A program made the translations under genes and the position numbers. From a virus: a stretch of 64,000 nucleotides of DNA. Each line of letters starts with the position of its first letter. Positions within the stretch are counted from its first letter, which is position 1. Shown here one piece after another: positions 1-64,000 of the stretch. The DNA lies in the IMG/VR virus record IMGVR_UViG_3300050343_000277, positions 1 through 64,000 of that record; one strand, 5' to 3'. The notes below the pieces were generated by a model. The model saw only the letters and a list, made by a program, of their open reading frames with translations. It had not been told where the DNA came from and searched no databases.

Positions 1-1330
1 TACGTGTACCAGAAGCTAGTTCGAGCATTTCAGGACGAGTACCTGCCATCCTTACTGGAATTTTCATAATAGGATCGGCAGAAGTCAACTTTCGTTCATC
101 CATATCGATTCTATCATTGAAAATGTTACCATCTGCAGCTTTTTGCCCATAAAACGATGCAGATTTTGCATCAAACTGTCTTTCATCTTCAACCATTCTG
201 CTTGTTGGATATGTAATCACCTTTGAGAACAATGCATTGTTAGCTTCTTGAGCTTCAGGAAACTTTTTACCTCGCTTACTTTCAGGATTCGCGATAGTAA
301 GCATGTTTTGTAAATTACCTTCAATATCATTGGCCTTTTTGACGCCTTTGATATTAATACCTTCTTTATGCGCCAAATAAGCAAGCTGTTGCATCTTATA
401 GTAATCTTCAGGTGGTATTTCACCTTTTTCAGAATTAACTAAACTTTCTAAAAAGCCAACACGATTTGGCGTTGATTCTGCAAAACCTGTACTATTGCCT
501 ATATCGAATGGAACATTGTGTTCCATGTTGTAAAAGTTGCTAGGTACAGATATATCATTTTCAAAGTCATTTATTGCTCTTCCTCCCCCTTGAAGCCAAA
601 CCTTAGTAAGATCATGGACACGTTGGCTGTAAAAGGCTTCTTGTTCTTCAGGTGATAAATCAACTACTCGTTTACCACTAGCCATATCAACAACGTCGTT
701 AGGACGGTTTTGTCCTTTAACTATCAATCCAGTATTTTTAAGTACTGAACCAAGGCTTGCATCACCACGTTTTGCATACTCTAAAAATTCGTCAACGTAC
801 TCATCTGGAATATCGTACCTCTTATTAGCTTGAATCATTCTTGCACCATCGCCTGTTGATGCTGCTAATCCCATTAAAGCTGCTTGAATATCTTTTTTTG
901 ATGCAGTCGCTAAATCCAAACCTTCTGGATTGACATAAGCTGCTGCAGCTGAATCACCAGCCCAGCGCGAAACTCCTTTAACAAGCATTGGTGTAGCTCC
1001 TACACTTGCAGCAGGTGTATTTACTCCTAGATCACCTTGATATAAACCTTTAGCTACTTTTGTAGGTTTAGCTGCATTTCTGTATCCAATGTGAACACCA
1101 GATTGAGGTAAAACTTCCAGGCCAGCCAGGCTTTTAGCCAGTTGCATAGGGCTTACTAAATCACCAGTTGCTGCGTCTTCAAAGACTTCACCACGTGCAG
1201 TAACTTTATTTCTTGCTGAAAGCAGCTCTGGCTCTGCATCCACTAAAGCTCTTAAAATATCTTGATATACATTTGGGTCAGCATACTTAAGCTCCTCTAA
1301 ATGGGAGAGATCCCTTCTATAACTATTCAT
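1..1330 (-). CDS. Hypothetical virion-like protein, C-terminus off the left edge
   Basis: An open frame runs from an ATG at 1330 to the left edge without a stop, giving at least 443 residues. The product begins MNSYRRDLSHLEELKYADP and is rich in Ala, Gly, Asn and charged residues, with no signal peptide, membrane segment or catalytic motif that I recognise. It is a solitary minus-strand gene facing a plus-strand block, like the other lone minus-strand genes at 17846-19078 and 30478-31248. That arrangement and its composition suggest a late virion-associated protein, which is inference only. Confidence 0.6.
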   Translation of the reverse strand, partial: MNSYRRDLSHLEELKYADPNVYQDILRALVDAEPELLSARNKVTARGEVFEDAATGDLVSPMQLAKSLAGLEVLPQSGVHIGYRNAAKPTKVAKGLYQGDLGVNTPAASVGATPMLVKGVSRWAGDSAAAAYVNPEGLDLATASKKDIQAALMGLAASTGDGARMIQANKRYDIPDEYVDEFLEYAKRGDASLGSVLKNTGLIVKGQNRPNDVVDMASGKRVVDLSPEEQEAFYSQRVHDLTKVWLQGGGRAINDFENDISVPSNFYNMEHNVPFDIGNSTGFAESTPNRVGFLESLVNSEKGEIPPEDYYKMQQLAYLAHKEGINIKGVKKANDIEGNLQNMLTIANPESKRGKKFPEAQEANNALFSKVITYPTSRMVEDERQFDAKSASFYGQKAADGNIFNDRIDMDERKLTSADPIMKIPVRMAGTRPEMLELASGTR

Positions 1331-1415
1331 CTAGGTATTACTTACTTACCTCTTTATTTTAGATAGTTTGTATAACTAACTAAAATAGATTGAAGGGCTT
1401 ATCTATTAACAAGCA

Positions 1416-2019
1416 ATGGAATATACCATCAACGATGACGGTCGTTATCACGTCCCTATTGTTGATGTAGGTAAACGGTTAAAAGACCGTTTTGGACTAA
1501 CAGTTGTCGAACATCCAGCTTTTGGTGGAGTAACTGTCAAACATGCAGATAACAGTCATCATTACTTCGATGAAGCTATTGATATTCAAGATCACCGAGG
1601 CGGTGATGGGCTTGGCGCAGAAGGCTTTGACGGCGTTGGTTATGTACAACGCACCTCGAATCTCCGTGATTTACTAAGAGGTTCAGCGCAATGAAGTTCT
1701 TGGGCCTGGCGTAAAGGGTCACGACACTCATGTACATTTAGGCGCATATGGTGGAATAATTAAACTTGATCCGCAGCAATACGCCTATCTTTATGGCGGC
1801 AATTCTGGCGGCTTAAATTCGACTTTTGCTTTTACACGAGATCCATCTACACCTTCACCTATTGCAGATCAAACTGTTGCTCCAGCGACAAAGTCATACG
1901 ATCAAATGTCTGGATCTGAATTAAACAGTGCCTATGACAAACTACGTATGGCTGGTGATGTCTTTAAGGCTCAAGAAGAAGGCATGAAAATGCACAAGGC
2001 TCACTTCAACAAGCGCTGA
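1416..2019 (+). CDS. LAS-type zinc peptidase split by a frame change (+1)
   Basis: The first frame (1416-1694, 92 aa) contains SHHYFDEAID, an H-x6-D zinc-ligand pattern of LAS/M15-type peptidoglycan peptidases, and ends at TGA 1692-1694. The next frame, open from 1678 to TGA 2017-2019, continues with EVLGPGVKGHDTHVHLG, which supplies the HxH ligands. No ATG opens the second half near the junction. Joining needs a +1 step around CAA TGA A at 1689-1695. The product would be about 200 residues with an unrelated C-terminal tail. It may be a cell-wall hydrolase used at entry or lysis. The break could be programmed +1 frameshifting, a mutation or a sequencing error. The peptidase call is moderately sure; recoding is less so. 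Confidence 0.6.
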
Positions 2020-2020
2020 T

Positions 2021-2039
2021 GCCGGATAACTCCGGCCTT
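2021..2039 (+). terminator. GCCGGA-TAAC-TCCGGC hairpin
   Basis: A perfect 6-bp stem with a TAAC loop, followed by a short T run, sits right after the split peptidase stop codon. It belongs to the TAAC-loop hairpin family repeated through the window. Confidence 0.6.
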
Positions 2040-2067
2040 TAGCTTTAATGAACTTTGAATTAAACGT

Positions 2068-2592
2068 ATGAAAACTATTGGAAGCGACCTGTTCACAGGC
2101 CTTGCAATGACTGACCCATCTAAGGACCAAGTCGTTCACGTAATTGACGTTGATGACACACTTACTTGTAAGCCTCTGAACTTCAATAATGTTGGCATGA
2201 CAAAAGAGTTGTTCTTTGATGCTTCAAGAGACTTTCCAGCGAATAACGCTATGGTTGAGTTAACACAGATGTTGCACAGCTTTGGTGACGCCATTGCAAT
2301 TGCAACTGCAAGACCATCAAGTCGTTTACCAGAAACCTTTGAGTGGCTGCAACGACATAACATTCCCTTCGATTTACTATTACTTAGTACTGAAGGTGAT
2401 ACATCTAGTGTCGTCAAGCAGGCAATGATCCAGTATCTACAAAGTAAGTACCGTATGGTCGGTACGTTATTTGATGATTCGCCTGCCAACATTCAAGGTG
2501 CTGCACTCCAGGGTGTTGATGCTATTCAGCTGAATACAAACAACGAGTACTGGGACAAGCACCCTGAGCAAACCTTTGCATATGGCTTATGA
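2068..2592 (+). CDS. HAD-superfamily phosphatase (PNKP 3'-phosphatase-like)
   Basis: The 174-aa product has the HAD order of motifs: VIDVDDTLT near residue 26 (nucleophile and acid Asp), IATARP near residue 80 (motif II region) and FDDSPANI near residue 137 (motif IV acidic pair). The length and the DVDDTL/ATARP form resemble the 3'-phosphatase domain of polynucleotide kinase proteins in phages; there is no kinase P-loop. A role in repairing nucleic-acid ends is inference. An alternative start is the ATG at 2107, which would still keep motif I. The stop codon overlaps the start of the next small gene. Confidence 0.7.
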   Translation: MKTIGSDLFTGLAMTDPSKDQVVHVIDVDDTLTCKPLNFNNVGMTKELFFDASRDFPANNAMVELTQMLHSFGDAIAIATARPSSRLPETFEWLQRHNIPFDLLLLSTEGDTSSVVKQAMIQYLQSKYRMVGTLFDDSPANIQGAALQGVDAIQLNTNNEYWDKHPEQTFAYGL

Positions 2593-2717
2593 ATATCAAC
2601 AAGCAGCACAAAAAACTGCTGAAAACAATGTCTAAAGCGGATCAATGTCTTGACCGCAAGACAAGTCAGAAGCTGATTAAAAAAGCTGAGAAAATTATGG
2701 CTAAATTGAAAGAGTAA
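2589..2717 (+). CDS. Small Lys-rich protein
   Basis: A 42-aa frame starting MNINKQHKKLLKTMSKAD overlaps the HAD stop codon in an ATGA junction, so translation is probably coupled. It is strongly basic and helical in composition. I do not recognise a family. Confidence 0.45.
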   Translation: MNINKQHKKLLKTMSKADQCLDRKTSQKLIKKAEKIMAKLKE

Positions 2718-2732
2718 TTGCTATAAACAACC

Positions 2733-2810
2733 GTGAATACACTTACAGTGCTATCACTCTTTTCAGGATTCTCCGTTGGCTGTATTGCTGCAGCTCTTAT
2801 AATTCACTAA
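2733..2810 (+). CDS. Possible tiny membrane peptide (GTG start)
   Basis: GTG at 2733 opens 25 residues that are almost entirely hydrophobic (LSLFSGFSVGCIAAALII). This fits a single membrane span, but the frame is very short and the non-ATG start makes it tentative. Confidence 0.25.
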   Translation: MNTLTVLSLFSGFSVGCIAAALIIH

Positions 2811-2840
2811 ATTAAGTTGAGAGTAGTCAACTAAATAAGA

Positions 2841-2846
2841 TACAAT
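2841..2846 (+). promoter_or_regulatory. TACAAT promoter-like hexamer
   Basis: TACAAT lies 26 nt before the ATG at 2873. Similar hexamers at similar distance precede several isolated, virion-like genes; see findings. Confidence 0.35.
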
Positions 2847-2872
2847 TAAAATTAGCCACGCAAATGGGATAA

Positions 2873-3472
2873 ATGGATAAATACTCAAACGGAATGTGGG
2901 GCGGCGGCGATTTAGATGCTGCACAACTTGCCAAAAAATACGGGCTTGATACTAGTAATCCTGGAAAAGGCGATGAACACGTCTGGGGTCGTAACGCTGA
3001 CGGTTCTGAAGTATATATTGGTAAAACAAATATGGGGCTTGCCACAAATAGCGGGCTCATCCAATCTCACTCTAAGCAGGCCGATGCAGGAGAAATCAAT
3101 CATTCTGAACAAGGCGGCAATTTATCCAGTTGGGGGGATATCAAAGGAGCCATCCTTAATCAATTTAAATCTGGCAGTGCACCTGCTGCTGCTGCCCCTA
3201 AACCAGAACCAATTCAACTATCTAAAACTGCTGCCAAAGCAATTGGTCGAGCACAGGCCTATCAAGACACACTAATGGTAAGAGATGGAGATTACACCAT
3301 TGGTGCCGACGAAACAGTCATTGATGACTTTAATAAGCAAACAAAAGAGAATACTAAAGAAGCTTTAAAACCATATTTTCAAAGAGATGTAGATCCTAAA
3401 TATGCACAATCATACGCAGATCGTTACAAACTTAAGCTAGGTGATGACTTTAAATTGACGAAACTTGTGTAA
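2873..3472 (+). CDS. Virion-like protein, paralogue of 3921-4574
   Basis: The 199-aa product starts MDKYSNGMWGGGDLDAAQLAKKYGL and shares a C-terminal block with the gene at 3921: EPIQLS, then ARAQAY-type, DT, RDGDY and DFN motifs near residues 111-160. The N-terminal part is Gly/Asn-rich and the middle has an Ala-Pro stretch. No enzyme motif is visible. It has its own promoter-like hexamer and stands alone, which fits a late structural or packaged protein. The function is unknown. Confidence 0.6.
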   Translation: MDKYSNGMWGGGDLDAAQLAKKYGLDTSNPGKGDEHVWGRNADGSEVYIGKTNMGLATNSGLIQSHSKQADAGEINHSEQGGNLSSWGDIKGAILNQFKSGSAPAAAAPKPEPIQLSKTAAKAIGRAQAYQDTLMVRDGDYTIGADETVIDDFNKQTKENTKEALKPYFQRDVDPKYAQSYADRYKLKLGDDFKLTKLV

Positions 3473-3506
3473 TTAATAACTCAATTAAGTACCTAACGGG
3501 TAAATA

Positions 3507-3522
3507 GCCGGCTAACGCCGGC
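3507..3522. terminator. GCCGGC-TAAC-GCCGGC hairpin
   Basis: Perfect 6-bp palindromic stem with a TAAC loop between the genes ending at 3472 and starting at 3555. There is no T run, so it may act as a processing or attenuation element rather than a full terminator. Confidence 0.5.
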
Positions 3523-3554
3523 AATCAACTGAGTGTTCAACTCAGGTAACAGCC

Positions 3555-3773
3555 ATGGAACAAGAGATGATCCGTATCTCTCGACCACTTGTACTGCAGC
3601 TCATTGATCAGCTTGATCGTTCAGCAACATTCTGTGAAAAGGCTCGTACCTTTACTAAGGATGATATGTATGACACGCAAGCTGAACCTACAGAGTTTTA
3701 TGCCGGTTCAAGCGGCTATGCTCGTGCAACCATGCGTGACATCCTACAAACTCTAGAAAGTCACCTCAACTAA
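3555..3773 (+). CDS. Small hypothetical protein
   Basis: A 72-aa acidic, mostly helical product starting MEQEMIRISRPLVLQLIDQL, preceded by a purine-rich stretch and followed directly by a terminator. No recognised domain. It sits between the two paralogous virion-like genes. Confidence 0.55.
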   Translation: MEQEMIRISRPLVLQLIDQLDRSATFCEKARTFTKDDMYDTQAEPTEFYAGSSGYARATMRDILQTLESHLN

Positions 3774-3781
3774 CACAAAAG

Positions 3782-3804
3782 GGCTAGTTTCTTTGCTAGC
3801 CTTT
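3782..3804 (+). terminator. Rho-independent terminator
   Basis: GGCTAG and CTAGCC form a 6-bp stem with an 8-nt loop, followed by TTTATTTAT. It closes the 3555 gene just before the tRNA. Confidence 0.6.
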
Positions 3805-3810
3805 ATTTAT

Positions 3811-3882
3811 GGGACATTAGTGAAACGGTTATCACGACTGCCTGTCTCGCAGTTATTACCAGTTCGAATCTGGTATGTCTCG
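3811..3882 (+). tRNA. tRNA-Asp (anticodon GTC)
   Basis: The 72-nt cloverleaf closes fully: acceptor GGGACAT with ATGTCTC (one G-T pair), D stem GTGA/TCAC, anticodon stem ACTGC/GCAGT with loop CTGTCTC (anticodon GTC), and T stem ACCAG/CTGGT with loop TTCGAAT. The discriminator base is G, as expected for Asp. CCA is not encoded. It lies between two paralogous plus-strand genes and not next to the integrase, so it probably supplements translation. Confidence 0.93.
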
Positions 3883-3920
3883 TTTACTAGAATAGAAACA
3901 ATATACATTAGTTAATTGCA

Positions 3921-4574
3921 ATGGCAAAATATTCTTCCGGTTCAATGTCAGCCGAAGATTTAATTAAACAATTTGGGCTGCAAACAGGCGGTGACGTAGG
4001 TCCCGGCTTTAATGCAAAAGCAGGAGCTAGTGACGACGATCAGACTAAACAAAATAAACTTCTGGGTGACGGGTATTTAACTAACGAACAATACGAAGAA
4101 CTAAAAGATAGTGATGAAATAAGACAAGCGTATAGTGATCTTCACGGGCAAGAAGCTGCTGCTAAGAAATTCAAAGACGGGTTCATTTCCATTAACACAA
4201 TGGATGCACTTTTTGATGACTTATCAGCGGAGAAAGCAGCTGAGAAAGCAGAGGAAACACCTGAAGTGCAAGAGCCTATACAGCTGTCTAGGCCTGCTGC
4301 GACTGCAAAAGCACGAGCACAGGCTTACAAGGACACCATGATGATAAGAGATGGTGATTACATTATTGGAAATGACCCAACTGTCATTGCAGACTTCAAT
4401 GATCAGGTAATTAAAAATACTGAATATGAATTGCAACCAAAGATGCCTAATGAGCTACACGCAGCGAGAAAAGAAGCTGCACAAGAACGGGCAAACAATT
4501 ACAAGCTGGCAGTAGCGGATCAGCTGAAATCAGATAGAGGCAGGCTTGAACTTCAAGAAATATTCAAATCTTGA
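3921..4574 (+). CDS. Virion-like protein, paralogue of 2873-3472
   Basis: The 217-aa product starts MAKYSSGSMSAEDLIKQFGL. Its residues 120-165 repeat the motif series of the gene at 2873 (EPIQLSRPAA, ARAQAYKDT, RDGDYIIG, DFNDQ), so the two are paralogues that have diverged in their N-terminal halves. The remainder is acidic and helical with a Lys/Glu-rich centre. No catalytic motif is seen. Probably a late structural or packaged protein, by analogy with its partner. Confidence 0.6.
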   Translation: MAKYSSGSMSAEDLIKQFGLQTGGDVGPGFNAKAGASDDDQTKQNKLLGDGYLTNEQYEELKDSDEIRQAYSDLHGQEAAAKKFKDGFISINTMDALFDDLSAEKAAEKAEETPEVQEPIQLSRPAATAKARAQAYKDTMMIRDGDYIIGNDPTVIADFNDQVIKNTEYELQPKMPNELHAARKEAAQERANNYKLAVADQLKSDRGRLELQEIFKS

Positions 4575-4591
4575 TCGAATCAAACTACAAA

Positions 4592-4776
4592 ACCACGCTT
4601 ACTACACTACTATCTATAAACTGCAAATTAAATAGTCTATAGATAGGGTGTATGTATTAAAAAAGAGATATATAGAGAGACGAGTGTGGTTAACGTGGTA
4701 TAAGCGCCAAGTCAAGCCCAAACGCCAGTAATACCAGTGGGTTTCAAAACCACACAAAGAACGTGGTATTAATAAG
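4592..4776. promoter_or_regulatory. Repeat-rich control region A, inverted copy of region B at 35.2 kb
   Basis: This non-coding stretch starts with a 34-nt block (4592-4625) that matches the reverse complement of 35229-35262 with one mismatch. TCTATAGA (4636-4643) follows at the same 10-nt spacing as in the other copy. GAGTGTGGTTAA (4682-4693) matches a third block with one change. Extra CGTGGTAT copies occur near 4695 and 4761. It lies upstream of the ribbon-helix-helix genes, so operator, recombination or replication-origin roles are possible. Confidence 0.7.
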
Positions 4777-4822
4777 CTGTATATACATTTTTTTGCATTT
4801 ACAGATATCCGCACAAAATCAT

Positions 4823-5032
4823 ATGAGCATATATACTATGCAAATATCGCAATTAACTGTGGCAGCTTCAGGCAAAATTCGCGTGACGGTCATGCTCGCC
4901 GCAGACACTCATGTAAATCTCAAAGTATTATCTGCCCGATCAGGGGTAACTATGAACGATATCATGTCCAGTGCTATCCAAATGTATTTACAAAAAGATG
5001 TAGATCCTTCTGCTGCAAGCCCTTTGAATTAG
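4823..5032 (+). CDS. Ribbon-helix-helix (CopG/Arc-like) regulator
   Basis: From the ATG at 4823 the product is about 69 aa. It has a short strand (GKIRVTVML) followed by two helices (DTHVNLKVLSARSG, MNDIMSSAIQMYLQKD), the usual ribbon-helix-helix pattern of CopG/Arc repressors. An upstream ATG at 4763 would add a hydrophobic stretch unlike the family, and an ATG at 4838 is also possible. It follows repeat region A, whose CGTGGTAT repeats are candidate operators. A second protein with a similar N-terminus is directly downstream. Likely a transcription or lysogeny-type regulator, by inference. Confidence 0.6.
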   Translation: MSIYTMQISQLTVAASGKIRVTVMLAADTHVNLKVLSARSGVTMNDIMSSAIQMYLQKDVDPSAASPLN

Positions 5033-5067
5033 TCATATAAGGTAGCAGGTGAGAATCATTTCCACAT

Positions 5068-5406
5068 ATGAAAAAGGTTCAGGTCACGATGCCTGACAAC
5101 GAACATGCTGCGTTGAAGGACTACTGCAGTGCCTTTGATGTCACCATGTCCGAAGTCATGTACGAAGCTGCAAAAATGTATATGCATAAACACAGTGATA
5201 AATGCGGTCACATCAATGGGATCTTTAAATTCAGAAAAATAAAAGCAGACAAGCGTATTGCTAAAGAGTGCTGGGGGCAAGACTGTCTTACCTGTACTCA
5301 ACAAGTTGAATGCCGTGTAGGCGCTTATACAGGCACTTGGCAAAAGGATCAAAAATATGAAATATACAGCTGCTGCAATCTATCTTCAAACGAGGAAGTC
5401 AACTAA
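5068..5406 (+). CDS. Ribbon-helix-helix protein with Cys-rich C-terminus
   Basis: The 112-aa product begins with a ribbon-helix-helix pattern (KKVQVTMPDNEHAALKDYC, then VTMSEVMYEAAKMYM), similar to the neighbour at 4823. The C-terminal half has several Cys residues (KCGH, ECWGQDCLTCTQQVEC, YSCC) that could bind zinc or form disulfides. Two adjacent ribbon-helix-helix genes after a repeat-rich region suggest a regulatory pair. A strong terminator lies about 150 nt downstream. Confidence 0.6.
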   Translation: MKKVQVTMPDNEHAALKDYCSAFDVTMSEVMYEAAKMYMHKHSDKCGHINGIFKFRKIKADKRIAKECWGQDCLTCTQQVECRVGAYTGTWQKDQKYEIYSCCNLSSNEEVN

Positions 5407-5551
5407 GCGTTACACTACGCAAACCTATTTACGCATAAAGGTTTAATTGGTATTAACTATAGACCTATATCAGCCTACATACTCAAACACAATAAACTCA
5501 AAAAATAAGCATCATTGATCACCATCTTGCACTTTTTGTACCAACATAATG

Positions 5552-5581
5552 AGAGCGGCCTAACGGCTGCTCTTTTTTTTT
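5552..5581 (+). terminator. Strong rho-independent terminator
   Basis: AGAGCGGCC and GGCTGCTCT form a stem of about 9 bp (one G-T) around a TAAC loop, followed by eight T residues. It separates the regulator pair from the DUF932 gene. The stretch 5407-5551 holds nothing else I can identify. Confidence 0.85.
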
Positions 5582-5620
5582 GTGCCCCATTCGGGGAACT
5601 GTTTATATGGATTCAACCCC

Positions 5621-6580
5621 ATGGCTTCAAATTTCACATCTGGCTGGCTCGGCAATGCGGAGCATGCATGGCACGGCCTTGGCGTCGTTACCGAAGGCAC
5701 ACTTCCAGCGCGAGAGGCGTTTGAAACAGCAGACGCACTATTTACTGTCGAGAAGCGAGAGCTTTTCTACCCAACAGAACCTGGAGATGAAGGCAGAACT
5801 CTGCCCTTCTATCAACCATCCGGTTCATTTGGTGTCGTCCGTACAGACACCCAAGCCTTACTTGGGGTTGTCTCCAAGCAATACGAAATCGTCCAAAACG
5901 ATTCGCTCCTTCGGATGGCAGAGTTCATCCGAGAAGAGGCTGACATGGACTGCGTCATCGTTCTATCTGATGGTGCCAAAGTCTGCTTTACCGCCACACT
6001 CCGTGGTGCGGAAGCGGACATCGTCCCTGGAGACACAATCAAAAGGAGAATCGTCGGCTACTTAGGCCATGACGGTAAGACTGGTTGTGGCGCAAAGTTC
6101 ACCAACATTCGTGTTGTCTGTCAAAACACATTGACTGCTGCACTCCGTGAAAGTGGTGCTTCTGCAAGCATTACCCATAAGGGAACTGCTAACGCTAACT
6201 TTGATGCTCTTATCAACAGCATCGACGTAGCTAGGCAAGACTTCACCACTGAGTGCGACCTGATGCGTGAGTTCTCACGTCGCTCTATGGGCATGACTGC
6301 CTTTAATCAGTTTGTAGATGAGGTCTACAACATTGACGAAGGTCAAGTCTTCCGCAAGCGTGAAAAGTTAGAGCGTGCCTTTACCTCTGGTTATGGCAAT
6401 GCTGACTTTGCACCTTTCTCTGTCTGGTCTGGCATCAATGCCATCACACAGATAGAAACAAGCACTCGTGGCACTACTGCCGCTAAAGGTAACGCTCAAT
6501 TCGCTCGTGGCACATTCGGTGCCGGTGCACAGATTAGTAAACGTGCATTTGCTGTAGCTCGTGATTTAGTCACTGCTTAG
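5621..6580 (+). CDS. DUF932 phage/plasmid-like protein
   Basis: The start chosen is the ATG at 5621 (MASNFTSGWLGNAEHAWHGLG), because the upstream extension from 5582 reads through the terminator region. The product is about 319 aa. The N-terminal W-H-GLG segment, central GVVSKQYEIVQND and C-terminal basic region are typical of the DUF932 / phage-plasmid TIGR03299 type, whose function is not established. It stands alone, with a terminator before and an inverted repeat after it. Confidence 0.75.
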   Translation: MASNFTSGWLGNAEHAWHGLGVVTEGTLPAREAFETADALFTVEKRELFYPTEPGDEGRTLPFYQPSGSFGVVRTDTQALLGVVSKQYEIVQNDSLLRMAEFIREEADMDCVIVLSDGAKVCFTATLRGAEADIVPGDTIKRRIVGYLGHDGKTGCGAKFTNIRVVCQNTLTAALRESGASASITHKGTANANFDALINSIDVARQDFTTECDLMREFSRRSMGMTAFNQFVDEVYNIDEGQVFRKREKLERAFTSGYGNADFAPFSVWSGINAITQIETSTRGTTAAKGNAQFARGTFGAGAQISKRAFAVARDLVTA

Positions 6581-6589
6581 CAACATATA

Positions 6590-6630
6590 ACGAACATATC
6601 CATTAATAATTTGTTAATGTTTATGTTCGT
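6590..6630. promoter_or_regulatory. Long nested inverted repeat
   Basis: ACGAACATA (6590-6598) and TATGTTCGT (6622-6630) are perfect reverse complements. Inside them CATTAA and TTAATG also pair. Together they give a stem of 9+6 bp with a 7-nt loop in the gap before the RlpA-like gene. Directly after it CGTGC and GCACG (6628-6643) form another small stem. It could be an operator or an RNA hairpin. Confidence 0.5.
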
Positions 6631-6665
6631 GCATGTAAGCACGTAAGTACATATATCAATTAACT

Positions 6666-7022
6666 ATGTTTAAAAAACTAACTGCTAGTTTGCTAGCTAG
6701 TGCCACCTTTCTGGTTGCTTCCTTGCCCATCAGCGGCAAAGCAGCAAGTGGAAGTATGCATACTTCATATTATGCCCATTACTTCCACGGTCGAACTACA
6801 GCCAACGGGGAAAGGTTTGATATGTGGTCACATACCGCAGCTCACAAAACCCTCCCATTTGGCACAAGACTTCGTGTCTGCTATCAAGGCTGCGTGGATG
6901 TCCGTATCAACGACAGAGGACCATTTATTAGTGGCAGGGACCTTGACCTTAGTTATGGTGCCGCCTCTTCTATTGGTCTTCTTGGACCAGGTGTAGCGTG
7001 GACTACTGTTACTTATCTGTAG
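6666..7022 (+). CDS. RlpA-like double-psi beta-barrel protein, secreted
   Basis: The 118-aa product has a signal peptide (basic start MFKKL, hydrophobic core to about residue 22, then SGKAASG). A short double-psi beta-barrel follows with TSYYAHYFHGRTTANGE, LPFGTRLRV and VRINDRGPF near residue 80, then GRDLDLS. NDRGP and DLDLS are the RlpA hallmark, including the Asp used by lytic transglycosylases of this family. It has no SPOR domain. It may cut peptidoglycan during lysis or entry after export. A small CTCAC/GTGAG stem follows the stop. Confidence 0.75.
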   Translation: MFKKLTASLLASATFLVASLPISGKAASGSMHTSYYAHYFHGRTTANGERFDMWSHTAAHKTLPFGTRLRVCYQGCVDVRINDRGPFISGRDLDLSYGAASSIGLLGPGVAWTTVTYL

Positions 7023-7104
7023 CTCACACTTATGTGAGTTCCGCGATAAATTATAAATAAGTCGGGGCATTCCGATACTCCGGCTATCTACGAAGGAGTT
7101 AATT

Positions 7105-7317
7105 ATGTCTAGAACTTACAGACGACAAACTGAGTCCAGCACTGGACTTAGGCATCCTCACACGATGAGCGAACGTCGCCAACTTAACGGATTGAAAACA
7201 GATGCTCGATTACATCAGGTTAATATTTCTCCTGTTAATCGTCTATCTCGTCATATTCCTACAGACTTCGACGATATGAAAATAGCGTCCTTCGCTGAAA
7301 CTTTCTTTAACGACTAA
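7105..7317 (+). CDS. Small basic hypothetical protein
   Basis: A 70-aa product starting MSRTYRRQTESSTGLRHPH, with a good ribosome-binding site (GAAGGAG, 7 nt before ATG). The N-terminus is rich in Arg and His and the C-terminus is acidic. No known domain is recognised. It lies just upstream of psbA. Confidence 0.55.
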   Translation: MSRTYRRQTESSTGLRHPHTMSERRQLNGLKTDARLHQVNISPVNRLSRHIPTDFDDMKIASFAETFFND

Positions 7318-7420
7318 GTATAAATTACTATCACGATTTCAACACATTGACGTGTAGAATTGTAACGTAGGCCACCGTGCCGAGTTACTCGCCTTAATAC
7401 ACAAACAATGTCTTATTTAA
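7318..7420 (+). promoter_or_regulatory. psbA upstream region
   Basis: This 103-nt gap holds no frame. It contains short inverted segments (GAGTTACTC at 7383-7391) and A/T-rich tracts. A promoter and leader for psbA are expected here, but I cannot assign -35/-10 elements with confidence. Confidence 0.3.
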
Positions 7421-8509
7421 ATGTCAACATCTATTCTTTCACCCAAGGCTAATCCTATTAAGGAAGCCTGGGATGGCTTTACTGAGTGGGTCACAAGTAC
7501 CAACAACCGCCTCTACGTAGGTTGGTTCGGAGTACTGATGATCCCTACTCTTATTGCCGCTACAACATGCTTCATTATTGCTTTTATTGCTGCTCCTCCT
7601 GTTGATATCGATGGCATACGTGAACCAGTTGCTGGATCGCTCCTCTACGGAAATAACATCATTTCAGGAGCAGTTGTCCCGTCTTCAAACGCAATCGGAC
7701 TTCACTTCTATCCAATCTGGGAAGCAGCCTCACTCGATGAGTGGCTGTACAACGGCGGACCTTTCCAGCTTGTTGTCTTCCACTTCCTTATCGGTATCTT
7801 CTCTTACATGGGACGCGAATGGGAACTTAGCTATCGATTAGGTATGCGCCCTTGGATCATGGTTGCTTACTCAGCTCCCGTGGCTGCAGCAACTGCAGTG
7901 TTCCTTGTTTATCCATTCGGTCAAGGTTCTTTCTCTGATGCAATGCCCCTCGGAATCAGCGGAACATTCAACTACATGTTGGTATTCCAAGCTGAGCACA
8001 ATATTCTCATGCACCCTTTCCACATGCTTGGGGTGGCTGGTGTCTTTGGCGGTAGTTTGTTTTCTGCTATGCACGGAAGCTTGGTTACAAGCTCACTCGT
8101 TCGCGAGACAACTGAAACAGAATCACAAAACTATGGCTATAAATTTGGGCAAGAAGAAGAGACGTATAACATTGTGGCTGCTCATGGCTACTTTGGTCGC
8201 CTTATCTTTCAGTACGCTTCCTTTAATAACAGTCGTAGCTTGCACTTCTTTCTCGCTGCCTGGCCTGTGGTTGGTATCTGGTTTACTGCCTTGGGCGTAA
8301 GTACTATGGCGTTTAATCTTAATGGCTTTAACTTCAACCAATCAATCCAGTCCTCCGATGGACACGTCGTTAACACCTGGGCAGACATCCTCAACCGAGC
8401 AGGTCTCGGAATGGAAGTCATGCACGAACGTAACGCTCACAACTTCCCGCTCGATCTTGCGTCAACTAGCTCCACACCTGTGGCCCTAGTTGCACCATCT
8501 ATCGGCTAA
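7421..8509 (+). CDS. psbA: Photosystem II D1 protein
   Basis: The 362-aa product is a full-length D1 reaction-centre protein, with [20 protein letters not shown] at the N-terminus, [31 protein letters not shown] (His ligand region), [17 protein letters not shown] and the C-terminal [11 protein letters not shown] processing region. Residue 133, equivalent to position 130 of standard D1, is Glu, the form typical of high-light D1 variants. Phage D1 is known to sustain photosystem II repair in infected cyanobacteria. It sits alone between small genes and is followed by a terminator. No intron or frame disruption is seen. Confidence 0.98.
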
Positions 8510-8517
8510 TTGTTATA

Positions 8518-8540
8518 GGCTCACTTATGTGGGCCTTTTT
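8518..8540 (+). terminator. psbA terminator
   Basis: GGCTCAC and GTGGGCC pair (one T-G) around TTAT, followed by TTTTT, 8 nt after the psbA stop codon. Confidence 0.85.
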
Positions 8541-8555
8541 AATGCAATAAATTAA

Positions 8556-8780
8556 ATGATTAAGCTATCAACAGAACAGATGCGAGATGTAATCAATGCA
8601 CTCAAGCATTACCAAAATCACAATATTAGCCTTAACAACCCTCGTTACAAAGAGTTTGACATTATTGTCGCTACTGTAGAAAATGCTATCTCTACATCAA
8701 AGGATACTCCACAGTTCCAACGTTCTGCGTACTTAGAATGGGCTGAAGAGTCTCTATCTGAATGTATCCGTGGGGACTAA
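8556..8780 (+). CDS. Small hypothetical protein
   Basis: A 74-aa product starting MIKLSTEQMRDVINALKHYQ. Its N-terminus resembles the protein at 13536 (LTIEDYTIIINALHYYKK), so the two may be distant paralogues. The rest is acidic and helical. Function unknown. Confidence 0.5.
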   Translation: MIKLSTEQMRDVINALKHYQNHNISLNNPRYKEFDIIVATVENAISTSKDTPQFQRSAYLEWAEESLSECIRGD

Positions 8781-8818
8781 TTGTTAAACTAAATATAACC
8801 GTGTTTGTCTATTGACCA

Positions 8819-9124
8819 ATGTTAGAAGCATCTATTGTCGCTGCGATTGGCGTCATCACAGGAGTGGGAGCTCTAACGACTCGCGTACACAATCGAATCA
8901 ACGAAAGTGACAAAAGGCTAGACGCAATAGAGCTACGCATTGTTGAGAAATACGTAACTAAAGCACACCTTACAGAAATTGACAGGCGTGTAGATAATCT
9001 TGAGCTTCGCCTTGCTGAACAATATGTAAGCAAAAAAGACTTAAACGAAATTATCGCTAAAGTTGAAGCTCACATGATTAGAATAGAAAGCAAGTTGGAC
9101 AGAATCTCACTGAGCCAACATTAA
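8819..9124 (+). CDS. Membrane-anchored coiled-coil protein
   Basis: The 101-aa product has a hydrophobic N-terminal segment (LEASIVAAIGVITGVGALTT). About 70 residues of heptad-like helix follow, with repeats of the type DKRLDAIELRIVEKYVTK and DRRVDNLELRLAEQYVSK. One membrane anchor plus a coiled coil could fit a small holin- or spanin-like role, but there is no direct evidence. It lies between psbA and hli. Confidence 0.55.
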   Translation: MLEASIVAAIGVITGVGALTTRVHNRINESDKRLDAIELRIVEKYVTKAHLTEIDRRVDNLELRLAEQYVSKKDLNEIIAKVEAHMIRIESKLDRISLSQH

Positions 9125-9157
9125 TCAGTTACAATAATTAATAATTAAGAGAAACTA

Positions 9158-9349
9158 ATGACGACAGTAACAGAAGACGGCGGTCGCACAAATATCTACG
9201 CAAAAGAACCACAAATGCAAGTAATGGAGGTCTCCGTGACACACAACGAAAAGGCAGAAAAGCTCAACGGTCGTCTAGCAATGCTTGGCGTAATCGCAGC
9301 TATCGGTGCTTATGCACTTACAGGCGATCTTATCCCTGGAGTTTTTTAA
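9158..9349 (+). CDS. hli: High-light-inducible protein (Hli)
   Basis: The 63-aa product contains the single-helix chlorophyll a/b-binding motif EKAEKLNGRLAMLGVIAAIG (residues 31-50) with the ExxNGRxAM chlorophyll-ligand pattern. This protein family binds pigments and protects photosystems under excess light, and is common in cyanophages near psbA, as here. The N-terminal 30 residues are variable. An ATG further in (9215) is an alternative start. TACAAT at 9130-9135 lies 22 nt upstream. Confidence 0.93.
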   Translation: MTTVTEDGGRTNIYAKEPQMQVMEVSVTHNEKAEKLNGRLAMLGVIAAIGAYALTGDLIPGVF

Positions 9350-9359
9350 CTAAGCAGAC

Positions 9360-9390
9360 GGGGGTTTTATTCAGCCCCCCATTATTTTTA
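9360..9390 (+). terminator. Terminator after hli
   Basis: GGGGG (9360-9364) and CCCCC (9375-9380) can pair around TTTTATTCAG; a T-rich tract follows. Confidence 0.6.
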
Positions 9391-9414
9391 CTATTTATGG
9401 AGATTAACCTTTGA

Positions 9415-9420
9415 TACAAT
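9415..9420 (+). promoter_or_regulatory. TACAAT promoter-like hexamer
   Basis: TACAAT within TTTGATACAATTTATAG lies 26 nt before the ATG at 9447, the same spacing as at 2841. Confidence 0.35.
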
Positions 9421-9446
9421 TTATAGATATAACCTTATAAATTGTT

Positions 9447-10070
9447 ATGTCTGATCTAACTAATATTGAAAAGCAAGGTGCTGCAGACCGATCGGCTATA
9501 GCTGCAGCTGGACGCCAATCGGCTTCTGTCAAAACCAGAACCAATAAAAAGGGTCAGCAGGTTACTGTACGTAAAAACAGTGACGGTTCTAAAACAAGCA
9601 CTAGAAAAACTGATACAGGTGTAGTGTCTAGAACCAAGAAAGACGGCAAAGTAGTTGCTAAATCGAAAATCAAGGCTACTGATTCTGGATATAAGGCTGT
9701 AAACAAATCTGGCGGAAAGAAGATTGTTCAAACTTCAAAGCGTACTGAAAAGGGCGGTAAAACTGTAACTAAAGCTACTAACGCTAAAGGAAAAACACGC
9801 AAAACAGTTAGTTCAGCAAGGAGGACTGCTGATGGCTATAAAGCTGTAACTAAAACTACTAACGCTAAAGGAAAAACAAAGAAGCGTGTTGAAGCTGAGA
9901 AATTGAATAGTAAGGGTAAGCGTGTACACGTCAATAAAGTAACAAACGCTAAAGGAAAGACTACTACTACCCGTACAACACAAAACGCTAAAGGGGTTAC
10001 TAGAACTGCTACCATAAAACCCAATGGCAAAAAGACTGTTACTAGATCAAAACCTGCAACTAACAAATAA
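9447..10070 (+). CDS. Basic low-complexity repeat protein (NAKGKT repeats)
   Basis: The 207-aa product is rich in Lys, Thr, Arg and Gly. It repeats a short unit around TNAKGKT (near residues 110, 137 and 167, with a degenerate NAKGVT copy near 180), alternating with GYKAV-type segments. It lacks aromatic and acidic residues over long stretches and has no hydrophobic core. It may bind DNA or RNA like a histone tail, or be a packaged condensing protein; this is inference from composition. It has its own promoter-like hexamer. Confidence 0.6.
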   Translation: MSDLTNIEKQGAADRSAIAAAGRQSASVKTRTNKKGQQVTVRKNSDGSKTSTRKTDTGVVSRTKKDGKVVAKSKIKATDSGYKAVNKSGGKKIVQTSKRTEKGGKTVTKATNAKGKTRKTVSSARRTADGYKAVTKTTNAKGKTKKRVEAEKLNSKGKRVHVNKVTNAKGKTTTTRTTQNAKGVTRTATIKPNGKKTVTRSKPATNK

Positions 10071-10116
10071 CCGAGCCCCTAATTTTAATATTTACTTCTG
10101 ATAAATAGCAGCCCAT

Positions 10117-10134
10117 GGCCGGCAAATGCCGGCT
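10117..10134. terminator. GGCCGGC-AAAT-GCCGGC hairpin
   Basis: Perfect 6-bp GCCGGC palindromic stem with AAAT loop after the repeat protein gene. No T run. It belongs to the GCCGGC hairpin family. Confidence 0.5.
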
Positions 10135-10183
10135 ATAGTTAAGAGTGTCCGAAAGGGCTAAAGCAAATTATATCTTGAGCTAA

Positions 10184-10354
10184 ATGGAAATCAATTCGGA
10201 CGTGTTGAACGAACTCACTGAGGTGATTGAAGACACGATTGAGTATGCATGTGACCACCACCAGTTATCTGGTGAGATGGTCTGGAAGATCGTGGAGTGT
10301 CTAGCTGTAGCCAAACAAGCTGAGCTTGCTGGCGAGTTAACTCCAACTGTATAA
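10184..10354 (+). CDS. Small acidic hypothetical protein
   Basis: A 56-aa frame starting MEINSDVLNELTEVIEDTIE, acidic and helical, bracketed by two GCCGGC hairpins. No known family is recognised. Confidence 0.5.
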   Translation: MEINSDVLNELTEVIEDTIEYACDHHQLSGEMVWKIVECLAVAKQAELAGELTPTV

Positions 10355-10360
10355 ACCTTT

Positions 10361-10376
10361 GCCGGCTAACGCCGGC
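10361..10376. terminator. GCCGGC-TAAC-GCCGGC hairpin
   Basis: Same 16-nt palindrome as at 3507, 7 nt after the stop of the 10184 gene. Confidence 0.5.
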
Positions 10377-10428
10377 TATTTAAATTAATGCCCGTTATGG
10401 GCAGTCGTTCAACCTACCTAAAAATAAA

Positions 10429-11094
10429 ATGACTGTTATTTCAACTGCTAATCCTACTGCCGACACCACTGCACTTATCGCCGAACTTGGCGGACAAGCT
10501 TCACAGTCTGTTGACTTTATGATTGGCGTTGGCTTGGTTAAGGACAGCGATGCTGTCTTCTTCCAATACCAAGGTGACGAGCAGAAGACTGCACTGATGG
10601 AACCATCAGGCAAGCCTTGCACTCGTATTGGCCAAGTATTTCTTTCTGGCCTTACCATCATTGACAATGTCTACGAAGACGCTGGCTTCAAAGGCAGCAA
10701 GCTCAATGTTTTTCTTAGGACACAGAATGGTACGTCCTTGATGCTTACCTCTGGTCTTGCAACCATCTGGTCACAGTGCCTGATGACTTGCCTCATGGGT
10801 CTCTGTGCTAACGAGTCTCTTGACCACCTCATCACTATTGACACTTGGAAAGGTACTTCCAAAATGCGTCCCTGCTTTGCTGCAGTTCGTGACGGTGCTG
10901 TCAAAGTTACGCACGACGATACGTATGAAGCACTCGCTCAAGCACGTAGCGACAAAGACAAGCTCAAGACTGACGCAATCATGCGTGATGCCGTAGAGCT
11001 CATCAGTGCACAGCTTGAAGGTGGAGACGCTCCCCTAGAGCTACCTCAAGTCATTGATGTAACTGAGCAAACTAACGACACTACAGAGTTCTGA
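10429..11094 (+). CDS. Hypothetical protein with acidic aromatic C-terminal tip
   Basis: The 221-aa product (MTVISTANPTADTTALIAEL) has alternating hydrophobic strands in residues 30-120 and a charged C-terminal part that ends NDTTEF. This acidic, Phe-terminated tip resembles the SSB C-terminal peptide and recurs at the ends of the proteins at 20603 and 24958. The stop codon overlaps the next ATG (ATGA). A DNA-metabolism role is only suggested by the tip. Confidence 0.55.
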   Translation: MTVISTANPTADTTALIAELGGQASQSVDFMIGVGLVKDSDAVFFQYQGDEQKTALMEPSGKPCTRIGQVFLSGLTIIDNVYEDAGFKGSKLNVFLRTQNGTSLMLTSGLATIWSQCLMTCLMGLCANESLDHLITIDTWKGTSKMRPCFAAVRDGAVKVTHDDTYEALAQARSDKDKLKTDAIMRDAVELISAQLEGGDAPLELPQVIDVTEQTNDTTEF

Positions 11095-11321
11095 TGCCTG
11101 TAAATCCTGATTACGATCGGGAGTTTTCTTTCAATATTGATGAATATTTAGTAGAAAACTACCCTGCAATGAATATGGCTACACGCCGATCCGTTTGCTC
11201 AATGTCCTTCGATTGGTTCGACACAGAACATTTAGAAGACGTTGTAGACGAAGTGGTCAGCCATTATGCAAAAACCAAATTAAACATCTCTAAAAAAGAA
11301 ATCGAAGAAGATGACAGCTGA
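11094..11321 (+). CDS. Small hypothetical protein
   Basis: 75 aa, starting MPVNPDYDREFSFNIDEYLV, acidic. The start overlaps the previous stop, and the end overlaps the next start (11311). First of a chain of overlapping small genes leading to the IF-1 homologue. Confidence 0.55.
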   Translation: MPVNPDYDREFSFNIDEYLVENYPAMNMATRRSVCSMSFDWFDTEHLEDVVDEVVSHYAKTKLNISKKEIEEDDS

Positions 11322-11487
11322 CACTGTCGGCAGGTTGCGGAATGTGCGCAGAAATTTAACTGCTGTACTCCTTAACTTGCCAATCAAACCCAGCGAAACA
11401 ACTGTTGCAACCCTGCTTGTAATGCTTGATCATTTTGCTGAAAATCCTGATGAATACTACGAGCTACTAAATGTCAACAACAATTAA
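11311..11487 (+). CDS. Small hypothetical protein
   Basis: 58 aa, starting MTADTVGRLRNVRRNLTAVL, overlapping its neighbours at both ends by 11 and 17 nt. Helical composition, no recognised domain. Confidence 0.5.
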   Translation: MTADTVGRLRNVRRNLTAVLLNLPIKPSETTVATLLVMLDHFAENPDEYYELLNVNNN

Positions 11488-11740
11488 AGTCCCTGATTAT
11501 GAATTGCTCGACCTCGTATGCCTGTGCCACGCGGCATTGGCCCAAGACTCACCAGAGCTTCCTTCGTTCTATATCAACGAAATACTTGGGCGTCTTGACG
11601 CTTTTAAATATCCTGGAATGCGAGAAGAAGTCGAAGTCTATCTTGCTGAGAAAAAGTATTTGCCTCCGTTGAAACTTGTTCGTCCTAACGAAGCAAGCTC
11701 TAACGCAGCAGCACAATCCATCATTACTGACAGCTTATGA
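11471..11740 (+). CDS. Small hypothetical protein
   Basis: 89 aa, starting MSTTIKVPDYELLDLVCLCH. Overlaps neighbours by 17 and 4 nt. Mixed alpha composition, no recognised domain. Confidence 0.55.
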   Translation: MSTTIKVPDYELLDLVCLCHAALAQDSPELPSFYINEILGRLDAFKYPGMREEVEVYLAEKKYLPPLKLVRPNEASSNAAAQSIITDSL

Positions 11741-11937
11741 CACTCAACTCAGTACAAAAGAGAAACTTCCGTAAGTTTCTTATGGCATCACTTGACCAAC
11801 ATGTCCACAATGAAATCAATTACTACCTTGAAAATGTAGCTGAGTACCATTTTCGTGGATCTGATGTTGACAGCGGAGTTGTCCGTGAACAGCTACTCGA
11901 CGACGTTTCTTTACTAACAATTAGTTTTGAGAGCTAA
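11737..11937 (+). CDS. Small hypothetical protein
   Basis: 66 aa, starting MTLNSVQKRNFRKFLMASLD. Its layout resembles the next protein (polar start, then basic helix, then acidic end), so the two may be an old tandem duplication. ATGA overlap with the previous gene. Confidence 0.5.
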   Translation: MTLNSVQKRNFRKFLMASLDQHVHNEINYYLENVAEYHFRGSDVDSGVVREQLLDDVSLLTISFES

Positions 11938-12122
11938 TGACAGAACAACTTACGCACCTGCAAAAAGAACTCTTACTTGAGTTTCTTAAGTCTCATCTAC
12001 AGCAAGACATTCGGCGGAAGCTCATGATTGAACTACCAGATGCCTACAACCGTTGGATGGGGAGAACCATCGTTACTTCCCAAATCCACAAGTACGACGA
12101 GATCTTAATTACTACTGACTAA
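11937..12122 (+). CDS. Small hypothetical protein
   Basis: 61 aa, starting MTEQLTHLQKELLLEFLKSH, weakly similar in layout to the 11737 product (LQKELLLEFLKSHLQQ against VQKRNFRKFLMASLDQ). Start overlaps the previous stop by 1 nt. Confidence 0.5.
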   Translation: MTEQLTHLQKELLLEFLKSHLQQDIRRKLMIELPDAYNRWMGRTIVTSQIHKYDEILITTD

Positions 12123-12277
12123 TGACTGATGCTGAAACAACAGTCATCGTTGAAACACAACTAGATAACCTCGCTTCCATTCTCGATGGAGATTGGAGGC
12201 GTGTGTCAGTGCTGCATTCAAACGGTGAATCTGAAGACCAAATCATTATTACATTCAACAAATCTGCATCAAACTAA
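12122..12277 (+). CDS. Small acidic hypothetical protein
   Basis: 51 aa, starting MTDAETTVIVETQLDNLASI, in TAATG overlap with both neighbours, so translation is likely coupled. No recognised domain. Confidence 0.45.
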   Translation: MTDAETTVIVETQLDNLASILDGDWRRVSVLHSNGESEDQIIITFNKSASN

Positions 12278-12585
12278 TGAACCCATACATCACTGAGATG
12301 GAAGCAATCCCTGTTTCCGAACCATATGTCATGACTGTTTTCAACTCAACCACATTGGAAGAAACTGAGCATCTTGCTTATGAGGCAGAGATGCAATACA
12401 AGCGTAAAGAGCCAGCAATTAAAACTATCTTGTGTTCAAGACTTGATACAGTTAATGTTGGCGAACCTGTCATGCTCGTGTATCATCATGGTATGCGTTC
12501 CTATATGCATAACAGGAACGTAATTGTATCTAACTCTAGTAACTGCTTAGGCGGTTTCTATTACACAGATGGAACTAAAGCATGA
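12277..12585 (+). CDS. Small hypothetical protein
   Basis: 102 aa, starting MNPYITEMEAIPVSEPYVMT, mixed alpha/beta composition. ATGA overlap with the thioredoxin-like gene. No recognised domain. Confidence 0.55.
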   Translation: MNPYITEMEAIPVSEPYVMTVFNSTTLEETEHLAYEAEMQYKRKEPAIKTILCSRLDTVNVGEPVMLVYHHGMRSYMHNRNVIVSNSSNCLGGFYYTDGTKA

Positions 12586-12932
12586 TGAAACAATACGAAC
12601 TCTATGTCTTTACTCAGCCTGGTTGTCCTCCCTGCGAGAAGCTCAAGGCTCACGTGAGCTGTCTTACAGAAGCTCAGCAAGCGTCATTGCACTATGTCCC
12701 TCTACGTGCACCTAACGGCCAACGAACAGCACTTGCAGAAGAGCTTGAAGTAGAACTAACACCAACTTTAGTTGTTGCCTATGAAGGGCTGCAATGCCGA
12801 GTTGACGCAGATGGTGATGAGGATTGTGACTATACAGAAGAAGCGGTAGAACGTTTCATTGGTGCCAATTCAATCATTGAGCACCTCGATTCAACTATTG
12901 ATGCTTACACCTACGCTAATCCTCCTGAATGA
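12582..12932 (+). CDS. Thioredoxin/glutaredoxin-like protein (CPPC)
   Basis: The 116-aa product has a first strand YELYVFTQ, the redox motif CPPC at residues 15-18, and a cis-proline context LTPTLVV near residue 60, as in thioredoxin-fold proteins. A C-terminal acidic extension contains two more Cys. It lies upstream of the nrdA/nrdB pair and could reduce the C-terminal cysteines of the reductase. CPPC is less common than CGPC or CPYC, so substrate preference is unclear. Confidence 0.7.
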   Translation: MMKQYELYVFTQPGCPPCEKLKAHVSCLTEAQQASLHYVPLRAPNGQRTALAEELEVELTPTLVVAYEGLQCRVDADGDEDCDYTEEAVERFIGANSIIEHLDSTIDAYTYANPPE

Positions 12933-13078
12933 CACCTGACACGCAAGTTTATCAAGTAACAATGACACTTAAGCTTGAACGTAATCCTAGAAAATGGATT
13001 GCAGATAGTATTAACGATTGTCTTGAAGATCACGAAGAGCTAATTGACTACCAAATCATTGAGATTGTATCTGAATGA
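12929..13078 (+). CDS. Small hypothetical protein
   Basis: 49 aa, starting MTPDTQVYQVTMTLKLERNP, ATGA overlaps at both ends. Its N-terminal strand and acidic helix resemble the layout of the 13388 product (KKYAVTMIVECRPSLVDHLL). Confidence 0.45.
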   Translation: MTPDTQVYQVTMTLKLERNPRKWIADSINDCLEDHEELIDYQIIEIVSE

Positions 13079-13260
13079 CACCTGACGAACGTGACAAGCT
13101 TCAAGATGCCTATGTTCATGCAGTAATTGATGACATGGATATGGATTCTCTTATCCAATATGCTGCTGATTCACTGCATCATTATTTAGATAAGTTTGAA
13201 TCTAACACTGAACTTATTGCTACTGTCAAAGAACTTTATCCTGAACTCCTGAATAATTAA
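13075..13260 (+). CDS. Small acidic hypothetical protein
   Basis: 61 aa, starting MTPDERDKLQDAYVHAVIDD, strongly acidic helix. The stop overlaps the next start (TAATG). Confidence 0.5.
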   Translation: MTPDERDKLQDAYVHAVIDDMDMDSLIQYAADSLHHYLDKFESNTELIATVKELYPELLNN

Positions 13261-13388
13261 TGAAAAAGAAAGAACTACTACAACGAATTGAAGATCTTGA
13301 GAGTAGACTTAATACTCAAGAGAAGCTGACTGTGAAAATGTCAAAAATTGTAGCTCTTTGTGTTACAGACCGACGAAAGTATAACTAA
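13260..13388 (+). CDS. Small coiled-coil-like protein
   Basis: 42 aa, starting MKKKELLQRIEDLESRLNTQ, a short Leu/Glu heptad helix. TAATG overlaps at both ends. Confidence 0.45.
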   Translation: MKKKELLQRIEDLESRLNTQEKLTVKMSKIVALCVTDRRKYN

Positions 13389-13564
13389 TGAAACACTTGT
13401 CGTTTAAAAAGAAATACGCAGTAACAATGATCGTTGAATGTAGACCTAGTCTTGTTGATCATTTATTAGATGAATTTAACTCTACTGCTCAATATGAGAA
13501 TGCGCAAATTGAAACATATTCCTTTGAAGAACTAAATGAATCTGAATTTAAATCTGACGATTGA
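13388..13564 (+). CDS. Small hypothetical protein
   Basis: 58 aa, starting MKHLSFKKKYAVTMIVECRP, with an acidic C-terminus. Overlaps the next gene by 29 nt. Confidence 0.45.
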   Translation: MKHLSFKKKYAVTMIVECRPSLVDHLLDEFNSTAQYENAQIETYSFEELNESEFKSDD

Positions 13565-13703
13565 AGATTATACAATTATTATTAATGCTCTCCACTACTA
13601 CAAAAAAGTAGAGAAACGCGGCAATTTTAAACAATATAATACTGAACGTGTCAATGAACTAAGAGATAAGTTAAGCGAACAATTTATGAAAGCATATGAG
13701 TAA
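13536..13703 (+). CDS. Small hypothetical protein
   Basis: 55 aa, starting MNLNLTIEDYTIIINALHYY. Its first 20 residues resemble the N-terminus of the 8556 product. Overlaps the IF-1 gene start by 8 nt. Confidence 0.45.
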   Translation: MNLNLNLTIEDYTIIINALHYYKKVEKRGNFKQYNTERVNELRDKLSEQFMKAYE

Positions 13704-13923
13704 GAAAGCTAATGTAATATCAGCTAAAGGCGTGATATTTAAAGAGAGTGGCAATGGTTATTTCAATGTTGAACTAGAAGATCCTGAGGGGCATCGATGC
13801 TTGTGTCGTGCTTCAGGTAAACTAATTACACGGAAGATTCAACTATTAGTTGGAGACCGTGTCACTGTTGAACTAAGTCCCTTTGATTTAACAAGGGGAC
13901 GCATAACACTAAGAGAAAAATAA
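13696..13923 (+). CDS. infA: Translation initiation factor IF-1 homologue
   Basis: The 75-aa product matches the length and layout of bacterial IF-1, a single S1/OB-fold protein that binds the ribosomal A site during initiation. Visible landmarks are VISAKGVIFKE, FNVELEDPEGH, ASGKLI and LLVGDRVTVELSPFDLTRGR, the last being the most conserved IF-1 segment. The central CLCRASGKLITRK differs from standard HISGKMRKN, so RNA binding may be altered. It overlaps the preceding small gene and lies 2 nt before the MazG-like gene. A phage copy could bias initiation towards phage messages; that is inference. Confidence 0.85.
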   Translation: MSKKANVISAKGVIFKESGNGYFNVELEDPEGHRCLCRASGKLITRKIQLLVGDRVTVELSPFDLTRGRITLREK

Positions 13924-13924
13924 A

Positions 13925-14365
13925 ATGACATTACTAGAACAAGCACGGCAATTCCGTGAAGTATTCCAACAAGAATCACTAGACAATATCTCCCGATATG
14001 GCTTCATTAAAAAGAAGCTGTGGGACATGCAAGTGGCACTCATCACTGAAGAAGCAAAGGAGTTTTTGGATGCATCTGACGAAGTCTTTGCTGACCCAGA
14101 GAATCAAGAAACAAGGCACGAGCTTCTTAAAGAGTTATCCGACCTTGTCTTTGTGTGTTATCAGTTTGCTGCTGCTTTTAATCTTGATCTAGATAAAGCA
14201 ATGGACCTCGTAATGGAGTCCAATCTTAGTAAACTAGATGAACAAGGAAAAGCTATCTTCAGAGCCGATGGCAAGGTATTGAAAGGACCTAACTATCAAC
14301 CACCTGACTTAGCTGAATGTTTCCCACGACCCACAATTATTGATTACGATACCCATGGAAAATAG
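13925..14365 (+). CDS. mazG: MazG-like NTP pyrophosphohydrolase
   Basis: The 146-aa product has the alpha-helical MazG/PRA-PH pattern: EEAKEFLDA near residue 42 (EExxE-type metal ligands) and ELLKELSDLVFVCYQFA near residue 66 (the ExxD pair). Downstream is a basic region and a short C-terminal extension GPNYQPPD. Such proteins hydrolyse NTPs or dNTPs to monophosphates and are frequent in cyanophages. It is joined to nrdA with an overlap of about 11 nt, consistent with nucleotide recycling. Confidence 0.8.
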   Translation: MTLLEQARQFREVFQQESLDNISRYGFIKKKLWDMQVALITEEAKEFLDASDEVFADPENQETRHELLKELSDLVFVCYQFAAAFNLDLDKAMDLVMESNLSKLDEQGKAIFRADGKVLKGPNYQPPDLAECFPRPTIIDYDTHGK

Positions 14366-15776
14366 TCTCATTGCACGGACTGGCCGTGTTCAGAACTGGA
14401 TTGATAACCCTACTAGCCGATTGCCTGTTTCATGCACTGTCTTCGTCGTAGAAGACAGCATGGAAGGCCCTAACGGCATTGAAGCAAGTTGGCGCTATGT
14501 CAGCCATGGCTTGCGTTTTGGTGCAGGTGTAGCTGTTCACCTAAGCAAGTTGAGACCTGCTGGTGAAGACAACGGTAAAGGCTTAGTAGCTTCTGGTCCT
14601 GTCTCCTTCGGTAAGATTTATTCATGCCTAAATGAGCAGCTGCGGCGCGGTGGCGTATACAAAAATGGTGCAGTGGTTCTCCACCTAGATTTGTGTCACG
14701 CAGACATCTTGGAGTTTATTGACACTCCACGTCATGAAATTCCATGGGCCAAACGATGCATCAATCTCAACGAAAAAATGTGGGAAGATGCTAATGAAGA
14801 AGTACGTAATGCAATCCTCAAGGGGATCTCACGTGGAGATATTTGGCTAGCTAAAATTCGGAATGACGGAAAAGGCCAGCGTATCTACGCGAATGTATGT
14901 CTTGAAGTCTTCCTTAAGAGCCGTGGTACCTGCTTGCTTGAGCACATAAACCTTGGCGGCTGTAGGCCTGAAGACATTGTCGGTGCATTCTCAACAGGAA
15001 TGACTGAACTGATTGAGCTTCATGCAAAAACTGGTGTTGAGAAAACAGGCGAGTATCTTTCTCAAGAAGATGACCGTCAAGTGGGCTTAGGCATGCTCGG
15101 TCTCGCAAACCTTCTTGCACTGGAAGAGGTTAGCTATTCTCAATTTGCTGAAGCATTGAACCATCATCTGTATGCAGATGCTGATTATTTAGTGACTCCT
15201 GAAGCCCTTAAGATTGTAAAAGCACTTCAGGAAGGAATTGACGCTGCAGCAGCTATTGCAAAGTCCGCCAACATGGACCGAGCATTTGCAATTGCACCGA
15301 CAGCTTCTTGCTCATATCGCTATAAGGACCGAGCAGGCTATACAACTGCACCCGAAATCGCACCACCGATCGGGCGTCAGGTTGATAGGGACAGCTCCAC
15401 ATTTGGCGTAGAACATTACGACTACGGCAACGTTGAGACAGCAGACCAAGTTGGTTGGGATGTCTATAAAAAAGTTGTCGATGGCATTATGGAAATGCTA
15501 ATGCGTACAAATCTATGTCACGGCTACAGTTACAACACATGGAGCGATGTAATTACTTACACCGATCACTTTGTGGACGAGTGGCTGTCATCACCGCAAA
15601 CAAGTATGTATTACTCACTTCAAGTAATGCAAAATACTCAAGCCAAAGATGATGCCATGGTTGCTTTAGATGATCAGTTTGATTTTGACTTCTCTGACAT
15701 TAATGAGACAGACGAATCAACACCTAATTACGACGTGTTCAACGACCCCACTATGTGTGTGGGTTGTGCAGAGTAA
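14355..15776 (+). CDS. nrdA: Ribonucleotide reductase large subunit, short class I type
   Basis: From the ATG at 14355 (MENSLIARTGR) the product is about 473 aa, much shorter than cellular NrdA (about 760) and without an N-terminal ATP cone. The three active-site cysteines appear in LPVSCTVFVV, ANVCLEVF (NxCxE) and GTCLLEHINLGG. APTASCSY matches the substrate-loop region. The C-terminus CVGCAE is the redox Cys pair reduced by thioredoxin-like proteins. An upstream ATG at 14340 is possible. It pairs with nrdB 18 nt downstream. Lack of the ATP cone implies loss of dATP feedback inhibition. Confidence 0.9.
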   Translation: MENSLIARTGRVQNWIDNPTSRLPVSCTVFVVEDSMEGPNGIEASWRYVSHGLRFGAGVAVHLSKLRPAGEDNGKGLVASGPVSFGKIYSCLNEQLRRGGVYKNGAVVLHLDLCHADILEFIDTPRHEIPWAKRCINLNEKMWEDANEEVRNAILKGISRGDIWLAKIRNDGKGQRIYANVCLEVFLKSRGTCLLEHINLGGCRPEDIVGAFSTGMTELIELHAKTGVEKTGEYLSQEDDRQVGLGMLGLANLLALEEVSYSQFAEALNHHLYADADYLVTPEALKIVKALQEGIDAAAAIAKSANMDRAFAIAPTASCSYRYKDRAGYTTAPEIAPPIGRQVDRDSSTFGVEHYDYGNVETADQVGWDVYKKVVDGIMEMLMRTNLCHGYSYNTWSDVITYTDHFVDEWLSSPQTSMYYSLQVMQNTQAKDDAMVALDDQFDFDFSDINETDESTPNYDVFNDPTMCVGCAE

Positions 15777-15794
15777 ACCTAACAACATATTGAA

Positions 15795-16538
15795 ATGACC
15801 AAAGCAGCTACTAAATACATTCACCTTCATCAGCGCAAGCGTACATGGACCCCAGTTCAAGTATCTGCTGGTCAGCTATTAGCTGGCGGTGAAGAAGCAG
15901 TACAACGAGCACTGGCTTTGCGAAGCCTAGAAATCCCAGTTGGAGATTTCATTTCGCAAGCTATGAAAGGCGAGTTGCCACAAGGCACTGAAGCTGAAGG
16001 CTGTAGAGAGCTGCTGTTATCTAACGTAAAGGATGAGGAAAAGCATGACATTGCCCTTAATTTCGCGGCTGAAGCACATAAGATCCCCGCTCAATTTGAG
16101 AAGGAAGCTGCTCGCATTACTAAAGCGTGGCTCGAACTTGACAGGCACCCTGTTCTCAAAGCAGTCGTGCTCGAACGGTCTGTGTTCTTCGTGCTCCTGC
16201 CCATATTCCGATTCCTCGGAGATACAGGATTACGCACCACTTCTGCAGATATTAGCCGGGACGAAACAACGCACGTCGCGGCGAACACAATCGTCTGCCA
16301 AGAGCTCGGTCTTAAGACTGACAAAGAGCTCGATAAGCTTAGAAGAGCTACGATTGCTTGGACTCTTCAATCCCTCAAAGGGGAAGCTGATCACAAACAT
16401 CTCTCGTCAAACTTCTGGATGGGATGTTCGGATAGTCTCTACACATCAGGGAAAGCTGTCGGACTAGCTGACACTAGAGCTAGCAGAATGCCGGCGTTCT
16501 TTGAAACTGCCAACCAAAATTTACCCCAGTATGCCTGA
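15795..16538 (+). CDS. nrdB: Ribonucleotide reductase small subunit, short form
   Basis: The 247-aa product is a ferritin-like R2 protein with metal-ligand motifs DEEKHDIAL (ExxH), LERSVFFVLLPIF (single Glu) and ISRDETTHVAAN (ExxH). It is about 100 residues shorter than usual NrdB. The radical tyrosine normally placed a few residues after the first ExxH is not obvious: the segment reads KHDIALNFAAEA. The enzyme might therefore use a tyrosine-independent cofactor as in some other class I subtypes, which is inference. It overlaps the next gene by 1 nt. Confidence 0.85.
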   Translation: MTKAATKYIHLHQRKRTWTPVQVSAGQLLAGGEEAVQRALALRSLEIPVGDFISQAMKGELPQGTEAEGCRELLLSNVKDEEKHDIALNFAAEAHKIPAQFEKEAARITKAWLELDRHPVLKAVVLERSVFFVLLPIFRFLGDTGLRTTSADISRDETTHVAANTIVCQELGLKTDKELDKLRRATIAWTLQSLKGEADHKHLSSNFWMGCSDSLYTSGKAVGLADTRASRMPAFFETANQNLPQYA

Positions 16539-17254
16539 TGTCAAAACGGTCACAAGCTAAATCTAAAGCACAAGCTTATCAAAGCTATGGCGAGGCTAAA
16601 CCTTACGACATTCGTGATCGAGAAACGAATGCTAGAGGACGGTTTGATCCACGTTTTGACTTTCGACTTGATGAACCTAATGAAAAAACTACTCCTAGTC
16701 TTGCCGCTACTTCTACTCCTCCCCTTAACAGTGAGGCATTCAAGCCTGGGAAAGTAGAGACGCCTTTGGCTAAACCAGAGGCATCAATACAAGCACTAGC
16801 TGTAATGGATACTGAGCCTCCTGAATTTAATCCTCTTAATGCACTGTATTACGGAGATAGTATTGCTACTGGCTTAGGTCACGGGGGTGCCCGTGGTAGT
16901 AACGACAGTGATGCTATGTGGGGCAGAGGAGCTGCTGACACTCTTGCACTACTTAATAGTCGTCCTGACGGTACGTTCAAAGGTAAAGACGTTGTTCTCT
17001 CCTCTGGCGTGCTTAATAGTGGAGGCGATTGGGATACTGTTAGAGCTCAAGTACGTCTGTTACAAAACAGAGGTGCAAATTCTATTCGCCTTGTAGGTGC
17101 TCCATCTAATAGTGAGCGCTTCGGTGGATACAACGACCAACTCTCATCTATCTCAGATGAACTAGGCATTACCTTCCTTGGTGGTTACACACCAGGAAAT
17201 GACGGCGTTCACTTTTATTACCCCAGCTCACCCGTATATCGACCACTAAGATAA
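16538..17254 (+). CDS. SGNH/GDSL-like hydrolase-fold protein
   Basis: The 238-aa product has a low-complexity N-terminal half (about 100 residues rich in Pro, Thr and charged residues). An SGNH-like domain follows: LYYGDSIATGLGHGG near residue 105 (block I Ser), VVLSSGVLNSGGD near residue 150 (block III-like) and GNDGVHFYY near residue 225 (block V DxxH-like). The usual Asn of block III appears inside SGVLNSG. It might act on esters such as acetylated glycans, or be a virion protein. It is in the nrdB transcription unit. Confidence 0.6.
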   Translation: MSKRSQAKSKAQAYQSYGEAKPYDIRDRETNARGRFDPRFDFRLDEPNEKTTPSLAATSTPPLNSEAFKPGKVETPLAKPEASIQALAVMDTEPPEFNPLNALYYGDSIATGLGHGGARGSNDSDAMWGRGAADTLALLNSRPDGTFKGKDVVLSSGVLNSGGDWDTVRAQVRLLQNRGANSIRLVGAPSNSERFGGYNDQLSSISDELGITFLGGYTPGNDGVHFYYPSSPVYRPLR

Positions 17255-17550
17255 TGCTTCAATTTACAGCTAAAGAATTAAATAAAATCCAAGTACACGC
17301 ACAAGAAATAAACCCAGATCTATTTGACGACAAAGGTTTGCCAACTGACATCCATGTTGTTATGTATGTATTAGGAGGCAAGACTCTATATGACGCTGTA
17401 CGTGGCTACACTAAGGTTGACATATTTGATGCCTACCACGACAAACTTAAACCACAAAACGGTAGTGTATTAGATATACGATCTGGCTACGGCAATGTAC
17501 GCCCAAATCTATACGGAAAAATTAAAACAGGAGAAACAAATGATGATTGA
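17254..17550 (+). CDS. Small hypothetical protein
   Basis: 98 aa, starting MLQFTAKELNKIQVHAQEIN, overlapping the previous stop by 1 nt and the next gene start by 11 nt. No recognised domain. Confidence 0.55.
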   Translation: MLQFTAKELNKIQVHAQEINPDLFDDKGLPTDIHVVMYVLGGKTLYDAVRGYTKVDIFDAYHDKLKPQNGSVLDIRSGYGNVRPNLYGKIKTGETNDD

Positions 17551-17740
17551 TTATGGAAGCAAAGAACATTACGCAGAAATGTTCTCTGATATTATTGCTG
17601 ATGCTTCTTATGACGCACCTGATTATGGCGATAATTTAGTTGATGCTTTTAAAATTGCATTAGCATCATGGAGAAAATACCATGCAGAGCAAGTGCTTGA
17701 ATTAGATCGGCTAACCGAAAAGCTAAATGAACAAAGCTGA
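17540..17740 (+). CDS. Small acidic hypothetical protein
   Basis: 66 aa from the ATG at 17540 (MMIDYGSKEHYAEMFSD). A purine-rich GGAGAAACA precedes it, and the upstream ATG at 17495 would give a larger overlap. Acidic and helical; no known family. Confidence 0.5.
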   Translation: MMIDYGSKEHYAEMFSDIIADASYDAPDYGDNLVDAFKIALASWRKYHAEQVLELDRLTEKLNEQS

Positions 17741-17837
17741 TTACAAACAAAAGTTATTGAGCTATGTAGATAAGCAGCTAGACAAGCTGACAGTAAAACA
17801 GATACGAGTTCTACTGTCTAGCTATGCAAAAGATTAA
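17727..17837 (+). CDS. Tiny basic helical protein
   Basis: 36 aa, starting MNKADYKQKLLSYVDKQLDK, overlapping the previous gene by 14 nt. Amphipathic, no known family. Confidence 0.4.
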   Translation: MNKADYKQKLLSYVDKQLDKLTVKQIRVLLSSYAKD

Positions 17838-17845
17838 AGTTATAA

Positions 17846-18376
17846 TTAATACTTGAAACTGCTTTTATAACCTCCGCCGCTGCTACCGCTGTCGGAGCCG
17901 AAATCCATTTCAAAACGAGCTGCAGCTTTACTTCCTGGTGCGAAGTTAGGTCGGGTACTATAGTCTTGCTCTACAACTGGATTACCACCACCAGTTTTCT
18001 GTGAGCGACCCCAATCAGGGTGGAACATCGCATGCACATGAGGCATGCCTTGAATCGATTCGGGCTGGTTTTCATAGTTTTCCATATCTGTTGCATATGC
18101 ATCAGCCCCAGTTCCTGTGCCAAAGTCACTCTTATAATATTTATACTTAGCTTCATTAGCTGCTTTAGCTGCATTAGCTGCAGCTTCTTTATCTGATTTT
18201 TGTTTACTATACATACCAGGAATCATGTTTCTAGCTTTAGAACTATCATTTCTAAAATCTTGTTGCTTATTCGCATTAAAATCATTATTCGAAAAAGCAT
18301 CACCAGCTTTTCTGAAACTGGATTTGGGCTTAGAAAAATCTTGATTGGAATTATATTCGGTAAGTTGTAAACCCAT
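17846..18376 (-). CDS. Virion-like protein, paralogue of 18410-19078
   Basis: The 176-aa product starts MGLQLTEYNSNQDFSKPKSS. It shares with the upstream neighbour the ordered motifs FRKAG, KYYKSDFGTGTGADAYATDM, HPDWGRSQKTGGGNP and an aromatic Gly/Ser-rich end. The low-complexity sequence and separate promoter-like hexamer, in a minus-strand pair set inside plus-strand metabolic genes, suggest late virion-associated proteins. No enzyme motif. Confidence 0.6.
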   Translation of the reverse strand: MGLQLTEYNSNQDFSKPKSSFRKAGDAFSNNDFNANKQQDFRNDSSKARNMIPGMYSKQKSDKEAAANAAKAANEAKYKYYKSDFGTGTGADAYATDMENYENQPESIQGMPHVHAMFHPDWGRSQKTGGGNPVVEQDYSTRPNFAPGSKAAARFEMDFGSDSGSSGGGYKSSFKY

Positions 18377-18401
18377 TTTTCAAACGTTTTATTTTATATT
18401 T

Positions 18402-18407
18402 ATTGTA
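18402..18407 (-). promoter_or_regulatory. TACAATAAATATA promoter-like element
   Basis: On the minus strand TTACAATAAATATAAAAT precedes the ATG of the 18376 gene by 25 nt. Nearly the same string occurs at 19104-19109 and 40195-40200, each 25 nt from a start. Confidence 0.45.
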
Positions 18408-18409
18408 AC

Positions 18410-19078
18410 TCAATATCTGGAACTCTTAGTGCCATCAGATTTTGTAAACGCACCCCCCTTAGTTCTCATGTAATACCTATCAGAAGGTTTACTGTGATCT
18501 ATTTTTTGAATTGGATTGCCACCACCAGTTTTTTGCGAAGCACCCCAATCAGGATGCATCATTTGAGCAATTAAACCCATTTTACCAGCAATAAGTGAAT
18601 CCCCATTATTCGTATCTACCATCCCTTGGTAGTTCTTCATGTCTTCTGCATAAGCTGATGCTCCTTGTCCAGTACCAAAATCACTTACATAGTATTTATA
18701 TTGATCTTCGTCATAAGTCCCTAACTCTGGAGTGGAACTAGGCTTTTGTTCAGATGCAGGTACCACAGGCTTATACACTTTGCTTCCTGAAGCATCCTTC
18801 CAACCTGTATCTACCTTTTGACCAAGATCAGTTGAATTAGCTTTACTGATCTTCTTATCATCATCTTGATACATATCTGCAATCATAGAATTGCTTTGAC
18901 TGCTATCTGGTGTAAAACTCTTAGGTTCACTATCTGGTGTAAAACTCTTAGGTTCACTATCTGGTGTAAAACTCTTAGGTTCAAAAACTTCACCAGCTTT
19001 TCTAAAAGTAGATTTAGGTTCAAAATTAGGATCAAAAAAGTCTTGATTTTGATAAGAAGAGGTTAAGGTTAATCCCAT
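18410..19078 (-). CDS. Virion-like protein with EPKSFTPDS tandem repeats
   Basis: The 222-aa product starts MGLTLTSSYQNQDFFDPNFE and is a paralogue of the downstream gene (shared FRKAG, KYYVSDFGTGQGASAYAEDM, HPDWGASQKTGGGNP). Between residues 32 and 59 it carries three tandem copies of the nine-residue unit EPKSFTPDS, encoded by three 27-nt identical repeats. The unit is absent from the paralogue, so the expansion is recent. Likely a virion or tail-associated protein, by composition only. Confidence 0.6.
   Translation of the reverse strand: MGLTLTSSYQNQDFFDPNFEPKSTFRKAGEVFEPKSFTPDSEPKSFTPDSEPKSFTPDSSQSNSMIADMYQDDDKKISKANSTDLGQKVDTGWKDASGSKVYKPVVPASEQKPSSTPELGTYDEDQYKYYVSDFGTGQGASAYAEDMKNYQGMVDTNNGDSLIAGKMGLIAQMMHPDWGASQKTGGGNPIQKIDHSKPSDRYYMRTKGGAFTKSDGTKSSRY
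18903..18983. repeat. Three tandem 27-nt repeats in frame
   Basis: Three contiguous 27-nt copies (18903-18929, 18930-18956, 18957-18983) encode EPKSFTPDS on the minus strand. There are no spacers between them. Confidence 0.9.
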
Positions 19079-19103
19079 TTTTAAAATATTTTACTTTATA
19101 TTT

Positions 19104-19109
19104 ATTGTA
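19104..19109 (-). promoter_or_regulatory. TACAATAAATATA promoter-like element
   Basis: Minus-strand GTACAATAAATATAAAGT lies 25 nt before the start at 19078; same layout as at 18402. Confidence 0.45.
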
Positions 19110-19124
19110 CCTCACAAAATTACC

Positions 19125-19760
19125 ATGCACAGCGCAAAGCTAGTCTGGATCACACCAGAAGCGGAAAAACTAATTGGAAAAATTGCAAGAGTTTCTAATC
19201 CTGCAAATGAAGATAATCCGAACGTAATCGGACTACTTAAATATCTCATAAAACATAAGCACTGGAGCCCATTTGAAATGGCATCTATGTGTGTAGAAAT
19301 AGAAACGACACGAGCAATTGCTCCTCAAATATTGAGGCATCGGTCATTTTCATTTCAGGAATTTAGTCAACGATACGCAGTCTCTACAGAATTTGAATTA
19401 CCGCATCTCCGCAGACAAGATGTTGTGAATCGGCAGAATTCTATTGATGATATTCCGCAATCAGTCAACGAAAACTTTGGTTCCGATATTGCTCATCATA
19501 TGAGCGAGGGATTAAAACTATATCAACGTATGCTGGATGCAGGTATTGCTAAAGAATGTGCTCGTGCAGTACTACCGTTGAACACTAAGACACGACTGTA
19601 TATGTCAGGAACTATCCGTAGTTGGCTACATTACATTGACTTACGTAGTTGGCATGGCACTCAATGGGAGCATACACAAATTGCACTTAATGCAATGGAA
19701 ATTCTTCGACAACAGATGCCAACAGTTACAGAAGCAATGTGGCCAACATCCCACAATTAA
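19125..19760 (+). CDS. thyX: Flavin-dependent thymidylate synthase
   Basis: The 211-aa product has the ThyX signature RHRSFSFQEFSQR (RHRxxSxxxxSxR) at residues 72-84, preceded by KHWSPFEMAS and followed by ECARAVLPLNTKTRLYMSG and SWHGTQWEHTQIA. These cover FAD and dUMP binding and the C-terminal tetramer region, and the length is typical. It makes dTMP from dUMP with reduced flavin and methylene-tetrahydrofolate, joining the nrdA/nrdB supply route. It stands as a plus-strand gene after the minus-strand pair. Confidence 0.95.
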   Translation: MHSAKLVWITPEAEKLIGKIARVSNPANEDNPNVIGLLKYLIKHKHWSPFEMASMCVEIETTRAIAPQILRHRSFSFQEFSQRYAVSTEFELPHLRRQDVVNRQNSIDDIPQSVNENFGSDIAHHMSEGLKLYQRMLDAGIAKECARAVLPLNTKTRLYMSGTIRSWLHYIDLRSWHGTQWEHTQIALNAMEILRQQMPTVTEAMWPTSHN

Positions 19761-19808
19761 CTATTAAACTGCGTAAGATTAAGACTGATAATATCTATAT
19801 CGGTCTAA

Positions 19809-20468
19809 ATGAACTTTATTGCAGCAACCGTTGAATTCAAATCCCCAATTAATGATCCGATCAACGCTTACGGGTTGGACTATAGGGGTGCTGACGCTGT
19901 GGTGCCCGCTGGCAGCAGTGGATCAGAAGTTAAACTCAGGCTCCTCTGCTACGACAGAGCAGGGGCAAAACTTACAACGTTTCAAGACTGGAAGCCAGGA
20001 ACACGAGCTTTGATTACTGGCAACATTGTTTTCAGTGATGACACTTCAAAGCCTTTGGATTTAATTGTCACTACTATTGAAACTAATATTCCACAAGAAA
20101 TGTATTGTAATCAAGTAGTACTTGGCAATGCATTCTTCGGTAGCGATGAAATTAAAGAACGTCGGAATGGTACGGTCGCAGTCAAGATTGGAACAACGCT
20201 AGACAACTCTAGTGTGACAACTTGGCTGTATCTTGAAGCGCATGAGTCACGACTTAAAAAGCTTACTGATCGTGTGCGTAAAGGTCGCGCTATTTGTGTA
20301 CAAGGCTATATTCGTGAATATCGTAAAGATGATTCCGATAGTCCATATCGCGCCATCGTTGCAACTGATTTCAGCACACGTCAAGAACAACCGCGAAAGT
20401 CAACTAATCCGCAATCAAGCGGGTCAGCAGCAGGATACACCGAAGTAGATCCAACACCTGACTATTGA
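19809..20468 (+). CDS. ssb: Single-stranded DNA-binding protein, OB-fold type
   Basis: The 219-aa product appears to hold two OB-like halves. Residues 1-95 have VKLRLLCYDRAGAKL and WKPGTRALITGNI. Residues 100-185 have VVLGNAFFGSDEI, VAVKIGT, TTWLYLEAHES and VRKGRAICVQGYIREY, the second being closest to bacterial SSB. A disordered Ser/Gln/Gly tail ends VDPTPDY, an acidic tip with a terminal aromatic like the SSB C-terminal peptide. It leads the replication block and is closed by a T-tailed terminator. Confidence 0.75.
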   Translation: MNFIAATVEFKSPINDPINAYGLDYRGADAVVPAGSSGSEVKLRLLCYDRAGAKLTTFQDWKPGTRALITGNIVFSDDTSKPLDLIVTTIETNIPQEMYCNQVVLGNAFFGSDEIKERRNGTVAVKIGTTLDNSSVTTWLYLEAHESRLKKLTDRVRKGRAICVQGYIREYRKDDSDSPYRAIVATDFSTRQEQPRKSTNPQSSGSAAGYTEVDPTPDY

Positions 20469-20475
20469 AACTACT

Positions 20476-20497
20476 GCCGGCTAACACCGGCTTTTTT
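20476..20497 (+). terminator. GCCGG hairpin with T tail
   Basis: GCCGG and CCGGC pair around CTAACA and are followed by six T residues, 8 nt after the ssb stop. This copy of the GCCGGC family is a full intrinsic terminator. Confidence 0.85.
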
Positions 20498-20602
20498 AAT
20501 AGATGCAAATGAAGCGATTAGAGACGCTTAAACGCTTCATTTAATGAGCTCACATTTGGTAATTATATATCTTACATTTGAAGTGTCTACTAATAATAAA
20601 TA

Positions 20603-21343
20603 ATGACACTTCAAGTCCTACCTCCAGAATTACTGGAAACAAAAGATAAAATTGAAACTAAAGAAGCACAACCATACTGGAAACCTAGCTCACTTAAAGA
20701 TGGAGAATCTGAAGAATTTCGCTTGCTCGGATGTTACGAAACCGGACATGCAATCACTGGATGGCAGTACGCATCAGAAATCAAAGATCCTAAGACCGGT
20801 GACCTCCGTTTTAATGGCTACGTCGTTACTAGGAGTCACCCTGGTTCTCCTGCTGACATTGCCCGTGAAACCGACTGGTCCAAACCAGATCGACCAAAAA
20901 TCGACGGAAGTTATGTCAAACCCCGTCGTTTCCTTGCATGGGTTGCTACCTCAGCAACACGTGGAAGATTAGAAGTTTTATTTATTGAGCAGAAATCTAT
21001 CCGTGATCAACTTACAGAAGTACTTCAAGAGATTGAAGACTACACTTGGACAGAAGAAGGTCTGGCAAACTTTTCGGTTAAAATCAGCCGTAAGGGAGCT
21101 GGGCTGGAAACTACATATTCAATCCTTCCGAAGGTACGTAAAGTACCGGAAAAAATTATTAAAGAATGGCAGACCTCACGAGATAGTATTTGGCTACCCA
21201 ACTTCTTTGAAGGAAAGGATCCTTTTGACGGACGTTCGACTGACGAAAAAGGTCTCCCTGCTGGCGGACAAGATAAGCGAGGCGCTGTAGTTGCGCCAAC
21301 TGTATCTAGCCAAGCACCAGAACAAGATAATACTGAATTTTAA
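20603..21343 (+). CDS. Replication-associated protein, possibly ssDNA-binding
   Basis: The 246-aa product starts MTLQVLPPELLETKDKIETK. The central part alternates strands and aromatic residues (EEFRLLGCYETGHAITGWQY, RRFLAWVA) and later KISRKGAGLETTYSILPK, a style seen in phage single-strand-binding proteins. The tail ends APEQDNTEF, the same acidic Phe tip as the 10429 and 24958 products. It lies between ssb and the nuclease and primase genes. The family is not firmly recognised. Confidence 0.55.
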   Translation: MTLQVLPPELLETKDKIETKEAQPYWKPSSLKDGESEEFRLLGCYETGHAITGWQYASEIKDPKTGDLRFNGYVVTRSHPGSPADIARETDWSKPDRPKIDGSYVKPRRFLAWVATSATRGRLEVLFIEQKSIRDQLTEVLQEIEDYTWTEEGLANFSVKISRKGAGLETTYSILPKVRKVPEKIIKEWQTSRDSIWLPNFFEGKDPFDGRSTDEKGLPAGGQDKRGAVVAPTVSSQAPEQDNTEF

Positions 21344-21345
21344 TC

Positions 21346-21738
21346 ATGACACAATCAACTCAACCAGAATCATCTGCACTGCAGAATTTGCCTCCTGAAA
21401 TGCAAGCTCGTCTAGCACAAATTATGGCTGGACAAGTACCTGGAAATAATGCACCTGCAGCTCCTACGCAACCTGCGCCCGTTCCTGCCCAACGACCAAT
21501 CGCTAAAGCACCATCATTGATGGATCACATCATTGCACTTCGACAAGAAGTCAATGAACTGAAACAGCAGCTTGACGCTAATTCAAATGTTGTAGACGCA
21601 GTGGGTCAAGCAGTGGGGACTTTGTACCAAATGTTTCAACCGTCACCCGAAAGCCATGCTCAAGGGCCGGAATTTAGCCAAGGCACAACGTATAGCCAAA
21701 ACTTCTCACAAAGCGTAGATCAAGAATCAGACTATTGA
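21346..21738 (+). CDS. Hypothetical replication-block protein with coiled coil
   Basis: The 130-aa product is Gln/Pro/Ala-rich, has a short coiled coil near residues 64-80 (LRQEVNELKQQL) and ends VDQESDY, an acidic aromatic tip. It starts 2 nt after the preceding stop and overlaps the nuclease gene in an ATGA junction. A scaffolding or adaptor role in replication is a guess from context. Confidence 0.5.
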   Translation: MTQSTQPESSALQNLPPEMQARLAQIMAGQVPGNNAPAAPTQPAPVPAQRPIAKAPSLMDHIIALRQEVNELKQQLDANSNVVDAVGQAVGTLYQMFQPSPESHAQGPEFSQGTTYSQNFSQSVDQESDY

Positions 21739-22511
21739 TGACAAATACCACAGCTAATGATAAGCCTTATCGTATACAAACGTCGGCAGGACACCGCAAA
21801 TATCTATGTTCGGGTCTCTACATGCCGTCAGTCACGACCGTCCTTTCAGGTACTGAAAGTGAAAAGTCGAAAGCAGGCTTGCGGCAGTGGCAAGACAAAA
21901 ACCCAGGTGCACTAGAAGCTGCTGCAACACGCGGCACTGCTATTCACCTTGGGTGTGAAAACTATCTACGTGGGTTGGACCCAGGAGTTCCTGAAGAATA
22001 TCAACCATTTTGGAATGGGTTATCCCAATACTTAGATTGGTTTGATACAATTCATTGGTCGGAGCGTCCGCTTCGCCAAGATTGGTATGACTTGCGTAGT
22101 GATGATAAAGAAGTTGCATATGTCTGGAGTACAGAGCATATGTATGCAGGATGCCCTGATCTCATTGGAGAGATTGGTGGTGTAAAAGTAATTGCTGACT
22201 TCAAAACCAGCAATGGCCCATACTCCGCCTTTTCACCTGACAGAGGTGATCGTGTCGGATATGGCGGATGGAGAAAGTTCCAAAAGTGTGCGCAGCAGAT
22301 GGCTGCATACCGATACGCATTGAACGAGCGTGTCGGGTTTCTTTGTGATGTGGCACTAATTTTGGTAGCTACTGAAGAGACAACTCAAGCGATTTTCATT
22401 GATGGAGACCAGCTTGAACTCTATGAATCACGCTTTTTAAAAAGAGCAAAAATGTTCCACGAACTTTATCCAGAGGATGACAATAATGAAGCTGCGGATT
22501 GCAGTTCATAA
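21735..22511 (+). CDS. PD-(D/E)XK nuclease, RecB/Cas4-like
   Basis: The 258-aa product has the order seen in phage RecB-type exonucleases: SVTTVLSGT near the N-terminus, RGTAIHLGCENYLRG near residue 62 (conserved G-x-x-x-H), AGCPDLIGEIGG near residue 138 (motif Asp), VIADFKTS near residue 153 (DxK, catalytic) and CAQQMAAYRYAL near residue 185 (motif QxxAY). It probably degrades or processes DNA ends in recombination or replication. It overlaps the primase-helicase gene by 26 nt. Confidence 0.8.
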   Translation: MMTNTTANDKPYRIQTSAGHRKYLCSGLYMPSVTTVLSGTESEKSKAGLRQWQDKNPGALEAAATRGTAIHLGCENYLRGLDPGVPEEYQPFWNGLSQYLDWFDTIHWSERPLRQDWYDLRSDDKEVAYVWSTEHMYAGCPDLIGEIGGVKVIADFKTSNGPYSAFSPDRGDRVGYGGWRKFQKCAQQMAAYRYALNERVGFLCDVALILVATEETTQAIFIDGDQLELYESRFLKRAKMFHELYPEDDNNEAADCSS

Positions 22512-24699
22512 AGACTGCCGCAACAAAGAAAAGCAACCAGCTCAAGGCTGGTTAAACATTGAAGAAAGTCTCACATGGCTACGAGGGTGGGTGGAAGCTG
22601 GCTACGGCTGGTGCGCCACTCATTTTGTTGGCAGGCACAGACGTGTTGATAATGCATCAGGCAGCAACTTAGTTGTCGTAGACATCGATGGTGACACTAC
22701 CCTCGATGCATTTTGGAATACAGATACTGCCCGTAACTGGTGTGTTGCTACCTATACCACTGCTAGCCATACTCCAGATGAGCACAGGTTCCGTGCTTTG
22801 TTTCCGCTTGAGCTAGAACTCAAGACCACATCACAGCATCGTGGTGCTTACTGGCTTGTAGTCAACCGCCTTTTTGCTGACCTTGGCATTGAGACAATTA
22901 AAGATAACTGCGGACAGAAGCCTGAGCGGCTTTGGTACGGCAACACCAAGGCTGAATGGCTTATCAATGCAGATGCATTAGTCCCTGAGTTTCTACTAAC
23001 TGATATTGATTACGATGATCCAACAGACTTTGTTGCTTCAGACGTAACTAATGCAGACATCAAGCGTTGTCAGTGGTTACTAAGAAACTTCTTAGTACCA
23101 TCAGAAGATGGCGAGTATGAAACTCGCTATGTACCTGTTATGGCTGCATGTGCAGCTATTGGTCAACCTGTATTTGATGACTGGGTTGACTGGGTATTGC
23201 GTGGACATCACGGCGAGAAACGTGAGAATATTCAACCATTTAAATGGCGTGGTCTCGGTAATCATAGTGGACCTGCTAAGTTATACTCACTAGCGAAAAA
23301 ACAAAGCAGTAGTTGGTCATCACAATTACCGCCAGAGTTACGCTTTGGTGCTGTTGGATCGGCGGTAGGCTACATAGAATTTGATGCTCTACCAAACTTT
23401 GATGATGTAATTAATAACCTGGAGGTGAAATTGGATCCTGAATTTGAGCCCATACCTGATGCTTCTCAAGCTAAAAGGACAAAAGGTAGACCCAAACGTT
23501 CAGGCAGTGATGCTGCTAAAGAGCGCGAAGACGATGTAAAAAAGGTCAAAGAAATTTTGACTAACCTTCGTAAGAACGAACTTACAGGGGCAATTGAATA
23601 TGACGACGCTAATGGTAAAACCATTGAGCTTGAGGGTAATGACCTTGACTTAATGACTACCAAGCTTGCTTGCGAGCACGGAGTCTTCATTCCTGAAGCT
23701 CGTATAAAAGCTGCTATTCAATACGCAGCTGGTAAGAACAGGTACTGCCCTATTAGACGTTACTTGGATTCTTGCTCCGCTCACGCCATCCCACATAAAG
23801 ATTGGGATCGTATTGGTGAAGTGTTCTTAGGCAACAAAAATCATCTAGCAACTCTTGCCATGCAGCGCATGATGATTGGTGCAGTAGCTCGTGCTTATAA
23901 CCCTGGCTGCTCTATGTCCTGGCTTCCAATCTTAGTTGGTGCTCAAGGTGTAGGTAAGTCAATGTTTAGCCGTAGCCTTGTTCCTGAAAAGCTCTTTGCT
24001 GAAGTCTCTACCCCATTAGAGACATTAATGAAGGAGCAGTACAGGCTGCACGTTGCTTGGTTGCTAGAGCTACCTGAGATTGACCACTTCTTCCAATCAC
24101 GCAACATCGAGAACTTCAAGAACTTAATTACAACACGTTGTGATGAAGTAAGAAGACCATATGCTAGTCTTCCTGAGCGACTTCTTCGTCGCTTTGTTAT
24201 GATTGGCACGACTAATCGTAACCAGTTTCTCGTTGATAGTACAGGCAATCGACGCTTTGTACCTCTTGAGATCGGCAGCGGCTTCTTAATTCCTTGGAAG
24301 CAGATTAGTGAAGAGCGTGATTCCCTTTGGGCATCAGCTGTTCAAGCTTATCGTGAAGGCAATTCATATGAATTCAATAGCGGTGAGATCGCTCAGATCG
24401 CTGAGTACATTCAAGAGTTTGGTGATCCAGACCCATGGATGGAGAAGATTAGTCATTACGTCAGTCTGAAGGAAGAGGTTTCAGCTGCTGAGGTTCTTAC
24501 CAAAGCACTTGACCTTGACCCAAGACAACAAGGACGACGTGAATCTCGTCGAGTAGCTGATGTTTTACAAACACTTGGCTGGAGACGATTAAACACTTCA
24601 CGCAAAGATCCAGTTACTAATAAGGTCAAATCAGTTCGACTATGGATTCGTCCTACTGACGATCCATTGACTGACGACCATATTCTCAACGACTTTTAA
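22486..24699 (+). CDS. AEP-type primase fused to VirE-type SF3-like helicase
   Basis: The product is about 737 aa from the ATG at 22486 (MKLRIAVHKDC); 22477 is an alternative. The N-terminal third has NLVVVDIDGD near residue 62 (the DxD metal site of archaeo-eukaryotic primases), TASHTPDEHRFRALF and PERLWYGN. The C-terminal half is a VirE/D5-like ATPase with VGAQGVGKSMFSR near residue 485 (Walker A), LLELPEIDHF (Walker B) and FVMIGTTNRNQFL (sensor/motif C). A charged linker at about 330-370 joins them. It would prime and unwind DNA for the split polymerase at 28-30 kb. Confidence 0.82.
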   Translation: MKLRIAVHKDCRNKEKQPAQGWLNIEESLTWLRGWVEAGYGWCATHFVGRHRRVDNASGSNLVVVDIDGDTTLDAFWNTDTARNWCVATYTTASHTPDEHRFRALFPLELELKTTSQHRGAYWLVVNRLFADLGIETIKDNCGQKPERLWYGNTKAEWLINADALVPEFLLTDIDYDDPTDFVASDVTNADIKRCQWLLRNFLVPSEDGEYETRYVPVMAACAAIGQPVFDDWVDWVLRGHHGEKRENIQPFKWRGLGNHSGPAKLYSLAKKQSSSWSSQLPPELRFGAVGSAVGYIEFDALPNFDDVINNLEVKLDPEFEPIPDASQAKRTKGRPKRSGSDAAKEREDDVKKVKEILTNLRKNELTGAIEYDDANGKTIELEGNDLDLMTTKLACEHGVFIPEARIKAAIQYAAGKNRYCPIRRYLDSCSAHAIPHKDWDRIGEVFLGNKNHLATLAMQRMMIGAVARAYNPGCSMSWLPILVGAQGVGKSMFSRSLVPEKLFAEVSTPLETLMKEQYRLHVAWLLELPEIDHFFQSRNIENFKNLITTRCDEVRRPYASLPERLLRRFVMIGTTNRNQFLVDSTGNRRFVPLEIGSGFLIPWKQISEERDSLWASAVQAYREGNSYEFNSGEIAQIAEYIQEFGDPDPWMEKISHYVSLKEEVSAAEVLTKALDLDPRQQGRRESRRVADVLQTLGWRRLNTSRKDPVTNKVKSVRLWIRPTDDPLTDDHILNDF

Positions 24700-24719
24700 A
24701 CACTATATATTCTTTTAAA

Positions 24720-24956
24720 ATGAAATCATCTGATATCCAAATTGGGTTGCGGGTTCGCGTGTCTTCTAATGACATGACAGCGCTTGTAGTAGGCAAGCCT
24801 GAGTATTACACCCCCAACGCTAAACTAGTTCGTATAAAGTATGAAAATAGCACACGTTATGAATACATGATCAATCATCAGCTGACAGCGTTGCCTGAAG
24901 AAGATCAATACCCTGCATTGGGTGGTACGTTTGTTAATTCACCTTCGAAGATATAG
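24720..24956 (+). CDS. Small hypothetical protein
   Basis: 78 aa, starting MKSSDIQIGLRVRVSSNDMT, beta-rich with a KOW/SH3-like look (IQIGLRVRVSS, ALVVGKPEYY). Function unknown. It lies immediately after the primase-helicase. Confidence 0.55.
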   Translation: MKSSDIQIGLRVRVSSNDMTALVVGKPEYYTPNAKLVRIKYENSTRYEYMINHQLTALPEEDQYPALGGTFVNSPSKI

Positions 24957-24957
24957 T

Positions 24958-25773
24958 ATGGCCGAAGCAAAGCCTAATAAACGTGTAGGAGGGCATGCAT
25001 ACGGTAGACGCCATATGCAGCTATCTAACACTGCAGAAGAAGGTGAACTATGTATCTATAGCGGTCATTCGCTTGGACGATTTAGTTCACATTCAATGCG
25101 TTATGACAGTCATCAAGCCTGTGTACGTTGCGTAGCATCAGCAAGAGAAGGAATGCTTTCCTTTGACATTGATCGCCTTCTTAAAAAGTATAGAAGCAAA
25201 GCACTTAAGTTCTGGTCACAAGTAGATATTGGACAGCCTGATGAGTGCTGGATGTGGAATGGAGTAGTTAACCCTAGAACTAAGCAACCCCAGTTTGCTT
25301 GGCGTAGACCTGGTATCTCTACTTCTACTCAACATCATCCACAGCGTGTAGCAATGTGGTTCACATGGGGAGACTTAGGGTTTACAGGTGTCAAAACAAC
25401 ATGTGGTGAAAAGTATTGCTGTAATCCATTTCATTTGATACCGCAACATGTTGGAGTGTTTGTAGACCAAGACAGCTACGTCGATTCATTTGAACTTGCT
25501 TGCCAGTTACATACGTTGCGGCAACAAGTTGCTGAGTATGTAATTGAAGAAGCAATTAAAGAAGAACAAAAGAAAGACGATACGGCAGAGATCGAAGCAA
25601 GAGCAGCGCTTTTACTAGATCCAAATACGCAGTATGTAGATAGGTTCGAAGCTGTAATGACCGACATTTTAGCTGGCAAACATATCTCACAAACTGAACC
25701 TTCTAACCCTGGATTGTTTCGTGCTCCAACTGATAACGAGGAGAACGATGAAAACCCCACAGAAGAATTTTAA
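24958..25773 (+). CDS. HNH-fold protein, catalytic His apparently replaced
   Basis: The start is the ATG at 24958 (MAEAKPNKRVGGHAYGRRHM), 2 nt after the previous gene; the product is 271 aa. The middle matches the DECWMWNG ... RVAMWFTWG ... TTCGEKYCCNPFHLI layout of HNH nucleases of the CVNPxHL type, but the position where a catalytic His is usually seen before Cys reads TTC. An upstream Cys pair (CVRC) could bind zinc. The acidic tail ends NPTEEF, like the SSB-type tips elsewhere. It may bind DNA structurally or be a divergent nuclease. Confidence 0.5.
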   Translation: MAEAKPNKRVGGHAYGRRHMQLSNTAEEGELCIYSGHSLGRFSSHSMRYDSHQACVRCVASAREGMLSFDIDRLLKKYRSKALKFWSQVDIGQPDECWMWNGVVNPRTKQPQFAWRRPGISTSTQHHPQRVAMWFTWGDLGFTGVKTTCGEKYCCNPFHLIPQHVGVFVDQDSYVDSFELACQLHTLRQQVAEYVIEEAIKEEQKKDDTAEIEARAALLLDPNTQYVDRFEAVMTDILAGKHISQTEPSNPGLFRAPTDNEENDENPTEEF

Positions 25774-25805
25774 ATTACTTATCCTAAACAAAGAGTCATT
25801 CAATT

Positions 25806-26228
25806 ATGTCTAGACGTACAGATTTACTTCAGCAACTTTTACAATCCGATAAATTCGGTGAAGAAAAAGATAACGAGCAAAAGTTTTTAGCCGCTACTGC
25901 TGAGCTTATTCTTACAGACTTAATTAACGTCGCAATGAATGGAGTTCAAGCCAAAGGCGCAGGCTCCTTAGTTATTAATCTAGTTAACGACTCCACAACA
26001 TACATGTCTGGGCATGATGTTGAATCTGATTTAGTCTCCGCTGAACGCGAAGAGGATTCAGAAATCGTGGAGTTTCTTCGTTCGCTGATTGAAGAAATTG
26101 ATGAGAATGACTGGTCTAAAAACGTATTAATTACATTGATCAGTGATGCTGGAACAAGAACATTTAGTCTCGAAGCAGGAGGGGGCCAAGAAAGCCTCCG
26201 AGCGATCACAGCAGAATTTAGCGGATAA
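25806..26228 (+). CDS. Acidic hypothetical protein
   Basis: 140 aa, starting MSRRTDLLQQLLQSDKFGEE, very acidic in residues 75-105. It overlaps the next frame by 86 nt if that begins at 26143. No recognised domain. Confidence 0.5.
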   Translation: MSRRTDLLQQLLQSDKFGEEKDNEQKFLAATAELILTDLINVAMNGVQAKGAGSLVINLVNDSTTYMSGHDVESDLVSAEREEDSEIVEFLRSLIEEIDENDWSKNVLITLISDAGTRTFSLEAGGGQESLRAITAEFSG

Positions 26229-26814
26229 GCTAAAAGCTTCTGGATTAAAACTGCCTCTATACCCAACACCTCAAATTATTGAGCGAGCACGATCAGTGAT
26301 GGGATCAATTGACTTTGATCCTACTTCTGATCCTGTACAGCAAGTGCTTGTAGACGCTACGTCAGTTCCATCTGTCGAAGCTAATCCATTGCAAGAACAT
26401 TGGCATGGCAACGTCTTTGTAGCTCCTAAAGGTGCTGTACGGACTACAAGGATATGGCTAAACAAAACCATTAATGAGTACCGCAATCATCACATTAATA
26501 GCTTTGTGTTCTTTACTAATGCATCTGAAATATTACGAGGCGCTCCTGCACTGCTTGACTATCCCTTCTGCATTCCATTTAAACGTGTCAAGCAGCTGCG
26601 AGCAACGGCAAAAGGCTTTGAGCCTGTATGCCCGTCAACATGGAACTTGATTGTTTACGGACCTCCTGTCGATGTAACGATTACATCAGTGGATAAGGTT
26701 TCACTTTTTTATAATACTTTCCGGGACATCGGAAGAGTAGTATTAAATGAGTTCACTGGTGATTCCTGGCAAAGAGATCTCGAATATTACGAAGAACGCA
26801 AAGGTAATGTCTGA
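26143..26814 (+). CDS. DNA N6-adenine methyltransferase-like protein, motif degenerate
   Basis: The 223-aa product resembles phage Dam-family proteins: YPTPQIIERARSVMGSIDFD near residue 41 (TP..IIERARxVxGxIDxDP), WHGNVFVAPK near residue 87 where active members have W-x-G-x-x-F-x-N-P-P, and RIWLNKTINEYR. The catalytic NPP(Y/W) is replaced by APK, so methylation activity is doubtful. The long overlap with the previous gene leaves the start uncertain. It might be an inactive homologue with a new role. Confidence 0.55.
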   Translation: MMLEQEHLVSKQEGAKKASERSQQNLADKLKASGLKLPLYPTPQIIERARSVMGSIDFDPTSDPVQQVLVDATSVPSVEANPLQEHWHGNVFVAPKGAVRTTRIWLNKTINEYRNHHINSFVFFTNASEILRGAPALLDYPFCIPFKRVKQLRATAKGFEPVCPSTWNLIVYGPPVDVTITSVDKVSLFYNTFRDIGRVVLNEFTGDSWQRDLEYYEERKGNV

Positions 26815-27233
26815 TGGTTAAGCATCTTTCGACTGCGTCCTTTTTGACCTTACCTTCAGGGAACCAAGTGCATCCCTCTCGTTTAATTCATAGAGACGGG
26901 ACAATCATGTGGAAGCATGCTCTTATATCCCCATACAATGAACTATTTCTACCTGAAACTGAAGCGCATGAAGCTCATATCATCAAGACTGCAGCTCGAC
27001 TTGAAGAGCTTAATTGCTGGGCATCACAAGGATTAGAACCTTGGGACTGCTTAATTCCTTTGATGTGGTACATCCCAGTGCATCAGCACCTTCCCTTTGC
27101 AGAAGGTTATGCATGCACGTTCAAACACGCCTCTATAGACACTAAAACTGTGTTAGAAAAAATCCGCCCACATATTCAAGAGTTCGAATCTCTCTCACAT
27201 GCAGACGGTGACCTTTACTTTCAACGATGTTAG
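26814..27233 (+). CDS. Hypothetical protein
   Basis: 139 aa, starting MVKHLSTASFLTLPSGNQVH, with several His and Trp residues (MWKHALI, PLMWYIPVHQHLPF). ATGG overlap with the previous stop. No family recognised. Its stop codon reaches into the GCCGGC hairpin. Confidence 0.5.
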   Translation: MVKHLSTASFLTLPSGNQVHPSRLIHRDGTIMWKHALISPYNELFLPETEAHEAHIIKTAARLEELNCWASQGLEPWDCLIPLMWYIPVHQHLPFAEGYACTFKHASIDTKTVLEKIRPHIQEFESLSHADGDLYFQRC

Positions 27234-27248
27234 CCGGCTAACGCCGGC
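27233..27248. terminator. GCCGGC-TAAC-GCCGGC hairpin between convergent genes
   Basis: Same 16-nt palindrome as at 3507 and 10361. Here it sits between genes ending head-on (27233 plus, 27255 minus), so it may act in both directions. Confidence 0.55.
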
Positions 27249-27254
27249 CATTTG

Positions 27255-27608
27255 TTAGTCGAGTTTATCGATAAGACGATTTAGATACCAAACCGCTTTC
27301 TCACAGTCTTGCTTAGGGTTGTCCTTAAGCCATACACGCAAAAGATACTTCAAAGCTTGGCCTTGTAGATATCCTTCTGCGTTGCTAGGTGCATCAGCAA
27401 TGGCTTGCTCAATAATGTCAATGACTTCTTGACTGCCTCGTGTGTAATGCGCTGGACTATTGACCATATCTTGCTTGCCATACTTATCACGAACATCCAG
27501 CCAGGCCAAGGATTTTTTGTTTATTGATTCATATGGCATACGATTCATATTATATTCTTCGAATTCGTCATATTCTTTTTTGAACCTGTCGTAATTCATA
27601 TGTCTCAT
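27255..27608 (-). CDS. DUF3310 protein
   Basis: The 117-aa product ends with the DUF3310 pattern: NSPAHYTRGSQEVIDIIEQ near residue 50, LQGQALKYLLRVWLKDNPKQ near 83 and EKAVWYLNRLIDKLD at the C-terminus. The family is common in phages and often placed with nucleotide metabolism; its reaction is not established. The N-terminal 45 residues are charged and family-specific. ATG at 27599 is an alternative start. It is a single minus-strand gene in a plus block. Confidence 0.8.
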   Translation of the reverse strand: MRHMNYDRFKKEYDEFEEYNMNRMPYESINKKSLAWLDVRDKYGKQDMVNSPAHYTRGSQEVIDIIEQAIADAPSNAEGYLQGQALKYLLRVWLKDNPKQDCEKAVWYLNRLIDKLD

Positions 27609-27658
27609 TTATTAATTCACTTATCTAATATAGAAACAACCGACTCAATATGTGAGAT

Positions 27659-28246
27659 ATGCCTGCACCAAAGTCAGACCCAACATTTATCAAAAACAAG
27701 GATAAATACTTTATGGATCTTGCTAAGCAAGTATCTACAGGCAGTACACACCCAATTGCTCCTGGCGGATGTGTAATTATCCGTGATCGAGAGATTTGCG
27801 GTGATGGCAGAAGTATCCTGGCTGACTGCAAAGTAGAGCTGGACTGCATTACATATGCTATTGCCACTGCCTGTAAACGTGGCACACCTATCACTGGTGC
27901 AGTTATTTACTCCACACGATACCCATTCTCTGCGTCCGTCTTTCAGCTTTATCTGATGGGCATTCGCAAAATTATCGTCCTAGCTCACGAATGGGAGCCT
28001 TATTACAAGGACGAATTTAGACGTGCAGCACGATTGGCACGAGAACTTTTTATATCCATTGAACCACTATTTGACGATGCAGACGAACGCTTTGAAAACA
28101 ACAATCAAGCTCCTAGATTCGATGACAGGGAACAACAATTCCAAGACAAAGATCTCTACACGCATAGCCCGACAGAATCAAGCAGTTTCGATGCTTCACA
28201 ATATGACGAACAAATCAATGAAAACAACAACAGCACTTCTATTTGA
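27659..28246 (+). CDS. Cytidine/dCMP deaminase-fold protein lacking zinc ligands
   Basis: The 195-aa product follows a dCMP-deaminase layout (PIAPGGCVIIRDREICGDGR, then a helix, then ITGAVIYSTRYPFSASVF and MGIRKIIVLAHEWE). The HAE motif region reads CKVELDCITYAIATA and the PCxxC region reads YPFSASVF, so the zinc-binding His and both Cys are missing. It is probably not an active deaminase, but may keep a binding or regulatory role near the polymerase genes. The C-terminal 50 residues are Asn/Asp/Gln-rich. It overlaps the exonuclease gene by 29 nt. Confidence 0.6.
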   Translation: MPAPKSDPTFIKNKDKYFMDLAKQVSTGSTHPIAPGGCVIIRDREICGDGRSILADCKVELDCITYAIATACKRGTPITGAVIYSTRYPFSASVFQLYLMGIRKIIVLAHEWEPYYKDEFRRAARLARELFISIEPLFDDADERFENNNQAPRFDDREQQFQDKDLYTHSPTESSSFDASQYDEQINENNNSTSI

Positions 28247-28745
28247 CCTTGAATCTACTGGCCTCTTGCGTCGTGGTTCTAAAATTCATTGCATTGTTGC
28301 ACGTGACTTAAGTCAATCTGACAAGCCACTTGTATGGGATGCTCCGCGCTTAGATCTTGATGATGGCATTGAAAGCCTACGCCAAGCTGATGTACTTATT
28401 GGACACAATATAATTGGCTATGACATTCCTCTAATTAAAGAGACATACGACTTTGACTATCAAGGTCAAGTCATTGACACTCTTGTACTTAGCAGGTTGT
28501 TCTATCCACATATTGCTGACCGTGATCACGAACGTCGGCCAATCGGTATGCCACAAAAGCTCTATGGCCGTCATAGCCTAGAAGCATGGGGCTATCGCCT
28601 TAAGTGTTTTAAAGGTGACTTCGGTAAGCACGAAGCTGCTTGGGATGTTTACACCCCAGAAATGCTTGATTACTGTATTCAAGATACAGAAGTAACTGTA
28701 AAACTATATGAGCTCATGCTCCGCAGGATGAATGATTATGCCTAA
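28218..28745 (+). CDS. 3'-5' exonuclease subunit of split T7-like DNA polymerase
   Basis: From the ATG at 28218 (MKTTTALLFDLESTGLL) the product is 175 aa. It shows the DnaQ motifs: LLFDLESTG (Exo I, DxE), IGHNIIGYDIPLI near residue 63 (Exo II, NxxxxD) and YCIQDTEVTVKLY near residue 157 (Exo III, YxxxD). These match the proofreading domain of T7-family DNA polymerase, but the gene ends in TAA instead of running on into the polymerase domain. It overlaps the next gene by 8 nt. Confidence 0.85.
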   Translation: MKTTTALLFDLESTGLLRRGSKIHCIVARDLSQSDKPLVWDAPRLDLDDGIESLRQADVLIGHNIIGYDIPLIKETYDFDYQGQVIDTLVLSRLFYPHIADRDHERRPIGMPQKLYGRHSLEAWGYRLKCFKGDFGKHEAAWDVYTPEMLDYCIQDTEVTVKLYELMLRRMNDYA

Positions 28746-28971
28746 GAAAACTGATCCATTAACTAAAAAAGAGATGCAAGTTGCTGCTAAAGAGTTTTAT
28801 GAACTCTTTTCAGTAGTACGTGCTGTTATGCCTGATGAAACAACAGTTGAAGATTCTCTCAAGATCATGGAGAATGTAGCGAAGCTTGCACAGAAGAAGC
28901 GAGCAGACGAACGCGAAAAAGAAGTGACTGAAAAATTTGGATTCAATAAGGAGAAACCTGACAATGCTTGA
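28738..28971 (+). CDS. Small helical linker protein between exonuclease and polymerase
   Basis: 77 aa from the ATG at 28738 (MPKKTDPLTKKEMQVAAKEF), rich in Lys/Glu helices. It overlaps the exonuclease stop and the polymerase start by exactly 8 nt each, so the three are likely made together. It sits where an intact polymerase would have its inter-domain region. A bridging subunit is a reasonable guess. Confidence 0.6.
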   Translation: MPKKTDPLTKKEMQVAAKEFYELFSVVRAVMPDETTVEDSLKIMENVAKLAQKKRADEREKEVTEKFGFNKEKPDNA

Positions 28972-30265
28972 TTGTGTACATCTTGAAATGCGTATGGCTG
29001 AGATCATGTCTCAGCAAGAAGCATCAGGATTCCGTTTTGACGTACAAGCTGCAGAACGTGTACGTAATGAACTCTCTGCAGAGATGCAGGACCTAGAAGC
29101 AGCAATTATCAAGCGCTTCCCTTATGTTCCTGGGAAAGTGTTTACGCCTAAGAGACAGAACAAAGCAAAGGGCTATGTAGCCGGTGCCCCTTTCACCAAG
29201 CTGCTTGACTTCAACCCCACTAGCAGACTGAACATTGCATGGGCGCTGCAGCAATTCCGTGGTGCTCGCTTCACACGTCTGACCGACAGCGGTAAGCCCA
29301 AGGTTGATGAAGCCTGCCTAGCTGAGATCCGTGACCTTGCACTGCAGCAAAAGAACGAACTGCTGCATGAAGAATGCGAGATGTTCATACGTCTGCTCAC
29401 ATTGCAGAAGTGGCTAGGGCAGCTCTCTGAAGGTGCTAACTCCTGGTTCAACACTATTGAGCAGGACAACTGCATCCATCACAGCTGCAGCCTCGCTACG
29501 CAGACAGGGAGGAACGCACACCGTGGTCCCAACCTGGGCCAAGTTGTATCTGCACCGTGGGCGCGGCAGCTGTTTATTCCGCACCCTGGCCACGTCATGG
29601 TCGGAGCTGACTTAGAAGGACTGGAACTTCGGGCGTTAGGGCACTACCTATCTGTCTTTGATGAGGGGGCCTTTGCTGACGTTGTCCTTAACGGTGATAT
29701 TCATCAGCAGAACGCAGACCGTGTGGGTTGCACACGTAAGGAAGTCAAGACGCTCACCTATGCGTTTATCTACGGCGCAGGTGACGTGAAGATGGGGCAC
29801 AGCCTCAGTCCTGAACTGTCTGACCCACAGAAGAAGCAGCTAGGTCAAGAGCTGCGACGCAAATTTCTTGACGCTATCCCTGGTTTGGAGCCCCTTATCG
29901 ATGCTGTTAAACAAAAAGTCCGTGATACCGGTCGTCTTAGGGGCCTCGATGGCCGCCCTATTTTCTGTCGCGCAGAGCATGCGTCACTCAACTATTTACT
30001 CCAGTCATGTGGAGCCATACTCAGCAAGCGTTGGGTGGTAGTTGGGCAAGACTTGCTTAACCAAGCAGGGCTTACATACGACCGTGACTACACACGCTGT
30101 GCCTATGTGCACGATGAAGTTCAACTCTCTGTTGTACCAACTGAAGCTGATCATGTAGCAGAAATACTTGTCAAAGCTGCTCCTATTGCTGGACAGTATT
30201 ACAAGTTTCGTGTGCCTATTACTGCTGCTTCTGATACTGGATCAAGTTGGCAAGATACACATTAA
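28964..30265 (+). CDS. Family A DNA polymerase catalytic subunit (T7-like, no exonuclease)
   Basis: From the ATG at 28964 (MLDCVHLEMRMAEIM) the product is 433 aa. It carries motif A VGADLEGLELRALGHYL near residue 217, motif B RKEVKTLTYAFIYGAG near 260 (K..YG) and motif C YVHDEVQLSV near 392. TGRNAHRGPNLGQV, GDIHQQNAD and GLDGRPIF also match the T7 polymerase order. The usual N-terminal exonuclease domain is absent and encoded two genes upstream. It should assemble with the exonuclease for proofreading synthesis. Confidence 0.92.
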   Translation: MLDCVHLEMRMAEIMSQQEASGFRFDVQAAERVRNELSAEMQDLEAAIIKRFPYVPGKVFTPKRQNKAKGYVAGAPFTKLLDFNPTSRLNIAWALQQFRGARFTRLTDSGKPKVDEACLAEIRDLALQQKNELLHEECEMFIRLLTLQKWLGQLSEGANSWFNTIEQDNCIHHSCSLATQTGRNAHRGPNLGQVVSAPWARQLFIPHPGHVMVGADLEGLELRALGHYLSVFDEGAFADVVLNGDIHQQNADRVGCTRKEVKTLTYAFIYGAGDVKMGHSLSPELSDPQKKQLGQELRRKFLDAIPGLEPLIDAVKQKVRDTGRLRGLDGRPIFCRAEHASLNYLLQSCGAILSKRWVVVGQDLLNQAGLTYDRDYTRCAYVHDEVQLSVVPTEADHVAEILVKAAPIAGQYYKFRVPITAASDTGSSWQDTH

Positions 30266-30290
30266 ACTCTCTCTCTACTTCAAAATTAAA

Positions 30291-30539
30291 ATGAATGCTT
30301 TAAAAATCCTATTTGCTGTGTATGGTCTAGGTGTTTCAGCAGTCTCTGCTTATGGATTATTTGCATTAGATATGCCTGCACTAGAGCATGCTGTTTTGTC
30401 AGGATCTGCGAGAGCTGAGCAGCGTCATAGAACAAACGTTGCTGCTGAAGGGACTTGGTTATTGCTAGGTAATTTAATTACTGTCTGTAGTATTGTGGCT
30501 GTGCCATTCCGCCACGATAGTAAGGATGGCCAGGCTTAA
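30291..30539 (+). CDS. Small two-span membrane protein
   Basis: 82 aa from the ATG at 30291. Two hydrophobic segments (ILFAVYGLGVSAVSAYGLFA and TWLLLGNLITVCSIVAVPF) are separated by a charged loop. Holin-like size, but no direct evidence of that role. Its 3' end overlaps the convergent minus-strand gene by 62 nt. Confidence 0.5.
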   Translation: MNALKILFAVYGLGVSAVSAYGLFALDMPALEHAVLSGSARAEQRHRTNVAAEGTWLLLGNLITVCSIVAVPFRHDSKDGQA

Positions 30540-31248
30540 GTTCTCCGATCTCTTGTTCAGTCCCCCTTGGGTATTTATTAGCCCATCCAACGTCATCTAG
30601 CCCTCTAAATGCCATATTTCCTACAGATTCACCTGCATTTATTAAATCTACTTTGCCAATATTTTCGATAAATTTGTTTCCATGCCAAGCCATGTCTCGT
30701 GTGTCATATGGTTCTCCCACAGTAACTTTATTATCTAATCCAGGCCTTCCAATGAATTGTCCTACGATACCTCCACCTTGAATGTTGCTTGGGAATCGTG
30801 TCTCTTGATAATTAGGTTCACCTAAGCCGTGGATTAGCATCCCATCTCTGACAGAAGCACCATCAATTTGCTCTTGAAGTCTTTGACTTGTTTCTGGACT
30901 TCTTAATGGTCTAAATGGCATTCCCAAAGGACCTGCTGCATATTTACCAGCTGTTACAAGTGCTTCATTTGTAGAATTAATTGTAGGAACTGGGATTAAT
31001 CCTTTGTCTGGAACCTCATTTATATAAGAAGTTATTGGACTCTTTCGATCTGCTTCACTAAATCTATCTTTTCCACTTATAAAAGGCTGAGGACCGGCTT
31101 TACGTACACTTGTTGTTTGTATGGCTTTTTCTCCATAAGGAAGTTGACCACCAACAGCTCGATCTAAAGCATTATACGCATTATTTAGATTTTGATATAC
31201 ATTTGATCCCTGCCTATTCAAATCTAGAATTACTTTTATAATATCCAT
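30478..31248 (-). CDS. Hypothetical virion-like protein
   Basis: The 256-aa product starts MDIIKVILDLNRQGSNVYQN and is Gly/Pro/Asn-rich with little regular structure and no recognised motif. It is a lone minus-strand gene whose 3' end overlaps the plus-strand membrane protein. Its upstream TGTACAAAATTAAG resembles the TACAAT element. It may be a late packaged protein; that is inference. Confidence 0.55.
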   Translation of the reverse strand: MDIIKVILDLNRQGSNVYQNLNNAYNALDRAVGGQLPYGEKAIQTTSVRKAGPQPFISGKDRFSEADRKSPITSYINEVPDKGLIPVPTINSTNEALVTAGKYAAGPLGMPFRPLRSPETSQRLQEQIDGASVRDGMLIHGLGEPNYQETRFPSNIQGGGIVGQFIGRPGLDNKVTVGEPYDTRDMAWHGNKFIENIGKVDLINAGESVGNMAFRGLDDVGWANKYPRGTEQEIGELKPGHPYYRGGMAQPQYYRQ

Positions 31249-31297
31249 TTATCTTAATTTTGTACAGTAGTAATACTTCAATGATACAATTAAGTCT

Positions 31298-31483
31298 ATG
31301 GAAGAGACTGAAATTACATTTACAATGAATGAGCGTTCAGTACGAGCGCTTCATTCTGCTGTTGTCTTTACTTTAGATAAGTGGGCCGGACAAGGAGAAC
31401 TTGACCAAGAATGCTTGCTGGGTATTAAACCAGCACTACAAGGATGTGTATTTGAATTCGATTTCAATAGACCCACAAAGTAA
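31298..31483 (+). CDS. Small hypothetical protein
   Basis: 61 aa, starting MEETEITFTMNERSVRALHS; beta strand then helix. TACAAT lies close upstream at 31285. No recognised domain. Confidence 0.5.
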   Translation: MEETEITFTMNERSVRALHSAVVFTLDKWAGQGELDQECLLGIKPALQGCVFEFDFNRPTK

Positions 31484-31485
31484 GA

Positions 31486-31740
31486 ATGACCAATAAATCA
31501 CTGTATATATACAGAGTAAAGGATCGCTGTATAACTCATGATGGGTATATTCAAATTGGAATCTTCAACCATTCAGTTGAGAAACATTTTGAACTATGCC
31601 CTGAAATAAACTGGCTAGAAACCTATTGGCTACCTGATGTTTTTGCTAATAGGTATAAACGAGCCTCGTTTCAAGCAACTGCTCGCAAAGCGGGTGGTAA
31701 AGATGTAATTGAAGAAAGGCCTAGAGATTTCCCAGGCTAA
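31486..31740 (+). CDS. Small hypothetical protein
   Basis: 84 aa, starting MTNKSLYIYRVKDRCITHDG, aromatic-rich. It begins 2 nt after the previous stop. No recognised domain. Confidence 0.5.
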   Translation: MTNKSLYIYRVKDRCITHDGYIQIGIFNHSVEKHFELCPEINWLETYWLPDVFANRYKRASFQATARKAGGKDVIEERPRDFPG

Positions 31741-31759
31741 TCGATCAATTGCTACACTA

Positions 31760-31840
31760 GTAATACGTTCATCTCAACATATAGTTGAGACGCAAGTAAG
31801 CAAGTTAAGTGCTGAAGGAACGGGAAATTTCCCCTCATTA
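31760..31840 (+). ncRNA. Candidate glutamine riboswitch (glnA / Downstream-peptide type)
   Basis: The leader matches the known cyanobacterial and cyanophage glutamine aptamer layout. CGTTC (31766-31770) pairs with GAACG (31818-31822). An inner hairpin TCTCAAC/GTTGAGA (31772-31790) follows, and then the conserved strings CGCAAGTAAG and GCTGAAGGAACG. GGGAAATTTCCC (31822-31833) lies between the aptamer and the Shine-Dalgarno TAGGAG (31839-31844) and could be the expression switch. The downstream gene is a short peptide, as expected for the Downstream-peptide class. Confidence 0.8.
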
Positions 31841-31850
31841 GGAGTTTCCA

Positions 31851-32033
31851 ATGTCTAACATTCAAGTCATGAGCATTGAATCTGCTCGCAAAAAAATGGC
31901 GCGTGCTCGTAAAGAGCTTGAGCTTGCCAAAATCAACGATACCGTTTATCGCGGTACTCGTTATTCAATCCACCACGAACCAGCAGAGACTCACGGCACC
32001 TTTGTATACCGTGGGCGTACATACACTAAGTAG
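31851..32033 (+). CDS. Short DUF4278-like peptide under riboswitch control
   Basis: The 60-aa product has a basic helix (ESARKKMARARKELELAKIN) followed by TVYRGTRYSIHH and FVYRGRTYTK. The paired YRGxxY units resemble DUF4278. It follows the glutamine riboswitch candidate with a TAGGAG ribosome-binding site. In cyanobacteria similar riboswitches control small inhibitors of glutamine synthetase, so a role in nitrogen status during infection is possible, though this peptide does not clearly match those inhibitors. A hairpin-like GCCCC...GGGGC follows. Confidence 0.65.
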   Translation: MSNIQVMSIESARKKMARARKELELAKINDTVYRGTRYSIHHEPAETHGTFVYRGRTYTK

Positions 32034-32096
32034 TGTTTAAGCCCCACATATTAGGGGCATTTTATTTATACTTATAAAGTCCAATGTACATTATGA

Positions 32097-32405
32097 ATGT
32101 CAATCGAGTGGGCTGCTGGCCTATTCGAAGGTGAAGGCTATATAAGAAAATTTAGTCCGCTTAAGCACGACTATTCTGTTCATATAAAAATGACAGACTT
32201 AGATATCCTAGAACGTTTCGAAGAAATGTTTGGCGGAACAATTAAACGTCGTCCACTTACTGCTGCTCATCACAAGCCCATATGGGATTGGAGATTAGGC
32301 ACTAAAGCTAAAGTTAAAAACTTTCTTCTTTTAATGCTTCCACATTTCGGATATCGCCGCACATATTTAGCTCAAAATTTACTTGATGCTATGGACGCCT
32401 GCTAA
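32097..32405 (+). CDS. LAGLIDADG-type endonuclease, single motif
   Basis: The 102-aa product begins IEWAAGLFEGEGYIRKF, a LAGLIDADG helix with the acidic metal ligand Glu at its end, and continues with KMTDLDILERFEEMFGG and WDWRLGTKAKVKNFL, the usual following elements. A single motif suggests it acts as a homodimer. It is a free-standing gene, not within an intron that I can see. The stop lies in a terminator hairpin. Confidence 0.75.
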   Translation: MSIEWAAGLFEGEGYIRKFSPLKHDYSVHIKMTDLDILERFEEMFGGTIKRRPLTAAHHKPIWDWRLGTKAKVKNFLLLMLPHFGYRRTYLAQNLLDAMDAC

Positions 32406-32420
32406 CGCAGGCTTCTTTTT
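32397..32420 (+). terminator. GCCTGC-TAAC-GCAGGC terminator
   Basis: Perfect 6-bp stem with TAAC loop followed by TTCTTTTT. The stop codon of the LAGLIDADG gene is inside the loop. Confidence 0.8.
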
Positions 32421-32431
32421 CACTTTTTTCA

Positions 32432-32437
32432 TACAAT
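32432..32437 (+). promoter_or_regulatory. TACAAT promoter-like hexamer
   Basis: CATACAATAG lies 24 nt before the ATG at 32462; one of the recurring TACAAT elements. Confidence 0.35.
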
Positions 32438-32461
32438 AGAAGTAGTATTTATGTCAGTTAA

Positions 32462-33262
32462 ATGGATATACTTGGCAGTGTTAACCGGTTTGCCGGAGGC
32501 ATTTATGGGAAAGTCAGTGACGCTGTAAGGCAAGTCCTGCCGCAACCTCCTACGCCTATGGCTCAAAAAGCCGTACCTGTAAGCAACGTAAGTCGTCCTA
32601 ATATTCCACCAGATGTTGAAACACTACATGATGGATTTACAACATACAAGATGAATGATTTGTCTAATGGATCCATTACCCCAATGCCAAGGACATCTGC
32701 ATCTGCATTGACTGGCAATTATATTGTTGAAACCGGTGATCCAACACTTAGCAAAACTGACGTTGTTGAAGTAGACGCAGGTGCAGGCCGAGGATTAGCT
32801 CAGTACACCCACGCTCGACGCGGTCCTTATGATCAAGGACGTCTTGCTTACATCGAAAAAGGTGGTGACCCTAACGATATGGCAGGGTTTCAAATGCCAC
32901 ACGCAGCCCGTGAATATAACGGTGATTACGACCCTGCCTCAGGCGCAAGCCTTTCTGGCTTCACAGGAGCACTTAGTGGCGAGACAGATGGTATGAACCT
33001 GCCTCAAGCTACCACTCACTTCCGTAAAGACTTCTTCCGACCTAACGTTCCTCATAACGATCGAAGAATTGATGCAGCACAGCACGTTGATTCAATGATC
33101 CGGCAAAGAGATCAACGGTTGCAAGATCTATCTCAAAAAGCTGAGTTAAATAACGGAGGTCTGTATATCATTGGTGAACGTGGCAGAGATGGCCGTTATT
33201 GGGCCGGTGATGATTTTGGATGGCAATCACCTGCCAGCTATAAAAAGCTTATTGGTTATTAA
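32462..33262 (+). CDS. Virion-like protein, possible muramidase-type motif
   Basis: The 266-aa product starts MDILGSVNRFAGGIYGKVSD. A central GAGRGLAQYTHARRGPYDQG near residue 105 recalls GRGxxQYTxxRR-type segments in phage lysozyme-like proteins, but I cannot confirm a catalytic Glu. Other parts are Gly/Asn/Pro-rich. It has its own promoter-like hexamer and may be a virion-carried wall-active protein. Its stop overlaps the next convergent gene by 4 nt. Confidence 0.5.
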   Translation: MDILGSVNRFAGGIYGKVSDAVRQVLPQPPTPMAQKAVPVSNVSRPNIPPDVETLHDGFTTYKMNDLSNGSITPMPRTSASALTGNYIVETGDPTLSKTDVVEVDAGAGRGLAQYTHARRGPYDQGRLAYIEKGGDPNDMAGFQMPHAAREYNGDYDPASGASLSGFTGALSGETDGMNLPQATTHFRKDFFRPNVPHNDRRIDAAQHVDSMIRQRDQRLQDLSQKAELNNGGLYIIGERGRDGRYWAGDDFGWQSPASYKKLIGY

Positions 33263-33567
33263 TCGTAAATATCGTAGATGTTATCTTCCATATCAGGTCT
33301 TAGATCCTTAGCTCGTTGCTTATCAGCACCAATCTGACGCTGCCTTTCTTGCTGAATGCCGAGACCTTGTGTCATGCCACCAGTGCCAGGTGTTTGAGTT
33401 GTTGTACGTTCTTGACGTTTACCTTCGTAATCCATTTGCCCTTTGTAAGCACGTAAATAACTCTGAGCTCTCTCTTCGCTGCTCTTACCGCCGCCAGTGC
33501 GCAAATCACGCCTGTCTTTCATATTTAACCGACGTTGATCAATCGGCGCATTCCTAAAAGCAGACAC
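33259..33567 (-). CDS. Small basic disordered protein
   Basis: 102 aa, starting MSAFRNAPIDQRRLNMKDRR, rich in Arg, Gln, Gly and Thr, ending NIYDIYD. Likely disordered; function unknown. Probably the last gene of the minus-strand set from 35122 downwards. Confidence 0.5.
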   Translation of the reverse strand: MSAFRNAPIDQRRLNMKDRRDLRTGGGKSSEERAQSYLRAYKGQMDYEGKRQERTTTQTPGTGGMTQGLGIQQERQRQIGADKQRAKDLRPDMEDNIYDIYD

Positions 33568-33574
33568 TATGATT

Positions 33575-33748
33575 TCACGGCTTTTCTACCATTATAAGTG
33601 GTTCTTTAGGAGCAGGTTCTGCAAAGAAGCAAGTAATCCAGTCTGCATCCCTTTCCAATAATTCAGCAGACAAAGCCTCTTCAAGCATATTGATTGCAGC
33701 AATCTGATGTGGCTCTTTGTAATGCTTAAAGATCTGAGTTAAGTGCAT
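33575..33748 (-). CDS. Small hypothetical protein
   Basis: 57 aa, starting MHLTQIFKHYKEPHQIAAIN, overlapping the upstream gene stop by 1 nt. Acidic helix with Trp and Phe near the middle. No recognised domain. Confidence 0.5.
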   Translation of the reverse strand: MHLTQIFKHYKEPHQIAAINMLEEALSAELLERDADWITCFFAEPAPKEPLIMVEKP

Positions 33749-33975
33749 CAAACGCCAATAGCTGACTGAAGATCTTTAACTGCTTTTGCAACAGGTGCAA
33801 CAATCATCATTGTCTTCTTTGGTGCATCGGCTTCTGACTGCTCAATAACACTCGCCACATTTTCAATTTTATTCTCTAAAGCGGTGAGCTTAGCTTCCAC
33901 TTCCTTAGATTTATAATCAGTAAACTTCATGCTCACAAGAAGTGCCAAAATGGGCCCAATGATTACGTATTCCAT
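33748..33975 (-). CDS. Small membrane-anchored coiled-coil protein
   Basis: 75 aa: an N-terminal hydrophobic segment MEYVIIGPILALLVSM, then a charged helix (KEVEAKLTALENKIENV). The design resembles the 8819 product. Function unknown. Confidence 0.5.
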   Translation of the reverse strand: MEYVIIGPILALLVSMKFTDYKSKEVEAKLTALENKIENVASVIEQSEADAPKKTMMIVAPVAKAVKDLQSAIGV

Positions 33976-34009
33976 ATTTATATCTAAACTAAAATTAGTC
34001 TAATATAAA

Positions 34010-34336
34010 TCACATCATAGTGAGACCGTCATCATCGATATCGTCAATCTCCCAACCCTCATCCATAATGTCAGAAGGGAGCATATCGTCCTGCATTTTC
34101 AATAGTTCAATGAAAGTATCTTCAGAAATAATTTCAGGCATTCCTTGCTGAAGTTCTTGTACTTTAAATAAAATACCGTTACCCATTAGCAATTCCTGTA
34201 CTCCATTCTTTTGTTCCATACGAGACTTGAGCAACCGTACAGCGGTTTTCTCCAGCGCACCTCGGCTCATACGAGTTACTTCATATCGCGCTCGCTGTAA
34301 GGCAAACCTCTGTTCGATTGTCAATTCGTTCGTCAT
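34010..34336 (-). CDS. NblA-like protein
   Basis: From the ATG at 34336 (MTNELTIEQRFALQRARYEV) the product is 108 aa. The first 55 residues follow the NblA pattern LT-EQ-F-L ... V--MSR--L ... L--RM--KN---ELL. NblA is the adaptor that brings phycobilisomes to Clp protease. The acidic C-terminal extension (from about residue 60, ending DDIDDDGLTMM) is not part of short NblA. Homologues are known in freshwater and some marine cyanophages. It overlaps the HNH gene by 56 nt. Other small helical proteins could mimic this pattern. Confidence 0.5.
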   Translation of the reverse strand: MTNELTIEQRFALQRARYEVTRMSRGALEKTAVRLLKSRMEQKNGVQELLMGNGILFKVQELQQGMPEIISEDTFIELLKMQDDMLPSDIMDEGWEIDDIDDDGLTMM

Positions 34337-34676
34337 AATCATCTAATTCAATACGCTTGTTAGCAATCCATTCTTCAATAAGCTCTTGTGCAACAGCATT
34401 ATAAAAAGACTGTTGTTGGTACCAGGATAGCCATAATTCACTTCCTTTGGAGTGATTGCATTGTCTGCAACATGGCACTAAATTTGACCTTAAATTACTT
34501 CCACCTTTGCAGCGTGGTTTCAAATGATCAAGAGTGTCAGCTCTTCTTATTCGGCAATAAGCACATAATCCTCCAAAACTGTAACGAATGTCTTCTCTAA
34601 ACTGTCGCTTTGCGGAGCCTTTACTAAGGCACTGGAGATTGAACATAAGTTCCCCCCAATCTTCTGCGTATCCCAT
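34281..34676 (-). CDS. HNH endonuclease
   Basis: The 131-aa product has the zinc-type HNH core CAYCRIRRADTLDHLKPR followed by GGSNLRSNLVPCCRQCNHSK, with two CxxC pairs, the catalytic DH, the central Asn and the final HSK. It starts MGYAEDWGELMFNLQCLSKG. Free-standing HNH genes are common in phages and may be homing-like or aid packaging. It lies between the recoded small membrane gene and the NblA-like gene. Confidence 0.8.
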   Translation of the reverse strand: MGYAEDWGELMFNLQCLSKGSAKRQFREDIRYSFGGLCAYCRIRRADTLDHLKPRCKGGSNLRSNLVPCCRQCNHSKGSELWLSWYQQQSFYNAVAQELIEEWIANKRIELDDYDERIDNRTEVCLTASAI

Positions 34677-34727
34677 TTAGTTGTTGTTAGCAACTTAAAT
34701 TTAGTCTAACTAGGCAATGAATCTTTA

Positions 34728-35122
34728 TTAAAGAGTATTATTTTTAGGCTTGAAGGTGAGTCGCATCTCTCCACCTAATGGGGTTTCACCATTTATTTTT
34801 TCTGAAAATTCTACCGTTGGTTCTTCTTCAGGCTGCATGGCAAGCCACTCTTCTTCAGCAGCATCAAGCTTGTGAGGAAGAGTTGCGTAAAACTTACGTG
34901 CCTGTATTAAACGCCTTAAGCGTTCAGCATTACCTAGAGTGTCAAACGTAAATATCCACTGACCATCGTCAGGGATGTTTAGATCTTTTTTCCTGGCTTA
35001 AGTGATTTCAATGTATGAAATACAAGCTGAATGATTGAATTGTCTTTCAGGGGACTTAGAGCAATGATTTCACTAGCTGCCGCCAAGATGATCCAAAATA
35101 CTGCTGATTCAAGAATAGCCAT
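34728..35122 (-). CDS. Small membrane protein with probable -1 frameshift extension
   Basis: Frame 0 starts at 35122 (MAILESAVFWIILAAASEI) and stops at 34979-34981 after 47 aa: one hydrophobic span then a basic tail SLKPGKKI. The -1 frame continues from 34985 to the stop at 34728-34730 with 85 more residues (DLNIPDDGQWIFTFDTLGNA at its start) and has no usable start codon. The join, at heptamer AAAAAAG (34985-34991), would give 131 aa. The short form resembles tiny membrane proteins of cyanophages. Both products may be made. A simple one-base change is the alternative. Confidence 0.65.
34954..34991 (-). other. -1 ribosomal frameshift signal: slippery site, spacer, hairpin
   Basis: Reading the minus strand: A AAA AAG (34991-34985) in the zero frame, an 8-nt spacer holding the zero-frame TAA, then ATCCCTGAC pairing with GTCAG(T)GGAT around GATG, which gives 9 bp with one bulge (34976-34954). 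Heptamer, spacing and hairpin follow the standard bacterial -1 layout. Confidence 0.65.
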
Positions 35123-35153
35123 AACATGTTAGTAACTACTCCTATTCTATAAA

Positions 35154-35262
35154 CCACGCAAACTGCACTTAACCACGCTCATCCCTATAAACTTATCCCC
35201 TTATTCCCTCTCTATAGAGATTTATATATGCAGTTTATAGAGAGTAGTGTAGTAAGCGTGGT
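35154..35262. promoter_or_regulatory. Repeat-rich control region B upstream of the excisionase-like gene
   Basis: The stretch holds two AACCACGC (35153-, 35171-) and one GCGTGGT (35256-35262), a TCTATAGA palindrome (35211-35218) and the 34-nt block 35229-35262. Read on the minus strand it matches region A (4592-4693) in block order. It lies between the small membrane gene (minus) and the excisionase-like gene (plus), where integrase/excisionase or operator sites would be expected. Confidence 0.7.
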
Positions 35263-35332
35263 ATTGAATTATCTTGTTGCCAGCGACTCCAAAACAGCTA
35301 TAGTCTTAGTGGGCAAATGATTGCATATATAA

Positions 35333-35557
35333 ATGACTAAAGGATTATTGCGACCAGCAGAGGTCTGTCAGCTACTTGCTGTTTCAAGTAAGACTCTGCA
35401 GCGGTGGCGTCACTCAGGTCGATTGATGAAAGGAGTGCATTACCAGCAGTTTGGTAGTCACACCATTAGGTACGACAAAACTTGGATGCTCGATTTTGCT
35501 GAGTCTGGTGGTCGAGGCAGTCACAAGCTGAAGATTGCCGAGTATCTCAGACACTAA
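35333..35557 (+). CDS. Excisionase/AlpA-like winged HTH protein
   Basis: The 74-aa product begins LLRPAEVCQLLAVSSKTLQR WRHSG, a MerR/AlpA-type helix-turn-helix (xLLxVSxxTLxRWxxxG) with a wing ending FGSHTIRYDKTWM and a basic tail HKLKIAEYLRH. Such small proteins act as excisionases or repressors. The gene faces the integrase tail to tail with an 11-nt overlap and follows repeat region B, which may be its binding site. Confidence 0.75.
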   Translation: MTKGLLRPAEVCQLLAVSSKTLQRWRHSGRLMKGVHYQQFGSHTIRYDKTWMLDFAESGGRGSHKLKIAEYLRH

Positions 35558-37130
35558 TTGAGCTAGCGAGCTGGGCCATCAACTGAGCCTTTTCAGCAAC
35601 ACTCATGGAATTAATCATGGTGCTCAGGTCGGGCTTGCCTTCTACCTTATCCATAAGAGGAAAATTGACTACACCTAAGTACTTGCTTCTAGTAGTGCTT
35701 TCTGTATCGCCAATCCAAGTAGCTACCTGCTTGCAGCTGTACTGACCATGATGAACCATTAATGAGACATAGGTGTGCCGAAGGTTATAGGGCCTGCGGT
35801 AACGAACACCTGAATAAGCACATGCCTGCATAAAGTACCTTCTGAAGTTATGCCAATCAAACGGAAGCCTAAAGTCATCTTTTGCCTTTGGTCCCTGAAA
35901 TACTAAGTTTTTACGCCAGTCTCTATTTGTCATGCATTCCAGAACTGGTGGTAATGCTGCCTTTATTGCTTTGGCGAACAGGTCTTCAAACTCAGGCACA
36001 TAGGAATTCAGCAAAGGCTGATGCTCACATCCATTCTTGACGCATTTGAAACGCTGTTCAGGTTCAATATGTAATCTATTCCTTCTATCAACTCCAAACT
36101 CGAAAAATACAGGCTGACCATCTAGAACAAACTTCTGTGCAGCAGGTACATGAGTGCCAATTTGATGCCCTTTCCACAGCCCCATAACGTGGCTCCACCT
36201 CAACGCCAGTACTTCGTTTGGGCGACTGCCTGTAGATAGCAACAACGCAAATAACGGGAAGTACGGCTTCAAGTGCTCATGACGTAAGAATGCTTTGGTT
36301 AGCGCTGTGCATTCTTCTTGTGTAAATGGCTGAGGGCGTGAGTTCTCGTCTTTCAAACGATTATCAGCAATTATCGAATCAACGCGCTTACGTTCATTGT
36401 TAATAGGGTTGCCTCGGCCTTCGCTGTCAACAGCGCCCCAGTACTGCCCTCGCCTGACACCAGTTGACTTAGGAAACTTGGCACCTCTTGATAGAGCGGC
36501 TGATAGAAGAGCGAATGCTCCTCTTAAGGTTGTATAAGCACGGCCTGCCTTTATCCATTCAAAGTGCATCTGGTCAGCGATGTCTTCATCTAGATCTTCT
36601 GCATTGATATGGCCAAAGAATTCTCCATTCTTACTTTCCATTCTTAGCAACGTGTAAGCGTCTGCTCCATATTTATCTCTTTGATTATCAGATCCTGTCT
36701 CCTCTGACATATACCAACGCAAGCAATGTCCTAAAGTTCCGTGAGGATAATTGCGATTAATGTGCTTACGCTTCTCATGTCTAACGTTAAGTTCTCCCAT
36801 CCAGTAGCCATTCTGCATTTCTTCCAAAACCCCTTGGAAGAGCAAAAACTTCTCTGGAAATTTTTGCAAGTATTTTAGTGCATCTTCTTTGCTTGTAATC
36901 TCTATCGGGCATTGAAGATCAAGACTACGAGCAACTACTGGTCGTGCTCGTGAGTGATCTCTTGCTCGGAGACGGAAGCTTCTTGAGTTGCTTTCAATCT
37001 CTAACGCCAAAGAGCGTGACTTGCCGTGACGGGTAGGTAGATCGACTTTATAAATTTGTCCTTTTGCAGGAGCCATAAGCTGAGACCACTTGGGAGCTAT
37101 TTCCTCCACCGGATGTACTTGACGTGGCAT
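35547..37130 (-). CDS. int: Tyrosine recombinase (phage integrase)
   Basis: The 527-aa product has a C-terminal catalytic domain with STGSRPNEVLALRW near residue 305 (first Arg), YNLRHTYVSLM near 458 (HxxR-equivalent RH) and ATWIGDTESTTRSKYLGVV near 476 (the W/H position and nucleophile Tyr in SKY). The long N-terminus (about 270 residues) holds arm-binding and core-binding regions. It starts just before a repeat array and tRNA-Ala, the classic setting for tRNA-directed integration, so the phage can probably form lysogens or derives from a temperate line. Confidence 0.92.
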   Translation of the reverse strand: MPRQVHPVEEIAPKWSQLMAPAKGQIYKVDLPTRHGKSRSLALEIESNSRSFRLRARDHSRARPVVARSLDLQCPIEITSKEDALKYLQKFPEKFLLFQGVLEEMQNGYWMGELNVRHEKRKHINRNYPHGTLGHCLRWYMSEETGSDNQRDKYGADAYTLLRMESKNGEFFGHINAEDLDEDIADQMHFEWIKAGRAYTTLRGAFALLSAALSRGAKFPKSTGVRRGQYWGAVDSEGRGNPINNERKRVDSIIADNRLKDENSRPQPFTQEECTALTKAFLRHEHLKPYFPLFALLLSTGSRPNEVLALRWSHVMGLWKGHQIGTHVPAAQKFVLDGQPVFFEFGVDRRNRLHIEPEQRFKCVKNGCEHQPLLNSYVPEFEDLFAKAIKAALPPVLECMTNRDWRKNLVFQGPKAKDDFRLPFDWHNFRRYFMQACAYSGVRYRRPYNLRHTYVSLMVHHGQYSCKQVATWIGDTESTTRSKYLGVVNFPLMDKVEGKPDLSTMINSMSVAEKAQLMAQLASSISV

Positions 37131-37418
37131 CTAATCAACTCTGAAAAGCAGAATTGAGGCCAAGTCAGTGGGTGAAGTTGGCGGTAGTTGTCTCAGTTTG
37201 ACCTGATTTGCCCTACCACTTAACAGTTGAGATCCCAGTCTATGACTTGTTTTATGCAACTGTGTGCACAAAATGCCATTTACATGACAAGCTAGTCATA
37301 GCCTGCGATTCTGAACCGCTCTACCAGAACTCTACCAGTGCACCTCTACCAGTCAAGCAAAGAAGATTTAGAGGGGGCTGGGATGGTAGAATCACCCTGC
37401 GCTAAAGAAAGCGAGCAC
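37131..37418. other. Integrase-tRNA gap, possible attP region with CTCTACCAG repeats
   Basis: CTCTACCAG occurs three times in direct orientation at 37319-37327, 37330-37338 and 37344-37352. It is the exact reverse complement of CTGGTAGAG in the tRNA-Ala D arm (37434-37442). Spacing of 11 and 14 nt suggests protein binding on one face of the helix. A 65-aa frame here (37208-37405) lacks a good start context and I do not call it a gene. Confidence 0.6.
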
Positions 37419-37491
37419 GGGGCTTTAGCTCAGCTGGTAGAGCACTTGCATGGCATGCAAGGGGTCAGCGGTTCGAATCCGCTAAGCTCCA
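37419..37491 (+). tRNA. tRNA-Ala (anticodon GGC)
   Basis: 73-nt cloverleaf: acceptor GGGGCTT/AAGCTCC including the Ala identity pair G3-T70, D arm GCTC/GAGC with AGCTGGTA loop, anticodon stem CTTGC/GCAAG with loop ATGGCAT (anticodon GGC), T stem AGCGG/CCGCT with loop TTCGAAT, discriminator A. CCA is not encoded. A complete tRNA next to the integrase may be an attachment site, a working tRNA or both. The stretch 37492-37633 holds no gene that I can see. Confidence 0.95.
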
Positions 37492-37633
37492 TAAACACAT
37501 AGTTAACTACAGTTAGCTAATATAATTAAGAAACTCGAAGAAGAACTACGTCAGAGTTTCGCATTGGGTTGTGGCGTTTTTTGTAGTTTCCAGCCACATA
37601 ATTGATAACTCTTCCATCTAGCTATTGGAGGGG

Positions 37634-38062
37634 TTACCCCTTAACAGCTTTTCGCTCTTCCCAGTACTGGCCGACTAGAAAAGGTTTTCCGTTGCGATAT
37701 CCAACTGTCTGACGAAGGCGATGATTGTCATCATCAAGCAGACGGATCTCTTCACGGAATTCCATACCGTCATATGCGCTATGTAATACGACCGTATCTT
37801 CGTCAAGCAGTGTCAGCTTGCTGTCGTTGGGCTCATCACTGAAGTAACCAATATCACGGTGTAGCACGTCACCGTCGATTGTAAGATTCATGTCGCCCGA
37901 ACTAACATCACCATTCCATGTGATATTAACTTTATCGTCATTCACGGTGATTGAGAATTCAGTGTTGTATGAATCATCTTTATGAGCAGGTAACGAGAGA
38001 TATCTACGGTAAGACTTCCAATCTCCCTGACAGCGTGAAAACCAACTAGAAAAATTTGCCAC
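37634..38062 (-). CDS. CpeS/CpcS-like lipocalin-fold protein (phycobiliprotein lyase-like)
   Basis: The 142-aa product starts MANFSSWFSRCQGDWKSYRR, which matches the FxxFFxxCxGxWxSxRxY opening of CpeS/CpcS-family chromophore lyases. Later elements fit the same beta-barrel: NTEFSITV, VNITWNGD, LHRDIGYFSD, TVVLHSAYDGMEFREEIRL and HRLRQTVGYRNGKPFLVGQYWE. This family attaches bilins to phycobiliproteins. It is shorter than most host forms (about 170-200 aa), so binding residues may be lost. Its end overlaps a GGGGTAACCCC hairpin. Confidence 0.55.
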   Translation of the reverse strand: MANFSSWFSRCQGDWKSYRRYLSLPAHKDDSYNTEFSITVNDDKVNITWNGDVSSGDMNLTIDGDVLHRDIGYFSDEPNDSKLTLLDEDTVVLHSAYDGMEFREEIRLLDDDNHRLRQTVGYRNGKPFLVGQYWEERKAVKG

Positions 38063-38128
38063 GTTATATTAACAACTAGCCTTATCATAGTTGTTTATTA
38101 ACGCTTATTGTAAGTAAAAAACTTAGGA

Positions 38129-39214
38129 CTAATCGCTAGTAGGCAAAGCAGCGGTTGGAGGATTGAAGCCAGTTGTATACCGCTCAAAACTAGAGATTCT
38201 TACATCGTCGATAAAATAATCATTCCGGAAAGCGTCTCCAAACGACATAGAACTAGAAGTTGTGCTAGAAATATTATTACCACTTACTGTTCCTTTTGCT
38301 GTCCCATCTATGTAAAATGTTATTACACCAGAAGTTGCATTCCTTGAAAATACAATGTGACGCCAAGTTTGTGTACTAAAGGAAAAATTCCCAAAAGATT
38401 GTGTGCCATCAGAATCGGTGAACCTAAAAGTTACTGTATTACTTCCATTTGTTGCCACATACTGAAAACGTGTACTGCCGTATTCAAATAAACTTACAGT
38501 ATGCGTGTTGCTAGAACCACTGACATGAGTATCAAGATATAGCCAAAATTCTATAGTAAATGCACTAGTAAGAAAATTAGGTACGGAGCTATAAGAGAGT
38601 CTACCTTGCTCTAATTTTGCCGAATGGGTGCCAAACTTTTTAGGGCTTCCAACACGGGATATGTAGTTGGCGTCAAATGCTGCATTGTAGCTATTATCTG
38701 ATTGGTCCGCAAGGTTCGTATCGAATGTGAGTCGCAAAATGACCTGATCCCAGTCAGTATCAGGATCTCCTGCTGCTGGAGGTACGTCAACTAGATAAAG
38801 CTTTCGCCAATTACTTCCATCGTAAAAATATGGGCGGTTATCACTTGTTAATGCACAAAGATCGCCAAAGTTTAAATTAGTAGTTGGAAGTGCACTGAGA
38901 GAAGGCAGTCCTATTTTAGATGCTGTCAGCCTTCCAATACTAATATCATTGGTAGTAGTTGATCCTCTTCCGGTAACGTCATCAAGAGTGCTTGACTCTG
39001 GATCAGCAGTAATTGTGACATTGCCTGTCGTTGGATCTACAGAAATTCCATTACCTGCGGTTATGCTATTAACACCAGAACTACCGCCACCTGCAAAAGT
39101 AATATCCAGTTCTAAAAATTGACTACCGACAGCATCTGTGAAGAACTTTTCAGTTCTATAGTTGTAATAAACTTCCGCATAACCTAAGGCTTTGTTTGCA
39201 TTATTAATCATCAA
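38129..39214 (-). CDS. Tail fibre-like protein with LamG/concanavalin-like C-terminus
   Basis: The 361-aa product has an N-terminal segment ALGYAEVYYNYRTEKFFTDA, a repeat-like middle (NSITAGNGISVDPTTGNVTI), a short GDLCALTSDNRPYFYDGSNW module typical of fibre tips, then from about residue 155 a jelly-roll domain (FTIEFWLYLD, WRHIVFSRN, ITFYIDGT, IDDVRISS) of LamG/pentraxin type. It probably binds carbohydrate on the host surface. ATG at 39211 is an alternative start. Confidence 0.75.
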   Translation of the reverse strand: MMINNANKALGYAEVYYNYRTEKFFTDAVGSQFLELDITFAGGGSSGVNSITAGNGISVDPTTGNVTITADPESSTLDDVTGRGSTTTNDISIGRLTASKIGLPSLSALPTTNLNFGDLCALTSDNRPYFYDGSNWRKLYLVDVPPAAGDPDTDWDQVILRLTFDTNLADQSDNSYNAAFDANYISRVGSPKKFGTHSAKLEQGRLSYSSVPNFLTSAFTIEFWLYLDTHVSGSSNTHTVSLFEYGSTRFQYVATNGSNTVTFRFTDSDGTQSFGNFSFSTQTWRHIVFSRNATSGVITFYIDGTAKGTVSGNNISSTTSSSMSFGDAFRNDYFIDDVRISSFERYTTGFNPPTAALPTSD

Positions 39215-39252
39215 TCATAAGCAGTTACATTACTATTATTTTAACTAAGCTT

Positions 39253-39666
39253 TTACTTAGCATTTCTAGCTGATTTGCCTGCAGATTTTGCAGCTTTCGT
39301 GTTGGGTGTCACTTTCTGCCCACTCTTAGATGCTGCTCGTTTTTTAGCATCTGTTGCGGCTTTCTGTTTCGGCGTTAATTTACTCCAAGCCTTTTTAGGA
39401 AGATATCGTTTAGTCGAACCATCAGACTGCTTGGCTTTGTCACCAGCACCATCTTTAGTTTGCCATTTCTCTTTGCCCCATTTCTTGAGCTTATTAGTTT
39501 TAGAAGTAGGTTTTTTACCTGCATAACTACCGCCACTATCTTTGTAGTATTTAGTTGCCAGTTGCATCGCACGAGCACTGTGCTTGCCACCCATCTTGGC
39601 TTTAGCTCTTGATTTAGCAGCTGCCCACTTTGCTGGATCTTTCTTTTTAGCAGTTCCGTCAGCCAT
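39253..39666 (-). CDS. DUF5872-like basic protein
   Basis: The 137-aa, Lys-rich product contains NKLKKWGKEKWQTKDG, STKRYLPKKAWSKLTPKQKA and KVTPNTKAAKSAGKSA, the pattern of DUF5872 proteins in marine phages. It starts MADGTAKKKDPAKWAAAKSR. It may be a DNA-binding protein packaged with the genome; function is not established. Its start overlaps the stop of the tiny upstream gene. Confidence 0.75.
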   Translation of the reverse strand: MADGTAKKKDPAKWAAAKSRAKAKMGGKHSARAMQLATKYYKDSGGSYAGKKPTSKTNKLKKWGKEKWQTKDGAGDKAKQSDGSTKRYLPKKAWSKLTPKQKAATDAKKRAASKSGQKVTPNTKAAKSAGKSARNAK

Positions 39667-39740
39667 TACTTTTTACCTTTACTGTGCTTACAGCCGCAAT
39701 TGCCTTTAGGTTTTACGGGTTTCTTTGCTAGTTTAGACAT
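39666..39740 (-). CDS. Tiny Lys/Cys peptide
   Basis: 24 aa (MSKLAKKPVKPKGNCGCKHS then KGKK), with a CGCKH motif. It overlaps the upstream gene by 8 nt and the downstream ATG in TAATG. The overlaps support a real gene. Confidence 0.5.
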   Translation of the reverse strand: MSKLAKKPVKPKGNCGCKHSKGKK

Positions 39741-39876
39741 ACTTTTGACCTAGTAGTTGTGGGCCATGGCTTGTTCCACCACGGGGTTTTGCTGGATAAG
39801 TTTCAGGCTTAGATGCACAACCTTCACCTGTATTTACCATTGGTTTTAATGCTTGACCTGCCATACGAATTAGCAT
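39733..39876 (-). CDS. Small hypothetical protein
   Basis: 47 aa, starting MLIRMAGQALKPMVNTGEGC and ending GPQLLGQKYV. It overlaps the upstream stop by 7 nt and the downstream start by 8 nt, forming a coupled chain of four small basic genes. Confidence 0.5.
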   Translation of the reverse strand: MLIRMAGQALKPMVNTGEGCASKPETYPAKPRGGTSHGPQLLGQKYV

Positions 39877-40169
39877 TTCCACCTCGCTCGTGCTGCTTTA
39901 CCACGCTCACCTGTCCAACCACGTGATCTAGCGCAGAATGATTTCTTACGTGCACCTGCTTTTGTTCCAGGCTTACCATTAGGTGCAGGTGCCTTGAGGT
40001 TTGATCCTGTTTTTCGGTTGATCGCTTTTCGCCCTTTTTCAGTAAGGCCTGCACCTTGTTTAACTGAAAGTTTATGGCCGCCTTTAACGGTCATGCCTTT
40101 CATAGCGCCTTTCTTTTTGCTTTTAGCAGGAGCTTTGGCTTTAGATTTTGCCGCAGTTTGTCCAGCCAT
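39870..40169 (-). CDS. DUF6321-like basic protein
   Basis: The start at 40169 (MAGQTAAKSKAKAPAKSKKK) is preferred over 40253. The 99-aa product contains MKGMTVKGGHKLSVKQGAGL, KGRKAINRKTGSNLKAPAP and KSFCARSRGWTGERGKAARA, ending RWKC, a pattern common in marine phages (DUF6321-like). Very basic and likely nucleic-acid binding. A TACAATAAATATA element (40195-40200) lies 25 nt upstream of the start. Confidence 0.75.
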   Translation of the reverse strand: MAGQTAAKSKAKAPAKSKKKGAMKGMTVKGGHKLSVKQGAGLTEKGRKAINRKTGSNLKAPAPNGKPGTKAGARKKSFCARSRGWTGERGKAARARWKC

Positions 40170-40192
40170 ATTAATATTTTTAAACTCTATAT

Positions 40193-40321
40193 TTATTGTA
40201 ATGGGTCCGGTTTCCCTGCAATAATTGCAACTGCACGTTTGTAAAAGTAACAATCAGTTTTATTAGCTTTTTCAAGTGCTTCTTTAACTTTGACCCAATT
40301 GTCTCTCTCGTGTTTATCCAT
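40193..40321 (-). CDS. Small hypothetical protein
   Basis: 42 aa, starting MDKHERDNWVKVKEALEKAN, overlapping the previous stop by 8 nt. Its stop region overlaps the TACAAT element of the next gene. Confidence 0.45.
   Translation of the reverse strand: MDKHERDNWVKVKEALEKANKTDCYFYKRAVAIIAGKPDPLQ
40195..40200 (-). promoter_or_regulatory. TACAATAAATATA promoter-like element
   Basis: Minus-strand TTACAATAAATATAGAGT, 25 nt before the start at 40169. Third near-identical copy (others at 18402 and 19104). Confidence 0.45.
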
Positions 40322-40589
40322 TGTCTGTAAGGGTAAGAAAATCCATCTCAGCATGCATTTGATCACTTAGAGCACACACTTGTGCACAAGCACCTAAAAT
40401 TAACCCACGCTGATTTGGGCTAAGTGGTGCTGTTTCTGCGTCTTCGGATAAGACATTAGAAATATCACCTAAGCACATAATAATTGCAGGTAATCCCCAC
40501 TTTTCCACTAAGTTGTGAAGTACAGACAATAAGGGGCTTTCTCCACTTTCTACAGCTTTCCAGAAGGTAGTACGTTCTTCGGGTGTCAT
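40314..40589 (-). CDS. Small hypothetical protein
   Basis: 91 aa, starting MTPEERTTFWKAVESGESPL, helical and acidic, with two short hydrophobic helices (GLPAIIMCLGDISNVL). No recognised domain. It diverges from the endolysin gene at 40648. Confidence 0.5.
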   Translation of the reverse strand: MTPEERTTFWKAVESGESPLLSVLHNLVEKWGLPAIIMCLGDISNVLSEDAETAPLSPNQRGLILGACAQVCALSDQMHAEMDFLTLTDNG

Positions 40590-40647
40590 AATAAAGACTC
40601 ATTTATTATATTGTAGTGGTTAGAATGCTTAAGAATAGAAATATAAA

Positions 40648-41816
40648 ATGGCTAATCTATCGTTTAAAGAGTTTGAAAACTTTTTCAAGTATTACAACTC
40701 AGAAGCTCAACAGAAGGAAGGTATTCGGATACTGTATGGGCAAATGAGGGATATATTGAAAGATAATGAACATGCTTGGGTTAAGACTTACCGTGACAAG
40801 CTTGAGGTTACAAGCAGCACCATATTAAGTGTGCCATTTCAAAGTCAAAACGATAATTCTTCTGGAACGGGATTTAGAGAATGCTTCTCAAGCAGCATGG
40901 CCATGGTCGCCATGTACTACGGAAAGATTGATAACGATGACGATTACAACGCGATCCGTAAGCAATATGGTGATACAACAGATGCACAAGCACAAGTTAA
41001 AACTTTGAAGTCACTTGGTCTTGACGCAGAGTTTAAATTTGATGGTACAACTCAAACATTGAAAGATGCTATTGATTCAGGAAGACCTGTAGCAGTGGGC
41101 TGGTTGTTTGAAGGACCAGTCAGTTCGCCTTCAGGTGGAGGCCACTATTCAGTAATTATTGGATACGACGATGAGAATGAAACATGGATTGTAAATGATC
41201 CAAATGGAGAAGCCTCACTTCGCAGTGGAGGATACACAGCTAATTTAGATGGTGCAGGTATAAAGTACAGCTACAAAAACTTTAACCCACGTTGGACTGT
41301 TGAAGGAGAAGGCACCGGTTGGTATATGGATGTAAGTGATCCGAGCGCAAAAAAGTAAAGGCGGGAGCTCATGTTTCTGAGCCTTCCCGCACATCACAAG
41401 CAGGAATTGACCTTATTAAGTCCTTTGAGGGCTTAGAGCTTGAAGCGTACTATTGCGCTAGCTCGATACTCTCGATTGGATATGGCCACACTCAGCATGT
41501 GTTTGAGGGTCAAGTCATCACCAAAGATGATGCGGAGGAGCTATTACGTAAAGACCTTATGTGGTTCGAAGAGCAGGTTGTCAAAATTATTCTGCCTGTC
41601 CTTACTCAACATGAGTTTGATGCAATTGTCAGCTTTGCATTTAACGTAGGTAGTAGCGCACTAGAAAACAGCACTTTCACTCGACGCATAAATGACGGCG
41701 AGAACAAAGCACTGTGCTTTCAACAGGAATTCCCTAAATGGGTGAATGGGCCGAACGGGCCTCTCCCCGGATTAATCCGAAGGAGAGCCGCTGAAATTAA
41801 GCTATCTGCTAATTAG
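40648..41816 (+). CDS. Two-part endolysin: C39-like peptidase joined to GH24 lysozyme by -1 frameshift
   Basis: Frame 0 (40648-41358, 236 aa) has a helical start, then a papain-like C39 domain: VPFQSQ, FRECFSSSMAMV (Cys), GGHYSVIIGYDD (His), IVNDPNGE (Asn/Asp). It stops in TAA right after AKK. In the -1 frame a GH24 lysozyme follows, with GIDLIKSFEGLELEAYYC (catalytic Glu), LSIGYGHT and AIVSFAFNVG, ending at 41816. That lysozyme frame, open from 41340, has no ATG, GTG or TTG before its catalytic core. The fused product would be 389 aa and cut both peptide and glycan bonds. Frame 0 alone yields a peptidase-only form. Confidence 0.8.
41349..41390 (+). other. -1 ribosomal frameshift signal: slippery site, spacer, hairpin
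   Basis: A AAA AAG (41349-41355) is in phase with codons GCA AAA AAG TAA. A 5-nt spacer TAAAG (41356-41360) follows. Then GCGGGA pairs with TCCCGC, and inside it GCTCA pairs with TGAGC around TGTTTC: 6+5 bp with a 2-nt bulge (41361-41390). The zero-frame stop is the first spacer codon. Confidence 0.75.
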
Positions 41817-41995
41817 TCACCTTCGACAACTTCTGTCTCACTAACCTCTGTTGCATCTTCATTAGAAAACTGAAGCGTATCAATCAGCTGCTCAAGAACA
41901 TGAGCTGCCATCTTCTGAAGATTACCGTCGCCGGTTGTTCTTGCTGCAGCAAAGCTATTAATGGCACTGGCTAGTTCTGATTTTTTACAAGGCAT
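41813..41995 (-). CDS. Small hypothetical protein
   Basis: 60 aa, starting MPCKKSELASAINSFAAART, helical with an acidic tail. It meets the lysozyme end in a 4-nt overlap. A form seen in other cyanophages as far as I recall; function unknown. Confidence 0.55.
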   Translation of the reverse strand: MPCKKSELASAINSFAAARTTGDGNLQKMAAHVLEQLIDTLQFSNEDATEVSETEVVEGD

Positions 41996-42101
41996 ATGAA
42001 TGAATTATTCAAGCTTTAATCTAGCAAAGATTAAATAGTAAAGAGAGGCAGCAAAGAGGTGAAAACCGGTGTAATTAATGCTGCCAACCGAATATCAGGT
42101 A

Positions 42102-45100
42102 TTACCGAACAAAGTAGCGGTCTAAGGTATCGGACAACTCACCCATCTTAATCCACCTAGAACCTATAGGAGAACCTTTAACTACTGGTAATTTTCCAAT
42201 TAAACCAACAGTATCCCATTCCTTACGTTCTGATCTTGGAATATAGACTTTGCTTGGATCATAAGCACTTGATACAATTTGCTTTGGCTTATTGACAACG
42301 CAATTTTGATCAATTGCCCAACGTGGAATACCTGTCTGTATTCCATCAGCCATGGCTTTTTCAATACGTGGAAGATCTGACAAAGGAAAGCCTTCACAAG
42401 CCCCCCAGCTATTTGGATCACTTGCAATTGGCTGGTTGATAGGTACTCCATCTTTATATTCTTTGTTCCAAATCAACCATAACTCGTTTTCTTCAACAGG
42501 TTTACCAAAAGAATCTTTCTCATACATTCCATGCCAAGATAATTCCGCTGCATCACCAACAAATGCTGGATAAGCTGAAATAACGCCAATAATACTTTCA
42601 CTATCGTCTTCCGCTGTTGCAGCACGAATTTTGCCATCTTGAAGTAAGACTACAGTCACACCCCTTCTGTCTTCATCATTAACGTTACCATCTTCCCACT
42701 CAAAATATTCTGCATAGTCAGCAGGGACATTGTTCCAAGCTCCATCTGTATAACATTGACCGTTTGATTGAATTCGTACTTTATCAGCAGCTTGGTTAAC
42801 ACGGACACGAAGAACATAATCACTATTAGATGTAGAGCGTCCGGAAATTGCAGTGTAAGAATTACTATTGCCTCCGTACGATAATATGCCAATACCACCA
42901 CCCCAGCCTACTGGCGCATAAACCTGATTAGGGGTTGCTTCATCTGATTCAACACGGCCAGATCGAATACCACCTTTTACATCAAAACGGCCCATTGCAG
43001 AACAGGCTAAATATTGATCTTGATCGTAATCAATAGTGCCATCAGTATCTGATTTGATCCCATACAAAGCTTTTCTATCATCTGCATCCTCAAATACTGC
43101 AGTCAATCTCGCATAAGCGCGATAGTTAGTTGAATACAGCAAGCCACTCGCTGTGGGGTTACCGTTATAACAATGAAATCCATAGCCATTACCAGTACGC
43201 CCATAGTAATTTGTAGCTGTAGCGGTGGTAGTACTTTGCGTCCGGCCTGCATACATACTTCCTAAGCCCCAATGCGATCCGCTAACATCGAGTTTGTGAA
43301 CAATAGCAGTATTACCCGCTTGGTCTTTTACAGCAGAAATAAAATGATGTGTACTTTCATTAGTACTTTCATTTGTTTTGCCACGCCAATCAGCAGCGAT
43401 TTGCGTATAGGAAGTCCATTCATTTTCGGCCTGGTTAGCAGCATCCCTGGCGTAAGTACTTATTGCATTACTTGACCCGGAATTGTAAGCGGCCATATTA
43501 TAACCAGCGTAAATATTATCTTGAACATAAACACGACGAGCACTGGAATCAACCCTAACTGCAGCAAGTGAGCTACTATTTTCATCAGTAATAATTAAGT
43601 CGTCATCAGCTAATAACTTTAAATAGAGATGTGAGCCATCATGCACCATCTGAGCGTCATCACCGGTGCCAAATCTCAAAATGTCGTTATCAGCCAAGTC
43701 AATTGCACCTCGAACGTTTAATGTCGATGAAATGGATACATTCTTGATATAGGCGTTGGCCCAGTACTTGCTTGACCCACCGAGAGTGCATGTTTCTGTG
43801 ACCTCTGGCCGGAAGGTTCCATCATCTTCCAGGCGAACTACGTTTGTGCCATTATCTTGGAAGATAATTCCACTAGCCTTTTGATTGATATACAGCCAAC
43901 CATTGGCATCGAAGCTCATTGTGAAATCATCACTAGAACCGAAACGAACTTCTTGTGCATCACTAATATCCAAGTGCCCTCTAATATTTACAACCGCGTT
44001 AAAAGTAGTACTACCAGTCTTTGTAGCCGCTACATCGCTCCTAAGGAATTGTGTAGAATCAAGGCCATCTAGTTTATTAGCGTTATCTACTGGGTATGTT
44101 GTAAGCATCACCGTCCCTGATTCATCAGGGAAAGTGTATGTCCGGTCAGTAGTAAGGCTTTCAAAACTCAAATATCCTTCAATAGTTGTTTGTCCTGATT
44201 TTGCGAACCTATATGAAGAAACACCATTACTAGCACGGAAATAGATGACCCCAGGTTCATCAATACCTGCATTAACAAAGACATGATCAGACGCATATAA
44301 CTTAAGGTCTTTACCTGTGCCGTTAGCCTTGATTTCGATATTGGCTTGCTTTTCAATATTTGAAGGAATACGATCTTCACTAATCGTGCCAGTTGTGATA
44401 TCTGTTCCAGCAATACCGTTAGTGATAGTTAGGTCATCGACATAGCAATGCGACCACCGCATTGTATCTGTACCAAGGGTGAAATTGCTATCAGTAAAAG
44501 GTACAACATTTGATCTAGGAGTCACAACAGCATTAGTGGTGCCAAGATAAAGCAAGCCTGCAGAAAAATCACGCCAAATATAGTTTCTGCTTCCGCTAGG
44601 TTCTGTAAGATCTCTGACTATAAAATCAACATCATCTGCTCTTATATCTACTGAGCCGCTGCCAAAAGTTTGCCCGTCGCCTCTAACAAACGATCCAGCA
44701 TGTAAACCATCTAACTGATCTGCATTTAGATTCGTAACTACAGTAGAACTAGTAACAATAAGAGGTGCAGTACCTTGGCTTGCTGTTGTTGTAAGTGAAC
44801 CGTAAACAGTTGCACCAATATCAGTAGTTTTTAGACGTATTGCATCGTTTTCATTTAGCTGTACAAAAGTTCTAGCGGTACTGGAGTCAGCAACAAGCAT
44901 CGTCTGAGTAATACCAGCAGTATTGTCACCATTAATAAGAATGTTTCCATCACTATTACGGTAGTTTTGAATAATATTATTATTAGAGCTGCTGTTATGG
45001 AATATTCGAAAATCGGAACTATTGCCAAACTGTAGTTCGACATTATCTTGGAACTCCATTGTGTTGGTAATATTAGAAGCAACATTAGAACGAATAAAGT

Positions 45101-46667
45101 TGCTTGAATCATTGCCATCGAGAGTATCTGCATCTAGGCCAGATCCTGCACCATCATTCCCTGCATGCCAAATCAAGTTACCATCAATTCTCATAGAACC
45201 ACTATGAGTACCGACATTTTCAAAATCTAAGTCGAGACCATTATTGTTCTGTTTCAGATTCCACTTAGAGGCTGCATTATATTGGAATTTGATTAAGATC
45301 CTATCACCATCACTATTAAATTTAAAATCAGCAAGATTTGCGTTAAACGTTGTACTTACATCAGACCTAAGGAATGAAGTGGCATGGACACCGTCAACGG
45401 CATCAGCGTTTAAATTGGCTACTAATGTTGAACTAGCAACGATTAAAGGAGATGTCCCATTTGCGATCGTAGATTCGAGTTGATCACTTTTATGAATGCC
45501 AGTAGTTGTGGAACCATGAGCTTTTGTTTCCAGCTTAGGATCATTGTCAAAAAATAGCTTGACAGATCCGTCGTCATTGCAGACAATTGATTGTTCATTT
45601 GCCTTAGCTCTAAGAACAATATTACCGCCGTCATCATCATCTACATTACAACTAAGGACCAAATTACCGGTATTATTATCAATAAATGCTGTGCTTCCAG
45701 TATGGTAGATCTGAAGATCTCCATCGTTACCAAACATAGCTTTTTGGTTATCCTGCCATTCAGTACTTGAAGTTACTTCTGTTAAAGCATCAGATCGAAT
45801 AAAACTAGCAGCATGCAATCCGTCAAGCTTGTCTGAATTATCAATTGTGCTACTGATAAGAGCAATCGTACCAGACACGTTAGGGTAGGTAAATGTCCGG
45901 TCAGCAGTAAGGCTTTCGAAATCTAATTTTCCTTCAATTGTTACTTGGCCGGCTTTGGTAAAACGATATGACGCTTGCCCATTGTTCCCAGTAAATTTAA
46001 TATAACTGCCTGTATTAAGTGCTCTTACTCTTACATGTTGTTCCGATTTTAAGTCCAAGGCGTTACTAGCACCTGTCGCCTTAATCGTGATATTGTCGGC
46101 TAACGTGTATGTTGCAGGCATTCTTGCTGTATCAATAGTGCCTTGCGATATATTTCCTCCATCGAGTGAAGTTAGTGCGCTACCAGTACCTGAAAAGCTG
46201 CTAGCAATAACTTGACCACTGACCTGCAAGGGTGCTGTGGGTGATGTGACACCGATGCCTACTTGTCCAGTAGGAAGCACTACAAGCTTGGTAGCTCCAC
46301 CGCTTGCAAGCTCTAACAGATACGTTGAACCACCACTTACTTTTAGTCCACCATTAAAATCAGTTGTAGAAGAAGACTGAACAACTTGCGCTCCTATCCC
46401 TGATCCAAGCTTGAGATAGCGAGCATCTAGAGTTGCCCCCTGACTATCTGTTATATCTGGGTAGCCTTGAATGTCACTTGGAATATTACCTCTAGCATTT
46501 ACCCCAGCGATACGCACAATGGCATCACTACTATCTTTAATAAAAATTGAAGGGTCGTTCTCGTTATAGTTAATAGCAATTTCGCCATACTGCATTTGTG
46601 AAGCGGTAGGCTCTTTGGCATTACCGCCGTCTAATATGACTGATCTCTTTAATTGAATCTTTGCCAT
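42102..46667 (-). CDS. Long tail fibre/spike with C-terminal Peptidase_G2-like autocleavage domain
   Basis: The 1521-aa product begins MAKIQLKRSVILDGGNAKEP (fibre N-terminus style). It contains many repeats of the kind NADQLDGLHAGSFVRGD, at roughly 100-200 residue spacing, alternating with FGNSSDFRIFH and WSHCYVDDL beta modules. The last 200 residues match the Peptidase_G2 chaperone type: ADYAEYFEWEDGN, EDRRGVTVVL and IIGVISAYPAFVGDAAEL. Such domains fold the trimer and are cut off. It is the likely receptor-binding fibre. Confidence 0.85.
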   Translation of the reverse strand: MAKIQLKRSVILDGGNAKEPTASQMQYGEIAINYNENDPSIFIKDSSDAIVRIAGVNARGNIPSDIQGYPDITDSQGATLDARYLKLGSGIGAQVVQSSSTTDFNGGLKVSGGSTYLLELASGGATKLVVLPTGQVGIGVTSPTAPLQVSGQVIASSFSGTGSALTSLDGGNISQGTIDTARMPATYTLADNITIKATGASNALDLKSEQHVRVRALNTGSYIKFTGNNGQASYRFTKAGQVTIEGKLDFESLTADRTFTYPNVSGTIALISSTIDNSDKLDGLHAASFIRSDALTEVTSSTEWQDNQKAMFGNDGDLQIYHTGSTAFIDNNTGNLVLSCNVDDDDGGNIVLRAKANEQSIVCNDDGSVKLFFDNDPKLETKAHGSTTTGIHKSDQLESTIANGTSPLIVASSTLVANLNADAVDGVHATSFLRSDVSTTFNANLADFKFNSDGDRILIKFQYNAASKWNLKQNNNGLDLDFENVGTHSGSMRIDGNLIWHAGNDGAGSGLDADTLDGNDSSNFIRSNVASNITNTMEFQDNVELQFGNSSDFRIFHNSSSNNNIIQNYRNSDGNILINGDNTAGITQTMLVADSSTARTFVQLNENDAIRLKTTDIGATVYGSLTTTASQGTAPLIVTSSTVVTNLNADQLDGLHAGSFVRGDGQTFGSGSVDIRADDVDFIVRDLTEPSGSRNYIWRDFSAGLLYLGTTNAVVTPRSNVVPFTDSNFTLGTDTMRWSHCYVDDLTITNGIAGTDITTGTISEDRIPSNIEKQANIEIKANGTGKDLKLYASDHVFVNAGIDEPGVIYFRASNGVSSYRFAKSGQTTIEGYLSFESLTTDRTYTFPDESGTVMLTTYPVDNANKLDGLDSTQFLRSDVAATKTGSTTFNAVVNIRGHLDISDAQEVRFGSSDDFTMSFDANGWLYINQKASGIIFQDNGTNVVRLEDDGTFRPEVTETCTLGGSSKYWANAYIKNVSISSTLNVRGAIDLADNDILRFGTGDDAQMVHDGSHLYLKLLADDDLIITDENSSSLAAVRVDSSARRVYVQDNIYAGYNMAAYNSGSSNAISTYARDAANQAENEWTSYTQIAADWRGKTNESTNESTHHFISAVKDQAGNTAIVHKLDVSGSHWGLGSMYAGRTQSTTTATATNYYGRTGNGYGFHCYNGNPTASGLLYSTNYRAYARLTAVFEDADDRKALYGIKSDTDGTIDYDQDQYLACSAMGRFDVKGGIRSGRVESDEATPNQVYAPVGWGGGIGILSYGGNSNSYTAISGRSTSNSDYVLRVRVNQAADKVRIQSNGQCYTDGAWNNVPADYAEYFEWEDGNVNDEDRRGVTVVLLQDGKIRAATAEDDSESIIGVISAYPAFVGDAAELSWHGMYEKDSFGKPVEENELWLIWNKEYKDGVPINQPIASDPNSWGACEGFPLSDLPRIEKAMADGIQTGIPRWAIDQNCVVNKPKQIVSSAYDPSKVYIPRSERKEWDTVGLIGKLPVVKGSPIGSRWIKMGELSDTLDRYFVR

Positions 46668-46737
46668 TGGTAAAAACCTATATCAGAATAATAATCCTCT
46701 ATATATTTTAGCCATTTCAATTAAAGATATCGGCGTA

Positions 46738-46956
46738 TTAACTAATATGCTCGTTGTCAAAAGCTTCTAGATATCCCATGAGATTAATTTCAACAGCCTT
46801 GGTCAATAGATGCTGATACTTCATCAAGGACTCAGCGCAAGAAATCAATTGTCCTTTGATTGCATTAATATCAGTACAGTCTTCAATTTCGGTTTTGATA
46901 ACTTGAAGCCTAAGCTCTTTTTCTAAAGGTAGTACAAAATCAGCTTCAGTAAACAT
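46738..46956 (-). CDS. Small helical cyanophage protein
   Basis: 72 aa, starting MFTEADFVLPLEKELRLQVI and continuing with a Cys-containing helix pair ending KYQHLLTKAV. The pattern recalls NblA-sized helical proteins but lacks the LT-EQ start, so I leave it unassigned. It sits just upstream of the fibre gene. Confidence 0.55.
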   Translation of the reverse strand: MFTEADFVLPLEKELRLQVIKTEIEDCTDINAIKGQLISCAESLMKYQHLLTKAVEINLMGYLEAFDNEHIS

Positions 46957-47003
46957 AGAAAATATATAACGCTATTAACATTCTAAACAGCACACAAACT
47001 AAA

Positions 47004-48788
47004 TCAGTAATTCATGCCGAATATAACATAGGCCATCTCAACGTCATCTAAGTTAAGACCTTGGCCTAACGCAAAGATAAGCTCTAAAGTAGTTATACCA
47101 CCACGCTTATAAGAAGCAACAAAACGGTTAGCAACTTCATTCATTTCTTTCGCTAGTTTGTCGTCAAACTCCTCTCTTTTGTCAATCGTCGGATAATCAT
47201 TTGGCTCTTTAGTTTTAATTCTGTCAATAAATTTAGCAGCTACAGTATGTTTACACATTTTATATCCCATTTTATGCTCACGCTTTTCCCATGAAGTACT
47301 CTTACCAGCTACTTGATTTCGGCCCTGCATTGCGAAGTCATCAGCACTCATGGCTGTTGGGAGAGGGTAGCGACGCTGCCTATTAATCTTTCTAGTACCT
47401 GCATCCTCAGTTGATTGTGGAGAACTAAGGATTGACTGAGAATAGTTAGGACAGCTGCAAGCGTACAAAGTAGACGGTTTAAGAGCACCGCCCTTTGTAA
47501 ACACCTCGTCCATCCAAGGATCAATATCAGTATCTAATAGCTTCCATGGCTCTTCGCCTATATCGTCTACGTGATAGTACTGACCACTATAAGTATCTAA
47601 ATTAGTTTTAGTGAAACTGTAGTCAGTAAAAATAATTGTTCCGTTATTAGGATCTGATGTGAGTTTGAGTTGAGTACGAGCAGGGACTGATTTCAAGATA
47701 AGGTTGCCTCCTTGAACTTCCACTCCTAAGATTGCAAATGGCATAACTGAATATGATGCTTTATCTGTATTACTATCTACAAGATCAGCAGTGAGATACT
47801 TCTTGCCGAAAAAGCGTTGATAATCAGCCTTGTTAAATTTAAATCTGCCGTTTATAGTATATGAAGCATTTGAAGTACTAACAGTATTTGGCAGTGTAGT
47901 AATGTCAAACAAAGATGGTGGCAGGTCGGTAGATGCACGATTTAAAATCTCTAGATCTTGACCTTGTGCTGAATCCTCTAAGTCAACATAGAAGAAATCA
48001 ATCTCATCCGTCCACGTAAGAGAATCGATAGAGCTTTTGGCTTGACTCACGAAGAAGGTCGGTATATAAACAATTTGACCCAACAAAACTCTGAAGTCTT
48101 GAATGGGGCTTACTCCTGACTGATACACAAGATCTGTGATTGGAATAGATACAGTGACAGCCGTCGTAGGTTCTTCAGATTTACCTAGGTAAATGGCAGG
48201 GTATTTATCCGACGTAAGTAAGTATGAAATGGTCGCTTCGGTCTCACTATCATCAATACGTTCCCCTATCATCTCAAGCAGCATTTGATAGTTAGGACCA
48301 CTTGTAAAATTACACCAGATCTCACGATTTAGACGGTTAGTATTGAACTGATACGGATCATTATCAACACTGCCGATGGTTCCTATGTCAACACTTGAAG
48401 TACAAGTGCGCTTCATTACATAGTGGTTGTTGCTATCAGAACCATTAGTTGCAAACTTAAATCCTTCAAAGAGAGCATTTACCTCGTTTGCAGTACCTTG
48501 ATAAAGTTTGGATTCTAGCTGTGCTCTGGAGTACAACTGAGACAAAGGATCGTAAGTCTCTAATTCATACCAAGCCGCTTGGTTGTAATACTCATAACCT
48601 TTTCTCCACTTCACCCACTTTGAATTAAAGTTATATTTTTGAATAATTGACTTCTGTACAGTTGTACCAAACTTTCTTACGGATGGGGCAAGTCCAGCTT
48701 TTGCTGGCTTTTTGCCCACATCAATTGAACCTAACCCTTTAAAAGCAAAAGACTTAGATTTACCAAAGCCATTCTGCTTTTTAGGCAT
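47004..48788 (-). CDS. Structural protein with SWIM-like CxC...CxH motif
   Basis: The 594-aa product is beta-rich (IYLGKSEEPTTAVTVSIPIT, VSTSNASYTINGRFKF). Near residues 442-520 it has ACSCPNYSQS and, about 70 residues later, KMCKHTVAAKF, a CxC...CxH arrangement like the SWIM zinc motif seen in some phage virion proteins. Its position between head-side genes and the fibre suggests a tail or neck component. It overlaps the upstream gene stop by 1 nt. Confidence 0.6.
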   Translation of the reverse strand: MPKKQNGFGKSKSFAFKGLGSIDVGKKPAKAGLAPSVRKFGTTVQKSIIQKYNFNSKWVKWRKGYEYYNQAAWYELETYDPLSQLYSRAQLESKLYQGTANEVNALFEGFKFATNGSDSNNHYVMKRTCTSSVDIGTIGSVDNDPYQFNTNRLNREIWCNFTSGPNYQMLLEMIGERIDDSETEATISYLLTSDKYPAIYLGKSEEPTTAVTVSIPITDLVYQSGVSPIQDFRVLLGQIVYIPTFFVSQAKSSIDSLTWTDEIDFFYVDLEDSAQGQDLEILNRASTDLPPSLFDITTLPNTVSTSNASYTINGRFKFNKADYQRFFGKKYLTADLVDSNTDKASYSVMPFAILGVEVQGGNLILKSVPARTQLKLTSDPNNGTIIFTDYSFTKTNLDTYSGQYYHVDDIGEEPWKLLDTDIDPWMDEVFTKGGALKPSTLYACSCPNYSQSILSSPQSTEDAGTRKINRQRRYPLPTAMSADDFAMQGRNQVAGKSTSWEKREHKMGYKMCKHTVAAKFIDRIKTKEPNDYPTIDKREEFDDKLAKEMNEVANRFVASYKRGGITTLELIFALGQGLNLDDVEMAYVIFGMNY

Positions 48789-49288
48789 TAATACCAGCCG
48801 CCTTGTACACCGAGTAACGGAGCAGCTGTTGCTGTATCACTAGCTGACTGTTGCTCTACTGCAGCCCATAATGCTTTACCTTTAGGAACATAAAGTGCCT
48901 TAAATCTGATTGCATCTGTGCCTGAATTGGCTGTCTGAGGGACTGGTGCCAAAATGTAAGGCAAAGCCGTAATGTGAGTTCGAGCGCCAACGGTTGTTCC
49001 AGCAGTGAGAGTCGCAACAAATACTGCCTGTTGCTGCCTTAGATAGTCAGACGCAGAACTGAGGTACAAGTTAATCTTGTAACCAGTTGAAATCGTCCTG
49101 GCAATTGAGTAAATATCCTCAATAATGCAGCCGTCAGCAGTTGTGCTGTCAATCACAATTGAAGCATTGTTAGTACCAGCGATGTCTACACCAGCATTTT
49201 CAGCGACAGTTGCGCCTGCAAGATCAACCACTTCGTGCAATACACGATCTACAAGAAGAGGTTGTTTGTTAGTAGAAGTTGAAGCCAT
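48788..49288 (-). CDS. Structural protein, small beta-rich
   Basis: The 166-aa product (MASTSTNKQPLLVDRVLHEV) is Thr/Ala-rich with alternating strands (SIVIDST, YKINLYLSS, IRFKALYVPKGKALWAAVE). The style fits a minor virion or decoration protein. No specific family. Confidence 0.55.
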   Translation of the reverse strand: MASTSTNKQPLLVDRVLHEVVDLAGATVAENAGVDIAGTNNASIVIDSTTADGCIIEDIYSIARTISTGYKINLYLSSASDYLRQQQAVFVATLTAGTTVGARTHITALPYILAPVPQTANSGTDAIRFKALYVPKGKALWAAVEQQSASDTATAAPLLGVQGGWY

Positions 49289-49299
49289 TGTTATTTACC

Positions 49300-50001
49300 T
49301 TATGCGAGTTGATTGCGACCGCCGCCACGGCCTGTGCTCATTCCTAAGCTACCGGAATTCCCTGAAAACAGAGAAGCAGGATCACCCTTAGGCATGCTCT
49401 GAGTAGTGTTACCATCCATTGCCAAAGTATTCATAGAATTACCACTCAGCTCACCAGACATTTGACCAGCCATAAGTGGACTACCATTAATTACTTCTTC
49501 CATATTTGTTCCACCCGGTCCCATAGCTGTAATTTGATATGAGGGAGTGGGATCGCCTGATGAAGCATACGCTTTTTGAGCACGACTAACTGCTTCTTGA
49601 GAAATACCTATGCCGTCTAGCCGCAGCATAGTGTCATCTTTTGGCTGAGCAACAGTGTTATATGCTTCCGCATTCAAAACCCTTCCAGGAACATAAAATT
49701 GGTACTGTTCAGTTCTGTCGGCGAAGCCAGGTGTTCCTGTTTGGGCGTACTGATCAGGTGAAAAAACACCATCACCATAAGGCGACTGAGGATTTTTTGG
49801 ATCTAATCTCCCAGGCTGCGGCATTCCACCACCCATCGACTTCGGAACTTGTGGGTTATTCATCATGTTGCCCGGACCTTGTGGCATTCCTGGCATGGGC
49901 TGTGATGGGATACCACTTGTCGAATCATTTGAAAGAATCCTTTCACCCAAAGGCGTGTCGCCTAATTCTTCGCGACGCTTACGCTTTAAATCATTAGCCA
50001 T
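49300..50001 (-). CDS. Structural protein, Gly/Met/Pro-rich
   Basis: The 233-aa product has a low-complexity N-terminal half (PGMPQGPGNMMNNPQ) and a middle domain around YAQTGTPGFADRTEQYQFYV, ending GRGGGRNQLA. It probably belongs to the virion or its assembly; there is no recognised fold. Confidence 0.5.
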   Translation of the reverse strand: MANDLKRKRREELGDTPLGERILSNDSTSGIPSQPMPGMPQGPGNMMNNPQVPKSMGGGMPQPGRLDPKNPQSPYGDGVFSPDQYAQTGTPGFADRTEQYQFYVPGRVLNAEAYNTVAQPKDDTMLRLDGIGISQEAVSRAQKAYASSGDPTPSYQITAMGPGGTNMEEVINGSPLMAGQMSGELSGNSMNTLAMDGNTTQSMPKGDPASLFSGNSGSLGMSTGRGGGRNQLA

Positions 50002-50003
50002 AA

Positions 50004-50447
50004 TTAAACCCGGTACATTTGTGAGCGGTCGTTGAGTCCCAAATATTGATGACCTTGAGCCATCATTTGAACTCGTTCAGCAGCTTGCTGACCTGCAATT
50101 TCAGAATCAATCTGTGGCTGCACAGTTTGGGAGTATTGGCCAGCTAAATAGCCTGTTTGATTACGGGGCTCTTCTGTTACTTGATTACCGGCTGAATCCA
50201 TCAGCGGCTTAAAGTTCCCATAAGCACCATCCAGAGCATCTCCTGTCATAATATTTACGTTCCCATATTGTGGATTACGTGAGGCTTTAGATGCTTGACC
50301 GGTGCCACCTCTGTAGACCTGTTGCATACCAGACTGAAGGCCCCACATATAGTCACCACCCATTCCAGCCTGAGCGATTGCTGCAGCTTTTTGGGATTCG
50401 TAATCAGTATTTCTACCGCGACCCATCGTAATTTTTTGAGTTGCCAT
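50004..50447 (-). CDS. Structural protein, Gln/Gly-rich
   Basis: The 147-aa product (MATQKITMGRGRNTDYESQK) is rich in Gln, Gly, Ala and Met, with aromatic dipeptides and no recognised domain. Part of the run of late minus-strand genes. Confidence 0.5.
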   Translation of the reverse strand: MATQKITMGRGRNTDYESQKAAAIAQAGMGGDYMWGLQSGMQQVYRGGTGQASKASRNPQYGNVNIMTGDALDGAYGNFKPLMDSAGNQVTEEPRNQTGYLAGQYSQTVQPQIDSEIAGQQAAERVQMMAQGHQYLGLNDRSQMYRV

Positions 50448-50480
50448 AATTTTCTAATTATTCCTTTCCTTATTCTACAG

Positions 50481-50963
50481 TTAACGCCACATATTATTTA
50501 GCATAATTCTGGTTCCTACCGCAGTGTCTGCTGGTCCAGGTACTGCCATAATAAATTCTGAACCTGAACGATCAAATAAATACCGCCTTACTTCAGGTCT
50601 ACGATAATTAGCAACGTATAATGTTTCAGCCAAACGATCTACTTCTCGTAGATAAATCTCTCTAAAAAACTCATCACCTTTAAGCGGATCTGATGTAGCA
50701 ATAGTCCGTTGGACATCACCAGCAATCTGCTCTAAACGACTGTAATTAGGTGAACCACTGGAGTCCGCTGGGAAGTACTCACTGTTCTCCCATGCTGTAT
50801 CGCACCTACGAATATGGTTAACGATTTGGTTATACCAGTACTCATCTGGGATGAGAGCCATTGCTTCTTCAAGTCGTGCTCTATCACCAGCTGGAATTTG
50901 AGCACCTGCATTGATCCCTAGGTGGAACCTTGCTTTTGATTTAAGTAGATCATCTAATTCCAT
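50481..50963 (-). CDS. Possible head-tail connector protein
   Basis: The 160-aa product (MELDDLLKSKARFHLGINAG) is mixed alpha/beta with aromatic-rich helices (DEYWYNQIVNHIRRCDTAW) and ends VGTRIMLNNMWR. Size and place between capsid and tail genes suggest an adaptor or connector, without a sequence signature. It overlaps the upstream stop by 1 nt. Confidence 0.45.
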   Translation of the reverse strand: MELDDLLKSKARFHLGINAGAQIPAGDRARLEEAMALIPDEYWYNQIVNHIRRCDTAWENSEYFPADSSGSPNYSRLEQIAGDVQRTIATSDPLKGDEFFREIYLREVDRLAETLYVANYRRPEVRRYLFDRSGSEFIMAVPGPADTAVGTRIMLNNMWR

Positions 50964-51367
50964 CAGCCGATTAACCCCTGTTGTGAATAAGCATCACGGA
51001 GAACTGATTCCAGCCTTGCCTCGTCACCTGGCATCAAGCCACCCTGCGATTGAATCTTGGCTAGCAATGCTCCAGCAGGACCAGCTTCATTTGCCATTTG
51101 CTGTTGAGCAGCTGCACCAAGCCCTCCACCTAGAAGTGCTCCAACAATTCCACCAGCCATTCGCAAGCCAGGCTTAATTCTGCTGTTAGTTCCACGCAAA
51201 TGTCCAACGCCTCTGCCAATTACATGTGGCAAAGTTCCAGTTAAGGCACCTAGGGCAGCGCCGCCACCAACGCCTAATGCAACCATATCGCTTAGACGTG
51301 GACCCTCTTCCGCTTCTTGTGCAGCTTGGGCCAAGAGTACTTGTTGAATACGTGGGTCCATTATCAT
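50963..51367 (-). CDS. Gly-zipper hydrophobic protein
   Basis: The 134-aa product has two Gly/Ala-rich hydrophobic helices (VALGVGGGAALGALTGTLPH and MAGGIVGALLGGGLGAAAQQ), resembling glycine-zipper membrane-active segments. It might be an internal virion protein that enters the host membrane during ejection, or a holin-like protein. ATG at 51361 is an alternative start. Confidence 0.5.
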   Translation of the reverse strand: MIMDPRIQQVLLAQAAQEAEEGPRLSDMVALGVGGGAALGALTGTLPHVIGRGVGHLRGTNSRIKPGLRMAGGIVGALLGGGLGAAAQQQMANEAGPAGALLAKIQSQGGLMPGDEARLESVLRDAYSQQGLIG

Positions 51368-51387
51368 TAAGCCTGTTTACTTATATT

Positions 51388-51819
51388 TTAACTAATAAAG
51401 ATTAAGTCCTCATCAATTAGCTGTTCCCAATTAACACGAGGAATATTTTCCAACTGTTTAAGATTGGCAAAACGCTCACCACTCAATGACATGCGCAGCT
51501 CAACAATGCGCTTGGCTGTTGCATAACCTACGCCTGGTAGACGTTTGGCAATCTGTTCTGCTGGTGCTGTATTCAAATTAAGTCGTGAATCTTCAATAGG
51601 CACAACTGTTGTTGGAAGTTGCTCTTCCGGCTCTAATGCGATTTGGGGAGCTGCAACTTTTGCTAAACGACCTTTCTCACGGTCATAAGGTACAAGCTGT
51701 TCTAAATTTACGTAAGTAATTTGTCCTCCTGCATCCCGAACCATTGCAAATTCTTTATCATGCTTATTGATAAACTCGACAAGCTTTCCTGTTTTCTGAT
51801 CCTGAAATAAGTTACTCAT
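51388..51819 (-). CDS. Helix-hairpin-helix (ComEA-like) protein
   Basis: The 143-aa product has an N-terminal beta-rich part and a C-terminal HhH region: LNLNTAPAEQIAKRLPGVGY then ATAKRIVELR, ANLKQLENIPRV, the ComEA-type double HhH that contacts DNA backbones. It lies among head and connector genes, so it may bind packaged or entering DNA. Confidence 0.7.
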   Translation of the reverse strand: MSNLFQDQKTGKLVEFINKHDKEFAMVRDAGGQITYVNLEQLVPYDREKGRLAKVAAPQIALEPEEQLPTTVVPIEDSRLNLNTAPAEQIAKRLPGVGYATAKRIVELRMSLSGERFANLKQLENIPRVNWEQLIDEDLIFIS

Positions 51820-51859
51820 TACTATACTTACTACACTCCAACATTATAGGCATATAAAA

Positions 51860-51884
51860 AAGAGGCCCCGAAGGACCTCTTGAA
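51860..51884 (-). terminator. Terminator with TTCG loop after capsid genes
   Basis: On the minus strand AAGAGGTCC pairs with GGCCTCTT around TTCG (one mismatch), followed by TTTTT. It separates the capsid pair from the downstream structural genes. Confidence 0.8.
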
Positions 51885-51902
51885 ATTACTTGTTAAAAGT
51901 GA

Positions 51903-52535
51903 TCAAGTACCTTGACCAGCTTCAACAGCATAAGGGATGTTGACATCGTCGTAGCCAGGAGCAGCAGCAGGGACATAGAAGCAGACTTCAACAATAATTG
52001 CTGAAGGAGCATTACGACCTGCACCAGCGGTATCCTTCAATTCTGCAGTGAATGCAGCTGAAGTTGTGATTTCAACGTTGGTTGCAGCTGAAGTACTGAT
52101 TGCAGTACCGTCAACAATGTTCTTAAGTGCAGAAGACACACCGTCTTCTGGGAAGAACTTATCAGAACCAGCAGTCAATGTTCCACTTGTAGGAGCATTT
52201 GAACCGAGAGTTTTGACAACAATCGTGTCAGCAGCAGCATTCGCTTTCACGCCAGGAGCGGAAATAGCGGTGCGATAAACAACAGCGTTCTTAGGGATAA
52301 CCATAAGCTTATCCTTACGTGGCTTGTCATCCTGACGAAGGTCTGGAGACAGGATCTGAGGCTGGTAATCACCAGCATTCAGAACACCAGCAGCTGTAGT
52401 GACACTATCAGTATCAGGGTTAAGTACAACAGCACCGACGAGACGGTAGAACTCAACACCGGGGAGGGCCACAACACCCTGATCGCGATATGCGTTCAGT
52501 TGTGCGACATAGTTACCTGGAAAAATTACAGTCAT
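51903..52535 (-). CDS. Capsid-associated (decoration) protein
   Basis: The 210-aa product is Ala/Thr/Val-rich and beta-structured (GVEFYRLVGAVVLNPDTDSV, AVVYRTAISAPG, AIIVEVCFYVPAAAPGYDDV). It follows the major capsid gene by 16 nt and precedes the terminator, the usual place for a decoration or cement protein. Confidence 0.6.
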   Translation of the reverse strand: MTVIFPGNYVAQLNAYRDQGVVALPGVEFYRLVGAVVLNPDTDSVTTAAGVLNAGDYQPQILSPDLRQDDKPRKDKLMVIPKNAVVYRTAISAPGVKANAAADTIVVKTLGSNAPTSGTLTAGSDKFFPEDGVSSALKNIVDGTAISTSAATNVEITTSAAFTAELKDTAGAGRNAPSAIIVEVCFYVPAAAPGYDDVNIPYAVEAGQGT

Positions 52536-52551
52536 GATTAGTTAGCTCCTA

Positions 52552-53700
52552 TCAATATACGAAAGAGTAACCAACCGTGATGAAATCCTTATTCAGGGTT
52601 TCAAAACCGGCGAACAGACTCCAAATCATGATGATGAATCGTGAGAAGTCATCATTGTTATTTAGAAGAATCTGAGCGTTATTACCACCGATGCCGACAC
52701 CGACAGCTTGAGGGCCGAAGAAGATCAGCTGGCTAGCGCTGTAATCAGCGGCACTGCTGTTTTCGTCAGTAACCACAAGGTTGTATGTAGTTTCGGGCAG
52801 GTTGGTGGACTCAAACCAACGGACACCCTCAAAGAGGAAGCCTGTAGGCATTACGGGCTGACCAGCAACAAAGCCGGCTTGACCGTAAGCAGGACCCATT
52901 CCTTGGTAGAAATTTGCATTGGGTGCCTGGTTGGGCTGCATGGGGTTGATCATGCCTGTGCCGGGATAACGAGCAATCTCGCGGAAGTCGTTGTTTTGGC
53001 GCAGGTGCATCATTGCCGTGGGGTCCACGATGCAGCGGTAGTAACCGTCAGCGAAGGTAGGGACGTTGCGCTTACGCATGTCCTTAACAACTTCGAGAAG
53101 GTCAGTGGTGATATCAAACTTGGCTGACTCACCAGCGGCGTAAGTAACACCCAAGGTGCCACCTGAACCGCCTTTGGCTTTACCACCGGGAAGGTAGTAG
53201 CCACCTTGCTCTTTAGATGCTTGACCAGTTGCTTCTGCTTTAAGCAGTTCGTTGGCAAACACGCGATCACGCCAACGGCGGTAATCATCCAAAAGGGTCA
53301 AGCTTCCAATCGACTGATGGAAGACGTTGAGGTTGCCTGTATCAAGCAGCAGACGCTGAGCAGTGATCAGGGTTTCGCGAGCAACCTTGAAGGTTGAAGG
53401 CTGTGCACTGTCGCGAGTATCGGCTGGGCCGGTGTACTCACGCAGAGTGACAAGCACCTTGTCCTTGACAATGTTGCGAGCTGAAGCGGTACCGAGGGTT
53501 TGATCGGCTGTACGCTCACGGGACTCCTTAGTACCAGGCTTACCCCAGAAGCGGTAACGATCAAGCTGTACGGTCTGGCCGGGCTGCTTTGAGAAATCGT
53601 GTACGACTACTGGCTCAACTGCCATCTCAATGATGTAGGCAGGATGAGGACGGTAAAGTTCTGCACCAAGAAGTTTGGGAAAGTCATTATCAATCCACAT
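52552..53700 (-). CDS. Major capsid protein
   Basis: The 382-aa product has features of HK97-fold or N4-type capsid proteins: an N-terminal arm, FWGKPGTKESRERTADQTLG (E-loop-like), the helical spine near residue 130 (DYRRWRDRVFANELL), YYRCIVDPTAMMHLRQNNDF near 222 and a C-terminal A-domain strand set FGPQAVGVGIGGNNAQ. It lies downstream of terminase, portal and scaffold-like genes and before the decoration gene. The exact family is not certain. Confidence 0.75.
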   Translation of the reverse strand: MWIDNDFPKLLGAELYRPHPAYIIEMAVEPVVVHDFSKQPGQTVQLDRYRFWGKPGTKESRERTADQTLGTASARNIVKDKVLVTLREYTGPADTRDSAQPSTFKVARETLITAQRLLLDTGNLNVFHQSIGSLTLLDDYRRWRDRVFANELLKAEATGQASKEQGGYYLPGGKAKGGSGGTLGVTYAAGESAKFDITTDLLEVVKDMRKRNVPTFADGYYRCIVDPTAMMHLRQNNDFREIARYPGTGMINPMQPNQAPNANFYQGMGPAYGQAGFVAGQPVMPTGFLFEGVRWFESTNLPETTYNLVVTDENSSAADYSASQLIFFGPQAVGVGIGGNNAQILLNNNDDFSRFIIMIWSLFAGFETLNKDFITVGYSFVY

Positions 53701-53806
53701 AGGATCGTAACTCCAAACTAATAGTTATATAAGTGACTTCGACTTAGCCACATAGTTAGATATTAGTATTAATTGCTAGTATTTATAAAGTAGACCCCAA
53801 AATATT

Positions 53807-54178
53807 GTGGTAATGGAATTTATAGATGACAGCGTATGGAAGCCAGTACATTCACTGCCAGGATTTGAATGTTGCATTGAGTACTACATAAATTGCCTTG
53901 GCGAAATCAAAAGCACAAAAGGAGTTGTAGAGCGTATCCTGAAGCAACGAGTAAACAAAAATGGATATCGCCAAGTAAATCTTACTCAACGGATTGGACG
54001 CAAACAAACAATCACGGTTGCTGTGCACAAACTAGTTGCTCTAGCGTTTTTAGAATCACCTCCAACTCCTTTGGGCAAAACTAAGTCAAGCAGTAAGATT
54101 GCACATATAAACGGAGACAAACTAGATAACAAAATAGACAATCTTAAATGGACTAAAATAGAAGAAAGTAATACGTAA
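53807..54178 (+). CDS. NUMOD4-HNH homing-type endonuclease
   Basis: The 123-aa product opens SVWKPVHSLPGFECCIEYYI, the NUMOD4 pattern (WKPVxGFExxYxIS). An HNH core follows: AVHKLVALAFL, KIAHINGDKLDNKIDNLKWT. ATG at 53813 is an alternative start. It is a plus-strand gene set divergently next to the major capsid gene in a minus-strand module, as expected for a mobile homing gene. Confidence 0.85.
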   Translation: MVMEFIDDSVWKPVHSLPGFECCIEYYINCLGEIKSTKGVVERILKQRVNKNGYRQVNLTQRIGRKQTITVAVHKLVALAFLESPPTPLGKTKSSSKIAHINGDKLDNKIDNLKWTKIEESNT

Positions 54179-54183
54179 ATCTG

Positions 54184-54915
54184 ATGGCTGATAGTCTTGT
54201 GCTGAAGGGTTTCAAAGAAGTTAAAAAGCATACTGGGAAAGAAATGCAACTTCAACTTCCGAAGCGTGGAAGTGAAACTAAGATGAAAAAATGGTGGGCA
54301 GTTAATGCAGGACAAGTTCAGTACGTATCCTGTGCACTATTTAAAGTAACTGTCAATGGGAATTCAGTTCTACTAGCTGTTGATGCAAGCTCTCTTTCAA
54401 CAGTACGCATTGACCATGATGGTCGGTTTAACTTTAACTTCTACATCTGCAATGGTGTTTCCAGAGCTGCTTTATTTACAGAAGACAAGCAAATCATTGA
54501 GCATTACCTGTTCCCTAGAATCAGTGGCGGGAAAATCATGACAGTGATTCCTCCTGGTGCTGCTGAGAGGCCTTTCAAAAAAGATATCGGAGAGGTTATC
54601 GTCAGTGGCCCATCGTCAGGAAAGGAAGGCGATACATGTACATTTAATGTTGAGACTACTGGAAACGCAACAGATATAGAAACTGAGACACTGAGTTACC
54701 AGTGGACATTGACCGGTGAAGGGACGTTCGTTGGCAAAACATCGCTTAAGTCTGTAAAGGTGAAGCTGGGAAAAGGTAACGTAGGCGTTACCTGTACAGC
54801 ATCCTCTGCTGATCCTAATGTTTGCGATAGCCCTCAATCCGGCTTTCGGGTTGTATCAGTAGAGCCAGCACCTGAACCGGAACCAACTGAAGAGACAGAA
54901 GAAACTTCAGATTAA
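54184..54915 (+). CDS. Virion-like protein with Ig-like domain
   Basis: The 243-aa product has a beta-rich N-terminal part (YVSCALFKVTVNGNSVLLAV, FNFNFYICNGVSRAALF). From about residue 135 a PKD/Ig-like domain follows (VIVSGPSSGKEGDTCTFNVE, LSYQWTLTGEGTF, NVGVTCTASS), ending in a Pro/Glu tail. Ig-like domains on virions often bind surfaces weakly. It follows the HNH gene and meets the 54912 gene in a 4-nt overlap. Confidence 0.6.
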   Translation: MADSLVLKGFKEVKKHTGKEMQLQLPKRGSETKMKKWWAVNAGQVQYVSCALFKVTVNGNSVLLAVDASSLSTVRIDHDGRFNFNFYICNGVSRAALFTEDKQIIEHYLFPRISGGKIMTVIPPGAAERPFKKDIGEVIVSGPSSGKEGDTCTFNVETTGNATDIETETLSYQWTLTGEGTFVGKTSLKSVKVKLGKGNVGVTCTASSADPNVCDSPQSGFRVVSVEPAPEPEPTEETEETSD

Positions 54916-55601
54916 TAAGAGCCCGAATTGAGCTTTCTCATGACAAGACGTTTGTCAGTGATCGAATCGTAAGATCGAAGCTCAGTTCCAATAGTACATT
55001 CAGCATCGAAACTTACTCTTTTTGTATTTCGTGCGTGGAAGCCAATATAAAAATGATCATTGGCTTGAACATACATCTTGTCATAAGGATGCTCTTCGCG
55101 ATCAGCTGTATACAGGCAGATCTCTAAATCCTTATCGATGTAAGCATTGCCTGTTTTAAGATTATCTAACTGAACACTTAGAAAACCTCGGCCTCCAGGC
55201 AAGAACGGAAGACGATCTTCAGCGCCAATAGCTTCCTCATAGGTATTAACCGTGGGAAAAGTGCCAAAATCAAATTCAGCACGAGTGTAGTTAGAGTCCA
55301 GATCTTGTCCCCCCTTGATATTGGCGCAAGAGAAGAACTCTTCCTCAAAGCACGATCGCACAATATCTCCAACAATAGTTAGCTGTACTTTGACAAAGTA
55401 ATTCTCAGCTCCCATCAAGCCGACACTATCCTGATATTTAAACGTGTGCGGAATCACACTAATAGTCTGTGTATCAGGCTTAGTGATTGATGCACCTGCA
55501 GCATAGTTCAGCTGCTTACTAGCTGCGTTACCTTTGCTGGAAGTGTAATCACTTGCACCGTAAACAATATAGTTATTATTTATTTCTTTAGTGACACTCA
55601 T
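54912..55601 (-). CDS. Structural protein, beta-rich
   Basis: The 229-aa product (MSVTKEINNNYIVYGASDYT) is beta-rich with many aromatics (FVKVQLTIVGDIVRSCF, DLEICLYTADREEHPYDKMY, HFYIGFHARN). A tail-tube or neck component is possible. It lies directly downstream of the sigma factor gene in the same direction. Confidence 0.5.
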   Translation of the reverse strand: MSVTKEINNNYIVYGASDYTSSKGNAASKQLNYAAGASITKPDTQTISVIPHTFKYQDSVGLMGAENYFVKVQLTIVGDIVRSCFEEEFFSCANIKGGQDLDSNYTRAEFDFGTFPTVNTYEEAIGAEDRLPFLPGGRGFLSVQLDNLKTGNAYIDKDLEICLYTADREEHPYDKMYVQANDHFYIGFHARNTKRVSFDAECTIGTELRSYDSITDKRLVMRKLNSGSY

Positions 55602-55630
55602 TGGCCATTAGTGCTATTTCTTCTATTGTA

Positions 55631-56572
55631 TTAAAGATACTCCACCAGACTATCAGGGCATTCGCGGATATAACGCAGCGCTTTATTCTCTAGAGTCCGT
55701 ACACGGTCTCTACTCATGTTAAGGACTTGACCGATAGCAGTCATGGACATTGGCTCAAGTACTTCCTCGCCAATCCCGTAACGCATTCTAATAACAGCTG
55801 ATTGCATCTCAGGCAACTCATCAATGATGTCGCGGATATTTTCTTTAACAGCTTGTCGATCTAATAACATTTCGGGAAGCTGTGTCTCATCCTCAAGCAG
55901 GTCGATCAAAGCAGTATCCCTGTTCTCTCCTATCTTTATCTCAAGTGACGTAGGTTGACGTGCCTTACACATTAGATCTTTGATTTCATCTACAGAAGAA
56001 TCTAGATAATCAGCCAGTTGAAATACTGTAGGCATTTCCCCATTGATCTGACTTAGCTCACGTTGAGCTTTCTTAAGCTTGTTGAGGTTTTCTGTAACGT
56101 GAATTGGTAGGCGTATTGCCCGCGATTTCTCCGCAATGGCCCGCGTGATGCCTTGACGGATCCACCAATAAGCATAGGTACTAAACTTATAGCCACGGCT
56201 AGGGTCAAACTTTTCAACACCACGTACTAAACCAATTGTTCCCTCTTGAATGATATCTAACAACTCCATATTGCGTTTAGTATATTTCTTGGCAACACTC
56301 ACAACCAAACGCAAGTTTGCTGTGACCATCTTGTCTTTAGCTTTAGTTCCTGCTCTTAACTGACGCTTCAAGTCAAGAGTAGAGATACCAAGAATCCCAG
56401 CCAAATCATCTTGGCTCTTAACTTCCATTTCGTCTTCAATTTCTTTGATCTCCATTAACCGTTGGACCTGTCGTCCAAGAAGAATCTCTTCTTCATGCTC
56501 CAAGAGTGGAATTCTACCAATGTCTCTTAAATATGAACGAACAGAATCTCCTGAAAGCTTGATTGATGACAT
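55631..56572 (-). CDS. Complete sigma-70 family factor, cyanobacterial group 2-like
   Basis: The 313-aa product has all major regions: 1.2 (SVRSYLRDIGRIPLLEHEEE), 2.1-2.4 (NLRLVVSVAKKYTKRNMELL, DIIQEGTIGLVRGVEKFD, YKFSTYAYWWIRQGITRAIA), 3 (RLPIHVTENLNKLKKAQREL, MPTVFQLADYLD) and 4 (MQSAVIRMRYGIGE, TAIGQVLNMSRDRVRTLENK ALRYIRE). It lacks a long region 1.1. It should direct host RNA polymerase to selected promoters, perhaps the TACAAT elements. Its place inside the structural module is unusual. Confidence 0.95.
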   Translation of the reverse strand: MSSIKLSGDSVRSYLRDIGRIPLLEHEEEILLGRQVQRLMEIKEIEDEMEVKSQDDLAGILGISTLDLKRQLRAGTKAKDKMVTANLRLVVSVAKKYTKRNMELLDIIQEGTIGLVRGVEKFDPSRGYKFSTYAYWWIRQGITRAIAEKSRAIRLPIHVTENLNKLKKAQRELSQINGEMPTVFQLADYLDSSVDEIKDLMCKARQPTSLEIKIGENRDTALIDLLEDETQLPEMLLDRQAVKENIRDIIDELPEMQSAVIRMRYGIGEEVLEPMSMTAIGQVLNMSRDRVRTLENKALRYIRECPDSLVEYL

Positions 56573-56626
56573 ATAATACGCTTGCCTATGTATTAACTAT
56601 AGCTGTAAATTCTAGCTAAGTCAACA

Positions 56627-56917
56627 TTAACCGCGAAGTCTTGCGAATCTAATTGATACCGAAGGCTCTTCTTCTCTTCCTTCTAGTGCTTCTACTGCCA
56701 TTGCTTGAGCAGCGTGCTCATTAAAACCTTTTGACTTATAGTTATCTTCGTACTGTTGATACTTTGCTACGCTACTTTCAAAGTCTTCGCCATGTGTAAG
56801 CATCTCTGCTGCCATTTGATTGGCAGCCTGATCAGGCACACCATCACTCTTGAGGTGTTTCCAGATAGTTTGAAAAACCTCTGGATTATCACATGCACAA
56901 TCGCCTGCTAAACGCAC
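56627..56917 (-). CDS. Small helical hypothetical protein
   Basis: 96 aa, starting MRLAGDCACDNPEVFQTIWK, with repeated helices (PDQAANQMAAEMLTHGEDFE and GFNEHAAQAMAVEALEGREE) that look like an internal duplication. Function unknown. Confidence 0.5.
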   Translation of the reverse strand: MRLAGDCACDNPEVFQTIWKHLKSDGVPDQAANQMAAEMLTHGEDFESSVAKYQQYEDNYKSKGFNEHAAQAMAVEALEGREEEPSVSIRFARLRG

Positions 56918-56976
56918 AATAATAATCCACTACATGTTCTCTAATTGTAGTAAATATTGAACAAAGAAAGGTTTGA

Positions 56977-57429
56977 TCAACCCATCGACTTAGCGTTCAT
57001 GAGACGAGTAATATTCACATCCTCAAGTCTTTTATTAAACAATTGTGGGTTAGCAAATTCTTTTGTTGCTGCACCTTTACTAGGCAGAGTCTCAATGATA
57101 TTAGCCAACTTAGCATTTAAGCCCATCTGAGCTTTAAAGTCAGAATCAGATTGTCTTGTCATCTCCATGTCAACACCCTGAATAGCAGCCGCTGATCGCT
57201 GAGATGCGGAAGAGATCGCATTCTGCTGAATATCAGTTTCTCTTTGCTGCCTAACAATATCTTCTTGGGGGTTACCAAATTTAGTGTAGCCACTACCATC
57301 ATTTGCATTGAACATCCCAGTATTAACTGGGTTCATAGCACCGTTACCGTTGACAAAATTCGAATTTGTCAAAGCCTGTCTGGCATATGAAGATTCTTCG
57401 TTAGGTAGGCGGGAGATGTTGAAAGCCAT
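56977..57429 (-). CDS. Structural-type hypothetical protein
   Basis: 150 aa, starting MAFNISRLPNEESSYARQAL, Asn/Gln/Ser-rich then helical (AAAIQGVDMEMTRQSDSDFK). It lies after the scaffold terminator. TACAAT-like TTACAATAGG lies about 20 nt upstream (near 57455). Confidence 0.5.
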   Translation of the reverse strand: MAFNISRLPNEESSYARQALTNSNFVNGNGAMNPVNTGMFNANDGSGYTKFGNPQEDIVRQQRETDIQQNAISSASQRSAAAIQGVDMEMTRQSDSDFKAQMGLNAKLANIIETLPSKGAATKEFANPQLFNKRLEDVNITRLMNAKSMG

Positions 57430-57500
57430 TTTAAATTAACTCTATATAGTCCTATTGTAATAAGTAATGCTTTAACAAGAATTAGTTGTATTTAAACAAA

Positions 57501-57528
57501 AGAGGGTTCCCTTTAATAAGAAACCCTC
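57501..57528 (-). terminator. Terminator after the scaffold-like gene
   Basis: On the minus strand GAGGGTTTC pairs with GGAACCCTC (one bulge) around TTATTAAA, followed by TTTTG. It ends the terminase-portal-scaffold unit. Confidence 0.75.
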
Positions 57529-57540
57529 ATGCTTTATTGA

Positions 57541-58584
57541 TCAGTAGTCCTGAACAAGCATCTTGCTTTGGAACGCCTGAGCTGGAGCACCGGAGAGATA
57601 CTGCCAAGCATTCTCTGGGTTGTTATCCATCAGTGAACTGAAGTCACCCCAGAAGGAATTGGTAGCGCTTTCCTGACGACCAGGTGTAGGCATATCCATT
57701 ACTGGACGTTGGAAGTTCTGTGGTACACCACGCTCTTCCTGATGAGCGATCTCTTGAGCAAACTGCTCACGTGCAAGGTACTCATTGATCTGAGCTTGCT
57801 CGGAGGAAGAAGGTGTTGGATAAGGACCTTCAGGACCGAAGAAGCCAAGCACGTAGTCAGAGAGCACTTCTGGATTGGTGAGCATGATGTTCATTGCTGA
57901 ACGCTCTTCGGATGCTGCATCGAGCATCAGATCCATGGTGCTGTTCCGGCCAACCTGCTCAATGAGTGCGTCTTCTACTGCACATGCATAGTTGTTCAGC
58001 AAGCCAGGGGCTTCAGCACCGAAATGCTCTAGAACCTCAAGACTGACATCAGAGATTTGGCTTAGGTAAGAATCACTTGCCTCGCTTGCTCCTTGACTTA
58101 GGTACTGAGCCTGAGCCGCTGCCTGTTGCTGATACTGCTGCTGAGCCACCAAGTGCTGGATTTGATTGAGCTCCTGGGCCGAATAAGCCTGGGTTGAAGC
58201 TGGCTGAGCGTATGTCTGCTGAGCCTGCTGGTCCCATTGCTGGGGCTGTGAACCCCAAGTTGCCTGGGTACTGGCCTGAGTTGTCGGAGTCTGATATGCC
58301 GAGTACGACGCCTGGGCCGGGGACGCTTGAGGCGTATTCAGGCTTGCGCTGAGTGCCTGGAACGCCTCCTGCCAAGGATTCGCTGCTGCTGCCGGGGCCG
58401 CCGAAGCCTGCGGGGCCGCCGTTGGCTGGTAACCCATTGGTGCCTGTGGAGCTGCCTGAGGGGCTGCCTGGTAGCTGGACGGGGCGCTCATCCCTGGTTG
58501 GGAGACCAAGCTCGGAGCGCTTACGGTCGGCGTCGCTGAGCTTGCTTGTGCTCCGCTCGCCATCATTGGGCTTGTACTTTCCAC
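57541..58584 (-). CDS. Scaffold-like protein, N-terminal half overlapping portal
   Basis: Starts at GTG 58584 with a strong ribosome-binding site (AAGGAG, 10 nt upstream). The 347-aa product has an Ala/Pro/Gln/Ser-rich first half (APQAAPQAPMGYQPTAAPQA), Gln-rich coils near residues 115-160 and an acidic helical C-terminal half (SLEVLEHFGAEAPGLLNNYA). The composition fits a head scaffolding protein. Its first 171 codons lie inside the 3' end of the portal gene in another frame. Confidence 0.7.
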   Translation of the reverse strand: MESTSPMMASGAQASSATPTVSAPSLVSQPGMSAPSSYQAAPQAAPQAPMGYQPTAAPQASAAPAAAANPWQEAFQALSASLNTPQASPAQASYSAYQTPTTQASTQATWGSQPQQWDQQAQQTYAQPASTQAYSAQELNQIQHLVAQQQYQQQAAAQAQYLSQGASEASDSYLSQISDVSLEVLEHFGAEAPGLLNNYACAVEDALIEQVGRNSTMDLMLDAASEERSAMNIMLTNPEVLSDYVLGFFGPEGPYPTPSSSEQAQINEYLAREQFAQEIAHQEERGVPQNFQRPVMDMPTPGRQESATNSFWGDFSSLMDNNPENAWQYLSGAPAQAFQSKMLVQDY

Positions 58585-60331
58585 TGTAACTTAACTCCTT
58601 GCGTAAAAAATCGAGTGATCTATATAGGAACCCTGTGATATCAAGATTCGGATCAGCTGCTAAAGGCTGATTGGGTATTTGTGGATGAGGCAGTTGATAT
58701 AACTGGCCAATCATCGAAACGAATGTATTGAAAGCCTGTTGTGATTGCTGGACCATCCTGAATGGAAATCCAGTTAGCATGGCAGCGCGTTCTTCATCAG
58801 TTTTGCTTGGGAAGAGATACTTAAGTGCTTCAATAGAATCGACACCTAATTCTTGAAGGTTTCGAACGACAATACTGTTGTTAAGAATGCCTTGTGAGTC
58901 TTCTTCGAAAATCTCTCCGGTCCAGCGCCAATTGACTTTGTCGCTGCCATCAGGGATTAAACCAATAACCCCGTTAGGTATATCACCTGACTCAATACTA
59001 GCAGATAGCAATTTATCCTTTGATACAGTGTATTTTTGAAGATCAAGAGCATAAGTATTCTCAGCTTCTTGAAAAAGCTCTGGATCATCGTACTCTTCTT
59101 CTAAGGGCGGCTCTGGTTTTACAAGACCTTTGGCAACGGCAAATGATTCTTCAAAGAGATACTCTTCGTGCTGAATCATTAGTGCAAAGAGCTTACACAA
59201 TCCAAATTCGAATAAGGCTTTAGCTTTTTTCTCGGCTGTAGCAGCACATCTTCCGTACAGTGATTTCATTTCATAGGCAGATGACGCCATATTGAAATCA
59301 AGGTCATCAACCCCACCAAGGGCTAAACGAATTTCAGACCTGTACTGCTTCACGTACATATTCTGATCACCACTCACTGCATCGGGAGTCATGTATGAGA
59401 CACGATCAGTTGGCTCTAAGTTTGCAATAACACGTGGAACTTTGATTTGACCATCTAATCCAGCACTAAATCCTGGTTGACTGGTTCGTGTGCTCGGACG
59501 ATCCATTGCGTAGAACCCAGCTTGAGAGCTAATGGTTGGACGCATTGAATTCTCATCACCACTTTCAAGAATGTCATGACGAGGACGGCTGGAAACAAGC
59601 GTTGGATTACCAAAGAACTTCATGTTCTTCCGTACATTTCGTACTAGCTCATCATGGAAGAGTATTTGATTAGCCATCCAATCAAACTCACCAGTACCTG
59701 TTGAAACACCTGTACAATCCAAGTGGTTAAAGACTTCTACAGCAGGAATAAAACCTAAGCTGTTGCTAAGAGTTTCAGTCTGACCTGGCTGCTGCATCGT
59801 AATGGTGCCAGCGTTCTCAAACTCAATTTTTTCATTTGAAATCGTTTGGTCAATTCGATCCTTATATACTTTCAGCTTGATGTACTTCTTCCTGCCACCC
59901 CGCTTCCCTTGAGTAGCGTAAGCATCCATCAAGTTGGGTTCTTTAACTGAGAAGCTATATATCAGCTCAACATGCTCAATCTCATTGACTTGATCCCTAT
60001 AACAGCGATAGCTATCTTTTGGGAAATAAAGTAGCTGATATGTATCACCCGATGGTCTGAAGTAAAATAAACCCTGCCCGTCACATAGGAAATAATCAAT
60101 AATACTGTCTAGCTTCATTTCGAGCATATTGCTCTCATAAACTTTCTTGAGAAACTCTCTACGGCCACCGAACGAATCTTGATCACAGAAGAATTCAACA
60201 CCGCGACGAAGAATAAATAATCGCATTTGAGCAAGATGCGATGACACAATCATTGTGTCTACTGGAAGATCGCCTCTTTTCTCCTTAGCTGCGTTAAGTA
60301 TTTCCTGAAACTGAGCACTATTGTTCGACAT
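58073..60331 (-). CDS. Portal protein with overprinted C-terminal tail
   Basis: The 752-aa product starts MSNNSAQFQEILNAAKEKRG and is a large alpha/beta protein with LDSIIDYFLCDGQGLFYFRP, FIPAVEVFNHLDCTGVSTGT, LFHDELVRNVRKNMKFFGNP and a long helical region, typical of portals. From about residue 590 the sequence becomes Gly/Ser/Pro low-complexity, and this part (58073-58584) is shared with the scaffold-like gene in another frame. It lies between the terminase-side genes and the scaffold, the usual order. Confidence 0.75.
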   Translation of the reverse strand: MSNNSAQFQEILNAAKEKRGDLPVDTMIVSSHLAQMRLFILRRGVEFFCDQDSFGGRREFLKKVYESNMLEMKLDSIIDYFLCDGQGLFYFRPSGDTYQLLYFPKDSYRCYRDQVNEIEHVELIYSFSVKEPNLMDAYATQGKRGGRKKYIKLKVYKDRIDQTISNEKIEFENAGTITMQQPGQTETLSNSLGFIPAVEVFNHLDCTGVSTGTGEFDWMANQILFHDELVRNVRKNMKFFGNPTLVSSRPRHDILESGDENSMRPTISSQAGFYAMDRPSTRTSQPGFSAGLDGQIKVPRVIANLEPTDRVSYMTPDAVSGDQNMYVKQYRSEIRLALGGVDDLDFNMASSAYEMKSLYGRCAATAEKKAKALFEFGLCKLFALMIQHEEYLFEESFAVAKGLVKPEPPLEEEYDDPELFQEAENTYALDLQKYTVSKDKLLSASIESGDIPNGVIGLIPDGSDKVNWRWTGEIFEEDSQGILNNSIVVRNLQELGVDSIEALKYLFPSKTDEERAAMLTGFPFRMVQQSQQAFNTFVSMIGQLYQLPHPQIPNQPLAADPNLDITGFLYRSLDFLRKELSYSGKYKPNDGERSTSKLSDADRKRSELGLPTRDERPVQLPGSPSGSSTGTNGLPANGGPAGFGGPGSSSESLAGGVPGTQRKPEYASSVPGPGVVLGISDSDNSGQYPGNLGFTAPAMGPAGSADIRSASFNPGLFGPGAQSNPALGGSAAVSATGSGSGSVPKSRSKRGK

Positions 60332-60391
60332 TTTTTACTACTTTATATCCATATCAAGTCTAACGATACAAGCAATGAAATGAACAACTTC

Positions 60392-61972
60392 TTAGGAGTT
60401 CACCTTCTTAAAGGGATCACTAGGCGAAGAAGCCATCTGATAATCAGGAGCCTGGAACCCCCAAAGATCACCAAAGGCAAGATTATCTTGTTCTTTAGCT
60501 TTATCTTCCCAGTAATTAATGTCGTATCCTATTGAGTTGTAAATACGCCGATCTACATCTTTCCCTGCAGCATTGTCGATTGCGTTCATTGTCAAACCAA
60601 CGTCATCGTAAGGATTAAACAAAGCATTATCTTTAGCAGCTCTGTTGTCATTCAACCCAATAAAGGCCATTGCATCTTGCATATTATTTAAGCCGCTGCC
60701 CCCGCCGCTACCGCTATCGCCTCCCTGGCTTGCAATATTGACGCTGTAGTCATTGCCAATATTACTATTATTATTTCCCATAATATCATTTGTAAAATCC
60801 TTATGGCTACCAGTAGTCTGTGTAAGATCTGTAGCCACATTTACGTTATTGCTATTCGCGGTGATATTATCGCTGTTCTTCTTTCGGTTAATTTGCTTGA
60901 CTTTAATATTTTTATAAGCTTGAGCATCAGCCTTTGCTTTCTTTTCGTTGTAATCTGCTACGTTTTTATTTCCATAATAGTAGTCCATCATGCCGTTCTT
61001 GTTAAGCCATCTAGCGGCGTGATAGTTAACCCCTGCTTTATCATCACCTTCACGCAATGAGCCCATGTGTTCCGCGATCTCTCGTTTGCTGTAACCTTGG
61101 CGTTTTAAATAATTAATGTCTTGAGCATTGAAATTTTTCCCTTGGTCATATGAACTAATACCCAAGTCTTTGTCATAACCTTTCGCATAAAGCGCATCAT
61201 ATTCCTTAAGGCGACCAGCTTCTTTTAATGCATTATATCCAAACTTTTGCATATTGGAGTAGCCTTTATTGTTGGCAGCATGCTTAAAAATTTCATCAAT
61301 CATATCAAGGTTGTTTTTCTTGATATACTTTTTATCACTTTGGTTAAAGTGTCTACCAGCAGTCCAACCATCCTTATGGATGTGTGCGGCATAATCGTGA
61401 TTACGAAGATTTTCATGAATATTGTTAGCCTTCAATCCACCAATGTGTGACTTAAGCACATCATCATTGACGCCTAATTTGGAGACATATTGCATGTCCT
61501 TTTTACCAAATTTATTGATTTTCTTACCTTGATATGACCCAGCTGTATCATTGTAATAACCAGTCAGATCCTGCATACCGGCGAAGTCTGTATTATTCTG
61601 TGCGTATCCTTGTCTATAAGTTTTATTTTTTTCAGCCCATTTTGACTGACCCTTATGACGTTGGCTAGCTTTCTGCGTCCAAACGTTTTGGATCTCTGCT
61701 TGCTTATATTCTTTTGCTCGATTGGAATGAAGATTTTGCCTGTTTTGAGCTTCTTTTACACCATACTTGTCGTTTGTACCTAACCCAAATTCTTTGAGAT
61801 TCTTCTGTTTAACATTAGAAGTAGCTTCATTAAACTTTTTGCTAAGTTTAGTCATATCAATCGGATTCTTTTTCGCCTTAGGCCCACCAGTATATTTACC
61901 CGTCTTTTCATCAAAGTAAGGAGTACCTCCGGTGTACATTTTATCATTGACTGAGGGTAGTTTTTTTGCCAT
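60392..61972 (-). CDS. Basic helical-repeat virion protein
   Basis: The 526-aa product is Lys/Asn-rich (MAKKLPSVNDKMYTGGTPYF). Residues 150-310 contain at least three helix-turn-helix-like repeats: GKKDMQYVSKLGVNDDVLKS, QSDKKYIKKNNLDMIDEIF and AQDINYLKRQGYSKREIAEH. Near residue 405 it has DFTNDIMGNNNSNIGNDYS, shared with the next upstream gene. It may be an internal DNA-binding or ejection protein; not assigned. Confidence 0.6.
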   Translation of the reverse strand: MAKKLPSVNDKMYTGGTPYFDEKTGKYTGGPKAKKNPIDMTKLSKKFNEATSNVKQKNLKEFGLGTNDKYGVKEAQNRQNLHSNRAKEYKQAEIQNVWTQKASQRHKGQSKWAEKNKTYRQGYAQNNTDFAGMQDLTGYYNDTAGSYQGKKINKFGKKDMQYVSKLGVNDDVLKSHIGGLKANNIHENLRNHDYAAHIHKDGWTAGRHFNQSDKKYIKKNNLDMIDEIFKHAANNKGYSNMQKFGYNALKEAGRLKEYDALYAKGYDKDLGISSYDQGKNFNAQDINYLKRQGYSKREIAEHMGSLREGDDKAGVNYHAARWLNKNGMMDYYYGNKNVADYNEKKAKADAQAYKNIKVKQINRKKNSDNITANSNNVNVATDLTQTTGSHKDFTNDIMGNNNSNIGNDYSVNIASQGGDSGSGGGSGLNNMQDAMAFIGLNDNRAAKDNALFNPYDDVGLTMNAIDNAAGKDVDRRIYNSIGYDINYWEDKAKEQDNLAFGDLWGFQAPDYQMASSPSDPFKKVNS

Positions 61973-62010
61973 GACGAACCTATAAACAGGAGGGTAAATT
62001 ATTTAATTGA

Positions 62011-62613
62011 TCAAGCAACTCCAAAAGGAGCGTTAACTAGTTTTAGTTGACCTTCGTTGAAACTATAGTCATTACCGATATTACTGTTATTGTCTCCAAC
62101 AATTGTATTATCAAAATTCTTGAAGCTACCAACATTTTGATCGACATTGACAGTGCTGATTAAATCACCATCAGAGTTTTGGGCATACATCTCTGCTAAA
62201 TCTTTAGCAGCTTGACGCTTCTCTCTTCTATCGGCAAGAAAATCCTCATAGGAAAACTCATTGTTACCTCCACTTTCACTGCCGGGAGTATCACCGAAAA
62301 TGTCTCCTGGGACATAAGGCTTGGATGTAATTGGTACTGGGCTGTAGTTGTTTCCACCACCACCACCGCCGCCGCTTCCAGCGGCAGCCTTTTCAGCAGC
62401 AGCGCCAGCTACAAGCTTTGCATGTACACTGCCACCGATACCTCCGCCACCTTGCTGACTAGGGTTAGCCTCATAAAAAGCTAATTGATCAGCATACGAA
62501 TTACCAGCGTTAACATTAGCAATAATGTCCATATCACCAAACATTGTTTTGGTGGCACTAGTAGCTGTACCATCGTCCCAAGGTTTTTGACCCTGATCGT
62601 AGATAATTCCCAT
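62011..62613 (-). CDS. Virion-like protein with NNSNIGNDYS motif
   Basis: 200 aa, starting MGIIYDQGQKPWDDGTATSA, with a poly-Gly stretch (GSGGGGGGGNN) and, near the end, VGSFKNFDNTIVGDNNSNIG followed by NDYS, matching the motif in the 60392 product. It lies between terminase and that gene. Likely structural. Confidence 0.55.
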   Translation of the reverse strand: MGIIYDQGQKPWDDGTATSATKTMFGDMDIIANVNAGNSYADQLAFYEANPSQQGGGGIGGSVHAKLVAGAAAEKAAAGSGGGGGGGNNYSPVPITSKPYVPGDIFGDTPGSESGGNNEFSYEDFLADRREKRQAAKDLAEMYAQNSDGDLISTVNVDQNVGSFKNFDNTIVGDNNSNIGNDYSFNEGQLKLVNAPFGVA

Positions 62614-62683
62614 TTATATGGCTCCAGTTAATTTTTAACTTTTTAATAGTTTAACGAATATCGAATAAGTATAATCTGCGAAA

Positions 62684-64000
62684 CTATAGAGTATTAATTC
62701 CGTCATTATATTCTAAATGTAATGCTCCTCTTCTTAACAAACCTCCCATAGTAAGCACCATCGAGTCCACTGCATCATCATGTGGTGAATGCCCAAAGTT
62801 GATAAGCTCATCCTCAAGGATGTTCCACTTACGCCACTTATTCCATACAACCTTACGGTGCTCATACAGACCAAGCACTCCTCGTAGTCTTGCTAACTTG
62901 TCACCTTTAAACCCTTTAACTGGTGAGCAGCTCAGGTTATAGAGTGCTCGTTGATCAAACATCACTCGTTTGAAGTCGCCTTCAAATGATGACTGGTATG
63001 CCACGGCTTCTGGCCATATCATGCAGGGTGACATCGTAGGGAAATATTGACCTTCATCATTCTCAAGCACTACATTCCAGTCAGCCAGCATTTCGCAAAG
63101 CGTATCCATCTTTTCTAGGTTTCCCATACTCTTGACCCTACGCTGGTCAATCAGGTAAATCTTCCCATCTTTGATTCCACCTAACGTAAAGACTGTCCAG
63201 TCGTTCTTCTCGTTTAAACCAGCACTCAGGTCAATACCAACGCCTAAGCAGTCATAATCTTCCGGTACTTCACCATGCACAATTAGATCAGGTGAAATGC
63301 CTACATCACTTGATTGGACAGCCGTGTTTAGGTACTGATAAGCAAAGGCAACACGATTTTCTAGCTTTCGTTCATTCAGATATTTCATGGACCAGAACTC
63401 TGGCCAGTATGACCTCTGCCTACCTTCGCTGTCTGTTATGACCGCCTTTTGAACAATCTGCTTCCAATTATGTTTTGGTACAAATAGAGTGGCGTGGATA
63501 TCGTCAAAGTGAAAACGTGTCCCCAAGCATACTGCTCGTGCACCTTGGAACATGGTAGGTGCGATGACGTTTGACCAAGTCTGTTCCATCTCACGACGAA
63601 TGTCAGGGTTATTGATTGACGCTGCCGATTTAATAGGGTCGTCGATAAGAACCAACTGCGATCTTTTGGAAGTAATGGCCCCTTTGAGACCACCACACGC
63701 AATGGTAAATGCTTCTTCGCCTGCTGTATCAATTCCTGCAAACTCATAGTCTATTGACCAATATTCATCCGACCTTTTTATCTTAGATAATCTAACCATC
63801 GGAAAGATTTCACGGTACTTGTTACTTGTCAGGATTCCCTTAATTGTTGCTGATTTGGCTCTACTAATATCAACCATATAGGCGATATACAGAATACGCA
63901 GCATCTTCTTGGCTGCAGTATGTCTACCAATCATCCATGCAGCAAAAAGGCCAAGTACTGTGCTCTTAGCTGAACCACGAGGTGCAAGTATTGAAGTATT
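62684..64000 (-). CDS. terL: Terminase large subunit, N-terminus off the right edge
   Basis: The frame is open to the right edge. The first visible residues include APRGSAKSTVLGLF (Walker A); Walker B-like SQLVLIDDPIKSA follows near 110 residues later, then a nuclease domain with GIDLSAGLNEKNDWTVFTLG, LIDQRRVKS and HSPHDDAVDSMV at the C-terminus. This is the ATPase plus RNase H-like nuclease of a packaging terminase. At least 438 aa are visible. It heads the head-gene series terL, 62011, 60392, portal, scaffold. Confidence 0.9.
   Translation of the reverse strand, partial: NTSILAPRGSAKSTVLGLFAAWMIGRHTAAKKMLRILYIAYMVDISRAKSATIKGILTSNKYREIFPMVRLSKIKRSDEYWSIDYEFAGIDTAGEEAFTIACGGLKGAITSKRSQLVLIDDPIKSAASINNPDIRREMEQTWSNVIAPTMFQGARAVCLGTRFHFDDIHATLFVPKHNWKQIVQKAVITDSEGRQRSYWPEFWSMKYLNERKLENRVAFAYQYLNTAVQSSDVGISPDLIVHGEVPEDYDCLGVGIDLSAGLNEKNDWTVFTLGGIKDGKIYLIDQRRVKSMGNLEKMDTLCEMLADWNVVLENDEGQYFPTMSPCMIWPEAVAYQSSFEGDFKRVMFDQRALYNLSCSPVKGFKGDKLARLRGVLGLYEHRKVVWNKWRKWNILEDELINFGHSPHDDAVDSMVLTMGGLLRRGALHLEYNDGINTL

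Follow-up and report, generated by a model that had tools for sequence, protein, structure and literature searches.

A conserved −1 frameshift predicted in a lysis-module membrane protein gene of Synechococcus phages

A small membrane protein gene in the window (the whole 64,000-nucleotide stretch of DNA analysed, part of a 67,104-base IMG/VR virus record) is almost certainly decoded via programmed −1 ribosomal frameshifting, judging by comparison with its relatives. Many Synechococcus phages, both siphovirus-like and podovirus-like, have the predicted frameshift as a conserved feature of their lysis module; annotation has missed it. Recoding, selection on the long product and membership of the gene in the lysis module are each supported by the sequence data. 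Among the readings that we tested, programmed −1 frameshifting is the only one that explains the heptamer, the exchanges between its versions, the use of GGA at the slip site and the evolution of the extension.

Layout of the frameshift gene

The original prediction placed a short open reading frame, a slippery heptamer, a stop codon and an overlapping −1 frame at this locus, and all of these coordinates were borne out when the sequence was re-read (Table 1). The claim that the zero frame stops after 47 codons, with 85 further residues encoded in the −1 frame lacking an early start, was likewise verified: the −1 frame is open from 34997, the residues across the slip read GKK/DLN, and the earliest ATG, GTG or TTG of the extension is its 50th codon.

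Table 1. Features of the window relevant to the two candidate slip sites and their surroundings.
Feature	Coordinates	Strand	Details
Free-standing relative of the cyanophage lysozyme N-terminal domain, 58 aa	33575–33751	−	phrog_28234 endolysin, E 0.018
Small N-terminal TM protein, coiled-coil-like tail	33748–33975	−	weak PHROG holin match, E 0.006
NblA-like protein, phycobilisome-degradation type	34010–34342	−	PF04485, E 9.8e-7; same operon as frameshift gene
−1 extension	34728–34985	−	85 codons to 34731, stop 34730–34728
Hairpin, possible stimulator	34954–34976	−	9 pairs, one bulge, 3′ of slip site
Zero-frame stop TAA	34979–34981	−	separated from heptamer by one codon (ATC)
Zero-frame ORF, short membrane protein	34979–35122	−	47 codons, ATG at 35122, TAA at 34981–34979
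Slippery heptamer A_AAA_AAG	34985–34991	−	X_XXY_YYZ phase; context GGA AAA AAG ATC TAA
Endolysin zero frame, N-domain and C39 peptidase	40648–41358	+	PF13529, E 8.3e-16; ends AAAAAAG TAA
Second A_AAA_AAG (window order)	41349–41355	+	stop TAA directly adjacent
Endolysin −1 frame, GH24 phage lysozyme	41355–41816	+	PF00959, E 1.5e-37; no early start codon

Conservation of the slip site

With the joined protein as query, 126 related stretches were retrieved from IMG/VR, and a second search starting from S-EIVl yielded 87; 80 were kept from each, and named phages were added separately. The membrane half is present in 165 loci, including the window and the named records (88 plus 77 of the 79 new loci); L109 and L161, which lack the N-half, fall outside this set. 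Removal of four entries whose contigs or records were already represented, and of L148, an incomplete entry in which AAAAAAG is visible by inspection, left 160 loci. A canonical slippery heptamer occupies the same place in 158 of these 160 loci (window included), as AAAAAAG in 131, GGGAAAG in 19, CCCAAAG in seven and AAAAAAC in one. L034 has the non-canonical GAAAAAG, yet retains the extension, and L090 (Oinezvirus S37C6) has neither site nor extension. The short stop follows the heptamer after 3 nt, i.e., one codon, in 156 of the 160 loci and immediately (0 nt) in the other four; the extension spans at least 45 codons in 157, with L046 and L105 reaching the contig end first.

As a control for bias, relatives were also sought with the membrane half alone (alignment A3), so that loci were not selected via the C-half. 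Among the best 80 of at least 386 relatives found in this way, which overlap the earlier sets, 74 carry the site (one incomplete) and six do not, namely, L182–L186, all of the Oinezvirus type, and L217. Comparison with homologues, proposed along with the original prediction, thus revealed genes ending at the short stop with no coding sequence downstream in only one of the 160 loci (L090) and in six of the 80 from the membrane-half search. When the TM gene directly upstream was scanned as a control, none of 112 loci had a slippery site at its end; in the same scan, the frameshift gene had both site and extension in 159 of 165 loci, the site only in two and neither in two, and could not be placed in two. 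None of the 249 ORFs with the N-terminal motif in the loci scanned for this purpose joins the two halves in a single frame.

The frameshift layout is present in seven named isolates (S-CBS1, S-CBS3, KBS-S-2A, S-EIVl, S-B28, 7B11-B and WH11-B) and in independent metagenomes, at a DNA identity of 89% for the record of L003 and L180 and of 75% for that of L169. An indel in the A run, a concern raised with the original prediction, is excluded by the presence of the same run in independent contigs and isolates. Among the isolate records opened, none annotates a joined CDS, the extension being missing or split off. In S-CBS1 (gp23; L083, 18675–18887) and S-CBS3 (gp22; L085, 10186–10353), separate genes with internal starts are annotated which, by sequence, are the frameshift extension. 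If confirmed, the frameshift would explain orphan genes in each of the seven isolates. Two gene-bearing phage contigs, L169 and L170, have been binned into MAGs named bacterium TMED88 and Rhodobacteraceae, a doubtful binning given that the named relatives infect Synechococcus.

Coding selection and codon use

Pairwise dN/dS was computed on 122 distinct DNA sequences. Read in the −1 frame, the extension gives a median of 0.20 (491 pairs), compared to 1.35 and 1.50 in the other two frames; the median for the membrane half in its own frame is 0.24 (1,127 pairs). Because the pairs are not independent, these medians are a description rather than a test. Where the slip site encodes glycine, the codon is almost always GGA (103 of 104, near-identical loci included), whereas elsewhere in the same genes GGA accounts for 39 of 588 glycine codons (116 distinct sequences). 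The zero-frame residues at the site vary (Lys-Lys, Gly-Lys or Pro-Lys), but slipperiness stays. According to the accessible text of PMC4066793, C_CCA_AAG, G_GGA_AAG and A_AAA_AAG are the most efficient motifs in Escherichia coli when accompanied by stimulators; the heptamers of the family are exactly these three, plus a single A_AAA_AAC.

Stimulatory elements

The hairpin invoked in the original prediction fared less evenly. Its 9-bp stem and 8-nt distance from the heptamer are present in the window, where the region folds with −13.3 kcal/mol over 45 nt (z = −2.66; 4 of 200 shuffles equally good), but it is poorly conserved across the family. As a family-wide stimulator it was rejected: 33% of 103 distinct downstream 55-mers have z < −1, and the median is −0.46. 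Projected onto nine near relatives (eight distinct), the structure of the window has 74% of cells paired, a value reached in 12 of 500 shuffles, and the covariation score is matched in five of 500; two pairs differ at both positions, a number also attained in 209 of 500 shuffles. Over 89 diverse members, the mean z ranges from −0.36 to −1.53 at 0–80 nt downstream and from −0.01 to −0.35 at 90–30 nt upstream; the downstream folding excess is only modest, because position +90 folds too (−0.94). A Shine–Dalgarno-like element upstream of the slip site occurs in six of the 89 members, against a background of 11%. A clear family-wide stimulator is absent among the structures and Shine–Dalgarno-like elements examined. 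In the part of PMC4066793 consulted, the best heptamers without a stimulator are given as reaching only about 0.3% in E. coli.

Genomic neighbourhood

In S-CBS1 and S-CBS3, the frameshift gene lies between a gene for a small TM and coiled-coil protein and that for lysozyme. In 145 of 164 loci, a tblastn search with cyanophage lysozymes yielded a same-strand match no more than 2.5 kb away; some of these matches may rest on a shared N-terminal domain. Where 1.2 kb or more of downstream sequence is available (149 loci), a lysozyme-type gene follows in 134, typically about 226 nt past the short stop; no lysozyme match was found nearby in the other 15 (L005–L008, L010, L086–L088, L090, L092–L096 and L170). 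The small TM gene of the S-CBS1 type is directly upstream in 112 of 164 loci. Assignment of the frameshift gene to the lysis module is supported by this neighbourhood. The lysozymes of S-CBS1 and S-CBS3 contain catalytic domains, and a TM segment is not evident at the N-terminus of either sequence, so that a holin is to be expected.

In the window, the frameshift gene is followed by an HNH gene (34281–34676), the NblA-like gene, the small TM protein gene and the free-standing endolysin N-domain (Table 1). The latter has no catalytic domain; the N-terminus of the S-CBS1 lysozyme also matches phrog_28234. The NblA-like gene and the small TM gene each reappear downstream in 12 loci.

The predicted short and long proteins

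The short form consists of a TM helix at approximately residues 7–23, followed by an amphipathic helix (hydropathy; AF2 pLDDT 75). The extension is modelled mainly as one long helix with a flexible tail ending in GETPLGGEMRL (AF2 pLDDT 68), and the C-terminal tail is conserved. Mean column identity is 37% in the extension (alignment A1) versus 60% in the membrane half (A2). Positive charges follow the TM helix, suggesting that the C-terminal part is cytoplasmic.

The membrane half matches phrog_22542 in all 39 aligned members, and the fused protein has no match in Pfam. The short form is a small TM protein in a lysis cassette, as expected of a holin, but none of the 39 members matches a known holin family (Pfam to E 0.5, PHROGs to E 0.01). 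The podoviruses P60, S-SRP01 and S-CBP1 encode a homologous membrane half, also in a lysis cassette, as a protein of 65–76 aa (phrog_15106); unlike the frameshift gene, these are single-frame genes whose products end in a short charged tail, with neither extension nor slip site. Together with Oinezvirus, they exemplify phages that have the membrane half only.

The C-terminal motif of the family recurs in a single-frame protein (phrog_3316) of the cyanomyoviruses ACG-2014f, S-CAM7, DSL-LC02 and B23, attached to a different N-terminal segment that is hydrophobic or amphipathic. The preceding gene encodes a phage lysozyme (PF18013) in ACG-2014f, S-CAM7 and DSL-LC02 but not in B23. This link is real but thin, because phrog_3316 matches only six of 43 C-terminal parts of the frameshift family (best E 1e-6); by charge, moreover, the cyanomyovirus proteins look N-in/C-out, unlike the topology suggested for the frameshift protein.

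Proposed mechanism and alternatives

That a −1 frameshift yields both a short and a long membrane protein, as originally predicted, is supported by the conservation of the heptamer, the use of GGA and selection on the extension. Most ribosomes would terminate after 47 codons and release a small membrane protein of the lysis module, and some would slip by one base on A_AAA_AAG, adding an 85-residue helical domain with its conserved C-terminal tail. The short form would be the holin-like effector, opening a way through the inner membrane by which the cytoplasmic endolysin can pass. The long form, in a ratio fixed by the slip site, would enter the same assemblies and either set their timing or couple them to the endolysin. 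We regard this scheme as a whole, in which a programmed frameshift yields a short holin-like protein plus smaller amounts of a long form as lysis modulator, as moderately probable, with either timing or coupling as the role of the long form; granted the recoding, a holin-type reading is somewhat favoured. We infer holin-type activity from the position, size and membrane segment of the gene product; that the long form has a modulating role, and that its C-terminal part is cytoplasmic, as the charges past the TM helix suggest, are likewise proposals. The combination of short holin and long modulator is preferred because some phages have the membrane half only, this half is the more strongly conserved, and the order of the cassette is PBSX-like. 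Counting against a holin role are the lack of a known holin-family match for the short form and the other small TM gene of the cassette, a competing holin candidate; further points against are the lack of a clear family-wide stimulator, the unlike topology predicted for the myovirus relatives and the 15 of 149 loci with no lysozyme match.

The roles of the two forms might be reversed, with the long form as the effector, serving as an adaptor that is tethered to the membrane and gathers or positions the endolysin there, and the short form as a by-product or spacer subunit. Purifying selection on the extension, comparable to that on the membrane half, and the conserved tail at its end are in line with such an adaptor, as are the cyanomyovirus single-frame TM proteins with the same tail, preceded by a lysozyme gene in three of the four cases checked. 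Nevertheless, some phages retain only the membrane half, the extension is the less conserved part (37% versus 60%) and the long form is usually the minority product in frameshifting, so that we consider this arrangement rather unlikely. A role as inner-membrane spanin, or as some other envelope-lysis protein whose helical C-terminal part is periplasmic, is improbable for the long form. Although the TM helix, long helix and flexible tail of the AF2 models and the location in a lysis cassette would suit such a protein, the positive charges past the TM helix point to a cytoplasmic C-terminal part, and a simple lipobox pattern, beyond the reach of which are unimolecular spanins and unusual lipoboxes, detected no partner ORF in the window; the one match in S-CBS1 is in another place, within the structural region and antisense to it.

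Explanations that dispense with ribosomal frameshifting have to account for the same data. Were the two parts separate genes, with the downstream one started independently or by re-initiation after the short stop, the internal starts annotated in the GenBank records of S-CBS1 and S-CBS3 would be natural, and 15 of 122 extensions do have a possible start within their first 11 codons. However, ATG, GTG and TTG are all absent from the first 21 codons of 78 of the 122 extensions; that of the window is among these and has its earliest at codon 50. With the conserved heptamer, the GGA bias and the fixed distance to the stop also unaccounted for, two genes are very unlikely. Slippage of RNA polymerase on the A run, for which the six consecutive A of most members might speak, has a slightly smaller chance still: in 26 of 160 loci the heptamer is GGGAAAG or CCCAAAG, with three A only, in an identical layout, and such A-poor heptamers argue against transcriptional slippage. 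A sequencing or assembly error, or a decayed gene, has a negligible probability; we found nothing in its favour, and the same layout recurs in independent metagenomes and seven named isolates under purifying selection. Chance and sequencing error, originally called less likely, are both very unlikely given the heptamer in 158 of 160 loci, the dN/dS of 0.20 and the independent contigs.

Relation to known systems

The main known examples of conserved −1 frameshifting in dsDNA phages are tail chaperones. The gene described above resembles the tail-assembly chaperone gene of lambda (G/GT), the dsDNA phage frameshift treated in the accessible part of PMC3556154, in its conserved −1 frameshift, its short and extended proteins and its heptamer class. 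Unlike G/GT, which precedes the tape measure gene, the cyanophage gene encodes a lysis-module membrane protein and stands beside lysozyme. Identity with a tail-assembly chaperone was rejected, as the gene adjoins lysozyme, encodes a TM helix and does not precede a tape measure gene. The frameshift site of dnaX is A_AAA_AAG, with a stop soon after the slip. Both the heptamer type and the nearby stop recall the sites of dnaX and the IS3 family (motif data in the accessible text of PMC4066793). The protein is a different one, however, and a conserved stimulator was not found in the cyanophage family.

Lambda S105 and S107, holin and antiholin, are made from one gene via dual start. The scheme proposed for the cyanophages would be similar in that one small lysis-cassette membrane protein occurs in two forms at a set ratio, but these differ C-terminally by recoding and not N-terminally by choice of start, and the holin activity is putative. 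S-CBS1 gp21 weakly matches phrog_937 hemolysin (E 0.0024), which we take to be of the XhlA type. The order of a small TM/coiled-coil gene, a second small membrane gene and endolysin is like that of xhlA-xhlB-xlyA in PBSX (PMC6834076, in part); in contrast to PBSX, no sequence similarity between the frameshift gene and XhlB was found, and the consulted part of PMC6834076 mentions no frameshift.

In the accessible parts of the open-licence literature, we came across no description of frameshifting in the lysis genes of cyanophages. The words ‘frameshift’ and ‘holin’ are absent from the main texts of PMC6157547 and PMC3751600; ‘holin’, ‘cyanophage’ and ‘endolysin’ are absent from the available portion of PMC5009743, in which lysis is mentioned in references, including one on MS2 lysis; and phage frameshifting in the excerpt of PMC3711429 is limited to the tail chaperone. 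As far as this partly accessible literature goes, phage genes with a conserved −1 frameshift are known, and one in the gene for a lysis-module membrane protein was not encountered. The slip site probably has a part in determining the manner or the timing of lysis. If confirmed, recoding would join the means by which phages set lysis, in phages of abundant aquatic primary producers.

A second candidate slip site in the endolysin gene

The original prediction also counted a second site with an identical heptamer, which we located in the endolysin gene (Table 1); it is the only other AAAAAAG in the window at which long frames are joined in this manner. The frames on its two sides encode a C39 peptidase and a GH24 lysozyme, the latter with no start codon ahead of the domain, so that both slip sites of the phage lie in lysis genes, a point absent from the original prediction. 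The site and its adjacent TAA are kept in L179 (nearly identical) and in L180 (87% protein identity; on the contig of L003), and no further relatives with the site were found; with two close relatives only, confidence in its conservation is much lower than for the first site. In ACG-2014f, the C39 part and a lysozyme-like sequence, the latter judged by eye, are contained in one 405-aa frame. The second site would represent a two-domain endolysin joined by a frameshift, a gene that annotation would label truncated.

It is possible, if doubtful, that the same heptamer sets both the membrane effector (short holin, long antiholin) and the domains of the endolysin (C39 with or without GH24). If so, slipping on lysine codons would time lysis, and a holin/antiholin pair would be made via recoding, with neither two starts nor two genes.

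Elsewhere in the window, an inverted 61-bp repeat with 89% identity (35206–35266 and 4588–4648) is AT-rich and looks non-coding in both copies; it is perhaps a regulatory or replication element. An integrase gene (35547–37130), with an excisionase-like HTH gene at 35333–35557, adjoins a tRNA-Ala (GGC) gene (37419–37491), and this region is a possible attachment site.

Follow-up and report, generated by a model that had tools for sequence, protein, structure and literature searches.

Organization of the lysin locus

The stretch of DNA analysed here (the window) comprises 64,000 nucleotides, positions 1 to 64,000 of the IMG/VR virus record IMGVR_UViG_3300050343_000277, which has 67,104 bases. 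On its plus strand a C39-like peptidase frame runs into a GH24 lysozyme frame shifted by -1 (Table 1). The zero-frame product matches Peptidase_C39_2 (PF13529; E = 8e-16, Pfam) and a PHROG endolysin profile (E = 7e-76), and together with its Cys-His-Asp residues this assigns it to the putative C39-like peptidase endolysins. A low-confidence AlphaFold model of the C39 domain (mean pLDDT 60), used for fold class only, resembles C39 peptidase folds, and a search of the C39 profile against the sequences of solved structures gave no match. In the alignment, the N-terminal helical module matches modules of other cyanophage lysins that stand before a C39, GH24 or GH19-like domain. In DSL-LC02, the separate peptidase and lysozyme each bear a copy of about 50 aa (L281:1492-1644 and L281:2522-2674), and these copies make the module a candidate domain for binding or pairing.

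The -1 frame, open between 41340 and 41816, begins only 9 nt upstream of the heptamer and matches Phage_lysozyme (PF00959; E = 1.5e-37, Pfam) and a PHROG endolysin profile (E = 1e-49). Its GH24 motif consists of E27, C36 and S42, with T at the place of S42 in the relatives; profile match and catalytic spacing both point to a GH24 lysozyme. The initial annotation had described a peptidase frame ending GCA AAA AAG TAA, a lysozyme open in the -1 frame without an ATG, GTG or TTG before its catalytic Glu, and a heptamer followed after 5 nt by an 11-bp hairpin. All of these elements are present in the sequence at the positions given. The complete lysozyme is open only in the -1 frame, and the first ATG, GTG or TTG of the -1 frame is the GTG at 41499, 72 nt past the catalytic Glu codon.

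Table 1. Features of the lysin gene in the window
Feature	Position	Strand	Basis or remark
C39-like cysteine peptidase, zero frame, 236 aa	40648..41358	+	ATG start; stop TAA 41356-41358
N-terminal helical module, ~49 aa	40648..40794	+	aligned with modules of other cyanophage endolysins
Putative catalytic Cys79 / His166 / Asp184	codons 40882-40884, 41143-41145, 41197-41199	+	invariant in alignment
Slippery heptamer A_AAA_AAG	41349..41355	+	zero frame GCA AAA AAG; position conserved in relatives
Spacer TAAAG, 5 nt, including the zero-frame stop	41356..41360	+	sequence
Predicted stimulatory hairpin, 11 bp (5+6), 2-nt bulge, 6-nt loop	41361..41390	+	folding; kept in relatives
GH24 lysozyme domain, -1 frame, 155 aa, begins KKVKAGAHVSEP	41349..41816	+	Pfam, PHROG
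Catalytic E27 of GH24	41427-41429	+	E-8-C-5-S/T spacing typical of the GH24 family

The predicted hairpin has a folding energy of -17.8 kcal/mol. Its fold z is -3.7 when 52 nt are folded and -2.6 when 61 nt are; taken by itself it is a moderate signal, with z varying between -2.3 and -3.7 according to the segment used. It is not terminator-like, since no T-run follows it, and it was not called as a terminator. The heptamer AAAAAAG is not enriched in the window (20 observed against 21.3 expected), and the case for frameshifting therefore rests on comparison. An in-frame heptamer within the frame overlap, a hairpin at short spacing and the conservation of both, described below, are consistent with a site of -1 frameshifting.

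A holin was sought near the lysin, and the single hydrophobic ORF found there (44855-45133, minus strand) is an unconvincing candidate, as it sits within a 1521-aa gene in another frame.

Conservation of the slippery site in two groups of phages

Relatives were sought in IMG/VR and genome contigs as C39 followed by GH24 in another frame. Seven distinct split lineages were found, and the shift is -1 in every one: the window (L002), L003, L006 (the same as L007), L271 (a contig of a TMED88 MAG), L008, L099, and L100 with the near-identical L184. The heptamer A_AAA_AAG stands immediately before TAA or TAG in six of the seven; in L100/L184 it is C_CCA_AAG, followed by one more codon and then the stop. 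Among the last five codons of the peptidase, an in-frame X_XXY_YYZ is thus found in all seven split lineages versus 3 of 103 other C39 termini (Fisher p = 3.8e-9). One of these three, L101 (232-980), has the heptamer at the peptidase stop and a -1 frame reduced to 12 codons; it is a relic of a lost GH24 and was counted as such, not as support. L204 and L231, also C39 termini with a heptamer, were not counted because of a short -1 frame or an ordinary ATG gene downstream. Two of the related loci bear additional stop codons: an in-frame TAA lies within the C39 domain of L008 (L008:2335-2337) where the relatives have GAA, which may reflect a mutation or an error in the assembly, and in L029 one stop codon (L029:2933-2935) divides GH24 and C39 in the same frame.

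A second group was found among T4-like cyanophages. In the cultured phage S-PM2 (AJ630128.1, 115534-116717; L277) the peptidase gene ends GAT GCA AAA AAG TAA, and its -1 frame holds a full GH24 domain; the putative lysin annotated there is only 72 aa and lies inside this domain. The S-PM2 peptidase used as a query gave 80 loci, which with the references S-PM2, ACG-2014f, S-CREM1 and DSL-LC02 make 84. The -1 split is present in 58 of them (45 non-redundant), and all split loci except one have a heptamer, A_AAA_AAG in 56 cases and A_AAA_AAA in one. The remaining loci comprise three unbroken C39-GH24 fusions, ACG-2014f included, the unbroken GH24-C39 fusion of S-CREM1, DSL-LC02, where GH24 is a separate gene farther along, and 21 loci in which no GH24 was found, one of them cut by a contig end. 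In the cultured phage S-CAM7 (KU686213.1, 157736-158988; L366) the heptamer is U_UUU_UUU, within a homopolymer run of 8 T, and is followed after 5 nt by a hairpin of z -4.4; again only a 72-aa lysin fragment is annotated within a full GH24 domain. The lysin annotation of both S-PM2 and S-CAM7 could be corrected on this basis.

The recurrence of the split bears on the possibility that a sequencing error or recent mutation has broken a single-frame fusion, in which case the window should be the sole outlier among unbroken relatives. Unbroken C39-GH24 fusions are indeed known in ACG-2014f, L109/L111, L339 and L361, and they appear as alternative architectures, as the -1 split recurs across many independent contigs and cultured phages. 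Moreover, a resequenced deletion mutant of S-PM2 is identical over 1300 nt, with six A and a G again at the site, none of the C39-to-GH24 pairs found was split at +1, and purifying selection acts on both domains. An error or a recent mutation has, in our opinion, a next to negligible probability. The conservation of the heptamer in 7/7 and 57/58 split relatives lends strong support to the -1 frameshift proposed in the initial annotation to join the two domains.

The mechanism could also be transcriptional, with RNA polymerase lengthening the homopolymer by an A (or U) and a part of the mRNAs bearing the fused frame as a result. In favour of this, runs of 6-7 A occur in most members and S-CAM7 has 8 T; however, a run of six is short for the polymerase, and CCCAAAG of L100/L184 has no long enough run, so that transcriptional slippage is disfavoured as a general cause. 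C_CCA_AAG obeys the tandem-slippage rule without a homopolymer. The conserved covarying stems a few nucleotides downstream, described below, also suit ribosomal pausing, and we regard polymerase slippage as extremely unlikely.

Hairpins, covariation and overlapping starts

A hairpin is predicted in all seven split lineages of the window's own type, starting about 5-7 nt past the heptamer. Its stem sequence varies by lineage, being GCGGG...CCCGC in four and GGTCGG/CCGACC in L008, and the stems are long in L099 (z -6.4) and L100 (z -4.6). For the 52 members folded from the two groups, fold z has a median of -3.4 and lies below -2 in 77%, with spacers mostly of 2-8 nt; the 103 control C39 termini, for which the folded stretch differs slightly from that of the members, have a mean of -0.25. 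In a subgroup of 17 sequences with a 14-bp stem, 98.7% of the stem cells are paired and four pairs have changed on both sides; none of 500 shuffles matched this pairing and these two-sided changes, and versions of the stem slid along the alignment are only 30-48% paired. As the stem lies within the GH24 coding frame, part of its conservation is protein-driven, and the two-sided changes are the stronger argument.

The members also differ in the presence of start codons. This bears on a rival reading in which the lysozyme is translated on its own, initiating internally or at a non-canonical codon of the -1 frame and coupled to termination of the peptidase. Such translation is likely in a minority: in seven members (L283, L284, L315, L328, L343, L344 and L349) an ATG or GTG forms an ATGA or GTGA overlap with the stop of the peptidase, and one of them has lost the heptamer (GCA GCA AAG TCG TGA); in S-SRM01 a start overlaps the C39 stop with the heptamer retained. 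In addition, canonical starts lie close to the site in L099 and L100, and the window has ATT codons at +57 and +66 relative to the heptamer. The lack of starts before the catalytic Glu seen in the window is only partly conserved: it recurs in L003, L006, L271, L008, S-PM2 and S-CAM7, but overall just 23 of the 52 members wholly lack a canonical start before this residue, and internal initiation may occur in some of the others. However, in the window and these six relatives the absence of ATG, GTG and TTG stands against separate translation, and so does the distribution of hairpins, which are absent from the seven members with an overlapping start and present in those without one (mean z -0.2 versus -3.6, p = 6e-5). 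As an explanation for the arrangement as a whole, separate translation is very unlikely. The simplest reading of the two kinds of junction is that frameshifting and termination-reinitiation have been exchanged in evolution.

Both domains are under purifying selection: dN/dS between the window and L003 is near 0.1 for both (0.09 for GH24), in the second group it is about 0.17 for GH24 and 0.13 for C39, and the overall ranges are about 0.09-0.17 and 0.08-0.13, respectively. In the GH24 tree, which is midpoint-rooted and whose bootstrap is not fully settled, the lineages of the window's type make up one clade (100/98) on the same side as reverse-order GH24-C39 fusions such as that of S-CBS2, and the S-PM2 group lies across a fully supported split from it. 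Each group has its GH24 domains in a fully supported clade of its own, which suggests that the frameshift arrangement arose at least twice.

Proposed frameshift-built lysin and its relation to known systems

Taken together, these comparisons make it very probable that the lysin gene of the window is decoded by -1 programmed ribosomal frameshifting into a peptidase-only and a peptidase-lysozyme form. Ribosomes that terminate at TAA would release the C39 peptidase, N-terminal module included; others, after pausing at the hairpin and slipping from A_AAA_AAG to AAA_AAA_G, would continue into GH24 and give a fusion of about 389 aa. The slippage would take place in the host at some efficiency; the tRNA-Lys content of the host affects slippage on A_AAA_AAG. 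A fixed ratio of the two forms is expected from frameshifting, and both may cooperate in lysis, probably as a fixed mixture cutting the peptide and glycan bonds of peptidoglycan. That this ratio times lysis is speculation. Production of both forms may also be neutral and not needed, since relatives exist as unbroken fusions, coupled genes or C39 alone. At the same time, C39 is paired in several ways (with GH24, GH19-like and glucosaminidase domains) and the small module is common, so that the cutting of both peptide and glycan seems to be a common need of cyanophage lysins.

The proposed signal conforms to the -1 frameshifting of bacterial dnaX and IS elements, which uses A_AAA_AAG and a downstream hairpin (PMC4066793, PMC5009743), in its heptamer class, in the stop that follows soon after and in the hairpin a few nucleotides downstream; slippage on X_XXY_YYZ with such a hairpin predicts two products with one N-terminus. 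In contrast to dnaX, where the product is shortened, and IS elements, where a transposase is made, here a phage lysis enzyme would gain a second catalytic domain. The frameshift of tail assembly chaperones (lambda G-GT; PMC10885494) likewise lets a tailed phage make an extended as well as a short product from a single start, but the lysin is not a morphogenesis gene, and enzymes are encoded in both of its frames.

Single endolysin genes giving two products with a common part are known in CTP1L, LysIME-EF1 and phi2638A (PMC4777826, PMC7098653, PMC12203907, PMC9430671). There the short form is C-terminal and comes from an internal start, whereas in the window it would be the N-terminal enzyme and the long form would require a frameshift. 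The window does not fit a two-polypeptide endolysin made by an internal start (iTSS), as its GH24 lies in the other frame and no canonical start precedes the Glu. The unbroken cyanophage lysins of S-CBS2 (GH24-C39), S-CBS1 (glucosaminidase-C39), S-B68 (C39-GH19-like) and ACG-2014f (C39-GH24) also combine C39 with a glycan-cutting domain, several of them with the same N-terminal or linker module, but do so in one frame and with one product. C39 and a GH19-like domain form a single ORF in S-B68 (L014:1495-2793) and ATGA-overlapping genes in S-CREM2 (L013:2498-3702), and these fused and coupled states parallel those of C39 and GH24.

The suggestion that no frameshifted two-domain phage lysin is established holds for the open-access literature, in which we found no frameshift-built two-domain endolysin, but needs qualification for lysins in general. 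The PRFect paper (PMC10885494) lists lysins among the genes known to have a frameshift, citing Shearman 1994; as far as this case is described in PMC3111421, it concerns a lysozyme-like lysin and a holin-like protein, and so resembles the window in being a phage lysin gene with overlapping frames and, by that description, differs from it in not being a two-domain fusion. The lysin proposed here joins two known kinds of systems, phage frameshifting and two-product endolysin genes.

More broadly, frameshifting of the lysin gene appears to be used by many phages infecting marine as well as freshwater cyanobacteria, the long-studied S-PM2 among them. We consider it likely that cyanophages have evolved, at least two times and with three heptamers, a frameshift-built two-enzyme endolysin that gives a fixed mixture of an endopeptidase and an endopeptidase-muramidase, is exchangeable with an overlapping start or an unbroken fusion, and is unreflected in the annotation of S-PM2 and S-CAM7. 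If so, programmed frameshifting would be placed at the lysis step of tailed phages, an additional route to multi-product endolysins would be available, and the lysin annotation of model cyanophages would be corrected. Frameshift, overlapping start, unbroken fusion and peptidase alone offer a natural comparison for the purpose of the two-enzyme ratio.

The window virus itself is probably a cyanophage, because the 109 phage records matched by its peptidase are cyanophages by name, with the exception of one uncultured fosmid phage. Elsewhere in the window, a tRNA-Ala (GGC) gene (37419-37491, plus strand) and an integrase-like gene with a weak Pfam match (35547-37130, minus strand) are separated by about 290 bases, and the tRNA gene is a possible attachment site.
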